Shown here: positions 1 to 64,000 of the stretch, one piece after another
Numbering within the stretch: position 1 is the stretch's first letter
Layout of the letters: every line of letters starts with the position of its first letter
NCBI GenBank assembly: GCA_951230915.1
Contig: OX579640.1
Coordinates: forward strand, 15,396,981-15,460,980
Origin: Antitrichia curtipendula
Taxonomy: Eukaryota; Streptophyta; Bryopsida; Hypnales; Leucodontaceae
DNA length: 64,000 nucleotides
Direction: 5' to 3'
Notes under the pieces: model-generated
The model's input: the letters and a program-made list of their open reading frames with translations, nothing else
Database searches by the model: none
Told to the model about the DNA's origin: nothing
Program-made: the position numbers and the translations under genes

Positions 1-249
1 GGAGTCTAGATTTGGAGCCTGGGGTTGCAAGGCCTCTTCTGTGCCCCATGGCGGACATGCCCAAAAGGGGCGCCAAGTGGGGTATTATTCAATGCTAGGT
101 AGTTTCAGAGCTTTGAAAGCTAATCTACAGGAATTTAACTTTCAATCAAATGCGAGAATTGAGTTCAAATTCCATCTCACATTTCTTTGGGAAATTCTCT
201 AACTTACCTTGTGTTCCCAAGGAAATAGACAAACTTATTATATACATAT

Positions 250-794
250 AGGATGGTAGGATATACGACAATCCATGTGGGATAATGTAAATTAGAATTA
301 ATAGGAGCTCAACCGCTCATAGTTAAGTCAAAAGTAGGAATTGTGTTTGAAGTAGAATTTTAGACCTCATTTAGGCATAGTAAAAAACAAAATTTCTAAA
401 ACCTCTAGACTAAGAAAAGTTTGAAAATAAAAATAGATTTCATCTCCAAAAACCTGTTTGAGATTTAGAACCTCCAATAAAAAGTTATGAACAAATTTAG
501 GAGAAGAAATTTGAAAATGTAAAAAAACAATTCTTTTCCAATTCCTCCCTCAAATTTATTCATAACTTTTGATTTGAGGTTCTAAATCTCAAACGGATTT
601 TTGGAGATGAAATTTATCTTTATTTTTTAGTCCAAAGGTTTTTGAAATTTTGTTTTCTATTATGCCTAAATGAAGTTTGAAATTCTACCTTAAACACAAT
701 TTGTATTTTTTACTTAACTATGGGCGGTTGAGCTCCTACTAATTCTAATTTATATTATCCTATATAGGTTGTTCTAACTCTTACCACCCCATGT
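250..794. mobile_element. Fold-back (long inverted repeat) MITE-like element
   Basis: The stretch 250-515 is largely the reverse complement of 525-794. Matching landmarks are AGGAGCTCAACCG on the left (about 302) and CGGTTGAGCTCCT on the right (about 724). The transcript would fold into one hairpin with arms of about 260 nt and almost no loop. There is no open reading frame. The outer ends share a GGATGGTA / TACCACCC-like sequence, but I could not fix a target-site duplication. A non-autonomous fold-back DNA transposon is the likeliest identity; a hairpin small-RNA source is a possible by-product. Confidence 0.7.
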
Positions 795-1983
795 GCATAA
801 TTATAAGGATCTTTTCTTCTCATTAGAAATCCAAGATCAATTGAATATGCTTTTTCTACAATGTCTTTACGCATACTCTAATGTAAGCAAAGGGGCTCTT
901 GGTTATGTCTTCTTATGAGCCTCCTCGGAATCGAGGAGGCCTTTTGTATCCTTTATAAATATGGTATGTAATATGATTTTCTACTTTAAATCCTATTTAA
1001 TTGATTTTCAAAGTTGGGAACGACTGTAGTAACACAAAATAAATGTGTGTGATTTGGGGACTTCATTAATCTAATGTAATTCATTCATTTAAGTCATCCA
1101 ATCTGATTATTGTTCCCCCTAACTCCCTAAGGGCCTCCTCAAAACCAAAGAGGCTCTTAGGTATGCACATAATTTAAGTACGTATATATTACAATGCAAA
1201 TATTTTATCTAATATGCATCCTCATCTTATAATTATGAAATGAATAAAAGATTGTTTTTAATGTAGATGTATTATGATGCTGTTGACTTCATTTTACATG
1301 AAAATTGAAGGTCTAAATTTGTTTTTCATCCACTAACTTTCGCCTACATTCATCCATTAACGTCTTCATCCATCCCAAACAACGGATAGAATAAGTCATC
1401 TATATCCCTTTTTTTTTTAAATGTATTTTTTAAACATATAATTAATGATAATTATAAAATCAACTAAATCTAATAATTATAAAATTTACCGTTCAATGCT
1501 CATTGCTCATATTTTAGCAACCTTGGGTGGAATGATGCCTACAAATTGCACCAAAGTGCTCAATATAAAAAAAACAATCAATCAAAGACTCGTTAAATAC
1601 TAATATATCCTCAACTAACAAATAGAAGTCAATTTGCAAAATCTACATAGGATTTTCAAAATTGAATTCATCGCAATCCAATGATTGATAAAATCATCGA
1701 GAGATGAACTACCAAAACGTGTTAGTACTAATCTGCAATGTCCACATCGGAATTGACATGATTGAAAGAAGGGCACTAAACCTCAAACCTCAAACCCTAG
1801 AAATCATCCCTATTGCCACTTAACACTAAATACTACTCAATCCAATTGAATTCGACAAATTCTCAATTGGCAATAGGCCGGGGTAGTTACACCTCCTCTA
1901 AGAAACAAATTTTCTTGAAGAATGAGTAGCTAGTGAGAGAAGTAGAGTCAATACTCAATAGGGAGTTGTTGAGCAAGAAGAAG
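795..1983. other. Non-coding spacer
   Basis: AT-rich sequence without a credible reading frame. The one structural item is a short perfect hairpin at 919-940 (stem GCCTCCTCG, four-base loop). A degenerate relative of it, GGCCTCCTC...GAGGCTC, lies near 1133-1155. Confidence 0.6.
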
Positions 1984-2297
1984 GCATTAGAGAAAATTTC
2001 AGCCCAAGGGAGGGCCTTATCAGGGCTGATCCCCATGTTGGGAACATTTTTTGAAAAAAAAAAAAAAAAAAAAAGTTTTTATTTTTATTATTTTTATTTT
2101 TGAAATTTACTATTTTTTGGATTTTTAAAAAATTAAATAAAAATTAAATAATATGCTGACGTGGCAGGTGACGTGGCAGTGTCCCCGCCACGTCAGTAGT
2201 CTACGTGGCATGGACTTTAGCAACGGGAGCAAAGCTCTCAGGCTGGGGAACTCCAGGGTAACTGGAGGCCCTCCCTTAGCCTCCTTTCTGCTCTAAT
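1984..2297. mobile_element. Small inverted-repeat element (MITE-like)
   Basis: The left end begins CATTAGAG and runs into AAGGGAGGGCCT. The reverse complement of the right end also begins CATTAGAG and runs into AAGGGAGGGCCT, giving imperfect terminal inverted repeats of about 35-50 bp around a 314-bp body. The body holds a poly-A run (about 2054-2074) and a cluster of ACGTGGC boxes (2161-2213). I see no clear target-site duplication and no coding capacity. Family assignment is open. Confidence 0.5.
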
Positions 2298-4256
2298 GTG
2301 TAACATCCCTTTTGAACATGAATTTTTTTATTGGAGAATGAGATTCACTATCAAGCGGAATAGAATGTAGGTGACGCAAGTAGTTTAAAGTTAGACAAAA
2401 TTGGGAAATTAAAAACTCATACAGAAGTTAGAGCGGCAGAGCGCGTCAAGTAAGTAGTGAAAGTGTTTCAAGCAAAATGAAAAATTGTCCAAGAAAACCA
2501 TTCTCCAACCCATTTCTTCACCTTTGAAGTAGAAAAGTGGCACTTCAAAATCCTCGGAGGTTGGGAGCACCGCAAGTCATAGAAACCCACACAAATAGCA
2601 CCATGCATCTAATCTCCAAGAATCGTCCAAGGATCAAAGGAAGTGTGACTATTCCTAATGAGAAGTAAAATTGCAAAATGGACATAATTTTTTCAAAATT
2701 GAATGTAAGAGAAATTATCAATTGATAAAATCACTAAGAAAATAATTGCCAACAAGAAAAACTATCAATCTAACCGAATTTAGATTTGCACTATAAATTG
2801 AAGTATTTTTGTCAACCCTAACACTCTTGCTATCATGCCACCTACAATAGACGAAAATGTGCGGCTGCATTTCCAACCAACACAAAAAAATCATCAATCA
2901 TGAACTACTTAATAAGCCATAAACAAGCTACACGTAGAAAAGCAAACAAGGTGTCTTTGCAACATACCAATAGTAGATTATATGCAATCATGCTCTTAAT
3001 TGTAAGCAGACTTTTCATCTGCATCATCGTTCTTCTTTGGCGCTTCCTAGGCATTGCTTGAAGATACAAAAAAATCTCACTTCATGCACTTTTTTGAGAA
3101 ATAAATGCAACTCAAATGAAAGAAACATAGAAAAAATCTTATTTTTAGCCTCTATTGACTCACCTTTGATGTTCAAATTTGTTTAAATGTTTTTGATTGT
3201 CTTAGGTCTACTAAACCAAATCATTTAAACTTCTAAATTCAAAACCTATTATTCAAGAAACTAAAAGGACACTTATTTCATTGATTCAAACTTCAATGTG
3301 CTTCAAACTAAGCAAATTAGAAGCAAATTATGATTTGTAGTTGATCAATCCTCCATTGCAAGTGTGATACTTTGATTTGTCCAAATATGTTCAATTGTGA
3401 GTAGTTTACTAAAGTTGAAGCACTAGTTGTCAACCACGCCTAGTGCCCAACTTGTAGGGTGCACTATTTCCAACTTGAAGTTGGAACTCAACCTTGAAAT
3501 GTTTTCTTTTTGGTCCTTTTCAAGGTTTTAACTAATATGGTTATGACACATGTTCAAAAGTAGTGAGCGAGAAAGTAGGAAGTAGTGAGCAGGAAAGTAG
3601 TTCTTCAATGATCAGAATTACAATACTCTAGACATTGACTATAGGTCGACAATACTTTTTGGCTCCCAAAATTCATTGTAACTTCAAATTTGAAAATAAA
3701 ATTCTGAAAAATTAAGAATCTTCATATTTCCTATCTTCCTACATGGGAAGAAATTCCTCCACCCCATACTCCTCACCATCTGGTCAATTAAAGTGATCCG
3801 CTACTAGTGCTTCCACCTTAAATCCAATCATCTGAACCCTAATAAGTCCAAAAACTATCTCTTACGGAGTCAAAAACACACTTTATTACTTTGATTCAAA
3901 CTTTGGGATTACAGAAAGAAAACAATAAAGAGACAGATCTCTACAGCCATCCTTACCAAGGTGTGCTTTTTGCACTGTAGCAGTACACCATGCAGAAAAT
4001 GGAGGATGGTCCCTCCAAATTTAAACCACTGTCACTGTGCCACAACACTGGAGTTTGGCAGTTTGGCACCAAGGTGCCAGAAAAAACAAAAACTAGACTG
4101 CAATAATCGCAAACCTCCAGCAAGTCCCCGCGAAGTAAAAGGCGGAACTTTGATTTTGTAGGTCCGTGGTCATAGGCCCGTCCTTGAGTGCACGGTTAAC
4201 TGTTATACTGGATACGTTGCCGTTTTTAACCTTGCTTGGTACTGTTGGTGGGAAAA
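2298..4256. other. Non-coding spacer upstream of the NHX gene
   Basis: No supported gene. The short open frame near 3961-4161 has no domain, no splice context and unremarkable composition. The proximal promoter of the NHX gene should lie in the last few hundred bases, but I could not identify a convincing TATA box. Confidence 0.55.
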
Positions 4257-4430
4257 GTCGGAAGCATCGTGGCTCCGAAGGCTGAACCTGTGCACTTGTG
4301 TGTTGGTGTGTTTTTGCAGAGGCGCTTCAGGGCGCAGCTCCTCTAGAGGAGAGAATCATTCTGTGAAACTGCCTGTAGACCTGCTGAGCTTGAAATTCGT
4401 GTCTCGGAGGAGTCTCAGGAAGGGGAAATT

Positions 4431-7400
4431 ATGGCGGTGGGAAACGCCGTGGGCGTGGCGCATTCGTTGTTGCTGAAAACGGCAACTCTCAGGGACGACG
4501 CGGACCACGTGAACGTGGTTTCGATCTGTCTGTTTGTGTTTCTGCTGTGCGCATGTATCGTTCTTGGACACCTCTTGGAGGAGAATCGGTGGATGAATGA
4601 GTCCATTACGGCGCTTCTTCTGGTGAGTCGTGGTGAATCCGTCGCAGGGGAATTTCGCGCAGTTCCGCAACTTTAGAATGCCTTCAGTTTTGCCTCGAGG
4701 TGAACATTAGGGTTTGTAGAATCGCGTTTTTCGATATACGGAGGGGTTCAGGATCCGAGCTGTGGTCTTTCGAATTTTGCAGGGACTTTGTACCGGAGTT
4801 ATCGTTTTGATTTCAAGCAAAGGTCAAAGCTCGCATGTTCTGAAATTCGACGAAGAGCTTTTCTTCATATACCTTCTCCCGCCTATAATCTTCAATGCCG
4901 GGTATGCTCAGCTTTGTTGGCCTGCAAATTTTGAATCTTGTCGGTGAGGCAGATTGTTTGGATTGTATCAGCTCCGACAGTTTTTTTTGTAGTGTGGTGA
5001 CACAACTTTGTCTGGTTGCAGATTCTCGGTGAAGAAGAAGCAATTCTTTGAAAACTTTATAGCTATCATGTTATTCGGGGTAGTTGGAGTATTCATTTCT
5101 TTCGCAATCATCTCAACAGGTACGAAGGCGAACCTTCGGATCATCGTACCTCCTATTCAGATTTGTCTTTCAGGTCATCGGAAAATCAATTCCTGAACAG
5201 GACGATTTTTTGAATTGTTCGTTACTTCATCAATTGCAGGAACGTGGTGGTTATTCCGCAAGCTAGGGCTTGACAGCTTATCTATACGAGACATCCTTGG
5301 TGCGAATTAAACATTATCATATTTTCTGTATCAATTGTGCGCAATTTTCTCCTATACCGTATGGATTTTATGCTGCGTATATCTTGTCCGTTGTTCTTTC
5401 TAACTTTGCCGTGTTTTTTCTATAACCACTAAGTTGTTCTTTTCTGTTTGGGCGTTCTCTGAGTTTGAGTTGGGATGGGGTGGCAGCTATTGGAGTCATT
5501 TTTTCTGCAACCGACTCTGTCTGCACATTGCAGGTGAGATCGGTTTGGTGTTGCTTTCCCTATTACAAGCCCAATCTAATTCTGAATAGAAATACGATTC
5601 TGTATCATTCGCTAACCTAGTGCACATCTTAGACTGGATCCCATGTTATGAGTTCATGCTTCTGACACATAGTGGTTCAGATTCGTCCGGTATAGCCATC
5701 AATATATGATGTGCCACTTTTCCAAGGCAAAATAGCTTCACTTCGTCAACTGTATCATAATTCCTTTTAAGCTTGGGTTGTACGTGTTGCATATCCATAT
5801 GTTCTTTGAATCTTCAATCACGGTTCATGTGATGCTTACGATAACTCCCTTTCCATAATTACAGCCTGTTGCACTGGACAGGGTGACTTCAGAACCTCCA
5901 TGTGCTTCAATGAGAACTACGTCTAGGTTAATGAAGCCTGCAAGCCTATCCAAGCCCTATGTCCTTCAGTGTTTTCTTATGGAACTTGTTTCTTCCGCAT
6001 TTTACAACGCATTTCGACTATGAGCTCATTCTGTTGGAACGAAATGGTGTAGGGGGAAATGTATTTTTCCATTTTTATCGTTATCCTTAAGTTATTTGTA
6101 TCCGTGTTGCAGGTGCTCAACCAGGATGAGACGCCCTTGCTTTACAGTCTGGTATTTGGAGAAGGAGTTGTGAACGATGCCACTTCCGTGGTTCTATTTC
6201 GGGCTGTTCAAACCTACAACTTCGACAACTTTACTCCTTTAGAGGGCTTCCAAATTGGAGGCAGTTTCTTGTATTTGTTCTTCTTGAGTTGCATTCTGGG
6301 AATTGTGGTGAGCATATTTCGCCCACCAGTTCGACCTGATTCTGTTTCTTGGTTCTCGAGCCAGCTGCTTCTCTTTTTCTCGAAGCTGTGGGTTGCCTGC
6401 CAGATGTGGATAAGTGAGATGTAGCACATTGGTTGCTTGCCAGAAATGCTAACTAAGATATATGGCATAACTTGATTTTAGGATGCATTAAACGTTTGGA
6501 CATGGCAAGCAGTATGGACTATTGAGACTATTGAAACTATTGAGCTCATTTCTTGTTTTCCAGTGTTTGAATGTGAGGCTGCAAGAATCAGGCTAAAGAC
6601 CTCTTAGGCTAGTGCAACGGCTGATTGCTTAATATATACTTGCAACTGATTGTACTTTATGATCATAGAGCTTAGCTTACTGTTAATTTCATCAAAGTTA
6701 GTTTTTTTAACTATGGCAATGTTATGACCTGTTGGTGTGATTCACAGTCGGGTCTGATAAGCGCATACATCATCAAGACTATGTATTTTGGCAGGTGAGA
6801 TTAACTGTTTCTTGTTCATGCGTTCTGCAACAGGTTATTTTAGTCGCGTATGTATAAACGTGTTGATCAGTTGTCTTGAGAGTGACTCTTTTGTATTTGC
6901 CGACCTGGAGATTGTGTGTTTCGTTTGATTTTGTTCTCCATGGACTGCAGGCACTCCACCGATCGTGAAATAGCGATCATGATAATGATGGCGTATCTAT
7001 CTTATCTCTTGGCAGAGGTCAGTTTCAGTATCCATTTGCCCATGTAATAAGTGATTCCACTTTTCTAATCAGTTCGTTGAGGAAAGGTGTTTTCCGAATG
7101 ATTGTTGCAATTTGCGGAACCGGTGGATCTTTGTATCCATCTATCTTATTTTTGTTTGTGTTGTTTTCTGCAGCTTTTCTATTTGAGCGGAATTCTCTCC
7201 GTGTTTTTTTGTGGCATTGTGATGTCCCATTATACTTGGCATAATGTCACTGTACATTCTCGAACCACAACCAAGTACGTGTTTCCTTGTTGTACCTCTA
7301 TTTTAATGTAGCCATCGATCGCTCTCTTCTTAATGATCGCTCTCTTCTTAAGCATGTTGGAGATTGATTTGTAAGACTGTCATTCATGTTTGTGCGTTGT

Positions 7401-9746
7401 GTTTTTCTACTCAGCATTTGTCACCTTGGTCTGAATGCTTTCTTCAATTGAAACCCCTTCCTTTTATTTTTCAGCACCATGCTCTTCTCCTTCTTTTGTA
7501 GTTCTGATACCAACTTCGTTGCTGTTTTGGGGCGCTTTGGTTGATTGCAGGCATACTTTTGCTACTATGTCATTCATTGCAGAGACTTTCATCTTTCTCT
7601 ATGTTGGGATGGATGCTCTGGATATTGACAAGTGGAGGATGACCCAATCCAGGTATTAATTGGAACACATGTCCTTTGATCTTGAAAGCCAGGTGCTTGT
7701 TGACTCAAAAGAATTCCACACCGTAGTTGAAGTGCTTGAGAGTTTGGAAGTGTCTTGGTACGCCCGCAAGTACTATCGTTTCATCTTTGATCTTTATCTC
7801 TTTGCTGGTTATTCTGACATGTGACTCGGTTTTGTGATTGCCAGTTTCTTGGAATCTCTTGGACTTTTCGGTAGTTTGATGAGCCTCATTCTATTAGGAA
7901 GGGCTGCATTTGTGTTCCCGCTCTCCATTTTGTCCAACTACACTACAAAGTCTGCAGGAGCAAAAATTGGTGTTCGTCAAATGGTGACTTCCAGATCCTT
8001 TTCTCATGTCTTCATTATCACGAATTTGGATACTCGCCTTCTTTTTTTCCTGTTTTTGTGAGTGTAAAATCAAGTACTGTATCTGGTGCAAGTGAATTGT
8101 GCAAGAAACATTGTGATGTAGCCTGCTGTTTTGATTGCTTGAAATGGTCTGATTTCTTCAGATTATCATCTGGTGGGCTGGACTAATGCGAGGAGCTGTC
8201 TCCATAGCTTTGGCGTTCAATCAGGTGACTTTTTCACTCCTCATTTGAATCCTACCTCAAATTCTTACTCTTTTACGGGTTGTATCTGTCTTATGCTTAA
8301 CCCCTACATCCCCTGAAGTTTATATTTTGGATGCCTTCAGCCACAAACCTGAGATCGGCAACTGTTGATGAATAACAAGATACTATACAAACTATCATCA
8401 TGGATGACTGTTCATATTTTTATCTTGTGATTTATTCATCCAAATTAATTCTAGAATCTTCAAGATGCAATCAATCTTTGTTGTTGACCAGTTTGATGAA
8501 ATTGAAGTACAATGTTGCACAAAGATGTAGGCAGAATTGTGAAGAAAAGTGGAAACGATATGGGTGTTCGAGCCCTCGTTGGTGTGGCCCTGCTTTTGCA
8601 CGTACTCCGAGTCCATGTTCTGAACTGCATGAGTGGTTTTTGTTTCTGTGCAGTTCACCATGGATGGTAACAAGAGTAAAACTATCCAAGACGCCTCCTT
8701 GATCACCACCACTATTACTGTTGTCCTCGTCAGCACCATTGTAAGTACTCGGTGTTCAGCCTTTAATTAACTGCTTTAGGTTTATGAATATTTTTCTCCG
8801 AAATGCAGTTTCAAAATGTCATTTTATATGCAGAGAGATACGTTGAAAGAGAACTACTTAGGGGACGTATTCAACCATACGATCTTGCATTAGACTTACA
8901 TGTGAATGTGCTGAAAAAAATTCAGACACGTTGACTGTGTGGATTATAGGACAATTAGTGTTCAAAGTGAAAGCGAAAACTTTTTTGCTGCTGGCTTTAT
9001 TAGGTTTTCAGACAATGCGCTGCATTGTTTGAGGTTTGAATTTTCATTGTGGGAAAAAAATTTCAAAAGATAATTATAAAAATTCATTTTGTTAATTGAT
9101 TGTTTTGCAAAAGTAGATACTAGATGGATGAGAAAATTAAATCCTGAATAGTTTTTAAATGGAAAAGAAACATGTCAATCCTAATGGTAAGATTGTTGTA
9201 GCAAGATATTTACACCTTATTGAGTTTAGGGTTTTGAAAAATTGTGAAAATTGAATATAGAAACAAATTTTGATATGTTTTTTTCCTTTTAAGACTTAAT
9301 TTTTGTATTCTTCAGTCTGTCCAAATCCTCATCACAATCACGTTCTGAATTCCATGTGTTTGTATATGCAGGTGTTTGGAACTTTAACCCCACCCCTTAT
9401 TGCCTGGTTATACCCACCCCACCATAGGTCAAACTTCAGTGATGTATCTGGTGGCCTATCCCCCAAAGCATCCCTTGATGGTGATTATCGTCTCCTACTC
9501 GGAGACACAGAGCAAGATGGAGAGAATGAAGCAATGAACCCATTTTCTAGAGATCTTTCTCGCTTTCAGTCCTTAAGAGAGCTGCTTACTGCCTCCAGAT
9601 CCACTATCCATGCCGTATGGAGAAAATTCGATGATGCGTACATGAGGCCCACGTTTGGTGGCAGAGGGTATGTTCGACTGATGTCCAGGCGTGGCATGGA
9701 ATCACCACTAGAAGATGCACTCCTTGAAGACGAAGACCAGAACTAA
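4431..9746 (+). CDS. NHX: Vacuolar-type Na+(K+)/H+ antiporter, NHX family (CPA1), intact
   Basis: This gene encodes an electroneutral cation/proton exchanger of the plant vacuolar NHX class, which moves Na+ or K+ into the vacuole in exchange for H+. My model has 14 exons, all GT-AG: 4431-4622, 4783-4901, 5022-5119, 5240-5299, 5487-5533, 6113-6307, 6748-6794, 6951-7017, 7174-7274, 7551-7652, 7845-7983, 8162-8224, 8654-8740, 9372-9746. Phases join cleanly to 563 codons, close to the usual 530-560. Family marks are present: the amiloride-site motif LFFIYLLPPI (residues 90-99), the ATDSV motif with Asp166, and the FGEGVVNDATSVV core with Asn193-Asp194. The C-terminal tail has FDDAYMRPTFGGRGYV, shared with vacuolar NHX proteins. 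The start follows the family N-terminus (acidic linker, then CACIVLGHLLEENRW). A broken second copy begins at 42389. I cannot tell which numbered paralogue this is. Confidence 0.95.
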
Positions 9747-11880
9747 ACGCAGGTAGTGACAAACCAAACCTGTATTTTATGAATTTGACGCTGGCTGGCT
9801 GGTGAAACCAAAAGCTCATCAACTGGAAGTATAATGTCGACTCACTGGGTCTTTGAGCACGGAGTGCCAGGATCTGGAATCTTGCCGTCCCTTTTAACAA
9901 TTATAGCTGCACTTTGAGGTAAACAAAGTTCTACAAAATGTTCCTGATGCAGCATACTGCATTCTCGTGGAGTCAAAATGTAGAGGACTTGGATTTGTCG
10001 GAGTTCGTGGCCAAGCCAAGTTTGTTACTAGCCAAGTCTGTTATTTATAAAAATATTTGTGCCGCATTAGGTGGTTGTTTTTAGGGCTCACATTCCAATT
10101 CTCCTGGTCTTGATTCTCCAGGTACAGGACCATCAGATCCTGGTTCCTCAGCTCTGATCATGTTGGGCTGCGAGCCTTGGTTCCCACTGAAAGATTACTG
10201 TACATTGTTGTCACAGTATTGTTGTTGTATTCATTGCGAATGCTATGTGGATTATTATTATTATCGTTATCCAGCTCCTCATAGTTGCTTGTACGGAGGT
10301 CACTATTTTGTTATAAGCAGCTTCGTAGATATTAAGTACTCTTTTTGTCCTGAAATAAGTGTCTGCATTGGGAACTCATGTTTTTTTCAGTAGTTTCGAG
10401 TCAGTAGTTATGAGTAGCTTGAATGGAGGCTTTCTTGGGCTCAAATTTTTTATAAGTTGCAATGAACACATGCTAATGGTCATCAGTGATTGTGGCGATA
10501 TAAAATTTGAACCCTTTTGAAATACTGAAGTGTGACATAGTTTTTGTTTTTTTATTAATTCATTAATGTCAAATTCGAATTTTTATAAAATGTTAAGAAA
10601 CAAATGGCGAATTTTGTAGAAAATAAGTAAGCTTTGTCAAAAACTTCACTAATAAAGGACTAGTGTTGGAAAGATTTAGAATTGGTGGCCAACATGACTA
10701 AGGTAGTAGGCTCTAAAAGTGACCCTTTAAGGGCTGATTCGCCTTTTTCATAGGTTTGCATGATTAAAAATATTTTTAGCTCATTTTTCAGAGAAAGTCA
10801 AATAGATGCCGAACGTAACACAAGTGGTTTCATATTTTTTGAAGCATTTTTGAATTAGTTATGAATTTTCAAAGATTTCTGTTGTAGGTACCTATTTGTG
10901 ACCCTAGGTCTCCCAAAATCTGTCCACTTGCAACTTCTAAAGTGATTTGAGGAAATCAAGGTCAATGATTGGCTCTTGCAATAGAAAAACAATTTTTCCT
11001 TGATGCATTCAATAGCTAAAGTGGTCCATTCAAGGATCACCTACAATCCATTCTACAACTAATTATAGGGTCGGTTTGAAGGAGAGGGTCGCTTTTACAG
11101 CACACTACCTTATGGGAGTATGTGACACTCTTTGCAACCCTTTGACGCACAATTAGATTAACATGCAATCCTTTGTCACACAATTAAATTAGTAAAAATA
11201 TATTAGTAATTAGAAGAAAAAAAATTTATGAGACCTTGAGTCATGAGTTATTGTAGTTTGTTGTGGCTTGGAGATATTCTATATATATTCATATGAGTTT
11301 AATTGTTAACAAGATCGGTAACAAATATTTGAACCACTACCGGTACCTTCAATAGTTTAAAGACCACTTCTTCAATGCATACATATTACCGGTAAGCAAA
11401 ATCATAATAATTACATTGTTTCTACTTTTATGATTCTTTTAAATTTGAAAAGACATGACATTTTGTTCACAATGAAGAATTGGAAAATTGTGAAATAATT
11501 ACAAGACTACAAAATCAAAATCATCTTTATTTCCATTGTTGCTACCATTGTTGCTCCCAATTGATCTGAAATGGGATAGTTTGCTTTACTATGTGCTAGA
11601 GTTGTATCAACTACCTACTAATAAACTTGAGGTGATTTTTTATTCCAATTTCATATTGAAATTTGGGAGATCTAAGTTGGATATGATGTTTTGATGGTGA
11701 ATTTTGGATAGTTCTATTTACCAAATCATACGTAAGAGAAAGCCAACATGTTTAGGGTCCATTGGGGTTCTAGTTTCTATTTGTATTTTAAGTTGCGAAC
11801 GATGCTAAAGTCAAAAATTAGCTAATGGATGATTTTCAAGATTAGTGTAAAGATGAAAAATGCACCTAAAGATATGTTTG
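9747..11880. repeat. 3' flank of the NHX gene, shared with the second copy
   Basis: Several blocks here recur in the same order downstream of the second NHX copy. GAGGTCACTATTTTGTTATAA occurs at about 10297 and 48498; a CTAATGGATGA(T/C)TTTCAAGATTA block at about 11823 and 48598; a TTTCAATTTCATATTGAAAT-type block at about 11647 and 49935. The order is not perfectly collinear at the far end. The duplicated segment therefore reaches well beyond the coding region. No independent gene is seen. Confidence 0.6.
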
Positions 11881-14800
11881 CACTTGGTGTTAAAGAATGT
11901 TGTTACTGAGGATTTTAGGAACAAATTTAGACCTACTTTTAAACTAGATTCACATCAATTGCATATACCACCTCTAACACCAAGTGTGAAAAAACCTTAA
12001 ATATTGGTCCATAAATCCAATCATTTTTGGTGAATTACCTTGATGATAGGTCCAATCCTTTTACCTAGGTTAAGATTTGTTGAGTCAAGCTTTATGTTGA
12101 TTTTGGAGATCAAACATATGGTCAAATCTTTAAACATCACATCTTATTAGCTTTGGGCTAGCATTTCAATACATTTCAAAAATTGTGACATTCCTAAAGT
12201 TAAATAATATTAGTCATCATAAACTTTCTCTCTTTTTTGTAAAACTTTGAAATTTCCAAGAATGTTTGAAAAAACAATAGAAAACATTCATATCGTATTC
12301 AAAATATGCTTATTAAACGTGAAACTTTCACTATAGGTTAATGCTATTGTATAAAACATTGTGGATGAATATAAAATTCTACATTGTTTAACTCCTACAC
12401 GTACAAAGTGTTCTCTAGAATTGATGATTTGAGAAAATCATCATAAATTACTATTTGGAAGAATATTTTGGAATTGACATACAAATAAAATTTAGAAATT
12501 CTAAGTTTTAGATTCCATTTGTACATTAGATTCACCAATGCTATCACCAATATTTTCTTACAAATTTTGAAAGGAAAATTTCAAAATTCCTTCTAAATTT
12601 GATTACAAATAAAGTATTATAATTTTTTGAGTAAAAATTGGAAATGAGGTTCTCTTAACACCGTGATTTGGGTTATTTTTTTTGTTCTTTAAATCTATGA
12701 CCTCATTTTTGCAAATTTAGTTGTTAACTTGAGCCACTACAATTTTGTACTTCCACATTTTTAATTTTAGAAAAATAATGTACTTCATTAACACCAAATC
12801 CAACCATTAGATAGGACAACAACTTCATAAAAAATCTCCACAAATTAGGATGACTTTCATCTAAGCAATAATTAGAAAGAAAGAAGAATATCAATTTGTT
12901 TGTAGTCCAAAAATTGGACGTTAGAGCGCTAAAGGGTTAATATTTAGAAAAGATTTACAACTTCAAACTATTATAAAATATTCATTTTCAAAATCTTTGA
13001 ATGTTCAAGTAGAGTGGAAATTAGGCTTTGAAAGCTACATTGAATTACTTTTGTACAAAAGCATAATGACCACCTTGAATGTTAATGACATTCAATTTCA
13101 CACAAAATCCTATGGTCAAAAGTTGCAAAGGAGATCTCAAATTTCACCATTTTACATTGTTTTCAAAATTTATTGATTTGTAGCAATTATGTTAAAAAAT
13201 ATCCAAAGAACTTTCACTATAAAGATAGAAAAAATGTTAATTTTATGAAAATATCATATTTATTCTCATTAGTCCCAAAGCAAAAAAATTAGCATTCTAT
13301 GCTCAAGCTTGAGCAACAAAAAAATCCACAAAGATTTGAAATAATTTTCAGTTTTTTTATTAATAGAATATTTTTGCCTTCATGGAAAGACTTGGATTAG
13401 TAATATGAAGGTTATAGTCAGAACTAAAAGCATCTATTAGGAAACAACGTATTCTACTATTTTTTTAACTAAAATTTTATAATTTTCAAAAATAACAAGG
13501 CAATTCTATTTACTTTCCTAAAAATTGAAATTTAATATAAAGACATTTCAATTAGATTAAAATTTAAATATACTACACATTTATAGTTTTAATAAAAATA
13601 GTCAAATATCAAGTATTTGATTACATAATAAATAATCAAACACTAAATATTCAATTGAAAAACATCTTTTATTAGGTTTGTGTTGCTCTCCACACTACTA
13701 GGTACAATTGACTAGAGGTTTGAGGGCTCTATTTCTAGCTTTAGAGACTTTAATGACATAAATTCCACCATCACATGATTAATTGATTATTAGAGCTTGA
13801 AAAGAATGGTCACTGGAAATGGTTGTTGGAAATGGCCTTGGGGAACAACATAAACCTCCTATTGTCAATGCCCTACCATAAGTGCCCCTTATCTAAAAGA
13901 AGACATAAACCAAAATCTCTTCGGTGATGCAAAACAAGATCTCTATGGCATACATTGTTGTAAAGATTTTGTGTAAGCCATCACATTAGCTCATGATTTA
14001 GAGTTAGAAAAAGTAAGACAATTTGGGTGAAATTGTGAGCTACAAATTATAATAGGAAGAATTAATCAAAAACTATGAATTAATGAGTTTTTCGATAGGT
14101 AACAATGGGGATTCTAGGACAATGGTGTCAAATTTAAGGAACTTGATTATGTGAGAATGATGGAGAAAATCTAGAGAAAAAATGGCATTTTAAAATATAA
14201 AAATATAAAGTTAAAAATGGAAAACTAAGCAAATTAGGCCAAGAATGAAACTGATAGAAATTAGAGACAAAATACTACAAAGAGAAATTTGCAGTAGAAG
14301 TGAATTGGAAATAAAAAATACAAATATAAAATATAAAAAATGGTAAATTAGTACATGTTACAATAATTTAGGGTAGGGATGAGATACATGGTGGATGAAG
14401 GTTTGAAGGCTAATGGAATTTTAGAGTAGGTAATTTCCATGTATATGTATATTTTTTCTTATGATTTTGATTGTATAAGGAATCTTTTGAATTTTGAAAG
14501 GTTTGAAAATAGGATTAGAGTTGTGAGCTACACAATTTGTCAAGTAGGTTTCCATCTCTTTCTTGGAAGAAATTAGGAAAATGAATAGAGTAGATCTTTG
14601 GATGAGAAGGGGAGATGTTCAGATTACTCTCCCTAGCCCCTTAAGTAGTGTTAGGCCAAATCCTCTCAAGTAAAATCTTAGAGACTTAAGAAGATACTTA
14701 GATGTCAAAAATAGAAGGAATTGTGGGTCTTGTTGTAAGCTTTTTGAAAGCTAAGGATCACCCAAATGGAGCAGAAATGAAAATGATGTGTTTGTTTTAA

Positions 14801-16284
14801 TGAGAAGAAATTGTCTGCCAAGATTGCCCAAACTGCCTACTTCAAAGAATGAAATCTAAGAAATTGGGAAGGCAATAGAGCTAAGTTGCCATATGGTAGT
14901 CATTCTACTACAAAAGTGTTGGCTACTAAGGGCAATCAAGACTTCCCACTTCAAAGGACAAGATCGATAGAACTATGAAATGGATGGAGTTGAATTTAGG
15001 GGAATGGTAGATCTTGAAGTTAGAATTTTAGAAAATACTAGGTGTATTAGTAGGAAAGCAATAACAAAAATATGAGGAAGCCAATTGCCTTCTTGGTTGT
15101 GAATTGAATGTGTTGCCCAATTTAGAAAAAGCATTTTTGTGATAAATTGAATGCTTAGGGCAAATTTTCCATGGTCCTTAAATGTCTAAATACTATTGTG
15201 AATTGAATTCTTGGATTATGTGATGTATGTGATGTATGTTTATAAGTTCACTTATTAATGCATTGATTGTGAGATTAGTTAGTTTGTAATCTTACTTGCA
15301 TACTCTATAGGAAATCATTTAAATTTAGTAATCTATGGAAGTTCATTATTTTGAAGATCTACATTGTCTATGTCACTCTTCTCCAGAATTTTCCAGTTTT
15401 TTTTTTGGCATCACAATTAAAAATCCTCATATCTAGTCCAAAGATCTATCTGGTTGCCACATGGTGTTGGTATATTGGTACAACAAGCTACAATAGCTTA
15501 ACAATAAATCTATTAGATGGATTACAATGTCAAGAGGCAACTGCCTTATGTGTGGCATTAAGGAATTGTAAGTAATGTACTAACCACAGGCTTGACTTGG
15601 GCGAGGACCTAGTGGGTGTTGTAGACATGGGTGAATTACAAACATAGACCTAGGAGCATGTGGAATTTGTAGAGTGTATCGAGTACCCCGGGAGATTAAC
15701 TCCATTTTTTGTTATTAGCAACGTACAATCAAAATCTACAACCCCTATCTTATATGGTAAAAAATTATTTAAATAGTTTAAAAAAAATGATAGTATGTTA
15801 TACTATGTTGGAAGTTCATATTGTGAATTTTTGAAAGTTTTCTTTATTTGAAATAATTACTTACAAATTTTGTAAGAAAATAAATACAATGTATAGTTGA
15901 AAAATAATTTTGACTCCCTATTTTATATAATAAATGATATTTTTTAAATCATTTTTAATTTGCCAATAAATGAAGGCTTGGTTAAAATTTATGCATACCA
16001 AAGTTGGATACAATTATCATTCAAATGCAATCTTGATAAATATTTGAAGTGAAAATACAACCATTTTAGTGCAATCTTCAATTGTGCATTTGAATATCTT
16101 GTTGAATTCAATTGAATCCAAATTTTTTTCACATAAAAGATATATTGATTATGTAACAACATGCAAAAATTTGGAGCTCAATCAAAATTAGTTTAAAAAG
16201 TAAATAGGTATACAAAATTTACTTGATCGCATGTGATGTCCAAAGAATACATTGAGTAAACCCCCCAGGTCGAGTACCCATGCA
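11881..16284. other. AT-rich intergenic DNA
   Basis: No supported gene, RNA or element boundary was found. The sequence is a low-GC mosaic with many short A/T runs, and the open frame at 15351-15575 has no recognisable feature. A higher-GC patch at about 15590-15710 may be an old retroelement scrap, but nothing diagnostic remains. Confidence 0.5.
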
Positions 16285-16725
16285 CTTTAACCCCTATGTT
16301 GTTGCCAAAAATGCTTCAAAACTGCCATTTCTAGTATAAGTACCAAATTTTTAAAAAGAAAACATATTTGGACAAATATAACCATATGATCTTGTAGTAT
16401 GCTGACTTGAGAATATGTAATAAAAATTTCAGAAATTTCCACCACATGGATTGTAAGATATAAGCATTCAAATTCACTGAAATCCTTTTTTGGCCCTCCG
16501 AAAAACAAGGCAGCTACACTTCACAAGCTCACTTTTTTATAAGAAAATGTCCAAAATGGTGGTGCTTATTTGGATTATTTTTTCTAGACAAGTTGGCTAC
16601 AAACATAAAAATTTCACATCATTTGGAATTGTACAACGTATAGGAAAAAAATAGTAAGAGAAGGAAGTAGTGAATGATTCAAAATACAAAATTGTTAAGA
16701 ATTTTGTTGTAGAATTGAAAAATGC
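16285..16725. repeat. Dispersed repeat, copy 1
   Basis: This block matches 63545-64000 in the same orientation over its full length. Shared strings include AATTTCAGAAATTTCCACC, AAAATGTCCAAAATGGTGGT, CAAGTTGGCTACA and TTGTTAAGAATT. Both copies leave similar minus-strand open frames (16287-16508 and 63616-63843) with the common string VEISEIF, but neither frame looks like a real protein. Probably a degenerate transposon or retroelement segment of unknown family. Confidence 0.75.
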
Positions 16726-17470
16726 CAATCCTAATGGTTGCAATGTTATAATAAACAATCTACATCCTATGATTTCATTTATTTCAAAAAATATTAAAAA
16801 TTGAGTAAAATAAAGGGCTTCAAAGTTTATTATAGAGTAGAGAATCCATAACTGCCCGCAAACAAAAACTCCTCATAACTTATGACTTATTTATCAAAAT
16901 GGAATGGTTCAAAGCTTTCCACATATAAATAACTATAGAAAACCAATTTCAAATTTTTGTTTATGAAAAAAGTGATTTTTCTGATCTGCCCGGTTGGGAA
17001 ATAAAAAGTAACATATTAGGCCATAACTTTTGACTCGTATTTCTAAATGTCATGAAATTTTGTGCATATGAAAGATATTCCTTGTCCCCACCTTTTATTA
17101 AAGTTTCAGTCTAAAATATGCAAATCTCTAGTCACATGTACCTATTCAAAATTTCTATGTTGCCAAAAAACACATGTTGGTCCTTTAAGGGGTTAAAGCC
17201 ATGAATATGTAGTTTGGTATTGTACAACATTTTGAAAGCAAATGGTCAAATACTAGGAAGTAAACTAAGGACCCCCACTTTGCATCACATCACATCACAT
17301 CACTTGTCTTCTCTTTAGAGTAGAAGGCCTTCTTTCTAGTATAAAATGCCTTTGTTACAAGAACCACCAATTGCAACAAAAGACGACATTAGCTATTGAA
17401 ACTAGACCAAATTGACGGCTTTTTGAAACCCTATTCTTCCCTAGGGTTAGAACACAACAGTCAGAGATAT
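16726..17470. other. AT-rich intergenic DNA with a short ATCAC repeat
   Basis: No gene is supported. A short tandem run of ATCAC lies at about 17282-17303. The remainder resembles the dispersed AT-rich repeats seen elsewhere in the window. Confidence 0.5.
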
Positions 17471-18534
17471 CTACACTAAAATTGGTAAATAGTGTTGGGT
17501 GACAATTAGTGTTGCTCCTTGTTTTTTTATCCCCAACACTATTTATCAATTCATGTGTAAATAGTGTTGGGGCATTTAGAGCATCGCTACGGCTGACAAA
17601 TGGACATGCCAACTTCATTTGTGGCGGCAAACACGCCAAACAGGCTCGCCAAGTAGGGTACACGCCCTGTGAAAATTTTGTTGATAAAAAATTAATTGTA
17701 AGAATTATATTTCAAGATTGTAAATTATGAAAATCAACTTTTATTTCATGAAAATAGGTCTATTGAGCTTTCAAAAGAATGCACAACTTAAGTCGATTTT
17801 TTTATTGATAATAATATACCTTTATATGCATGTGAAGTGGTATGATGTTGAACAATCAATATGGTATATGCAAATTGGAATTACTAGGAGCTCAACACAA
17901 TTCCTAAGTTTTGACAATGAGTGATCAAGTTTTCATCTTCAATTTATCCCATACTCTTTGAGAATCCATAATGGACAATGAGTTTTTTTATAAAAGCGCC
18001 TCTTCACCCTCTTAGAATTTAAGGTATGCCAATGCCGTAAATTACATACATTGTCAATAGATTTTTGTAAGGTGTTGTGTGAAATATCATTGGCATTATC
18101 TCATTTTTTTACAACTTGTAATACTTGGGTCCTAGGATTAGCAAGCTAGGATTGACTAACTGGAGGTCAGCTGCGGGTCTTTACCTCGGGAACGAGGTGA
18201 AAAGCACAATTTGATCATATGATTAGCCGCAATAAAGCTCCACCACTTGGCCATGTATTCATTTAAATGTGGTGAGCCCAGTCTATTTTCGCCTGCCATG
18301 GGGCCCTTCCCCAGGCTCCGCCTGACCATTCGCCGTTTTGAGCTTGTTTTGAGAGCTGTAGTGGGGAAGCTCTTAACTCCCGTCGTCAAACTTTAGTTTT
18401 TCTCTGGAAATGACCAAATTTTACTATAGAGCTTAAATAGTGTTAGAATGGATAAATAATGATCTAACACTAACCTTGCAAATCACAATTAGTGTTATTA
18501 GTGTTGCCAACACTATTTACCAATTTTAGTGTAG
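17471..18534. mobile_element. 1.06-kb DNA transposon with 28-bp perfect terminal inverted repeats
   Basis: The left end begins CTACACTAAAATTGG and continues GTAAATAGTGTTGG. The last 28 bases of the right end are its exact reverse complement. On the right the repeat is preceded by CA when read inward, giving CACTACACTAAAA, which resembles CACTA-superfamily termini. The left side lacks that CA and I cannot fix a 3-bp duplication. AGTGTTG boxes recur just inside both ends. An open frame on the minus strand (18156-18389) is unrecognised. Most likely a non-autonomous CACTA-like element; other superfamilies are possible. Confidence 0.65.
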
Positions 18535-20290
18535 TGATATCTTTGTTGAGTACCTTGATCAAAAATTGAATAACGATCTAATGGGAATTTGTGCCTTAAT
18601 GGATGTTCATGTTATTGCTTACCTGGTGCATGAATGCAAAAGCTTCCTGCACCTTTGTGTCCCGACAAAGCAACTTCAAATTTGGAAGTTAGAAATTATA
18701 GTTTCGGGATACTGACTAGCTTTTTCATTTTAGTTTCTTTCGACTATGCATAGGCTTGCATTGTTGTATGAAGCTCTGGTTCTTATTGCAAAGGGATAAT
18801 TAAAGCTGTTATACGATTGCTCAAAATGGTGCTTGGATCTTAGAATAGTGGCTCAGAATAGTGGCCAACAGGTGTTGCTTATTTCTATAGCAGAACAAAA
18901 AGCTCTTTTTGTCTTATATTTTGCTTTAACGCTTTTGCGTTAGTTTTGACTTTATATGAGAAAATTCTCTTGTGAGCATACAATAACAAGTATTGGTATT
19001 TTGAAGACAACTCGTACATGTCTAGTAGCACACTAACAGTTTGCTAGTTGGCATGGATAAGGTAGCCAACCTCATTCCGACCATTTAAGCAATTACGCAT
19101 ATTTAGAGCACAAATTTCTTGAGTGGAGAAATTTTTTCAATTATAGAAATAGAGTTTAGAAGGAGTCCATATTTTTTCAGAAGTTTATTTTTCAAAACAT
19201 AATTACTATGAATTTTTTAGTTGAAGATTATGTTTGACCTATTCTTATCACATAGGTCTTCCCATTTCCAACCACAAGTTGGTTGCAAAATCAACCAAGA
19301 TTGTAGCCAATCGTAATGCACCACAATTGCATTGGAAATTGTGCCATTATTAATCACTATTTTTCTCCTATTGATTGAAAAAGAGTAACCTATATAACAA
19401 AAATAGTTCCCTGGTTGAAATGAGGTTGGCTACCTTACATATGGGGAGTACCACCTCTAGAGGATTTTTTTTCCAAACAATCTACAAACTACACTTTTGG
19501 ACAGATATTGATTGTAGTGTTTGTCTACAATTCATTGAGTATTATTCTAGCATAGACTATGCTTTAAGTGTTCTTGGCATGTTTTTATGAGTTTAAACTA
19601 TTTCAAATGTTATGCACAGAGTTTTTAATTCAATATTAAGGTTCTATCTACTGAGAGTTTGGCACATACTACTGAATAAGGTAGACAAGCCTATTACCAC
19701 CCTGATTCGCAATCTGACTATGTTGGAGTCACCTTCAATGGGGTCACCTATTTTTCAAAGGTGTATGCATGTTTCACAAATCAAACCCAAGTGGAATTAT
19801 AATTTTTTGATGAAAATTGAAATTTCTATGAATTGTTGAAGTTGACTGCCCTGAAATTACAAAACCGCCCATGGATTAATTTATAAAAGTCAGATCAACA
19901 ACCCATTACTGCCATAGATTGTATCTATGAGTACTTGGATATCCACCAATCAATGGTAGACATGTTACCCAAGCTGAAATTAATGAACTGATTTTGTCAG
20001 AAAAATAGATGGACTTAGATGAGTTTCAGGGTGGTAATGGGGCCAAAAGTAAGATGTTGAAAATAGAAAGCTGGCGGAAATAGGTTGGTTTACCTTAGTT
20101 CATGTCTAGGGATTGTTGGTTGCTTACGACCCATGGCTCGTTCTCATAATGGATTAATTTTTTTCAGAGAGTTTTTTCAGACCAAAGGACCATCTAGCGC
20201 CTATCATAAACTAATCTAATATAAGTCTATACTTGGGGTATATATGTTAGCTTATTCATTTTAGAAGCATTGGGAACATCTTCAGATTCT
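18535..20290. other. Intergenic DNA
   Basis: No gene or structured element is supported. Two open frames (19375-19590 and 19612-19839) are neither domain-bearing nor flanked by signals. Confidence 0.5.
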
Positions 20291-20913
20291 TGTCATGACC
20301 TTTGATGGATGAATGCATTCATGGATCATGAACTAATTCATGATGAAATGTGCACTAGTGGATAAGCAAAGATTGCTTGGAGATAGAGAGATTCAGATGG
20401 TAGATTTGTGCACTGGAGTTAAACAACTTCAATTGGATGACAAGGGCATTAGAGTGTTTGGAGATAGATATCTATACATGATGGATTTATGTAGTGAAGT
20501 TGACAACTCCACTTGGATGACTAGTGCACTGGAGTTAGACAACTCCCAGACAAAGACAAATAGATGGAACTTGGAGTTAGATAACTCCAAGTAGAAGATC
20601 AAGATATAAATAAGAGATTTAGATAAGATATGATTGGAGAAGTATAACTAGGACTTTTACTTTAGTGGATGGTTTTAGATAGAACCATGGATAGAAAGCT
20701 AAAAGTAAAAAAGAAGTCCTAGTCTTTATTGATAGTCTCAATGATATAAGATGGAGCTTGGGGGTGAGGAGACAATCTCTTCTTGGAGATTGATCTCTCT
20801 CTATGGTCGGGTGGTTTGAGCTCTTGTGTAACATTCTTGTAATAAATACATTTGGTGTTCATACTTGGAGTGCATTGTGATTTGATGTTACAAGTCGTGG
20901 GAGGTTTGTAACA
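20291..20913 (+). repeat. 5' LTR of a Ty3/gypsy element
   Basis: The repeat starts TGTCATGACC and ends TTTGTAACA, directly before a primer-binding site. Its first 120 bp or so recur as the 3' LTR near 24572-24695 (GATGAATGCATTCATG, GTGCACTAGTGGATAAGCA). The start was chosen from TG and homology with the 3' copy. Internally it carries repeated GACAACTCC-type strings (20500-20600). Confidence 0.8.
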
Positions 20914-20915
20914 AT

Positions 20916-20927
20916 TGGTATTAGAGC
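20916..20927 (+). promoter_or_regulatory. Primer-binding site (initiator tRNA-Met)
   Basis: TGGTATTAGAGC lies three bases after the LTR end and differs by one base from the usual plant tRNA-iMet complement TGGTATCAGAGC. It is the expected minus-strand primer site and fixes the 5' LTR boundary. Confidence 0.85.
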
Positions 20928-22340
20928 AGGCTAGCATTCAAAGAATCATGTCTCAAGTAGGAGATACCCTTGTGACACCAGGGATGGAACAAGTAGTAGC
21001 TAGGGCGATAATAACCGCGATCAATAACTTGAGGAGTAAAGGTGCTCCCCCAATTATTGATCCTTTGATCGAGAAAAGGAAAGATGACATTGTTGAGAGG
21101 CAAGAAGCGCTTGAGTCAGAGAGGATGAGTTGTTGTTGGAAGAATGTGTCATAGGATTCAAGGCGAGTGCGACCTCGAAGAAATAGCACCTCATCATCTT
21201 TTTTTTCTTTTCATAGTTCATCTAAAGATGATTTTTATAGAGGTCAAGTTGCATCTCACAATCATAGGTCCAAGCAATATAACCATACAGACAAGCAACA
21301 TGTTAATGTTGGGAGAATGTGAAAGTGTGAAACACCTTGTATTTTGCCCTAGTTTTGGAGGGCGTAATGTTAAACCAGAGATGTCCTTTCTCTTTTCTCC
21401 TTTCTCATTTTGGAGGATATGTTTATAGAAGACTATAAGGAGAGAGATAAAATTAAGGCCACCGTCCTCTTACTTAAAGATAAGGCTTGCATTTGGTTTG
21501 ACACGCTTAAAAAGGATCATGAAAACCAAGGCATGGGGGCAATTTGCACTTGGTAAACCTTCGAAGATTTATTTTTTCAACAATTTCTTCTTGATAACTT
21601 CCAATCGTTAATGCGTCAGGGCATGTATCGACTTAGACAAGGAAACATGTCAGTGTCAGAGTATAAATCTAAGTACGATGAACATTGTGCTTACTTTCTT
21701 CTTGGATTGTAAGTGATAAGATTGAGTATTTGGTGAAAAACTTAAAAGATTCCATAAAATTCAAAGTGAGCACATATGCACTTGACGTTTTGAGTGAAGT
21801 ATATTGATTGGCTGGAAATTTTGAGTGACAAGACATAGCAATTGAAAGGAATAATAGTCGCTTCAGTTAAAAACCTATAGGTTCTAGTTTGGACCCTCGC
21901 TTTTCCAAGAGTTGTCGTGAAGAGGGTCAAAATAACAAATCTCAAAGGTTAAACTATTTGAGTGAAAAAAGAAAAGGAGGAACATTTGAGGAAGGGACTA
22001 TGTTTCACATGTCATGAACTTGAGCATCTATCATCAAGTTGCTTCAAGAACAAAAAGCGTGAAACGACAGCCTTAGCAGTAGAAGATGGAGCTGAAGAAA
22101 ACAATGTTAATGACACAGAGATTCAAGTTTCAACTACAGTTATGAACATGGAGGCAGAGCATGAACCAATGGTGGTTAAACTTAAGGGTTATGTCAATTC
22201 TAACCATCCTACTATGATTTTGGTTGATTCAGAATCTACCCATAATATGATCTCAGCACAATTTGCTAAGAAATTAGGACTTCCCCTAATTCTAGTAGCA
22301 CCTTGCTCAATGTTGCTAACAAATGATGACACTAGTTCTA
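20928..22340 (+). pseudogene. Ty3/gypsy gag and protease remnant
   Basis: Broken gag-pro of an LTR retrotransposon, spread over several frames. A retrotransposon-gag-like stretch is readable at about 21421-21715, with the string ACIWFDTL and a later QGMYRLRQGNMSVSEY. The zinc knuckle is clear at about 21996-22038 (CFTCHELEHLSSSC, spacing C-X2-C-X4-H-X4-C). An aspartic-protease segment follows near 22216-22290. Its active-site triad reads DSE rather than DSG, a single base change that would disable it. Frameshifts separate the pieces. The remnant ends where an LTR scrap and an inverted segment begin. Confidence 0.8.
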
Positions 22341-22351
22341 TTGACCACTGC

Positions 22352-22398
22352 ATTTTGAACTCTTGTATAACGTTCTTGTAATAAGTACATTTGGTTCT
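22352..22398 (+). repeat. LTR fragment inside the Ty3/gypsy body
   Basis: This 47-bp piece closely matches 20814-20860 of the 5' LTR (CTCTTGTATAACGTTCTTG here, CTCTTGTGTAACATTCTTG there). It abuts the inverted reverse-transcriptase segment and marks a rearrangement or nested-insertion breakpoint. Confidence 0.7.
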
Positions 22399-22989
22399 TC
22401 TATTATCTTAGAAATTATCAATATATCATCCATGAACACAAGCACAAATTTGCCCAAATATTGACAAAATAAATAATTCATCAAAGTCATAAATGTGGCA
22501 AGAGCATTTGTAAGTCCAAAAGGCATTACAACATACTCATAGTGACCTAATCGGGATCGAAATGCAGTCTTTATAATATTTAATTCTTTTATTCTAATTT
22601 GATGATAGCTAGTCTTCAAGTCAATCTTAGAATATATTTTTGCTCCATGCAAATGATCAAACAAATCATCAACTCTAGGTAAAAGATACTTATTTTTAGT
22701 TATTAATTTATTTAATCCGCTATAATCTACACAAAGTCTTAACGTTCCATCTTTCTTTTTCATGAATAGGACAGGTGCACCCCAAAGAGATTTACTTGGT
22801 CTAATGTATCCCTTATTCAATTAATCGTTTAGTTGATTTTCTAACTCAATATTTTGAGCTAAAGAATGTCGATAGAATGCTTTAGCTATTAGAGCTGCGT
22901 TAGCCACTAAGTCTATGGCATGATCAACTTTTCTAATAGGTGGCAAATTTTCAATTTCATCCGGAAACACATCATCAAACTTCTTCATA
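22399..22989 (-). pseudogene. Ty3/gypsy reverse-transcriptase segment, inverted
   Basis: The minus strand encodes the protease-RT linker and RT core of a Ty3/gypsy polyprotein. Starting near 22989 it reads KKFDDVFPDEIENLPP, then [20 protein letters not shown], and later the catalytic box VFMDDILI. One in-frame TAA lies just before the codons for NKGYIRPS (near 22820). All other domains of the surrounding element lie on the plus strand, so this segment is flipped. RNase H is missing on both strands. Either an intrachromosomal inversion or a fragment of a second gypsy element in opposite orientation would explain it. Confidence 0.88.
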
Positions 22990-23004
22990 GATGAGATTAA
23001 AATA

Positions 23005-24464
23005 CATTATGTCAATGATGAAGCCTTTCAATATCTATATGAAAGTTTGACTAAGGAATCTAGGCTGGTTAAAGAAATAGAGAAATTTAAAGCGTATATC
23101 TTAGAGGACAGTGTCTTATATTATAATACAAGAGTCTGCATTCCAAAACAAGGAGAATTTGGACTCAATGTCATGCATGATCTTCATGACATACCTATTA
23201 CGGGCTATCCAAGTTTTCAAAAGACCTATCTGACTATTAATTGTTCTTATTATTGACAAGGAATGAAAAAGAACATTAAAGATTATATAGAGAGGTGTTT
23301 GAAGTGTCAAATTTCAAAGATTGAACAAATTAAAAGTCTTGGTTTCTTACAACCTCTTGGAGTTCTAAATTTGAAATGGGAATCTATCGGTATGGATTTT
23401 ATTGTAGGCCTACCTAGAACTCCAAGAACTCCAAGAACTCCATCAGGATATGATAGCATCTTTGTTGTAGTAGATCGATTGACAAAATCTGCTCGATTTA
23501 TTCCTACAATTATCACTGCCACTGCTTCTAGTGTAGCTGAATTGTTCATGAAACATATTTTTGGGAATCATGGTCTACCTTCAAAGATTATAAGTGATAG
23601 AGATCGTAAGTATATAAGTGAATTTTGGTCATTCCTTTTTAAGCTATGTGGAACAAAAATTCGTCTAAGTACAGAGTATCACCTTGAGATTGATGGTCAA
23701 ACGGAACGAACTAATAGAATTTTTGAGGATATACTTTGGATGTATATTGGTAAAAAACAACACTCTTGGGATAAATGGCTACATTTAGTATAATTTTCTT
23801 ATAACAATACAACTCATAGTCTTATACTCTTATTGATACCAATCCATTCTTTGCCTTGTACGGTCAAGAATGTAAGACTCCAATTTTTCTATCAACCCCT
23901 AACTCAAAGGTTGAAAGTGTAAATCAAATGATAAGGGATATGAACGAAGTCATTGAATTTGTAAAGCTGAATATAAAGAGCGCTCAAGATAGAGCTAAAT
24001 TTTATGCTGATAAGAAAATAAGTTTTCGTGAGTTTGCGGTAGGTGATAAAGTTTTTTTTAAAGTTACATCTAAAAGGTCAGGACCAAAACTTGGTAAGTC
24101 AAAGAATTTATCTCTTCAATTTTGTAGTCCATTTGAAATTAGCAAATGTATAGGACCAGTGGCTTATGAATTGAATTTGCCTTCCAATTGGAAGATTCAC
24201 AATGTTTTTTATGTGAGTTTGTTGCGGAAATATATTTCTGATCCCAACCATGTGCTACATGAGCTTCCTAAAGTTGCTCCTGAAGGAACATTACTTGCAA
24301 AACCAGAGACAATACTAAAAGTTGATATGCAGCATCTACAGAATAAATCATTCCAAAGGCTATTGATAAAGTGGAAGGATTACCCTAAAGATGAAGCTTC
24401 TTGGGAAAGAAAGATTGATTTTCGAAAAGATTACCCTAGTTTTGTCATTGAGGACAATGACTAG
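23005..24464 (+). pseudogene. Ty3/gypsy integrase with chromodomain-like C-terminus
   Basis: Plus-strand integrase remnant. The zinc-binding part keeps CLKC (about 23299-23310), but the second histidine of the HHCC set is Tyr (GYPSFQKT). The catalytic core is readable: MDFIVGLP, then SDRDRKY, then DGQTERTNR, giving the D, D and E positions. A TGA (23254-23256) sits where the family has Trp in YYWQGMKK, and a TAA at 23791-23793 ends the next frame. After a frameshift the C-terminal part (23856-24464) ends with WKDYPKDEASWE, typical of a chromovirus chromodomain. The frame stops at TAG just before the polypurine tract. Confidence 0.88.
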
Positions 24465-24468
24465 TTTT

Positions 24469-24704
24469 GAGGGGGAGATTGTATTATGACCCTTGTGACA
24501 ACCTTCGAACCTTTGATGGATGAATGCATTGATAGATGAAAGAATTTATGATGACTATGTCATGACTTTCATGTTATGACCTTTGATGGATGAATGCATT
24601 CATGAATCATGAACTAATTCATGATGAAATGTGCACTAGTGGATAAGCAGAGATTGCTTAGAGATAGAGATCTCCAGATGGTGGATTTGTGCATATGTAA
24701 CCAC
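24469..24704 (+). repeat. Polypurine tract and truncated 3' LTR of the Ty3/gypsy element
   Basis: GAGGGGGAGA (24469-24478) is a standard polypurine tract. The 3' LTR starts at TGTATTATGACC (24480). It holds two copies of a CCTTTGATGGATGAATGCATT block (about 24511 and 24581), then matches the 5' LTR until about 24695, where it breaks off. About 0.5 kb of LTR is missing, and no target-site duplication could be recognised. Confidence 0.75.
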
Positions 24705-27306
24705 AAGATATTTTACAAGACTAGTATATATGTAAGGAAGAAATTTCAAAAACTTGGACTACATAAATTGCAAGATATTTGCATCTAAAGAAGAGAATAA
24801 AAGTTTTTTACACCTTGTTCAAAATCTCAAATAGATTTTTGGCTTGAATAATTTTAAATTAAAACATTTGTACTAGTAAATTCAGAATTCAAATTTTTTA
24901 AGTTGAAAAATTGAGTTGAGAGTCTTAGCAAGAATTTTTTCTTTTTAAACACTTAATTTTCTCTCATTAAAAGATTATTAAATAGAAGTAGAATTAAAAT
25001 TAAAGAAAAAACTAAACTGTTGATAGTTATAAGATGGAATTGGAACACACTAATCTCAATGATGAAAATTGAGTCTAAAAATGAATCCTTGAATGAATTT
25101 TATGAGGGTATTTTTTTAAATGATGCTCTAATTGCCCATAAAATAAGATTGTCCATAACTTTTGCATAACAAATCCATATGAAATAAATTAAAGCTTCCC
25201 ATGTCAATAAAATTACAATCTATGAGAAATCATTTTTTAGAATTCAAAAAAAATTATGTGTGGAGGGGGGTTGCCTACCAAACCTAAATAAATAATTTTT
25301 TTGTGCCATAACTTCTTCTCTTGAGCACCAATTGAAGTAAAAAATTTATCCCACAAAGCTAATGTGCCTTTATATCTTTACAATTTAAAGAAAAATCATG
25401 ACAAATATTGAGATTGTAGGAGCTCACCCAAAATCCATTTTGTCCTTTGAAGGGACAATGGAACTTTAGAGATTAAGGCATCTATCAAATCACATTTTTC
25501 CAATTATAATTAATTATTTAAAAAATAATTCCAACCTTGACCACTAAATATAATAATTTTTTTTTATCTATTGAAAAAATAAAATTATAATTTTCTACTA
25601 ATTCTTTATATTTGAGAATTTATTTTTTTCCCTAAACTCTTATAAACTTCCAATACAATTTCTAAATCCAACAAATCAATAAGCATTTTTGCTAATCAAG
25701 TAGCAAGGGTCTATTTTGCCTTAATCCTTCAAGGCCTAACAAGGTTTTGTCAATGGAGGCTTTAAATGAATTGTGCCACTTTGATTTATTTTTTTACATA
25801 GTTGTGCTTGAAATTTTAATTTTAATTTTACAAAAATAAAGACTACTTTATCTAGTATGATGTAGAAAACCTATTTGGAATGAATTTTTGAACTTTTTGT
25901 GTGATATGAAGTGTGTTTTTACATCATTTTAGTAACTTTCTTTGTAGTTTTGTACCCAATTTGGTGGTTTTGGAAATGGGCTTTAACCTAAGAGGGAGTG
26001 ATTTTTTATTCAGATTTATAAGACAATAATCAAGTTGGTAAGAATGAAGGTGGTGAGCTTGCTAGCTAAGTAGTTTAAATTTTCCAATTCAGATTTGAGA
26101 TGGGTTTTAGTGCAGTTCGAGTTGTTAGTTCAAGTTGGCAATTTGCTGGCAATTTCAATTCAATAGTTGGACAATAGTTGGGTTGTTTCCTTCCCTTCTG
26201 GTCACCGTCGGCTTGCTTCCTATTAAGTCTCTTTTCCTGATTTGGAAATCACTCATTGTTGAGAGTGCCAATGTGTGTCCAGCCTCAAGTGGGTTGTATA
26301 TTTGTTTTATTTGCGTAAAGAGTGAGTGAGTGTCATGGAGTTTTGGAGTTTGTGATGGAAAATTGAAGGAAGTTTGAATGCTATGGTGTGTGATAGAGAA
26401 GTTTGTGAGCACTAATTGGTTATGAGATCTAATGAGTACTATGGAGTAGAAAGCTAGTTGAATGAGGAACTGATTAAGTGTCCAAGTTGGAGAAGAAGTT
26501 GGAAGTTAATTGAAAAACTTGTAATGGTAATATGCTCACCAATTTGATTATTACAATTTCATTTCAAGCTGAGTTGGTTGTGTATGTGTTTATGTTGATT
26601 TGAGATTTGTGTAAGAGTGGAGTGTCATTAAGTGCAAATTAAAATTAATTTATAGTTTGAGTTAATGCATAAGGTTATGCAAGTGTGAATTGTGTTGGGA
26701 TCTGAATTTGAGTCTAGAATGATGGATAATATTTTGACAAATATATTCCTTGTATATGTCACCAATTTGGGTGTTTAAATTGGGCAATGTTTGTTAGGCC
26801 AAGTCCAAGTTGGGTTTGCAATGTCGTAGTAGTATAATTTTTGGCTATGAAATTTCAAATTGGATTATTGAACTTAAATCAAGATATTTCGATTTTAGAT
26901 ATAGAACCTATTAGCACAGATTTCCTATTTGATTGTCTTGTGTGGAACGAACTTATTATACTAAAAGGATAATTTTTGAATAGGTCATTATTCTCCTTCA
27001 ATATATGCGTATAATTAATTGTTGAAAATATTGATTGTTGGATTTTTAAATTATAACAATTTTGGATGATCAATTTTATAGGTCAAAAATGCAATTTGGA
27101 GGAAATTTTTTTTATAAGAAGATGAATAATACTTTTTTGTCTACCTTCTAAAAAGAATTATATTGGAATCTAAAGCAAATTTGGTATTTTTTAATTTAAA
27201 ACAATAAAAAATAAAAAACAGTCTCAAATTTGTACACATTTCAAACAAAAGGAGTAAAAAGCCAAAATTCATCAAATTGGATCCTACAATATTTGAATTT
27301 CTTTAT
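24705..27306. other. AT-rich intergenic DNA
   Basis: No supported gene. Open frames at 26135-26329 and 26155-26412 overlap on opposite strands and show no domain. Confidence 0.5.
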
Positions 27307-28577
27307 ATATGTGTGAGCTCCCAATTTGTCACTTGGGACTCGTAGAATTTTTTTTTTTGAAAATTTGCAATTTGCAATTAAGAAAAGTATACAAAAAGCC
27401 ATAAAAAGAGTGTAGAACCAAAATAGGGTTGTGACATACCCATTATAGTATTTGGTCTAGATTTGTGTTTAGACTTAGAATCCCACCAAACCTGGCCTAA
27501 AAATAGGTAGAAAGAACGAAACAATTAGATCTGGAGGGTTCGAGTCACATAGCTCCAAAAGGGCTAAATCCCATCATAAAATGTGGCAATTCATGGCTAA
27601 GTCGGTCCGAGGGATCCACAATGAGGCCACTAGGTCGGGTCCTAGACTTAGATTTAGAATTCCCAAACCCCGATTGTTAGCATGCAGGAGCCATTGACGC
27701 AAGACCGGGCCCGTGGAGGAATCTATAGCCCAAGGATGGTATCCTAGGGTAAATCCCATACCAGGAGTCCAACAACGAAATCGATTCGCCAAGATTCCTC
27801 TATCTGCAAAAGATTCCCGTACTGTCGCTAATTCAAGGAGATGGCCAGTTTCATCTCCACTAACCAATCATGCCAGGTACGGAAACACACCTACACATCT
27901 TTCATGCGACTTCCTGAGAAGTCTCGTGAAAAATCCCGTCATCTTCCGACTTGCAGAAGAACCTTTTGCGGGTGGTCAACCCTTTTAACTTCCAACGGGA
28001 ATTTCATGGAAATTACCCAGATTACAAGAAAATCTCACTAAAAATTAGACTAGCTTGTTTTATGTTAATAATGCGCTCCGTGAAGTTTCACAATATTCCG
28101 ATAATGGCAAGTACCCGAACCGGCGAGATTCCTCGGGAATTAACCACGTGGCGGGGTCCCCGCTGCGTTGACCGGCATCCCGGGACCATACGATGGCAAA
28201 ACGAAGTCAACCAAGAGTCCTTCCCGACTCTCTCACACCTACCGAAGACCCTAGGCTAGTCACATTTCTCAAAATAGGAGACCCCCAAGATCTAGGATTT
28301 TACCACGATTTGATTTTTAAACTAAATTAGCCTACGATGGGTTTTTGGCCTCGGTAAGGGGGATAGGGGGATATTGGCTAAACACAGCGATCTGGAGCCA
28401 ACACCGCAATCTGTTTGACGATTGGAGTTAATCTCCAAAAGTTAGGATGTTGGTCCAGCGTAGATGGTAGAAGTGATTTTTTAGGATTATGATGAAATTC
28501 TTTGAGGATGAGGATGAAAATCCAAGTTGATAAGGTTACCTTAGAACTCTAAAGGGAAGGGTGGGCCCTTGGAAATC

Positions 28578-28585
28578 TATTTAAG
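28578..28585 (+). promoter_or_regulatory. TATA-like box of the outer LTR
   Basis: TATTTAAG lies about 30 bp upstream of a pyrimidine-rich start-like stretch (TTTTTCTCTC). The same arrangement is kept in the inner copy at 30988-30995, which supports a conserved LTR promoter. Confidence 0.5.
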
Positions 28586-29009
28586 GTCCCCATTTTTCTC
28601 TCAAGAACACCCCCAATTCTTGTTTTGGGTCCGTGGGTCTAAGATATTTTGGATATTTTGGCGTTTGAAGCCAAAAACCTCTACGGTGTTTTTTGAGCAC
28701 TTTTTGCTCCTTTTGTTGTTGTTTTTCAAGCTTTGAAGGTCCTTGAGGGTCCTTCTATCTTGCCTTGTGTACTCCTTGTTTGTTTCTCTTGTATCTCGTA
28801 TACACTCTTATGAACTAAGCCTTGTATTTTGAAGGTCTTTTGTGTTTGCTACTAATCCTAAAGCCACCCCCTCTAGTGCCTTGGCGTATGCCGCCATTGG
28901 GGGCCTTTAGAGTGTGAGTCATTTGCTTTACCTTATTATACTAACTCACGTGTGTTCTCTTAAGTCGAGTGCTTTACCTTTGTCTAATCATCCCTCTTGT
29001 TGTGTGGAT

Positions 29010-29230
29010 CCCTTCGTTGTCGGCAAAGCTTTGGCTTCTCCATGTGCATTCTCGATGTGTGTCTTTCTTTTTTTTCCTTTGTCTAACCCTCGCTTGGCTA
29101 CGTATACCCCCCTCGGGAACAGCGAAGCTTTGACTATAGAATCTAGAAAAGTTTGGCATTTTTTATTGATTACCTTCGAAACGGCAAAGCTTTGATTCTA
29201 GGGCCTAGAAAAGTTTGGCATTTTTTACAA
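29010..29230. repeat. GGCGAAGCTTTG repeat cluster in the outer LTR
   Basis: Imperfect copies of C(G/A)GC(A/G)AAGCTTTG occur about 60-100 bp apart, near 29020, 29120 and 29182. The inner LTR has the equivalent cluster near 36264, 36359, 36421 and 36482. These are LTR-internal tandem repeats of unknown function. Confidence 0.65.
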
Positions 29231-29530
29231 AATTCCAAACACCGTTCTACCTTAGTGTCCAAATATCCACGTGGGGATATGATCGTTAGTGTCCAGATAT
29301 CCAAGAGTTTCAAAAATTAGTTGAATCAGTATAACCATCCGTTAGTGAGAATACTAGAACCCCAAATACCTCCTAAACTAATCATAAGGATTTTGTTTTG
29401 TTTTGTTTTCGGTTGTCCCGTTATTGTTATTTTTTTATATGTCCTTAGCCTAACTATCCAGTTAAGTCCTTTAAATTCCAAATCAAAAACCAGATCAGAA
29501 TACGATACAGCCAGGCCAGCCAAGGGGGTT

Positions 29531-29670
29531 GGGGCAGTCAGTCAAGGGAGTCGGGAACCAGTCCAGATCAAAGGGGCGTCAGGGCAGTCAGTCAAGGGAG
29601 TCAGAAACCAGTCTAGATCAAAGGGGGGTCAGAGTAGTCGATCAAGGGGAGTCGAGAACCAGTCCATGGG
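29531..29670. repeat. CAGTCA-rich minisatellite in the outer LTR
   Basis: Units of about 52 bp, each containing CAGTCAGTCAAGGGAGTC and CCAGTC(C/T)AGATCAAAGG, repeat two and a half times. The inner LTR has a diverged counterpart at about 36770-36910. Confidence 0.7.
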
Positions 29671-30987
29671 CTTCGGGAGAACTTGAGTCCAGGGGCTTAA
29701 TGAGAACTTAGGTCCAGAGGCTTGTGAGCTCCCAATTTGTCACTTGGAACTCGTAGAATTATTTTTTTGGAAATTTGCAATTTAAAGTTAAGAAAAATAT
29801 ACAAAAAGCCATAAAAAGAGTGTAGAACCAAAATAGGGTTGTAACATACCCATTATAGTATTTGGTCTAGATTTGTGTTTAGACTTAGAATCCCACCAAA
29901 CCTGGCCTAAAAATAGGTAGAAAGAGCGAAACGGTTAGATTTAGAGGATTCAAGCCACATAGGCCCAAAAGGGCTAAATTCCACCATGAATGTGGCAACT
30001 CATGGCTAAGTCGATCCGAAGGATCCACAATGAGGCCACTAGGTCGGGTCCTAGACTTAGGTTTAGAATTCCCAAACCCCGATTGTTAGCATGCAAGAGC
30101 CACTGATGCAAGACCGGGCCCGTGGAGGAATCTATAGCCCAAGGTTGGTGTTCTAGGATACATCCCATGCCAGGAGTCCAACAACAAAATTGATTCGCCA
30201 AGATTCCTCTATCTGCAAAAGATTCCCGCACCATCGCTAATTCAAGGAGATGGCCAATTTGTCTCCATTGACCAATTGTGCCAGGTACAAAAACACACCT
30301 GCACATCTTTCATGTGACTTCCTGAGAGGTCATGTGAAAAATCCCGTCATCTTCCGACTTGCAGAAGAACCTTTTGCGGGTGGTCAACTCTGGTAATCTC
30401 CAACGGGAATTTCATGGAAATTATCCAAGTTGCCAGAAAATCTTACTAAAAATTAGACTAGCTTGTTTTATGTTAATAATGCGCTCCGTGAAGTTTTGCG
30501 ACATTCCGATAGCAGCAAATACCCAAACCGGCGAGATTCCTCGAGAATTAATCACGTGGCAGGGTCCCCGCCACGTTGACCGGCATCCCGGGACCATACG
30601 ATGGCAAAACGTAGTCAACCAAGAGTCTTTTCCGACTCCCTCACACCTATCGGAGACCTTAGGCTATTTACATTTCTCAAAATAGAAAACCCCCAAGATC
30701 TAGGATTTTACCACAATTTAGTTTTTAAACTAAATTAGCCTACGATGGTTTTTTGTCCTCGGTACGGGGGGTGAGGGGGTCTTGGACTAAGCACGGCGAT
30801 TTGGAGCCAATGGCGCAATCCATTTGACGATTGGAGTGAATCTCCAAAAGTTAGGAGGTTGGTCCAGCGTAGATAGGTAAAAGTAATTTTGTAGGATTAG
30901 GATGAAAATCTTTGAAGATGAGGATGAAAATCCAAGTTGATAAGATTACCTTAGAGCTCTTGAGGGAGGGGTGGGGCCTTGAAAACC

Positions 30988-30995
30988 TATTTAAG
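30988..30995 (+). promoter_or_regulatory. TATA-like box of the inner LTR
   Basis: TATTTAAG in the same context as the outer copy, followed after about 20 bp by TTTTTCTCTC. The hAT element inserted about 370 bp downstream. Confidence 0.5.
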
Positions 30996-31464
30996 GTCCC
31001 CATTTTTCTCTCTTGAACACCCCCAATTCTTGTTTTGGGTCCGTGGGTCCAACTTATGTTGGGATTCTTTGGCGTTTAGCCAAGAAACTTCTACGGTGTT
31101 TTTTGAGCACTTTGTGCTCCTTTTGTTGTTATATTTCAAGCTTTGAAGGTCCTTGGGGGTCCTTCTACCTTGCCTTGTACACGCTTTGTGTGCGTTTGTG
31201 TATACTCTTGTTATTTGGAAGTCCTTCTATCTTTGGTGTATCCTTGTGAACTAACTTGTGGGTTGAAGTCTCTTTGGTGTCTTGTACTAACCCTAGAGCA
31301 ACCCCCACCGTACCTTGGCGATGTCGCTTTGGAGGGCAAACTTTGTGTTTTCCACGTTGTCTTAACCAGCGTTTTTATTTTTGGCACTGTAGTGCCATTT
31401 TGCACCAGAGATGATGATGTGGCGAAATGCCTATATAATTTTTTTTTTAAAAATAGGCCTCTTT

Positions 31465-31761
31465 TCGCCAGGGCGGCGCCCGGAGGGGACAGCCTGCAGC
31501 CAGGTCGGCGCCCATTCCCTCGTCCCTGCATGGCCGTGTCGCTAGCGGAATTAGGGTTGGACGCCAGTGGCCGCGGCATTATCGCCCCCACTCCCCCACT
31601 CTGTCTCTCTTAATTTGCAGTATTATCGCCACTTTGTACTCTGAGCGCGCACCTTCTTCGCCAGCCATCGCACCCTTGCCTTCAGTAATTTCGCCTTGTT
31701 GTGTCCGTGCTCACCTGGGAATGTCGCCAGTTACTGGCGAGAGTAGTGCTTGAAGTTCGCC
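31465..31761. promoter_or_regulatory. Left subterminal TCGCC box cluster of the hAT element
   Basis: TCGCC occurs repeatedly here (31465, 31582, 31626, 31668, 31691, 31724 and 31757, approximately), often as TATCGCC, TTCGCC or TGTCGCCAG. The right end has a matching cluster. Subterminal repeats of this kind bind the transposase in known hAT elements such as Ac; binding here is inferred. Confidence 0.6.
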
Positions 31762-32078
31762 AATAACTTCTGCGAGTGGGGTGTATGAGCATGGGGTTCA
31801 TGACAGATCTTCCCTCCTCTCGTGATTTTTGTTTTTGCGGTGCTTTGATTGCGTCTTCTTCAATGTTTAGGTTTGCAGTAGCTTTGCGCCTTCATGGCCG
31901 CAAGCGGAAGTTGCTTCACTTAAGCCTACCTCCAATTCCAGCCGATTGCTTGTGTTCAGGCAGCAATTTGCAGGGCCCCCTTGTGGTGATAGTGAATTTA
32001 CCATTCTTTTGTTTGTCGTCTGCTGCTTGCATGAACTTGGTCGTTTACTAACAATCTCTTGGGAGTTGGGAATTTGGG

Positions 32079-35000
32079 ATGGGTTCTGGGGACGAGGACT
32101 CCGGAGGCGATGTTGTTCAGAAGGCGGTGCGGGCTGCTTCACGTGCTCGTACAGCGAGTAAGAAAGCTGAGGTAGCAGCAGCGGAGGCGTTGGCCCTCGC
32201 TCGGGCGGAGATCAAAAGGAAGGGCAAACTGATCGAAGAGCGGAAGGTGCAACAGGCCAAGAAAACCATGCGCTCATACTTTGAGTCAAGCCGAGGTGCC
32301 GCTGGGGGGGAGCCGCTGCATTTGGTCTTCGCTGGTTCGCTTCCGGACGTGCCAGGGGCGGAGCCCAACTCCGGGGAAGATTATCCAAGTCCTGATTCTT
32401 TGGGTCAATTGCGGGCCTTGGCTAGAAGCACGTCGCTCTCTGGTACTGTCGATGTTGTTCTCGGTTCCTCCTCCGGCTCTGGAGACACAAGGGTTCTCAG
32501 TTCTAGATCACCGCTGATCCACATCTCCTCCGAGTCGGAAAACGCAGACCATGTCAATTTGCGGGAAGTGCCAGATGATGCTGAGGGTTCAGAAGACGAT
32601 TCGGATTTCGAGTCTCCTCTGAAGAAACGAGGTGCCTCTGCTCGCACGAAGTCCCAGAGTAGCAGATCCACATCGCAGAAATGGTACAATCGGCACAGGA
32701 AGTTCCAGACCTTGTGGGCGGCTAAATTACCGTGGGCAGAGGGCATCATGGCGTCCGATGGCATTCTCTAGATGGTCAAATGTAAGGTTTGTAGTGCTTT
32801 TGAACGCAAGCCTTGCATCATGGCACCTAAGAGCGACACACTCTTCAAACACGATGGAAAACGAATTGCTAAAAAGGATATGCTGCAATTCAAAGTCAAG
32901 AAGGGAGAGAGCTACGTCGCCACTCAATGCAGGCACCGCAAAAACTTGCGACTATACGCAGCGAAACCACCGCCCACCGTGCTGGAACAGCTTCATGAGT
33001 GCACGATCGTCGAATCAAAGAAGAAATGAGTCCAATTCGCAACATTGTTCCAAGTCCTGTTTGAGGGTCGACCCATGCTTGAGTACGAATCTAGGGCCCG
33101 CTTGTACAAGTTCCTGAACGTACCTGACGTTCCGTCAGCACATTGGTGCGACAACTCTGGTTGGCTCATGGCGGGCTATGTGTATCAACAAGTTGTTGCA
33201 GAGATGCGAAACTTGATTCAATCAGCATGTTACATTGCTGCCACGGTTGATGAGGTAACTGCGGTGGATAACACCAGCTGGTTATCCGTCCATGTGTATA
33301 TTGTCCAACAGTGGGTGAGGGTTCCACTTCTAGTCTCTCTGCAACGTGTAGATTGTTCACCGAATGCTGATAATTTGACGAAGTTGATTATGGAGTCTGT
33401 GGCTAGTGGTGGTGGGCTGGACTCTGAGGCAATAGCCTCGAAGCTATTGAGCTTTGGCGCCGACGGAGCTTCTACCTTGCAGGGAAACAGATCGGGAGTG
33501 ACCATGCAAATCAAAGAAAAATATGCACCGTTTCTCATGGGCGTCCACTACGTAGCACACCGGTGCAATTTGGCATTCAAGGCCCTGTCCGAACTTGGCA
33601 TTTTCGGGGCAATCGAGAAATTGCTGTTAGTGACCTACGCCTATTTCTGCAAAAGTCCGAAAAGATTGGAGGAGTTCAGGCAATTGGCAGAGCTCACGGA
33701 GACCAAGGGCCTGAAACTCCTGAAAAATGTGCAAACCCGATAAATGAGCCTAATTGAGCCTCTTCGGAGGCTACTTTCTGAGTATCGGACCCTTGTTTAT
33801 AAAATGACAGCTGATCTCCAAGAGAACGCTAAGGCCGAGGTGAGTATTCTTGACCTGTCTCTTTTTTTATTTTTCTCTGCATGTGTTTTCATTGTGGGTG
33901 GCTACCTTTATATCCAGTCGTTGTTTTCTTTTAATTTACATTTTTTTTTGGTGCTGTGGCTTGGTGGCCACACCATGGAGGGCTTCTGTGGGTGTGGTAC
34001 AGCCTATACTTCCTAGTATGCTTGTTATCAATGATGCCGCAAGATGCTTTGAAGTCCTTGTTTTTGTATAGAACTAACAAAGTCTGTGCATGTGCAGCCT
34101 TGCCTTGTGCTACTTCTTGATCCGTATACCATGCTGGGTATGTGTGCACTTTTGCCTCTACTGGAGGCAATTGATTCCTTGGTGAACTTTGCCCAGAAGA
34201 GAGATGTTTACATCTGTGACTTCGTGGCGGCTGTCAAGGTTTGCCAGGGGTCTTTGTATCGCATGTACGAGGACCAGGCCACAGCATTCAAGTGTGACGA
34301 ATTCTGGAGTTTCAACAATCTAGTTGATTGTTCGCACGAACAGATCCACATGAAGTGGTTGATTGATGGGAGTGACTCTCCCATTCTTTCTTTCATTTGT
34401 CACGGTGAAACCATTCATGCTGAGCACAAGGGGAAGACTGTGGACCGGGAGTTGTGGGCCTCATTGCTTGCCATGGTGAAGAGCGAATGCACAGGTAATA
34501 TGAAGTTCTATGTCTTGCTTGCTTGATGTTTCAGTTCTGTTTGTTGATTTTATTTCATGTCTGTGGTTGTTCTGTATTAGATGCCAGTGGTTGTTCTGAC
34601 TGTGTCGATGTTTCCTGGAGCGCAGAGGCTGCAAAGACGTTGGTGCGGGAGTTGGATGATAGATTTCCCGCTCACCATGTTATGAATGCGTTCGGGATAT
34701 TGTATCCTCAGTACTGGTGTCACGCTGCAGCAGAGGAGAATTTTGACAAGCATCTACGTATACTTATGGAGACATATGGGCATGGGAAACTCTTGGGCCA
34801 AGGAGAGGACAAACTTCTCCTTAAACCGCTCATTAATCGTGATGCAGTCATGTCACAGCGTGCACTATTCAAAACTTGCATGAAGTCGAATTCACGCACC
34901 GCCATGCTGCCTCCTTTTGACATCAATCCACTGACAAAGATCTGGAGGGTATTGGACAGTAACAACAATTTGACTCAGAGCTTTGGTGAATTCCTAAATT

Positions 35001-35230
35001 TGGCCGAAATGGCGTTGGTCCATGTGATTGGGTCGGTTGAAGACGAGCGCCTGTTCTCCAGTCTCGGGTTTCTTAAATCAAAGCTCTGAAGCAATCTCGA
35101 TGAACACATCCAGGTAGTCGTTGGAATGTATTCTCAGCGCATTTTTGACCTAGAAACCTTCTCCTACCAGCGCGTCTTTGACGACTGGTTTGTTTCAGGG
35201 GGCAGGGGTAGATATATGGCCAGCACTTAG
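32079..35230 (+). pseudogene. hAT transposase pseudogene, three exons, four in-frame stops
   Basis: The model joins 32079-33839, 34098-34494 and 34581-35230 at GT-AG sites with matching phases. Order of domains: a Ser/Glu-rich leader, a BED/TTF-like zinc-finger region (CKVC and later CRHRKN, about 32781-32945), the RNase-H-like core (FGADGAS near 33451, VHYVAHRCNLAF near 33543), and the C-terminal hAT dimerisation region (VEDERLFSSLGFLKSKL, about 35037-35086). Four stops break one continuous frame: TAG 32769, TGA 33027, TAA 33741 and TGA 35087. Each sits where the family has a sense codon that could become a stop by C-to-T or G-to-A change. There are no coding frameshifts, so the decay looks mutational rather than rearranged. 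Resembles animal/plant C17orf113/ZNF862-like hAT proteins. Confidence 0.88.
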
Positions 35231-35882
35231 CAAGCAGCCCCAATTTAGCCGTTGCACATTGGCATCTTGCAGGTGGATTTGTGCTTCCAGCAGTTACTAG
35301 AGTACTCAGTAGTAGTCGTCACCTAGAGCAGTGGTGTTCGTTGGGTCCCATACGGGTGAGAGTCATTTCCCCTTTTTTTACATACTAGGCAGTTTATAGT
35401 TGGAGGCAAATGCATGTCGTCCATGCATTCGGTATCACTTTCTTTTTTCCTATGGTTCAGGGACGTGGTCCCAGCCAGAAAGACTTTTTATTCATATATC
35501 ATTGCTAATGCCTTGTGTCTTTCATGCTGGTTATGTGATTCTGTTTTGAAGGGTCCAATAGCTAAAAAGGATATTTGATTGTGCGGTTAATGTTACTCTT
35601 TCAATTTTCAGTTCATGTGAAGGATTTGAGTCCGTGCACGAATATGTTATTGGAGTCTTTCCTAATTTTGGCATCGGAGGGGGTTTGGGTTGGGCGTAGG
35701 GAAGGGCGCAGCATCATACAGGTACTTTTTCTCAACTCTAACCTCTTCCGTTCTGTTGTTCATTTACTGGTTTTCTTATTGTGGCATCGGAAGGGTTTTT
35801 TTGGGGGGCGCAGGTCTGCGTTTATCTTTGCAGTCAGTTCTCCTCAATTTCTCACGGCAATTTACATTATTGTTTGTGAATT

Positions 35883-36146
35883 TCGCCCAACTCCCACCTA
35901 AACCGAGAATTCGCTAGTGTCAGAAACGCACCCATGCATGCCCATGTCGCCAGTACTGCACCTCACTTGCTGATATAATCGCCCAAACACATTTCACAAG
36001 CTAAAATGTATCGCCTAATCACATTTAAGGAACGACCACATATCGTCAAGCCTGGCACCACAGAAGTCCGGGTGTTCGCCTTCCTAAAACTTCCCTGTGT
36101 ACCCGGGAATCACCACTCCAACTATGACACCTGGACGGATATCGCC
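35883..36146. promoter_or_regulatory. Right subterminal TCGCC box cluster of the hAT element
   Basis: TCGCC occurs at 35883, 35946, 35979, 36011, 36076 and 36142 (approximate for the middle ones), again in TGTCGCCAG, AATCGCC and TATCGCC contexts. It mirrors the left cluster and lies within 300 bp of the terminus. Confidence 0.6.
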
Positions 36147-36769
36147 TTTTCATCCATTCACGAAAACTGAAAAAAAAACACCTGGTCCTAACTTGTGTGT
36201 TCTTTTAAGTATATTTTTTTACCCTCTCCTAACATTTCTCCCATTGAGTGGACCCCCTGTGGGACGGCGAAGCTTTGACCTTGCGAGGTGTATTTCCTAA
36301 GTGTTTTGCCCCATCTTCTTCTAACTTCTCTTGTGTTGGGTGTACCCCCCCCTCGGAACGGCGAAGCTTCGAACTAATAACAAACATCAAGTCCTATAGT
36401 TTGTGTTAAAACAGTCCGGACGGCAAAGCTTTGAACCCCGGAGTGGTACAAAGTCCTAGAGTTGGTGTTAAACCCAACTCCACGGCGAAGCATTGAACCT
36501 CCTCAAGCTTTAGTTCCAAAGTCTAGTTTCCAAGACCTTTTTGGAAACGTCCAGAGTTTAGCTTCCAAGATATTTAGTGTTGTCAAGTTCCGAGTTACCC
36601 AAGTGTTTTAATCTTTTCCCTAGTGTAGTAAAAGTCCAAGTCCCTTTAGTTAGCAAAAATTCCGTTTCCTTGGTTAGCAAAAATCCCGTTTCCTTAGTCT
36701 AGCAAAAGCCAGTTCCTTAGTTAGCTCAAAAAAAATCCAGTCTTCCTTTAGAAACTGAAAATCCATAAC

Positions 36770-36910
36770 CAGACCCCCGTTCAGTCACAAGGGCAGGATT
36801 CAGTCACTAGGGGTTGGAAGTCCAGTCGCAAGGGTCGTCCAGTCACCGGGTTTGGGGGCTTAGTCACCGGGGTTGGGAGTCCAGTCACAGGGCAGGTTCA
36901 GTCGCCGGGG
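36770..36910. repeat. CAGTCAC-rich minisatellite in the inner LTR
   Basis: Short imperfect units built on CAGTCAC(A/C)(A/G)GGG repeat six or more times. It corresponds to the CAGTCA minisatellite of the outer LTR but has diverged strongly in unit and length. Confidence 0.6.
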
Positions 36911-37689
36911 AGCTAGGTTTCGAGCGATCCAGGGAGCTGGGGAGTCGGGGCCCTTGTGTTGGTATCTTGATTTGGTCCAGGTAAAGAAGTCTAAAAACTA
37001 GGGGTCAAGCTTAATTGGAAAGAAACTTGATTGCAAGAAAAACAAGGGAAGGAGGGAGAAGAGAAGCCGCATGTCCGAGTATATTAAAAAGAACCTGCAT
37101 ACAAAAATACTCACATACTTCCTCTCTCTCTTCACACCAAGTTGAACTAGCAAGAATGGAGGAGGATTAGAGGGAAATAGGATGAAATAGGAGAGGTGGT
37201 GAGAGAGATGATCAATAGTAACCTAGGGTTGGCTAAGTAGGCGTTAGGAGGGAAATCTTGAAGATTTGTAGTGACCATTAGAAGGAGGATTAGGATGACA
37301 CCAAGATAAAATGGTGTAAGAGAGTAGAAGGGGCATTAAAACCTCCTTGGGGTTTGAATCTATAGTTGTAAGACACCCATCAAAGCTTAGGTAGAATAGT
37401 GTTAGTGTAGAAAGAGAGAAAAGGGAAGGAAAATGAAGGAGGAAGGGAAAGAAAAAAGGTTAGATCACACGGGAGCCAAATTTTCGAAACATAAGCGGTG
37501 AACTTGGGAAAAAACTCCCACAACCCAAGGACCACCATGGAGTATGGAGATGGCCACACGGACGTGGACGAGCGCATTTCCGACACCGGTAGTGACGAGG
37601 TAAGTCCTTGAATCAAAACTTGGTATTTTCTCCTTATTAGCGTTGATTTTTCCTTGATTAGACTTTTCAAGTGAATAGTGACCTATGAT

Positions 37690-37930
37690 AAGTCAAGATA
37701 AAAATTAGAGATAGAAGTTAAAGATTTAGAATTAAATTTAGGAGTAAAAATTTAAAGTTAATTTTAGGAGTAAAAACTTAGAGTTAATTTGAGGACGTAC
37801 AAAGCTAGAGTTAAATTTAGGAGTAAAAAGCTAGAGTTAAGTTTAGAAGTAAAAGATTAGAGTTGAGTCTGAGGAGTAAAAAGCTAAAGCTAAATTAGGA
37901 ATAAAAATATAGGATTAATTTAAGAGTTTA
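37690..37930. repeat. TAGAGTTAA...AGGAGTAAAAA minisatellite, inner LTR
   Basis: About ten imperfect units of 24 bp or so, built on TTTAGGAGTAAAAA and TAGAGTTAA. A related array lies in the outer LTR at 39170-39520. Confidence 0.75.
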
Positions 37931-39169
37931 AAACTTTTGAGAGAGGTGTCACAACCTCAAAAGATAGTCTTGGAGGTTCATGGAAGGAACGTGAGGGTTT
38001 CCCTTCCACGTAGTTGGGGGACGTTAGAAATGACGCCAACCAACTAGTCAACCCTAGACATAGGATAGACAGTTAGAGAGTTAGAAGTTACCATCACCTT
38101 TGATCATCACTGTCATCTTGTTAGATATCCATGCATTTCCAGTAGTATTCGCTGCCATCCACGACACTTAGAAAACGTTAGCATAAAAAGATCCATTGCT
38201 TGGAAGGCACAGTGGACCGCGCTCACAACACCCCCATATATTCAAAAGGTGGATAAAGGCACAGAACCTGGTTGGTGTTCGCCTGATTACCAAGGGCGGG
38301 TAATCTTGCGCCCACAGGGCTTTGGGAAAACTGGTTCCAAGACCAAAAATTAGATTCTAAAATAATCAAATACAAGACTACTTGAAGTTAGAGTCTGTGT
38401 GGGGAGTTGGGCTCGTTTTTGAAACAAAAAATCGACAAGGTAACGGTTGAGAGAAGAAAGGAAGAGAAAATGGGGTCCAGTTATGGCTAAAGCTCCACGT
38501 AAGATAATCATCTGTCCCAAAAACCTGCAAAACCATTCAAAGATAGAAGGAGGAGGAAAGGAGGGGATGGCTATATGGGCAACTTAGGTGAGAGAAACGA
38601 TAAATAGTGACCTAGGTTTAGCTAAGTAGGTGTTAGGAAGAAAATCTCGAGAATTCGTAGTGACCATTAAAAGGCGGATTAGAATGACACAAAGACAAGG
38701 TAGTGTAAGAGGGTAGGAGGGACATTAAAACCTCTTTGGGATTTGAATCTATAGTTGTAAGACATCCATAAAAGTTTAGGTAGGATAGTGTTAGTGTAAA
38801 AAGAGAGAAAGGAAAAGAAAAGGAGAGAGAAGGGAAGGAGAAGGAGTGAGGAAGGGAAAGAAGAGGTTTAGATCGCACGGGGTCCTAATTTTCGAAACAT
38901 AAGCGGTGAGCTTGGGAAAATTCAACCAAGACCAAAGACCACCATGGAGCATGAAGATGTGTACGTGTACGTGGATGAAATTATTTCCGAAACTAGTAGT
39001 GAAGAGGTGAGTTTTTTTTTAATTAGTCCTTGGTGTCTTTTTTCCTAATTAGCGTTGACTTCCTTAATTAGCCCCTTACGCGTGATTAAGCAAGCCGTGA
39101 TTAATACAAGTAGGTGTTAGATTCAAGAGTTGCTAAATTAGGGATTAGATTAGAAGAAGAATCTAGGAT

Positions 39170-39520
39170 CTAAACTAGGAATTAGTTTAGGAGTAAAAAT
39201 CTAGAGTTAATCTAGGAGTCAAATTCTCAAGCAATTATCTGAGAGTTAGGTTAGAAAGTAAAGATTTAGAGTTAAAGTCGAAAGTTAGAATCAAAATTAG
39301 AAGTCAATTTTTAGAGTCAATCGAGAAGCAAAAAGGCTAGAGTAAAAGTTAAATTCTAGAATTAATTTAGGAGTAAAAATCCGAGGGTAAAAGTCAAAAT
39401 ATAGAGTCAAAATTGGAAGTAAAAATTAGAATTAGCACTCTAGAAATAAAAATCTAGAGTTACATTTAAAGATTGAAAATTAGAGTAAAAACTAAGCTTA
39501 GGGTTAGCCCCTAGAATTAG
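39170..39520. repeat. TAGAGTTAA...AGGAGTAAAAA minisatellite, outer LTR
   Basis: Imperfect 20-30 bp units with TAGAGTTAA, AGAGTCAA and GGAGTAAAAAT strings. It is longer and more degenerate than the inner copy, showing that LTR-internal arrays changed independently after the two insertions. Confidence 0.7.
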
Positions 39521-40454
39521 AACCTCCGAGAGAAGTGTCAAAACTCAAAAGATAGTCTTAGAGGTTCATAGAAAGAATGTGAGGGTTTCCCTTTCACGAA
39601 GTTAGGGACGTTAGAAATGACGCCAACTACCCAGCCAACCCTAGACATAGGATAGATAGTTAGGGATTTAGGATTTACTATCACCCCTGGTCATTGCAGT
39701 TAGCATGTTAGTTAGCCTGTTAGTTATCCATGTATTTCTAGTAGTTTCGCTGCCATCCACGACACTTAGGAGACGTTAGCAAAAAATATCCATTTCTTGG
39801 AAGGCACAGTGGACCGCGCTCACAACACCCCCATATATTCAAAAGGTGGATAAAGGCATAGAAGCTGGTCGGTGTTCGCTTGATTACCAAGGGTGGGTAA
39901 TCTTGCGCCCACAATATGCATCAATTTTTGAAATTTAGAATTGATATTATTAGCATTGTTATTGTTTGGAACTTTTTCAAAAAAATTAGAATGTTTCTAA
40001 TTATTTTTTGGTTATAATCACACCAGATTGAACCTTGTATTTTTAAAATTTCTAAAAAAAAATTGGAATTTTTTTGCTTCCGGCCCGAATTGTTTAAGCA
40101 AAGTAAAAATTAGAAATGTCTAAGAAAATGTTGTTTTTTCCATCCCTACTATTTTTTTTGAACATTGGAAAAAATTTATGATTGCTCTTTTTTTCTATGA
40201 GATATATTTTCTATATACAATTTTAAATACCTTTCATATTGAAATTTTGAGAATTAAAAAATGGAAAAAGAATGTCAACTTAGTACTCTATAACATCCTA
40301 CTTTACAAAATATTGAAATATGTTTCATCCTACCAAGAATTTGCATGACCAAATTTGTCCTTTTAGTCCTTGAAGGATTACGAATACAAAATTTGCATCA
40401 ATAAGTTTAAGTTAGTATACTTGTATAAACTTCTACTAAAGATGCCAATAAAAC

Positions 40455-40612
40455 ACTGGCAAGGATTATCCTTTATTAGCTCAATTATAGAAATTTGTCT
40501 AAAGATTCTAAATATTAAGATTTTATATTTAAAAACTTTACTGGCAAGAACTATCCTTTATTAGCTCAATTATAGAAATTTGTCTAAAGATTCTATATTT
40601 AAAAACTTGGAA
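40455..40612. repeat. 85-bp tandem duplication
   Basis: The block from ACTGGCAAGGATTATCC to ATTCTA... is repeated 85 bp later as ACTGGCAAGAACTATCC, with nearly identical sequence after it (TTTATTAGCTCAATTATAG in both). Confidence 0.85.
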
Positions 40613-41647
40613 TGATTTGAGTTTTTTAAATTTAAAATTTAAAACACAATTTTTTAACTACATAGTATCTTCTAACAATAGAATTGAGTTGTCAATTAAG
40701 TTCATGTGGAAAAAATTAATAAACTGAAAACTCAAATTCACTCAAATTTTAATATGGATTGAACTATAGTCAGGATTCTTTACAAACATTTTAGAAGCAA
40801 TCTAATTTTAAAGTTGCATGATTGTTTAGCATTATGTAATGAATGTTTCCCACTTTTGTCTATTCTTTTATCTATGGTGCATTAATTTGTTAGCAATTTG
40901 GATTTGCTTACTTCTTTAATATTATTGCATACCATTATAACAAAGTAACGGATATATAAAATACAAAAATAAGCCAAGGATACAAAAAACTTGAATTTTA
41001 TAATTATTCATCATTTTATTCTATGGATAAAAGAATAGAAAAATAAACTGTTGTAGCCAAATGTGCCTCAATATCTCAAAACTATTAATATCATTCAAAA
41101 TTAGGTAAATCTTTAAAAACTCAATAGTGAATACAATTTCATTTTAATTGAATTAAAAATAAAAATGTAATAATTAAAAAATATAATATATGTAAAATTA
41201 TCAATTTTCACAAACTTATAACCTACTATTAATTGGGCTTAGGGTTGACATTCTATGCATAATAATTACTTAAAGTTGGAAATTGTGATTCATTAGATCC
41301 TTAAAAATAAAATAATTTTTTTTTATTTCATACATGAAAAATTGAAAGAAAATTTTTCAAAATTTTTTCCATCTATATTTTAAAAGTTTTTTTATGATCC
41401 ACCTAGTAAGTCCACTACACGTATCCTAAACCATAAATTTCCAAATTATAAATGTATATATTATCTTTTATAAAATATAGAATATAAATATAAAAAAATA
41501 CTTAAAAATAAATGTACAAACAAGTAAAATAAAATAGTCAATACAAAAAGTTAATCAATTTAAATTTTGAACAAAAAAATTCAAAATTTAAATTCTAGGA
41601 CATTATAAGTTTTAAAAATAACTAAATTAAAAACTTAAACATTTCTA

Positions 41648-41776
41648 AATTTAGAAATTTAGAAATTTAGAAATTTAGAAATTTAGAAATTTAGAAATTT
41701 AGAAATTTAGAAATTTAGAAATTTAGAAATTTAGAAATTTAGAAATTTAGAAATTTAGAAATTTAGAAATTTAGAA
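41648..41776. repeat. 8-bp satellite (ATTTAGAA)n
   Basis: About 16 head-to-tail copies of ATTTAGAA without visible errors, then a break at AGAAAGTAAAAAAC. It is a simple tandem array, not a CRISPR: there are no spacers. Confidence 0.95.
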
Positions 41777-42388
41777 AGTAAAAAACTTCCAAATTCATAA
41801 TTTAAAAATATAAAAATATATGAATATATGAATTACAAGTTTTTAATCTTTATAATGTTCTAAATATATTATTTATAATATATAAGTTTCCAAATTTTAC
41901 AAGTTTGTAGATCTCAACATTTCAAGCTTTTTAATTGGTTGTCTTCAATAGTATGAACAAATGTAATTTGGTAGTTTTCCTAGCTTTGTAGAAAAACTAG
42001 AAGCTTATAAGGAATAATTTAGCCTTTCTAAACCTATAGTACATGGGATTTCTAGGATTATTTGCAAATTAATTGTTTTGAGGTGCTTGATGCTTGGTGT
42101 TCTACCTTCCACTACGATCATTCCACGTAGCATTGGCATACTTGTCAAGTAAGTATAGTAAAGGCAAAAGCTTCCCTCAACGCAAAAGCTCCTGCCCCGA
42201 GGTCCACAGGCAATACAATTAGGATCCACAAGGCAATCGGTGGATTGGGGATTTGAAACAATCGGTGGCATTTTCCCGCAACTTCTGATTGCAGATTGGT
42301 GAAGAACTCCAAAGTGTTCAGCAAAAATCTCGGAGGCCATGTTCTCTTTGAAAAAAGCGAGCAGGAGGAGCTTCAAGAAGGGGAAATT

Positions 42389-45300
42389 ATGGCGGTGGGA
42401 AACGCCGTGAGCTTGGTGTATTCATTGTTGCTGAAAGCGGGAGATCACTGGGACAATGCGGACAATGCGAACTTGGTTTTGATCTGTCTGTTTATGTCTG
42501 TGCTTTTCGCATTTACCGTTCTTGAACGTCTCTTGAAGGAGAATCGGTGGATCAATAAGTCCATTAGGGTGCTTTTTCTGGTGAGTCGTGGTGAATCCAT
42601 CGCAGGGAAATTCCGCGCGCGCGGTTCCACAACTTTTGAATACCTTCAGTTTTGCCTTGAGGAGTCAATTAGGTATATTAGAATCTCATTTTTTGATGTA
42701 TGAAGAAGTTCAGGATCCGAGCTGTCGTCTTCTTTTGAATTGTGCAGGGACTTTGTACCGGAGTTCTCGTTTTGATATCCAACAAAGGTCAAAGCTCGCA
42801 TCTTCTAAAGTTCAACAAGGAACTTTTCTTCAGATTCCTTCTCATGCCCGTAATCTTCAATGCCGGGTATGTTCACCTTTGTCGGTCTGCAATTTCTGAA
42901 TCTTGTTGCATCGGTGAGGTAGATTGTTTGGATTGTATCAGCTCTGGCAGTTGTTTCCGCAGTGTGGTGACACAACTTTGTCTAGTTGTAGATTCTCGAT
43001 GAAGAAGAAGCAATTCTTTGAAAACTTCATAACTATCATGTTATTCGGGGTAGTTGGAGTATTCATTTCTTTCACAATCATTTCAACAAGTATGAAGGCG
43101 AACCTTAAGAAGAAATCGTTCTGTTTAGAGGGATGAAACCTCCTATTCCGATTTTGTCCTCATCATTATGGCTTCATGTGCATGGATAAAGAAGAGGTCA
43201 TTACACTTAGAATCAATTCCTGAACGGGACAATTTCTTGAATTATTCATTAATTGCAGGAACCTCATGGTTATTCCCTAAGCTAGGGACTGACAGCTTGT
43301 CCATACGAGCCATCCTTGGTACAAATTCAACATCTCCCTAAATCCATTTGCGTACACTCTTTGTATCAATTGTGCACAATTTTCTCCTATTGACTTTATG
43401 ATGCATATATTGTCTCTTGTCCGTTGTTCATTCCAACTTTGCCGGGTTTTATTTTTGTAATTGTAGACTAGTTGTTGTTTTCTTGTTTGGGCGTTCTCTG
43501 AGTTTTTGGATGGGGTGGTAGCTATTGGAGTCATTTTTTCTGCAACTGACTCTGTCTGCACGTTACATGTGAGATCGGTGTGATGTTGTTTTCACTTTTA
43601 CAAGCCCTATCTAATTCTAAAAAGAGATACGGCTCGGTAGAAAAGCGCAGCTTTGGCTCTCTATCATTCGCATCTTAGACTGGATCCTATATTATGGGTT
43701 AATGCTTCTAGCACATAACTGTTCAGATTTGTCTTGTATAACCATCAATGTATGATGTGCTCCTTTTCCTCGGCAGAAGTACCTTTACCTGGTCTACTGC
43801 TATTGTAATTCCTTTCAAGCTTAGGTTGTACGTGTTGCATATCCTTGTGTTCTTTGAATCGCCACTCACGGTTCATGTGATGCTTACGATAACTCCCTTT
43901 CCATATTACACCTTCAGGTACTGGACAGGGTGACTTTAGGACCTCCTTGTGCTTAAGTGAGAACTACGTCTAGTTTACTCGAGTTGGGAAGGCTATCCAT
44001 TCAAGCCCTATGCCCTTCAATGTTTTTTTATGGCACTTGTTTCTTCCGCAATATAAAACACATTTTGATTATGAGCTGATTTTGTTGGAACAATATGGTG
44101 TAGAGGGAAATTTATTATTTCATTATTTCATTATCCTTGAGTTATTTGTATCCATCTTGCAGGTGCTCAACCAGGATGAGACGCCCTTACTTTACAGTCT
44201 GGTATTTGGAGAAAGAGTTGTGAACGATGCCACTTCCGTGGTTCTATTTCGGGCTATTCAAACCTACAACTTCGACAACTTTACTCCATTAGAGGGCTTC
44301 CAAATTGGAATCAGTTTCTTGTATTTGTTGTACTTGAGTTGCATTCTGGGAATTGTGGTGAGGATATTTCACCCACCAGTTTGACTTGATTCTGTTGCTT
44401 GGTTCTCGAGCCAACTGCATCTCGTTTCTTTGAGCTGTGGGTTGCTTGGCAAATGAGGATTGGTAGTATAACTGAGATGGACCACATTGGTTGCCTGTCA
44501 GAAATGCTAATTATGATTTATGGCACAACTTCTTTTGGATATGCATTAGACATGTGGACTTGGCAAGCAGTATAAAATGTTGTGACGATTGAGTTGATTT
44601 CTTGTTTTCTAGTGTCCGAATGTGAGGCTGCAAGAATCAGGTTAAAGACCTCTTAGGCTAGTGCAATGGTTGATTGCTTAATACACACTTGCAACTGATG
44701 CTACTTTATGATCATTCATAGATCATAGCTTACTGTGATTTTTGTGAATGGCTTTTTTTTATCGATGGAAATGTTATGACTTGTTAGTGTGATTCACAGA
44801 CGGGTCTGATAAGCGCATATATGACGAAGAGGTATTTTGGCAGGTGAGATTGACCGTTTCTTGTTTATGCGTTCTGCAACAGGTTATTTTAGTCGCGTAT
44901 GTATAAACGCATTGATCAATTGTCTTGAGAGTGACTCTTTTGTATTTGCCAACCTGAAGATTGTGTGTTTCGTTTGATTTTGTTCTTCATGGACTGCAGG
45001 CACTCCACCAATCGTGAAATGACAATCATGATAATGATGGCGTATCTATCTTATCTCTTGGCAGAGGTCAGTTTCAGTATCCATGTGCCCAAATAATAAG
45101 TAATTCCACTTTTCTAATCAGTTCGTTGAGGAAAGGTGGTTTTCCGAACGATTGTTGCAATTTGCGGAACCAGTGGATCTTTGTATCCATCTATCTTACT
45201 TTTGTTTGTGTTATCTTCTGCACTTTTTCTATATGAGTGGAATTCTCTCCATGTTTTTTTGTGGCATTGTGACGTCCCATTATACTTGGCATAATGTCAT

Positions 45301-47542
45301 TGTATATTCTCGAACCACAACCAAGTACGTGTTTCCTTGTTGTACCTCTATTTTAATGTAGCCTCTGATCGCTTTCTTCTTAAGCATGTTGGAGATTGAT
45401 TTGTAAAATCGTCATTCATGTTTGTGCATTGTGTTTTTCTACTCAGCATTTGTCATCTTGGTCTGAATGCTTTCTTCAATTAGAATTCCTTCCTTGTATT
45501 TTTCAGCACCATGCTCTTCTCCTCCTTTTGTAGTTCTGATACCAGCTTCACTGTTGTTATGGCACGCTTTGGTTGATTGCAAGGAACTTTTTGCTGCCAT
45601 GTCTTCCAAAGCAGAGTCTTTCATCTTTCTCTATGTTGGGATGGTAGCACTGGATATCGACAAGTGGAGGATGATCCAATCCAGGTATCAATTCGGACTC
45701 ATGTCCTATGACCTTGAATTCTTTTGCACATTTCTATTGTGAAAGCCAGGTGCTTGTTGACTCAAAAGATTTCCACCCCGTAATTGAAGTGTTTGAGAGT
45801 TTGGAAGTGTCTTGGTACGCCCGCAAGTACTATCATTTCATCTTTGATCTTTATCTCTTTGTTGGTTATTCTGACATGTGACTCGGTTTTGTGATTGCCA
45901 GTTTCTTGGAATCTCTTGGGCTTTTTGGTAGCTTGATGAGCCTCATTATGTTAGGAAGGATTGCATTGGTGTTCCTGCTCTCCATTTTGTCCAACTACAC
46001 TACAAAGTCTGCAGGAGTGAAAATTAGTGTTCATCAAATGGTGACTTCCAGATCCTTCTCTCATCTCTTCATTATCACGAGTTTGGAGACTTGCCTTCTT
46101 TTTTCCTATTTTTGTGAGTGTAGAATCAAGTACTGTATCTGGTGCAAGTGTATTGTGCAAGAAACATTGTGATATACCAGGGTTGTCTATCCGGATGTGA
46201 CGTGGGGTTTTCACGTCCGGATGTCCGTCAGCATCAATCAGGACGCGTCGGGATCGTGTCAAGATCAAAATTTATTTATTTATTTTTTTTTTTTTGAGGA
46301 CGGCCTGTCCGTCGACCTAGACGGCCAGCCGTCGACAGGGACGAACGGCCAGCCGTTGACAAGGACGAACCAGCCATCCACAAGACGGACAGACCGTCCA
46401 AAAAAAAAAAATTTTTTTTTTTTTTTTTTTTGATCCTGACGGATGCCGGGGTTGAATCCGGACATCCTGACGGACGGATAGGACGTGACGGAGACAACCC
46501 TGTGATATACTCGCTATTTTGATTGCTTGAAATGGTCTGATTTCTTCAGATTATCATCTGGTGGGCTGGACTAATGCGAGGAGCTGTGTCCATAGCTTTG
46601 GCGTTCAATCAGGTGACTTTTTAATTCCTTTTTTGAATCCTACCTCAAATTTTTACTATGTCATCGGGTGTTTCTGTCCTATTCTTAACCCCTACATCTC
46701 CTGAAGTTCATATTTTGGATGGATGACAAGATATTGGACAAAATATCATCATTCATGAATTTTTTCTGTTCATTCAATCATTGTTATCCTGTTATTGATT
46801 CATCCAAAGCAATTCTGGAATCTTCATAATACAACCTTTCTTGTAGAGCAGTTTGATGGAATTGAAGTACTATATTGCATAGAGAATTATAAGCAGAATT
46901 ATACAAAAAAGTGGAAAAAATTTGGGTGCGCGAGTGGTGTTGCCCTGCTTTTGCATACTCCAAGTCAATTTTCTGATTTCCTTGATTTTTGTTTCTAAGC
47001 AGTTCACCATGGATGGTAACAAGAATAAAACTGTCCAAGACGCCTCCTTGATCACCACTACCATTATTGTTGTCCTCATCAGCACCATTGTAAGAAACTA
47101 AATCTTTTATTTTCACTGTAAATATAAATACTAGTTGTTATTTTTTAAGACTCAATATGGGTTTTCTTCAGTCTCTCCAAATCCTCATCACAATCATGTT
47201 TTAAATTCCATTTGTTTGCATATGCAGGTGTTTGGAACTTTAACCTGACCTTTTATTGCCTGGTTATACCCACCCCACTACATGTCGAACTTGAGTGATG
47301 TATCTGGTGACCTATCCCCCAAAGCATCCCTTGATGGTGATTATCATCTCCTAGTCGCAAGCAATGAGCAAGATGGAGATAATGAAGCAATGAACCCAAT
47401 TTTTGGAGATTTTGCTTGCTTTCAGTCTATAAGAGAGTTGTTTATTACTACTTTGAGATTCATTATCCATGTATGGAAAAGATTCGATGATGCATATATG
47501 AGGCCCACGTTTACACAACTAAAAGAAGCACTCCTCAAGTGA
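42389..47542 (+). pseudogene. Second NHX antiporter copy, degenerate
   Basis: Tandem relative of the gene at 4431 with the same 14-exon plan: 42389-42580, 42748-42866, 42992-43089, 43259-43318, 43522-43568, 44163-44357, 44800-44843, 45000-45066, 45224-45324, 45583-45684, 45902-46040, 46550-46612, 47003-47089, 47228-47542. Damage: the exon 9 acceptor is CAC instead of CAG (45221-45223). At exon 10 the acceptor AG has moved one base downstream (45582-45583), so its use shifts the frame. TGA interrupts exon 14 at 47246-47248. Exon 7 has lost one codon, and the C-terminal GGRGYV tail is missing. The amiloride-site motif is altered (LFFRFLLMPV) and the core reads FGERVVNDATSVV. Intron 11 holds a hAT MITE. 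Many exons remain in frame, so loss looks fairly recent. Expression of a truncated product cannot be excluded. Confidence 0.9.
46178..46502. mobile_element. hAT-type MITE in intron 11 of the second NHX copy
   Basis: Terminal inverted repeats are CAGGGTTGTCT and AGACAACCCTG. The flanks carry an exact 8-bp duplication TGATATAC (46170-46177 and 46503-46510). The homologous intron of the intact gene has no insertion and keeps the empty-site context, so the ends are certain. The 325-bp body has direct repeats of ACGGCCAGCCGT and long poly-A/poly-T runs (46402-46431), and no transposase. Its termini differ from the 4.8-kb hAT element, so that element is not its direct parent. Confidence 0.93.
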
Positions 47543-50500
47543 AGACAAAGACCAGAACTAAACTCAAGTAGTGGCCCGTATCCTGGTAACGAAACCTATA
47601 TTTTATGAATTTGAAGCTCGCTGGTGAAACCAAAGCTCATCAGCTGGTAATAGACCCTACTTGCGTCAAATTTGAAAATCTACCCTTTTTGTACTACCAT
47701 GTATCAATAGTGTACACTTAAAACTTTTAAGTGTGCACAAATGAAACATAGTGGGCATGAAGTGGCGCAATTGGTCACATGGCATAGATTGGGTCTCCTA
47801 CCTTATAATGTCAATTCATTGTGGATTTGTGAGCACATTCTGCAAGGATTTGGTCTTTTGGATGGTAAGCTTTGGTTCACACTAAGAGGTTATTGTGTAT
47901 TGTTACAATATTGTTATTGTACAAATTGTTAGTGCAATATGGATTTAAGGTAGGATGACCCATTGTTGAGCCTTTCAGTCACTCAAGATATTTTGATTGA
48001 TTAGATACTTTGATTTTTTTTAGAATAGAACGTCAAATTAGAGAATTTTTCACATGTATCTTGGTCAATTCATTTTTGAGGGAAAAAAGGTCACATTATT
48101 GGTGGTCAAATCAAAACATGTAGCTTCCCATTGTTATTCTTAGGAGAAGACCATTCTTGTTTGTTTGGATTCTACTGTGGTGCTTTGAATTTCCTACATC
48201 ATTTGTAGTGGTTATCCAAAAGTGTCCTTCTAAATTGTGAAATAATAAACTGAATGTTTTCCATGTATACATACTGAATAGCGGTTTACATTGAAGTTAT
48301 AAAGTTGTGACTTTTCAACCCAATTCCATACTGAAGTTGTTATAATGCTAAGTCTTTACAATTTTTACTACATTAGGATGCAACATGAGGCAATTGAATC
48401 CAAAAGTAGGGATTACAATTGGACTAAAGGTGATTTTGTGTCTTTATACTTTTATATTATTGTTATTCAATTTCTCATAGATGTTTGCATGTTGGAGGTC
48501 ACTATTTTGTTATAAAGTTTCACAGATATTGAATATTTTTGAAATCATTGTGATATTGTACTATGATTAGCTTAATTCTAAAAGGCCAAGAAGAGACTAA
48601 TGGATGACTTTCAAGATTATTGCAAAAGTGAAGAATGTATATATTTGATTATTTTTGGCAAAATTCCTTGGTGATAAGTCTTGTCTTGTTAGAATTAACC
48701 CAAGAAGGACAAGTTAGTCACCGTGGAAATCAACCTTTTGGGTACTATGTAAATCATTTGCTTAAAAAAAAAAAAAAGCACTCATTGGAGATCAGACTAT
48801 TATCTAAAACCTTTCCTTTTCACACAAAATTCCAAAGATAAACATCTACATTTTTGTCCTATATAAAAGGATTCTCTAGCATCCATTGGACCCTTAGTGT
48901 CCACGGCATTCTTCAAGGGTTAAAATATTAATTGTAAAGTGTGTGAAATGAGGGACCATGAATTGATAATTGAGAAAAATACAAGATGAAATTCTTTTAA
49001 ACACCAAAATGAGGGTATGATAGAGTTTGGTGTTAAGTTTTTTTTGTACTATTCTTAGTTAAATTTGCTTATTGTGATGTCCAAGTTATAAATTGGAGAA
49101 ACCTTTACAATTAATTTTAATAAAAAAATAATTTCTCTTACTTATGGGTAGTTGCAAGAAACACCTGCCGTTTTCTGGCCAAAATGGCTGTAGTACTGTA
49201 GTACTATGACCTTTTGCAATAAAAATTTTAAAAATAAAATAAAATATGGATAATTTGTAAAGCATTCAAAAAAGTATACATGTGAAAATTGAAGTCTAGA
49301 AAAAATTATCTCTAAAAGTTATGCACAAAAAAAGAGGCCTAGGAAAATAGAAGAAAATAGATACATTTGAGTTTATTTTTAGAAAATAGTAAAATAATTA
49401 AAATAATTAAAAAAAAATAGCCATTTTTCCTTACTTGTAGGTTCTCCTTTTTCACTATTTTTTATTTTTGGAAAATAAAAATTGTGTTCTTTGCACGTGT
49501 ACATAGGTAGTGCACTTTGAGCACATGTGGAAGGTGGATACTTTACTATTTTTTGAAAATCTCTTTGTAGTCTTGTGTAACTTTAGTATAACTCCTTGTC
49601 TCCCAATTTTCACTTTCAAATTCGTCTTTTTGGATCGGAAATAGGACTCAAAACCCCTAAAATGGCCAAGGTAGACATCCAATCGGGGGCAGTTTAAAAA
49701 TAGTAAATAAATTTTGAAAAATTGGAAAAAAATACTGAACTTCTAAAACTTTTATGTGTACCTTCACTTCAAATTTCACAGAAAACGGACATACGATGCA
49801 AAAGTTACAGCCAAAATCCACTTGTCCAAGAGCAAGGGGACAAGAAATAGGACAAGTGTTTCTTGCAATCACCCTTATACAATGCACCGGAACTTTATCA
49901 ATTATTAATAATGATGAGGTGATTTATTATTTCAATTTCATATTGAAATATAAGAGATCTAAAATGGATTTTTGGATGGTATCAAATAGACTACTATACT
50001 TGACTATATGGATCAGCATTTCATGCCAAATATTTAATTGAAGTTGGAAAATTAAATTCCTCATGAACTTATAATAGGAATATTTCTTCAAAATTTGCAT
50101 TTTTACTATGTGAAAAATCTTATTTCAGAAAAAATAAATTTCCTATAAGTTTATTACATTTTTTTTAGAATTATTGTTTGTCGACTCTAATAGCTTGATA
50201 CAACTGTATTTACCAAATCAAACATAGGAGAGAAGGAAAACCCATTTAATTAGGGCTTGTAGGTCAAGTTTCTATTCAGAATTCTTACTCCAAACCAATC
50301 ACAAAGAGGTGTTTGGGGATTCTAATTAGTTTTGGGCAAGTAACTGCAATCTTAGTTTTTTAATCCTACCGTTGGAATTCTCAAATAGATGCACACAAGG
50401 ATTGCATTGAATGAGAGACAATCTTCATAGAATTTGAATTTGTGATTAAAATGTTATGTCCAATTTAGTCTTTTTGTTCTCAATGTGCATAGATCAAGCA

Positions 50501-50631
50501 ACAAGGACAACTTTCTACATTTGAGTTTTAATTTATTGAATGGGTTTCAACCAAATTTCAAAAAAAAATTAGAAACTTGCAAGAAGTTTCATACACATAC
50601 ATTTTTTTAAGAATTTTTTTGAAAAATAAAC
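47543..50631. other. 3' flank of the second NHX copy
   Basis: No separate gene. Blocks near 47820-47930, 48490-48540, 48590-48640 and 49920-50250 match the 3' flank of the intact NHX gene, marking the extent of the ancestral duplication. In between lies AT-rich filler, some of it like the dispersed repeats elsewhere in the window. Confidence 0.6.
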
Positions 50632-50641
50632 TATGCAAGTG

Positions 50642-50683
50642 CAACGGTGCTAGACTGTGAGCTTGCGAGCGTGAGCATACGAG
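50642..50683 (+). repeat. Left terminal inverted repeat of the Mutator-like element
   Basis: The repeat begins CAACGGTGCTA and contains spaced GTGAGC / GCGAGC / GTGAGC boxes that continue to about 50706. It pairs with 63071-63112. Confidence 0.85.
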
Positions 50684-50829
50684 CCGTGAGCAAGGAATAT
50701 GTGAGCATAGAGGTCTGTATTTTAAAAATACCTTAGGGAAGTCAATCATATTTCAAAAAGTTAACAATATCTTAAAAATATTGAAAATATTTTCTATTTA
50801 TATTGAAAATTTAGAACTTCTTATCGTCG

Positions 50830-50886
50830 ACCTATTACCGTGGACCTATGACCGTGGACATATTACCGTGGACATATTACCATCAT
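50830..50886 (+). repeat. Left subterminal 14-bp tandem boxes
   Basis: Four consecutive units of C(C/A)TAT(T/G)ACCGTGGA, the last one degenerate. The first, with a preceding A, is identical to the single right-end box (63023-63037, opposite strand). Their position inside both termini suggests a transposase-binding site; this is inference. Confidence 0.75.
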
Positions 50887-51130
50887 TATTTATTATTTGC
50901 AAGGTGACACTAATTTTACCTATTGGCTGAAGGATGAAAAATAAATAATTTGAAGGCAAACAACTGTAGGACATAAAATGCAAGTCGGATCTGAAAACAG
51001 TTTGTATTAAATACTTCGAAAAACGACAATATTCACCCAAATAGAAATCGGTGCTTTTAAAGCTATAAAACTAACTTCAGTCTATAATCTTCCAATCTCA
51101 TATGTCTATCATTTTGACATTTTTTGGTCT

Positions 51131-54100
51131 CTAAACATTTGGAAGACTCTCATTTGCCACCTTGATGATACCAGCCCTATTGAGAAGGAGTTTCACTTTG
51201 TTGAAGCTGAAGCTTAGAGAATGTATGAACTTATCTTTTTCGGGATTCATCTTGCAGAAGTAACGAAATAAGTAGTACAAATGTTTGCAATTAACGTATT
51301 GCTGCCGTCCCCCAATTGCTGAGACAGCCATATCTACAAAATTGGGACAATTACATTCCGAGTACATGCCAAGTGTGATATGATAAACCTTCTGTGTAGG
51401 CTCGGTTCCGGATTGAAGAGAAATTATAGCTCCAAGTCCTGGAAAGGGGAGCATGGTTACTCCCAAGATGGATCCCTTGACATTACCAGCACTCTCCCAT
51501 TTATTGCAATGCTCTGTAGTAGGGGCATTTGCAATACGTCGAATAGCCTTGCTTCTTCGAGTTGTTGGGTATGTGTCCGCATGCAAAGGACTAGGTTGAT
51601 CATAAGGGATTGCATAGAAAACATTGGACATTGTGAACAAACGTCGAGGTGACATAGGTGGTCGCTATTGAAGTTGAAAGCCAGCCTCTTGCAGTAGCAG
51701 TGTCTCTTGGCGAGTCAAACTAGTACCCGTTAATATAGGCCAAACATCTGGTACTTGAGGCCAGTCAATTACCCAACCACGTTTAGAGCCTCGTACACAT
51801 CGTTCGATATCATCTGGGCAAAACCAAAAGTCGGTGATGATCTCCTTATTTCTGCCATATTGTTTTTTTCTACCACGATACGTCGAAGCTGGAGTGCCTT
51901 TAGATCCCTTTGCAATTTTGGCCACACAACGAATGTTGGAACCCCTTTGCTAGGCGTGACATTTGCAAGCAGACTTGTGCAAAATTCTTGCAATGTGCCA
52001 ATGTGAAGTATCACAATCACTCTCCATTGCTGTCGTAACATGTGGTACGTGCGCAATATCATCCACCAAGTCTTCATTGGATGCCATTGTGGGCGGATGT
52101 ATAGATCGTGTTTGGACATGTGGCTGTGAGAAGTTCACCTTGTCTAGACGATGGAAGTCACCATATGATCCAATTGGGAGGTCAAGCTCACGCACACTGC
52201 TACCAAAAACCTCTTTGCCTTCCAAATGAGGAATGCGTGTTCTAACATCAGTTGCTCCGGGAAGGTCATTCAAAGCCTCGGCAATCTTCTTTGGATCTCT
52301 GCTGCATCTAGCACCTCTTAACTTTAACTCCTCATTGGATGGCCCTGACCTTGATACATTGCCTTTAAAGAAAGCACGATAATTTGTCATCTGCATGAAG
52401 GCTCGAATGCAATCATCGGAAGTGGCGGCAAAAAGATCATTACCTCGATTACCCGATTGCTGCAACCACCTGTTATGGACTGTTTTGGATAGATTGCATG
52501 ATGGCATGTCTGCCATCTCCTCAATGCTTAAATCTTGGAAGAAGCAAGATAAAGAATAAGATGCAAGATAGTCACTAAGACAATCAATCCAGAAAAATTA
52601 CTACTGACAAAGTAATGAAGTACTTCTGAACTGTTGCATACGCAGTGTACAGTCCCCTCAGCGCCGAGGGGAAGGTCAACTACTACCATGCTTACATCCT
52701 GGAACCAGTAAAACAATGAATAAGATGCAAAACCGTCACGGAAAATTACAATCTCTAAATGTCATTTAGTAATTTTCAAGTAGCTACTAAGCACTATAGA
52801 GTCCCCTCGGCGCCAAGGGAAGGTCAACTATTACTTGAGGTAATCAAAAACACCGGTATATAGTATAATTAGACGGGGCCCAAAAGAGAATAACTCAAAT
52901 ATATATATATATATAATTACAAGAAAAAAATAGAAAAATAAATAGAGAAATAAAATACAAATTAAAAAAAAAATTAAAAAAATATTGAAAATGAAAATAA
53001 TGAAATGCATGACATAGACTACAAAAGAAATGACGTGGAATGAATTACCATTTGCATGAATCCGCCCCATTGTCGATATCGAAAGTGCCAAAATGCAAGC
53101 CACAACTCTAATTCCCTTAGACCATCTTCAGAGGCTGCTTCAGATGATAGCTACCATGATCGAATCGCTAAGTATCTCATCTCAGCTTCATCCATACTTT
53201 TAGAATCCTTGTATTGCTTACACAGACGAATATGTTAGTGTTGAAAGTCCGATTTTATGAGCTTCTGCGTATGGCAATGTAGTGATGTACTCCAATGCAA
53301 GAGACATGTTAGCTCATGGTTTTTCATCTCTACTTTGGAATCCCCTGATCCGTATATAATACGCACAACATTTCAATTTGCTTGTGCACTATCTGCCATG
53401 AGGCCTTTGAAGTTTGGATTCTGTACACCATTGCGCCTCATGACCCCGTTCAATAACTTCCACATGATGCATTGTACTTCCATGTCTTCAGATTGCATGT
53501 CACAAACTGCGATTGTCATGACTTTTCTGCATCCAGTATCATACACATGGCAAGCCATGGTTGTCCAATCCTTGACGCGTTTGACATGGTCAAACATAAG
53601 CCATGCATTCTCTAAATCTCCTCCAGGTTGCATACGGGTGACTAAGTCCACTCCACTGCCTGGAACTTCAACCAACATCTTAAACAAATAGACTTTTTCC
53701 TTTCCTTGTCTAGGAAAGACACTGTCATGAATATACTCAAACCTCAAATTCCGTTTCATATTCATGATGCTATCTATAACCCCGCTCTTCCCACTAGTAC
53801 GAAAAGAGGAAATGACGTTTCGGATGTTTGGAGAATTGAGAATCTGAAACTTGTCCATGACTTCCTCTAGTGAGTTCCCCCGCAACATTTCTTTTTTCCC
53901 TTCCCCATTATGAATGAGGTGGTTGTCTAGAAATTGCTTACTAGCTGCTAAAGCAATTGCAGAGTTAGTGGCAGCAGGTGTTTTAGTAACCTTGTTTGCA
54001 ATGAGCCCGGAAATAGTGTCTAATAACTCTCTGCATGTTCCGGAAGCTACAGGATGCATATGAACCCCAAAGTGAATGCATGCTCTAGTCATCTGCATTG

Positions 54101-54999
54101 TATCGCCAAAAACGTAATGTATTCTAGCATCACATGTATTGACACAATGAAGAAGAAATTTGCATATCTTGCACAAAAGACATGAATCTTTGGGAGGGTT
54201 TCCGCCAATATGAAAAGGAACAGGAGTATAACCATACCACTCAATTTCATCTCCATTGCTAATATTCGTTGTTATGGTCCGACACCATGCATGTCCATCA
54301 TATTTCTTATGCATGCCCTGTAGACTCCCAGCAGCAAATGATGAAGATGAACCCCGAAGACAGGGCAACTCAAAGACTAAATCACCATCAAACTCAGCAG
54401 GAAGATACTGCACCTTCTAGTGATTGAGGGAGTCGTAGTTTAAAGCAGCAATTTCATTTCTAGATTTGCGAAGCATTGCTAGCTTGCGTAAGCATCCAAC
54501 AATACTAATTGACGATGGACCAGTTGGGTAAGTTGGTGGTCGAGAGTGACTTGACAGAGCTGGATTATTGGAAGGCGGGCAGAATACATCAGATGTTGCC
54601 TTTCCGCCATCATTGGAGACTCTACTTGGATGCGTTACTTGACAAATAGGTTGATTCGGAGATTCTCCCTCCGACTCACTAGACAGATCTATGACAAAAT
54701 CAACACGCTCTTGCTTTATACGGACGAGTTAAACAGGTGTAGTCGCACTCGTCACATACTTGCGTTTTGTAGAATTTCTACTATCACGACAGGTAAGAGG
54801 CATATTCACTGTTGAGTGTTCTGACTACCGAGCCAAAATCTCAGTGGAAGGTAGCGTGACACTACATGGTAAACCATAAGCTCGATAATGCCCAGATCGA
54901 AGGTGCCAGACATGAGCAAGGTCAACTACTACATACGGAATGTGGACGGTCTCTTTCAAAGAACCAGACTCAATCATTACCTCTTCTTCAACATAGACA
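51131..54999 (-). pseudogene. Mutator-like SWIM zinc-finger transposase, eight in-frame stops
   Basis: The minus-strand frame runs from about 54999 to a GT donor after 53049, then resumes near 52530 and continues to TAG at 51131. Readable parts: a transposase-core-like region with an aspartate in TIAVCDMQSED and another in GLMADSAQANW (near 53380), then LLHWSTSLHCHTQKLI. Downstream come CNLSKTVHNRWLQQSGNRG and, near the C-terminus, a SWIM pattern: CNC at 51347-51355 and CKH at 51281-51289. SWIM plus a DDE-type core is characteristic of MuDR/FAR1-like proteins. Stops: TAG 54825, TAA 54729, TAG 54417, TGA 53373, TAA 53235, TAG 53151, TAG 51950, TAG 51665. No frameshifts are needed within exons. 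The 5' end is unresolved; an upstream exon near 55070-55180 is possible. Superfamily placement rests on SWIM, D motifs and target duplication. Confidence 0.8.
52530..52836 (-). repeat. 148-bp tandem duplication in the transposase intron
   Basis: On the minus strand, TAGTTGACCTTCCC...GAGGGGACT...TGCATCTTATTC...TTCCA(G/A) occurs twice, 148 bp apart (GGTCAAC anchors at 52822 and 52674 on the plus strand). Each copy ends in an acceptor-like TTCCAG/TTCCAAG followed by (G)AT(G/T)TAAGCAT. The duplication spans the 3' end of an intron and makes the true acceptor ambiguous. Confidence 0.75.
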
Positions 55000-55180
55000 C
55001 TAGATTGTATAAAACCGAACCAAACATGAAGAAGATGTGACGATAAAACAGCAAACCGTCTTCTCGTAGATGAATTACCAGTGGAGTCTCATGACCATCC
55101 GCACAAACGGAGGCCATAGAAGTTAAACAAATCAGTACAGAAAGTAAGACAAGAAAAAAGAGAACATGAAAAACACACAT

Positions 55181-55917
55181 TGCTTAAACTTCAGGTGAGC
55201 GTTCAAAATCACAATATACACAAGAGACTAACATGAATTTGAAATCCAAAGTCATTGTATTGTAGCCTCATCATTATCGATGAATTACGCATTAATGACA
55301 AAACCTATAGATTTACAATATCTTGCCACTACGAACGCTAATCAATAGTGAAGCTCACCTAATTCATGAATAACAATTATGTGAAAAGTCCAAAAATATG
55401 GGCCCCTTAGCTGCAAGGAGGCACTATGATATTATGGAAAATCGGTAAGCATCCATTGTACCCACCAACTTCTTATTATCAGTAAATAACTGACGATTTG
55501 GTATATTATGACCACCCACCTTGCATACTAATTTCAAAAATTGAGGGCGCCACAGTATTAAGCTTTTACGGTCCTAATGTAAGGATATAATATCCTTTAC
55601 TGTGCTTCTAAGATTATTATTTCGGAGATTGGATTAGACAATCATAAAGTACTACCCGAATCAAATTTGAATATTAAACAATACTCTGACCACAATTTCA
55701 GGATTTTATGAAGGACACCACAAATAAGGGTCTGCAAGAGGTCATCCATAGAGAAGTGCATCTACACTTCATACTGTATAAATATCAGTATATCAGCACA
55801 AGGTTGGACACTGTTAAAAATATTGAGTAACTATTTTTCTTCTCTCATGCTCGGAGTCTCCTGAAGTGCACACATGTTCGTGTATAGTCTGGTTTTGAAA
55901 TATGTACATTTACTCTT
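55181..55917. promoter_or_regulatory. Divergent intergenic region, likely bidirectional promoter
   Basis: The two genes of the Mutator-like element start on either side of this gap. On the plus strand TATAAATAT lies at 55777-55785, about 140 bp upstream of the first plausible ATG (55918), a good TATA position. I see no equally clear TATA box for the minus-strand gene. Confidence 0.5.
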
Positions 55918-58900
55918 ATGCATACACTAGATGGAATAGCCGATTGTGACTCTCGCTGTAAGAGTAGGAAGAGAAGAAAAAGAGGTAAACTCTTGTACTC
56001 ATCAAGGAAGCAATTGCAGAGGTTTCGCATTAGAGGTACCAATACTACTATATTATGTGAGTCACTTCATAGCAGGGGATCATCAAGCCATCTAATTCAC
56101 GGACATGAAGACTTCCATTTCCCTGCATATGGGAGTGAGCAAATGGTAACTAACATCGCAAAGGAGCCGTTGAATCATTGTAATTTGATTTCACCATCGC
56201 CTAATTCGGTAAGTCCATTACGTTATTCAGTTCATTGGTCATTTACTGAATCTTTCATTATTCTTTAGGATTTCACGATTTCTAATGCAATGACCAAGTG
56301 GCACATCTATGCTAAGTTGAAATATAAGTAGCCCTTATAATTATATTAGATCTATTCAATTGCAGACGATGGATACTTAATGTATATTGAATGGGCTTCC
56401 AATGTCGAGAACCAACTTCATAGATCATCCCAAACCCTAGAACAACCTGTGCGTCGTAACGACCGGATAGGCCTCCTTAACCGTAGCCTTCGTCACACAG
56501 AAACCACCAGACACGCAACTCTCGATCCTTTCAAACAGTTGGTACGCCCGAGTAGAGATTGAACTGCATAGTGCGAAAACTAATACTCAAAACTCTCAAA
56601 GGGCTTTAGAAGATTCTACGTGTCTAAAACCATACATCTCGGTCTTGCTTAACAAAGTTGCGATTTTTTGGTGAAGTTGACTAAGGGAATGGGAAGACGA
56701 CCTGCAACTCGGCGCTCAGTGATGGAAGGGACACAAGAAGACAACCACAGCAACGACAGCCATGCCGAGCTAGGAAAACAAGTGGGAATTGAAATCACGT
56801 CTTCACGCACTGCCACGGAGTCAGAGGTATGGGAACTCCAAATTCATTATCCAAATATGTCAATGGATCGAATCTTGAGTTGAGCTCCAAGCGTCTATCA
56901 CTTGAAACCCTAGCACTTTTCTTGGTTATGCATTCAGTCAGGGTCCCTTTAGTAATCCCTCGGCGTCGAAGGGGGCCACGCAAGGTCGGCACAAGCAGAA
57001 GAGCCCCAATCCCACTTTCCTTTTTTTGCATTTTGCGGACTCGACCGAAAAGTATGCGCTGCATTGTTTTGGTGCACCAGCGATCAGTTTGGGGTCCTTG
57101 TTGATAGCCCTCGGCGCCGACGGGAGCCAGGGAGGTCGAACGAGGAAGGTAAGCCCCCCGCTCAGTCTTTTGTCTTTTCTGTTTAGGACTCTCGACCTGG
57201 ATAAGATCGGTATAATTTTTTTGATTACACAATCAGCTTGGGACCCTTGTTGACAGCCCTCGGGGCCGATGGTCTCCCGGGACGTCGACAGAGGAAGGTG
57301 AGCCCTCCACCCACTTCCTTGGTTTTTCTGTTTATGGGCTCTCGACCTGGTTACGGTTGGCCCATTTTATTTTGATTACGCGATCAGCTTGGGGTCCTTG
57401 TAGACAGCCCTAGGCACCGATGGTCATCCGGGACGTCCACAGAGAAAGGTGAGCCCTCCACCTATTCCTTGGTTTTTCTGTTTATGGGCTCTCGACTTGG
57501 TTACGGTTGGCCCATTTTATTTTGATTACGCAAACAGTTTGGGGTCCTTGTTGATAGCCCTCGGCGCCGACGGGAGCCAGGGAGGTCGAACGAGGAAGGT
57601 AAGCCCCCCGCCCAGTCCTTTGTCTTTTCTGTTTAGGGCTCTCGACCTGGTTAAGATCGGTATAATTTTTTTGATTACACAATCAGCTTGGGGTCCTTAT
57701 TGACAGCCCTCGGCGCCAATGGTCTCCTAGGACATCGACAGAGGAAGGTGAGCTCCCCACACACTTCTTTGGTTTTTCTGTTTAGGGGCTCTTGACTTGG
57801 TTACATTGGCCCATTTTATTTTGATTACGCGATCAGCTTGGGGTCCTTGTAGACAGCCCTAGGCACCGATGGTCACCCGGGACGTCCACAGAGAAAGATG
57901 AGCCCTCCACCTATTCCTTGGTTTTTTTGTCTAGGGGATCTCGACCTGGTTAAGTTCGGTATTTTTTTTTTGATTACGTGATCAGTTTGGGGTCCTTGTA
58001 GACAGCCCTCGGCACCGATGGTCATCCGGGACGTCCACAGAGGAAGGTGAGCCCCAAACCCTGTCTCTTTTGGAGGGACTTAGGATTACTTCTGGTGTCC
58101 TCTGGGTACAACCTCAATGCCAATGGGGCCACCGCAAGGTCATGTCATGTCAATAAGCCTTCATGTTTTTGTTATTCTTTCATCCGGGGCTTTTTTTCTT
58201 TGTTCTCTACCACTATTGTTGGCGATTGGTGGCATGTGCACCTTCAAGTCGGGATAGTCGAGCTTTCAGCATTTTTACTTAGTTTATTTTTTGCCAATGC
58301 AGATAGCGGACGGTGATATCCCTTTACAGTCTCACGTTTCTGAGATACAAGTCATCGTCGGAGAAGAAGCCGACATGGTCAATGTCACTGAGCACGAGGA
58401 GGAGTTTGAAGATGAATTCAAATCCGAGAACGCATTGAGGAAGGTTCAGAAAGTCAATTCGAATGCATCAATTATCAACTTGAGATTAAAACTACATTCT
58501 ATTTCCCGACTCAGGATTCCCTTGTGCCGTCTTATTCAGATGCCAATGGTTTAGCCAGCGCTTCAGTGTGACCTCATTAAATTGGAGCAAGTGTTTGTCC
58601 ACAGGTACAGGGATGGCTCGTGTATTTTTTATGTTTCGCTAACTAACGAGCAAGGGGAGACGGAGATGGTTTCAGATGCAGACAAAGAGGCTTGGGGACC
58701 CATGTGGAATGAAGAAAACGACATCTTCAACTCCACTCTGAGTGAAACTCCAGGGTTGAAGGATCTTCAGAGGTCCAAATTCTTTGTCTGTGATGGAAAT
58801 CACAGACTCCTTGCGTGGATTTCATACATCAAGAAACACCATGAACGTGATAGGGATTGGCATATTTCAGTGGATTCAATCATTCTTGAAACCAAGGGCC

Positions 58901-61900
58901 GAATCGGAGATGTAATGCATGCCATACATGACATCAACAAGTAAGTTGATCATCTCCTTGTATTTTCATTTTCCTGTTCTCTACATCGCTGACATAGAGA
59001 TATCTTATCAACTCCATTATGCTTTGCAAGCACATAGAGAATTCCTTCATCAAGACAAGCTTGATACACACGTTGTATCGTGTCCGTAAGTATGGGATGT
59101 TACCACTTGAGAAGTTCTCCGAACACTTGAGTGAAAGTGAGATGTTGTTGTGCCATCAAAATCTCCGAAAGAGTTGGTATACGATGTCGCTTGAAGTTTT
59201 CACTTCATTTATATTCCGGGTAATTATACTATCTGATATTTCTAGTTTATTTGCTTCTTGTTTTTTAATTTTTTAATAATTTGTTTACCATGTTCACTAA
59301 TCAATCTGTGCTTCCGCAGTACGAGATTGCTGCCGCTTCCGATCTTGCAGTTCGGTTATACAAAGAAGAGACTTTGGAGGAGGAGTAGTCGGAGGAGGAT
59401 GTACTTGCTGCAATGAGATTGGGAACTAAAGAGAAGACTTCGAGATTGATACAAAAGTTGGGCAAATTAACCGCCGTCGCCAACCCAAGTCTTGGGATTG
59501 ATTGGCTTCTAGAGGTATGTACCAACATTCGTATATATACTGGTTAATTTTTGGTGTCCTTTGATCTCTCTAATTGAAGTTCACTTTTGTTTTAGATTGA
59601 GTGCCATTGGAGCTCAAACGTCACTCCAGAGATGACTCTGGAGAAGTTGTAGTTGATTGCAACGTGCAACATCAGCAGCTTTTAGAAGGTGAAGTGGCTC
59701 CACTGGTGAAATTCTTCTGTTTAGACAAGAGAAGCGAGACGATTTCCAGTGAAGCCAGTTGGAGAGAACGAGTTGAAGTCTTTATTGGCAAAAGCCTGTT
59801 GGTATGCAGGGGTAAGTGATGTAGCTGCAATTACATTTTGGATCCTGATAAGTTTTTGTTCAACTCTGCCTTATAAGAATTGGAGTTTTGCTTCTTCAAA
59901 ATGTAATCAAATGCATGCAGCTAATTCCGTGATCTTGATGTACAGATTGAAGAAGTTGGGTCGGAAATGTTTGATAACATTGTTAAGAAGGACCAACTGA
60001 ATTTGGCGATGGATTCTCCCATGGAGCTAGAGAGTTTTGCGGAGTATCTAGAGGGATGGAGAATTCGAGTTTGGGACCATGCATTCATTATCCAATTCAG
60101 AGGACATGACGTCTTCAAGAAGTTCGATGACTTTAGAAAGCATAAGGGCTCCGATCTAGTGGTGAAACGTGTCACATACCAGTACGTATTCTTGTGGATG
60201 TTGTCATTGATACATATTTATGTTTGTTTCGTAAACTTTGTTCAAGTTTTTAACGGGTATTTTCTGGTGTTTTAGGTATTTCAAGTATGAGCTTTTGCCA
60301 AAGGGTGCGATCCTGAAACGTGATCTTCCTCCTTTTCTGGAAACGTGGTTGGATGTTTCTTCTGAGCACTGCATGTTCTCTCCGTCGCAGTTGAAGTGGT
60401 GGACTAGTTTGCACTTGAAGTCGGGAGCGTGGTACTTGGACTGTCCATTGGAGTTCACACCGTTGCCTGAAGAGCACCTCAAACAATCAATCAACTCCCA
60501 CCAGATTGTTGAAGAGATTGACGAGTTTGTTGGACTTGATGAGGATGCCAAAGCCAGAGCTATGAAGCGGAGAGATGAGGCGTACAAGAAAATTGCTCAA
60601 AAGAACTCTGAGGCGGTGGACAAAGTCAAAAAGAGGATTTCCAAGAAAACACAGAAACTGCTTGAGACGGAGAGTGCCGTTGCAGTTGTGAAGACAAAAG
60701 GGAAGAAGAAGAGGGAGCTAGAACCGCCTTCATCAACCATCGATGAGGGCTCGCAGCACCAGCGTTCTTTTTCTCGTGGCACCAAGCGTGACGCTGAGTA
60801 CGCTTCACTTAGCAGCGATGAAATCCATTATGGACCTGCAGCTGTGGATTATTTGAAGGACTCAGAGATTACTATCTCTGAGTTGGTTTAGAACTATTCT
60901 GTTGCAAATGTACTGGCAGATCCTCTCTCCAAGGTCTACAACGATCTTGTCTGTTTCATTGATTACGTTAGTAGCTTCACCGTCATTCATGATTTCCCTG
61001 CGGTATATTTTGTGATTGTCATTTTTCTTTATACTGATGGAGACAATGATGTTGCAGCACAAAGGAGTCAAGCAGCGTAACTTCAAAGGTACACAAAGTG
61101 ATAAACCTCGTGTTGACTTAGTTATCGCGGGTATGCCTGAGGGACTACCTGTTCCTTCTTTGTCCATGCCAGCTACTAGTACTTCCATGTAGAACAGGGC
61201 TCAACCTACATGGTTGGAGGCGGTATTTGAGTTTGCGGATGGGCATTTCCATGATGATGGTGCTATTGTAATTATTCATCCACGATGCACTATTGCAAAG
61301 GCAACCATTCTGAACTATGCTGCTACCTACTCGTTTATAAAGATGAAGGATTGGTGGGGAACGAATTGGTACATCTCGCATCACCTGTTTCTACGGGATG
61401 CACGGTTAGTTTTCAATTTTCTTTGTTTGAATTGTTTGAATGATGTTTCTTCTTTTTAGCTATATTTCATTAGTAACTTCCGAGTTCTTGGGTTTTTCAA
61501 GTGCGTTGGTAGTATTTATCTACACATTTGTTTTTAACCAAATGTTTTTATACATCTTCTTTCTCGCAGACCCAATTCTTTCGAGTTATGCTGTTGATGA
61601 GGAATTTGGTTGGGGTTGGACCTTCCAAATTCCAATTCCAATCATGTCCGAAGCTGAAGGAATTAGGGGTAGATGTTGTTGTGGATGATGTTCTGCAGAA
61701 TTTCACGAAGAAAGAGACTTTGACCATGGAAAACAACTTCAAGCCTTGGAGAGGGGCACGAGAAAAGGATCCCCGATTCTTGCAGATGTTGATAGAAGCA
61801 TCAATATATCCCAATGATATTGTTGTCGGCTGCACTGCTGCAACGGGTAATTTTTGATGCCTTCATAAGTTATGTTTGGTATTGGCGCCTTCTTATATTC

Positions 61901-62572
61901 CTTTTATGTTTTTTTGAATGCTTTAGTACTTAACTTTGTTGTCTTCTTGGTGGTAGGTGCTTCCATCCACGCTTGTAGGATCTTGAGCAGGCATGTAGTG
62001 GCACTTGAAGAGGATAAGGCAATCTTCGATGCTATTTTGGTTCCAATGATACGCACAGTTGCAGATGTTCCTTCTTCAACTGCAGCAATCATAGTGGATT
62101 CTGATGATGAAGATGCTGTGGAGGTTATTGTTCCCCACATTGTGAAGAAATCATGTTTCAATAAGTAAGTCTATCCATAGCTTGCACTATTTTCCTATTT
62201 GTATGTGAAGGCTCCCCTAATTCATTTATTTACTCCTTTTGAATCTATGTTGCATGTTTGTTTAGTTATGAATGTGATATTCAAAACATGTCTAATAATT
62301 TGTTTCCATCTTGCAGCATGACTTCTAATGGAGGAGGTCATCGTCCATTTTTTACGCTATCTAGTTTTCTTCCAAGCCCAGAGAAGTCCTTTGCATTGCT
62401 TGAGTATGCCAAAGCTTTAGCTTCAACATTTGCATGTCAAAGGAATTTTCCAAGCCGGAAAAAATCTACAACTATAGATCGTAGGGTTCTACAGTTTGTA
62501 GATGTCACAGCCCTAGAATCAGAGATAGATACTTCATCCACTGATAGTAGTGGCAACTTTGATTCTATGTGA
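55918..62572 (+). pseudogene. ParB-like / beta-class DNA methyltransferase-like gene of the transposon
   Basis: Multi-exon gene. Supported exons: 58303-58940, 59031-59219, 59320-59514, 59596-59811, 59946-60181, 60276-60933, 61058-61404, 61570-61846, 61957-62164, 62317-62572. Exons upstream (55918-56208, about 56366-56562, 56668-56883) are tentative. DGNHRLLAW (58792-58818) matches the ParB/sulfiredoxin nucleotide-binding motif. The C-terminal part reads VDLVIAGMPEG (61112-61144; family form would be DPPY-like, motif IV), then FADGHFHDDGAIVIIHP and KDWWG. After that comes DIVVGCTAATGAS (61816 into the 61957 exon; SAM-binding motif I) and RHVVALEED. Motif IV before motif I is the permuted beta-class order of N4/N6 amino-methyltransferases. 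Stops: 59386, 59650, 59683, 59707, 59722, 60889, 61190, plus 58552 (perhaps a frameshift). The donor after 58940 reads AAGTAAGT and seems to have lost one G. Substrate is unknown. Confidence 0.7.
56938..58055 (+). repeat. 150-bp satellite array inside the methyltransferase-like gene
   Basis: A unit of about 150 bp repeats seven to eight times. The anchor GGGGTCCTTG or its variants recur near 57091, 57240, 57391, 57540, 57690, 57840 and 57989, with a diverged first unit from 56938. Each unit holds CCCTCGGCGCCGA, a donor-like GGAAGGT(A/G)AGCC, a pyrimidine tract with TTTTTCTGTTTA(G/T)G, and TTGATTACGCGATCAG. It lies between the tentative 5' exons and the first firm coding exon. Confidence 0.9.
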
Positions 62573-63022
62573 CTCGTTTTTCTTATTGATCATGCGTTTG
62601 TTGGGTTTAATATTGTTTATTACTTGTTGTTTTCTGTAATTCAATTATAAGTAAATCATAACTTCAACTACCTACTAAATGGATTGAAGTTCAACTTCAT
62701 ATTGCTTAGAAGTTCACAAATTTCATAATCATACCAAATTTTGAATTGAACCCTAAACTACATTTCGTGAACTATATTTTAGTAGTTCATGTTGAATTAG
62801 GAAGGCATTGTCCTAAACAATAGTAAATATCCTAAACCACTTCACTTCAATGGTGATTTTCAGGTTATATTAGTATTATAATCACAATTACATAACAATC
62901 TAAACCCTAAACCATAAATAAATTTTATGAAAAACTCTTGAATTACTTTTTAAAAAGGTTAGGAAAAGGATCATTAATGTTTTAGGATCCTAAAATGTGG
63001 AAATATAAACATCATAGTAAAA
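62573..63022. other. 3' non-coding part of the Mutator-like element
   Basis: AT-rich sequence between the stop codon (62570-62572) and the right subterminal box. It includes short inverted pieces of GAAGTTCAACTTC type and no reading frame. Confidence 0.5.
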
Positions 63023-63037
63023 TCCACGGTAATAGGT
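63023..63037 (-). repeat. Right subterminal box
   Basis: On the minus strand ACCTATTACCGTGGA, identical to 50830-50844 at the left end. It is a single copy 75 bp from the right terminus. Confidence 0.75.
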
Positions 63038-63070
63038 ACCTCATCAACTTTCATCCCAAAAAATTGAGCA

Positions 63071-63112
63071 CTCACACGCTCATGCTCACAGGCTCACAAA
63101 ATAGCAACCCTG
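63071..63112 (-). repeat. Right terminal inverted repeat of the Mutator-like element
   Basis: Read inward it begins CAGGGTTGCTA and carries GTGAGC, GTGAGC, ATGAGC and GTGAG boxes. Thirty of 42 positions match the left terminus. TATGCAAGTG follows directly. Confidence 0.85.
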
Positions 63113-63122
63113 TATGCAAGTG

Positions 63123-63544
63123 TAAAGTCATGTAAAAAATTCCACAAAGTTTCAAGGTAAATATCTTACTATAAATGGAGTTTTAAATTTATAAATCTAA
63201 AAATTTAAAAACTAAATATTATAAGTTTACAAAGTTGGAAGTTACACCTTTAGAAAGTTAAAGATTTTATAATTTCAAAGAATGCAAAATTTAATTGAAT
63301 GTCACTAAATAATAGTATGAATAAAATTGAAGCCTTTGTAATTAGTAGCAATACCTCTTTGCAAAACTCTATTCCAACCACTTTTTTTCTTCAACCCTAG
63401 GTGTCTTGTAGAAAGTTTGATAAAAAAAAGTTCACTGGCTTTAGATTTTTTGCTAGAGTAATCTCACATTGAAATTGAAATGTCTTAATCCATCTAATAA
63501 TTATTAGGGATTTAGTTCTCTTTTCCATCTTGAATCTACTCCTA
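63123..63544. other. AT-rich spacer right of the Mutator-like element
   Basis: No gene or element boundary is seen here, only A/T-rich low-complexity sequence. Confidence 0.5.
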
Positions 63545-64000
63545 CTTAACCCCTAAAGGTCAGAGATTATGTTTTCATCAAAATTGCTCCAAAACTGCTA
63601 TTTCTAATACAAGTATCAAATTTTAGAAAAAAAATACTTTTGGAAAAATGTAACCGTAGGATCTTGTATTAAACTAGTTTGAGAAGTTGTGGAAAAAATT
63701 TCAGAAATTTCCACCGTGTGGATTGCAAGATAATACTTAGCGTTTGAATTGACAAAATTCCTTTTTTTGTCCCTGCGAAATTCTGGGCAGCTGCACATTA
63801 CAAGGTCACATTTGTATGAAAAAATGTCCAAAATGGTGGTCACTCTTTAGATTCAGCCTTCAAGGCAAGTTGGCTACATGCCTAAAAATTTTCAGATCAT
63901 TTGGAGTTGTAAAACATATAGGGAAAAAATAGTAAGTAGAAAGAGGTAGAGAATGTTCAAAACACCAAATTGTTAAGAATTGAAATATAGAATTGAAAAA
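63545..64000. repeat. Dispersed repeat, copy 2
   Basis: Same family and orientation as 16285-16725 and cut by the window end. The shared blocks appear in the same order with small indels. Confidence 0.75.

What the first reader, a model, noticed from the sequence alone, without database searches (positions are those of the whole stretch)
50642..63112. Complete 12.5-kb Mutator-like element pairing a SWIM transposase with a methyltransferase-like gene
Seen: inverted termini (30 of 42 matches), an exact 10-bp duplication TATGCAAGTG, a shared subterminal box, and two divergent multi-exon genes filling the interior. Known: autonomous Mutator-like elements usually carry a MURA-type transposase; accessory genes such as mudrB or ULP1-like proteases occur in some lineages. 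Inference: here the accessory gene is a ParB-like plus amino-methyltransferase-like protein, a combination I do not know from plant Mutator elements.
Basis: partly seen in the sequence, partly recalled or inferred. Interest (0 to 1): 0.9.

Follow-up and report, generated by a model that had tools for sequence, protein, structure and literature searches.

The report
Jumping gene carrying DNA-methyltransferase-like partner
This is a decayed copy of a jumping-gene family in a plant, probably moss-like, genome whose members carry, beside the gene for jumping, a second gene resembling bacterial DNA-modifying enzymes and rows of one short palindrome in its first intron, which suggests the elements may recognise and mark themselves.

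Summary
The 12.5-kb element has imperfect inverted termini (30/42), a 10-bp target duplication and two divergent multi-exon genes. It belongs to a large family: 96 of 117 scored transposase hits have an accessory-gene hit divergently upstream within 20 kb (chance mean 0.5). Of 15 distinct insertion sites checked, 12 have exact 10-bp duplications. The window copy is coding-dead.

The accessory protein has a beta-class amino-methyltransferase-like domain (PF01555 in 7 of 7 copies aligned) with a non-canonical motif (mostly D-M/L-P-E-G instead of DPPY) and evolved under purifying selection. ParB kinship is not confirmed; MULE and SWIM profiles do not match the transposase.

New: intron 1 of the accessory gene holds tandem arrays whose units differ between copies but usually keep a palindrome, TCGGCGCCGA (1,228 genomic sites versus 118 for its reversed control; 38 of the first 50 listed lie within 10 kb of scored element genes).

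Best reading: a transposon with a self-recognition system, working like Arabidopsis VANC anti-silencing; function is inferred. ParB-plus-methyltransferase genes are published for algal transposons, so this is a new variant of a known kind.

The parts
50632..50641 (.). left target-site duplication TATGCAAGTG
50642..63112 (.). whole element, 12,471 bp
   Evidence: alignments of two further whole copies reach element positions 1 and 12471; flanks differ outside
50642..50683 (+). left imperfect terminal inverted repeat, built of GTGAGC-like units
   Evidence: 30 of 42; left-end query: 40 of 40 scored matches (118 candidates) start at base 1
50821..50881 (+). left subterminal tandem 14-bp repeats containing ACCTATTACCGTGG
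51131..55117 (-). transposase gene (broken in this copy): 5' exon about 55117-53049, intron, SWIM-signature exon about 52520-51131
   Evidence: open frames of up to 858 aa in other copies
52657..52668 (.). palindrome-like site CTCAGCGCCGAG in transposase intron
52806..52817 (.). palindrome-like site CTCGGCGCCAAG in transposase intron
   Evidence: exact TCGGCGCCGA at about the same place in three other copies
56689..62573 (+). accessory gene (broken in this copy); exons 56689-56826, 58303-58940, 59000-59219, 59320-59514, 59596-59811, 59946-60181, 60276-61002, about 61058-61404, 61570-61846, 61957-62164, 62317-62573
   Evidence: exons 58303-62573 also aligned in two copies; model, no transcript evidence
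56941..58055 (+). tandem array of about 149-bp units in accessory intron 1 (8 related 38-mers from 56941 to 58027; Tandem Repeats Finder span 57083-58055)
58303..58940 (+). exon with the motif CDGNHRLLAW, recalled as ParB-like (not confirmed by profiles)
61058..62164 (+). beta-class amino-methyltransferase-like domain (motif IV first, motif I last)
63023..63037 (-). right copy of subterminal box ACCTATTACCGTGGA
63071..63112 (-). right imperfect terminal inverted repeat
63113..63122 (.). right target-site duplication TATGCAAGTG

Best explanation
A dead copy of a large two-gene cut-and-paste transposon family (Mutator-like by duplication length and SWIM signature). Its second, divergent gene is a conserved partner, not cargo: a large protein with a possible ParB-like N-terminal part and a beta-class amino-methyltransferase-like domain. 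Shown: the family, its termini, 10-bp duplications, the regular divergent pairing, purifying selection on the second gene, and recurrent palindrome arrays in its first intron. Inferred: the second protein recognises the palindrome CTCGGCGCCGAG as a dimer, loads on the element's own non-coding DNA and, with its SAM-binding domain, marks or shields that DNA so that the element escapes host silencing and keeps both genes expressed, much as VANC proteins do for Arabidopsis VANDAL elements.
For: Pairing: 96 of 117 transposase hits, all 96 divergent; random placement mean 0.455, maximum 5 in 200 trials (contig lengths partly approximate). Exact 10-bp duplications at 12 of 15 distinct sites, one of them by eye. 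PF01555 in 7 of 7 copies, best 6e-7, over the motif I region; a profile of these copies finds DpnA among PDB sequences, E 0.0018, over motif I. dN/dS of the accessory gene 0.10-0.13 in the 5 between-subfamily pairs with a measurable value, of 11 pairs run. Arrays in intron 1 with units of 149, 107, 106, 108, 139 and 85 bp and different flanks; TCGGCGCCGA at two or more sites in 6 of 11 intron-1 regions, while in 50 random resamplings no 10-mer was so repeated in more than 2. 1,228 sites genome-wide versus 118 for the reversed palindrome; 38 of the first 50 listed sites (9 of 17 clusters) lie in the 1.1% of that sequence within 10 kb of scored element genes. In the window all 9 sites with at most 2 mismatches to CTCGGCGCCGAG lie inside the element. 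VANC21 binds short motifs that form tandem arrays in introns and upstream regions of its own element (PMC5735166, sections 8 and 9).
Against: No binding, expression or methylation data. No ParB profile matches; ParB_N has 0 hits in the genome while the control rang in 10 of 14. The canonical motif IV (DPPY-type) is absent from all 16 distinct copies read and from the three Ceratodon relatives, so catalysis is uncertain, and the stretch aligning DxPEG to DPPY of DpnA scores only -0.4 bits. Of 11 intron-1 regions 2 have no core, 1 a single site and 2 only near forms. The copy at C2:50.49 Mb has accessory exon 1 and an array but no further accessory exon in the 23 kb read. 21 of 117 transposase hits had no scored partner. 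VANC motifs lie in one orientation and are not palindromes, so the parallel is functional only. Structure predictions failed (pLDDT 52 and 28).
Confidence: 0.5

Rival explanations
1. The palindrome arrays are enhancer or promoter sites for the transposase or a host transcription factor that drives the two divergent genes; the methyltransferase-like protein does something else, such as helping transposition.
For: Sites lie in introns of both genes; GGCGCC cores also occur in host E2F-type sites (recalled, no call).
Against: In the four copies examined the sites are concentrated in the accessory gene's own intron, with one or two in the transposase intron. No test here of which protein binds.
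Confidence: 0.25
2. The second protein is a catalytically dead SAM-binding or DNA-binding scaffold, or modifies something other than DNA; its conservation reflects a structural role.
For: The aromatic of motif IV is missing in all 16 distinct copies read and in the three Ceratodon relatives; dN/dS is higher in the MTase than in the ParB-like part in 5 of 5 pairs measurable for both.
Against: Motif I and the acidic motif II stay largely intact (D-C-T-A-x-T-G, L-E-E-D); MTase dN/dS is still 0.12-0.15 in the five between-subfamily pairs with a value.
Confidence: 0.15
3. The arrays are a minisatellite or tandemly copied splice-donor segments with no binding function; the palindrome survives by descent.
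For: Several arrays carry donor-like GTRAGC in each unit; AGGTGAGC is repeated in 5 of 11 regions, above the resampled maximum of 4.
Against: The donor-like motif is absent from some consensus units that keep the palindrome or a near form (by eye); 9 of the 12 most shared 10-mers overlap the core; genome-wide excess near element genes.
Confidence: 0.08
4. The second gene is a captured host gene carried as cargo (Pack-MULE-like).
For: Capture is described for MULEs (PMC6446971, passages).
Against: Divergent partner of 96 of 117 hits, 150 scored copies, purifying selection across saturated synonymous divergence.
Confidence: 0.02

Closest known systems
Sola1-1_Ec32 ParB-like plus DNA methyltransferase accessory gene (Ectocarpus; similar proteins cited for green and red algal transposons), PMC12477816
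   Same: Second gene on the strand opposite the transposase, 1,104 aa, with a ParB-like part and an N4C/N6A-type methyltransferase part; proposed there to bind and modify its own transposon (section 5 read).
   Different: Sola superfamily, 21.5-kb brown-algal element; no palindrome arrays mentioned in the section read. I could not compare sequences; the two papers it cites are not held.
VANC anti-silencing proteins of Arabidopsis VANDAL (MULE) elements, PMC5735166 and PMC10398659
   Same: Element-encoded accessory protein; short motifs in tandem arrays inside introns and upstream non-coding regions that turn over fast (PMC5735166: abstract, sections 8 and 9 read; PMC10398659: abstract and outline).
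   Different: VANC has DUF1985/DUF287; its motif YAGTATTAY is not a palindrome; no sequence kinship shown here.
TET/JBP dioxygenases carried by fungal transposons, PMC12730594
   Same: Transposons of several lineages carry a DNA-modification enzyme, proposed to help escape silencing (passages read).
   Different: Oxidises 5-methylcytosine; unrelated enzyme, other transposases.
Mariner elements with endonuclease and methyltransferase genes in large algal viruses, PMC3627910
   Same: Transposon-encoded methyltransferases (passages read).
   Different: Methyltransf_26 or C5-type domains, virus-integrated Mariner.
Mutator-like elements with mudrB, mutB or vanB/vanC, PMC6446971
   Same: SWIM-type fingers, duplications mostly of 8-11 bp, extra ORFs (passages read).
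   Different: The word methyltransferase has 0 occurrences in that paper's main text; the present transposase matches no MULE profile.

Membership tests
Mutator-like elements (MULE) | 8-11 bp target-site duplication | tested here: met
   10 bp exact at 12 of 15 distinct sites (9 by script, window and C4:32.3, C6:20.9 by eye)
Mutator-like elements (MULE) | terminal inverted repeats | tested here: met
   30 of 42, 0 of 200,000 random pairs
Mutator-like elements (MULE) | MULE-type DDE transposase by profile (such as PF10551) | tested here: not met
   transposase exons of two other copies match no MULE model in Pfam, E up to 10; the genome-wide PF10551 search did not complete
Mutator-like elements (MULE) | C-terminal SWIM finger CxCx(n)CxH | tested here: inconclusive
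   signature CNCPxF...CKH in 4 of 4 copies, but no match to a SWIM model
beta-class amino-methyltransferases (N6_N4_Mtase, PF01555) | profile match | tested here: met
   7 of 7 copies, best 6e-7; the first member scores 25.9 bits against a cut-off of 26.7
beta-class amino-methyltransferases (N6_N4_Mtase, PF01555) | motif IV before motif I | tested here: met
   motif I significant at the C-terminal end; motif IV placed N-terminally by a sub-threshold stretch of -0.4 bits and by eye
beta-class amino-methyltransferases (N6_N4_Mtase, PF01555) | catalytic motif (D/N/S)PP(Y/F/W) | tested here: not met
   D-M/L-P-E-G in 12 of 16 distinct copies, one residue different in the other 4; DAPEG in three Ceratodon proteins
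ParB/Srx fold | match to ParB_N or a related profile | tested here: not met
   only the motif CDGNHRLLAW, recalled as ParB-like
VANC-like anti-silencing system (works like) | element-encoded protein acting on motif arrays in its own non-coding DNA | tested here: inconclusive
   arrays and their enrichment near elements shown; binding and loss of silencing not testable here

The most novel reading that the evidence does not exclude
A land-plant transposon family runs a parS-like self-recognition system: a ParB-like protein fused to an unusual methyltransferase (conserved DxPEG catalytic variant) binds a palindrome whose arrays the element keeps in its own introns while the rest of the repeat unit changes, and so writes 6mA, 4mC or another mark that separates its own DNA from host chromatin and blocks silencing.
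Probability: 0.3. Interest if true: 0.88.

Novelty: new variant of a known kind. Interest (0 to 1): 0.72.

Why it matters
How transposons escape silencing, and whether 6mA or 4mC has a real role in plant genomes, are open questions. Here is a high-copy family with a candidate writer, a candidate binding site and a shared rule (core kept, flanks changed) that makes both directly testable. It would extend the algal ParB-methyltransferase accessory genes to a plant, probably bryophyte, SWIM-type element.

Tried and rejected
Rejected: chance termini; cargo gene. TATGCAAGTG looked over-represented against its reversed control, but that control contains a CpG, so the comparison was dropped.

Led nowhere: protein search with the broken window protein (none among 7,995 scored candidates); the copy L055 found three Ceratodon proteins among 7,992 scored, and the profile search the same three among 7,995. 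Structure of the ParB-like exon (pLDDT 51.8), its fold search (best E 0.22, meaningless), structure of Ceratodon P0001 with three sequences (pLDDT 28). Transposase against PDB sequences: nothing at E up to 1. Two papers cited by PMC12477816 are not held.

Limits of the counts: the 7 of 11 for CGGCGCCGAG counts the single site of L071 twice, so I use 6 of 11 for TCGGCGCCGA. Before that count I dropped L064 and L065 (same subfamily as L063) and L069 (same as L068); for four copies (window, E3, E4, E2) I cut out the array stretch by hand, for the other seven I used the 2.7 kb as fetched. E3 and E4 are 97% alike in the gene, so the 11 regions are not fully independent. The resampling keeps first-order composition, not exact dinucleotide counts. 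In one search several contig lengths were approximate. In one search, 4 of 11 pairs (all with L060) had saturated synonymous change and gave no ratio; dS above 1 makes the other ratios rough. The TSD check covers 14 end pairs that I chose from the listed ends (three of them one duplicated site) plus the window, E3 and E4; other copies of the C1 block were not checked.
Full report
Observation. The element at 50642-63112 is real. Its ends match 30 of 42 (0 of 200,000 random 42-mer pairs of the window reach 30), and it is flanked by TATGCAAGTG on both sides. The exact 15-mer ACCTATTACCGTGGA sits inside each end, once per strand in the window, within a short tandem repeat on the left.

Family. The window lies in an unnamed 400-Mb genome in 303 contigs. 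One transposase exon finds 117 scored places, the window's own included, among 1,507 first-look candidates. One accessory exon finds 150 scored places among 1,150 candidates, identities 55-100%. Of the 117 transposase places, 96 have an accessory hit within 20 kb, and all 96 are divergent and upstream (82 of 101 outside a duplicated block on C1). Random placement gives a mean of 0.455 and a maximum of 5 in 200 trials, with partly approximate contig lengths. Since only the best candidates are scored, the 21 without a partner may lack a scored one or may lack the gene.

Ends of copies. Two further copies were read whole (C3:13.07 Mb, 12,752 bp; C4:32.32 Mb, 14,850 bp); both hold both genes, and their alignments reach element positions 1 and 12471. 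A third (C2:50.49 Mb) was read over 23 kb: it has the left end, the transposase, accessory exon 1 and an array, but no further accessory exon. The left end as query gives 40 scored matches of 118 candidates, all 40 starting at its first base. The right end gives 41 matched pieces from 40 scored of 167 candidates, 35 of them reaching its last base. Over 15 distinct insertion sites, counting the duplicated C1 block once, 11 have exact 10-bp duplications (window, C4:32.3, C7:4.8, C3:20.1, C1:13.8, C10:16.6, C6:0.95, C7:11.9, C1 block, C1:42.9, C2:32.1). One more (C6:20.9) is exact by eye after a 3-base shift at a mutated end, one is 9/10 (C4:0.2), one 8/10 (C9:2.7) and one has none (C3:13.07).

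State of this copy. The accessory model has 8 internal stops and a frame slip; the transposase has at least 7 stops and a frame slip near its start. Other copies read through these stop positions, though the copies have stops of their own. So the window copy is complete in structure and dead in coding. By my reading, 11 of the 15 stops are TAG; that this reflects decay at methylated CHG sites is inference.

Accessory protein. Pfam finds PF01555 (N6_N4_Mtase) at E 0.015 in the broken protein, and in 7 of 7 copies aligned, best 6e-7, the first member just under the curated cut-off. A profile of those 7 copies finds the DpnA adenine methyltransferase among PDB sequences at E 0.0018 over motif I; a second, sub-threshold stretch (-0.4 bits) lays the family's DxPEG on DPPY near the start of DpnA. 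Six PHROG methyltransferase families match 4 to 7 of the 7. The order, motif IV first and motif I last, is that of beta-class enzymes (class naming recalled). Motif I (mostly D-C-T-A-x-T-G-A-S) and the following L-E-E-D are conserved. Of 16 distinct copies read at motif IV, 12 have D-M/L-P-E-G, 4 differ from it by one residue, and none has DPPY. The only homologues scored in 5.8 billion proteins are three hypothetical proteins of the moss Ceratodon purpureus, 27-33% identical, with D-A-P-E-G. This is the only hint to the host's kinship: probably a bryophyte, by inference. Their gene models start after the ParB-like part.

ParB-like part. The exon 58303-58940 has CDGNHRLLAW, well kept in the copies and recalled as ParB-like. 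No Pfam, PHROG or PDB profile supports it, and ParB_N finds 0 places in the genome while the control rings in 10 of 14 genomes. It stays a lead.

Selection. Over the whole accessory gene, dN/dS is 0.10, 0.11, 0.13, 0.12 and 0.12 in five pairs of different subfamilies (dS 1.2-2.0, so rough), 0.16 and 0.34 in two closer pairs, and not measurable in four pairs with L060 (11 pairs). The ParB-like part is at 0.04-0.08 in four pairs and 0.32 in the closest pair. The gene was kept under selection as the family diversified.

Palindrome arrays. Intron 1 of the accessory gene is a tandem array in the window (149-bp units) and in the three other copies read (107, 106 and 108/256 bp). The units differ, but each consensus carries CTCGGCGCCGA. 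Ten more intron-1 regions were fetched from other copies. Further arrays have 139-bp or 85-bp units with CTCGGCGCCGAG or near forms such as CTCGGTGCCGAG and CTCGGCCCCGAG; two regions have no core and one a single site. Taking 11 regions after dropping three near-duplicates, TCGGCGCCGA occurs at two or more sites in 6 of 11, while in 50 resamplings no 10-mer was repeated in more than 2. Genome-wide it has 1,228 sites against 118 for its reversed form, which is also a palindrome of the same composition. Of the first 50 sites listed, all on C1 below 24 Mb, 38 (9 of 17 clusters) lie within 10 kb of a scored element gene, an area of 1.1%; the other 12 were not examined. In the window, all 9 sites with up to two mismatches to CTCGGCGCCGAG are in the element: two in the transposase intron, one in accessory exon 1, six in intron 1.

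Mechanism. A gapless palindrome kept while the repeat unit around it changes is what a dimeric DNA-binding protein would impose. The natural candidate is the element's own second protein. VANC21 of Arabidopsis binds short motifs that form fast-changing tandem arrays in introns and upstream regions of its own MULE, and VANC induces loss of DNA methylation there (PMC5735166, abstract and sections 8 and 9 read). I infer a comparable self-recognition here, with a SAM-binding domain that may add 6mA or 4mC. Which protein binds, and whether it methylates, is not shown.

What is known. [quoted passage not shown] So the gene pair as a kind is published. The SWIM-type element with 10-bp duplications in a plant, the conserved DxPEG variant and the intron palindrome arrays are what this case adds; I saw no report of them in the searches, which cover open-licence PubMed Central papers only and were not aimed at each of these features.

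Noticed in passing
G000 C1:41.44-42.12 Mb and contig C209: 16 closely similar transposase places on C1 plus one on C209, in both orientations, 9-68 kb apart and mostly 37-59 kb; the three copies checked share the same 10-bp duplication AAGAATGAAT. This looks like amplification of a large block, or an assembly feature.
   Followed up: partly
window 22338-24464: Pieces of a Gypsy-type retrotransposon (reverse transcriptase-, integrase- and chromodomain-like frames), judged by eye from ORFs.
   Followed up: no
window 32052-35089: Frames that look like a hAT-type or domesticated transposase gene, judged by eye.
   Followed up: no
L020, positions 3-450: In one C1 copy an accessory-gene fragment lies on the same strand just before the transposase exon; by position it probably belongs to the neighbouring opposite-strand copy at C1:41737221.
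   Followed up: no
array periods: Unit lengths 149, 107, 106, 139 and 85 bp are near whole helical turns if about 10.6 bp per turn is assumed; not tested.
   Followed up: no
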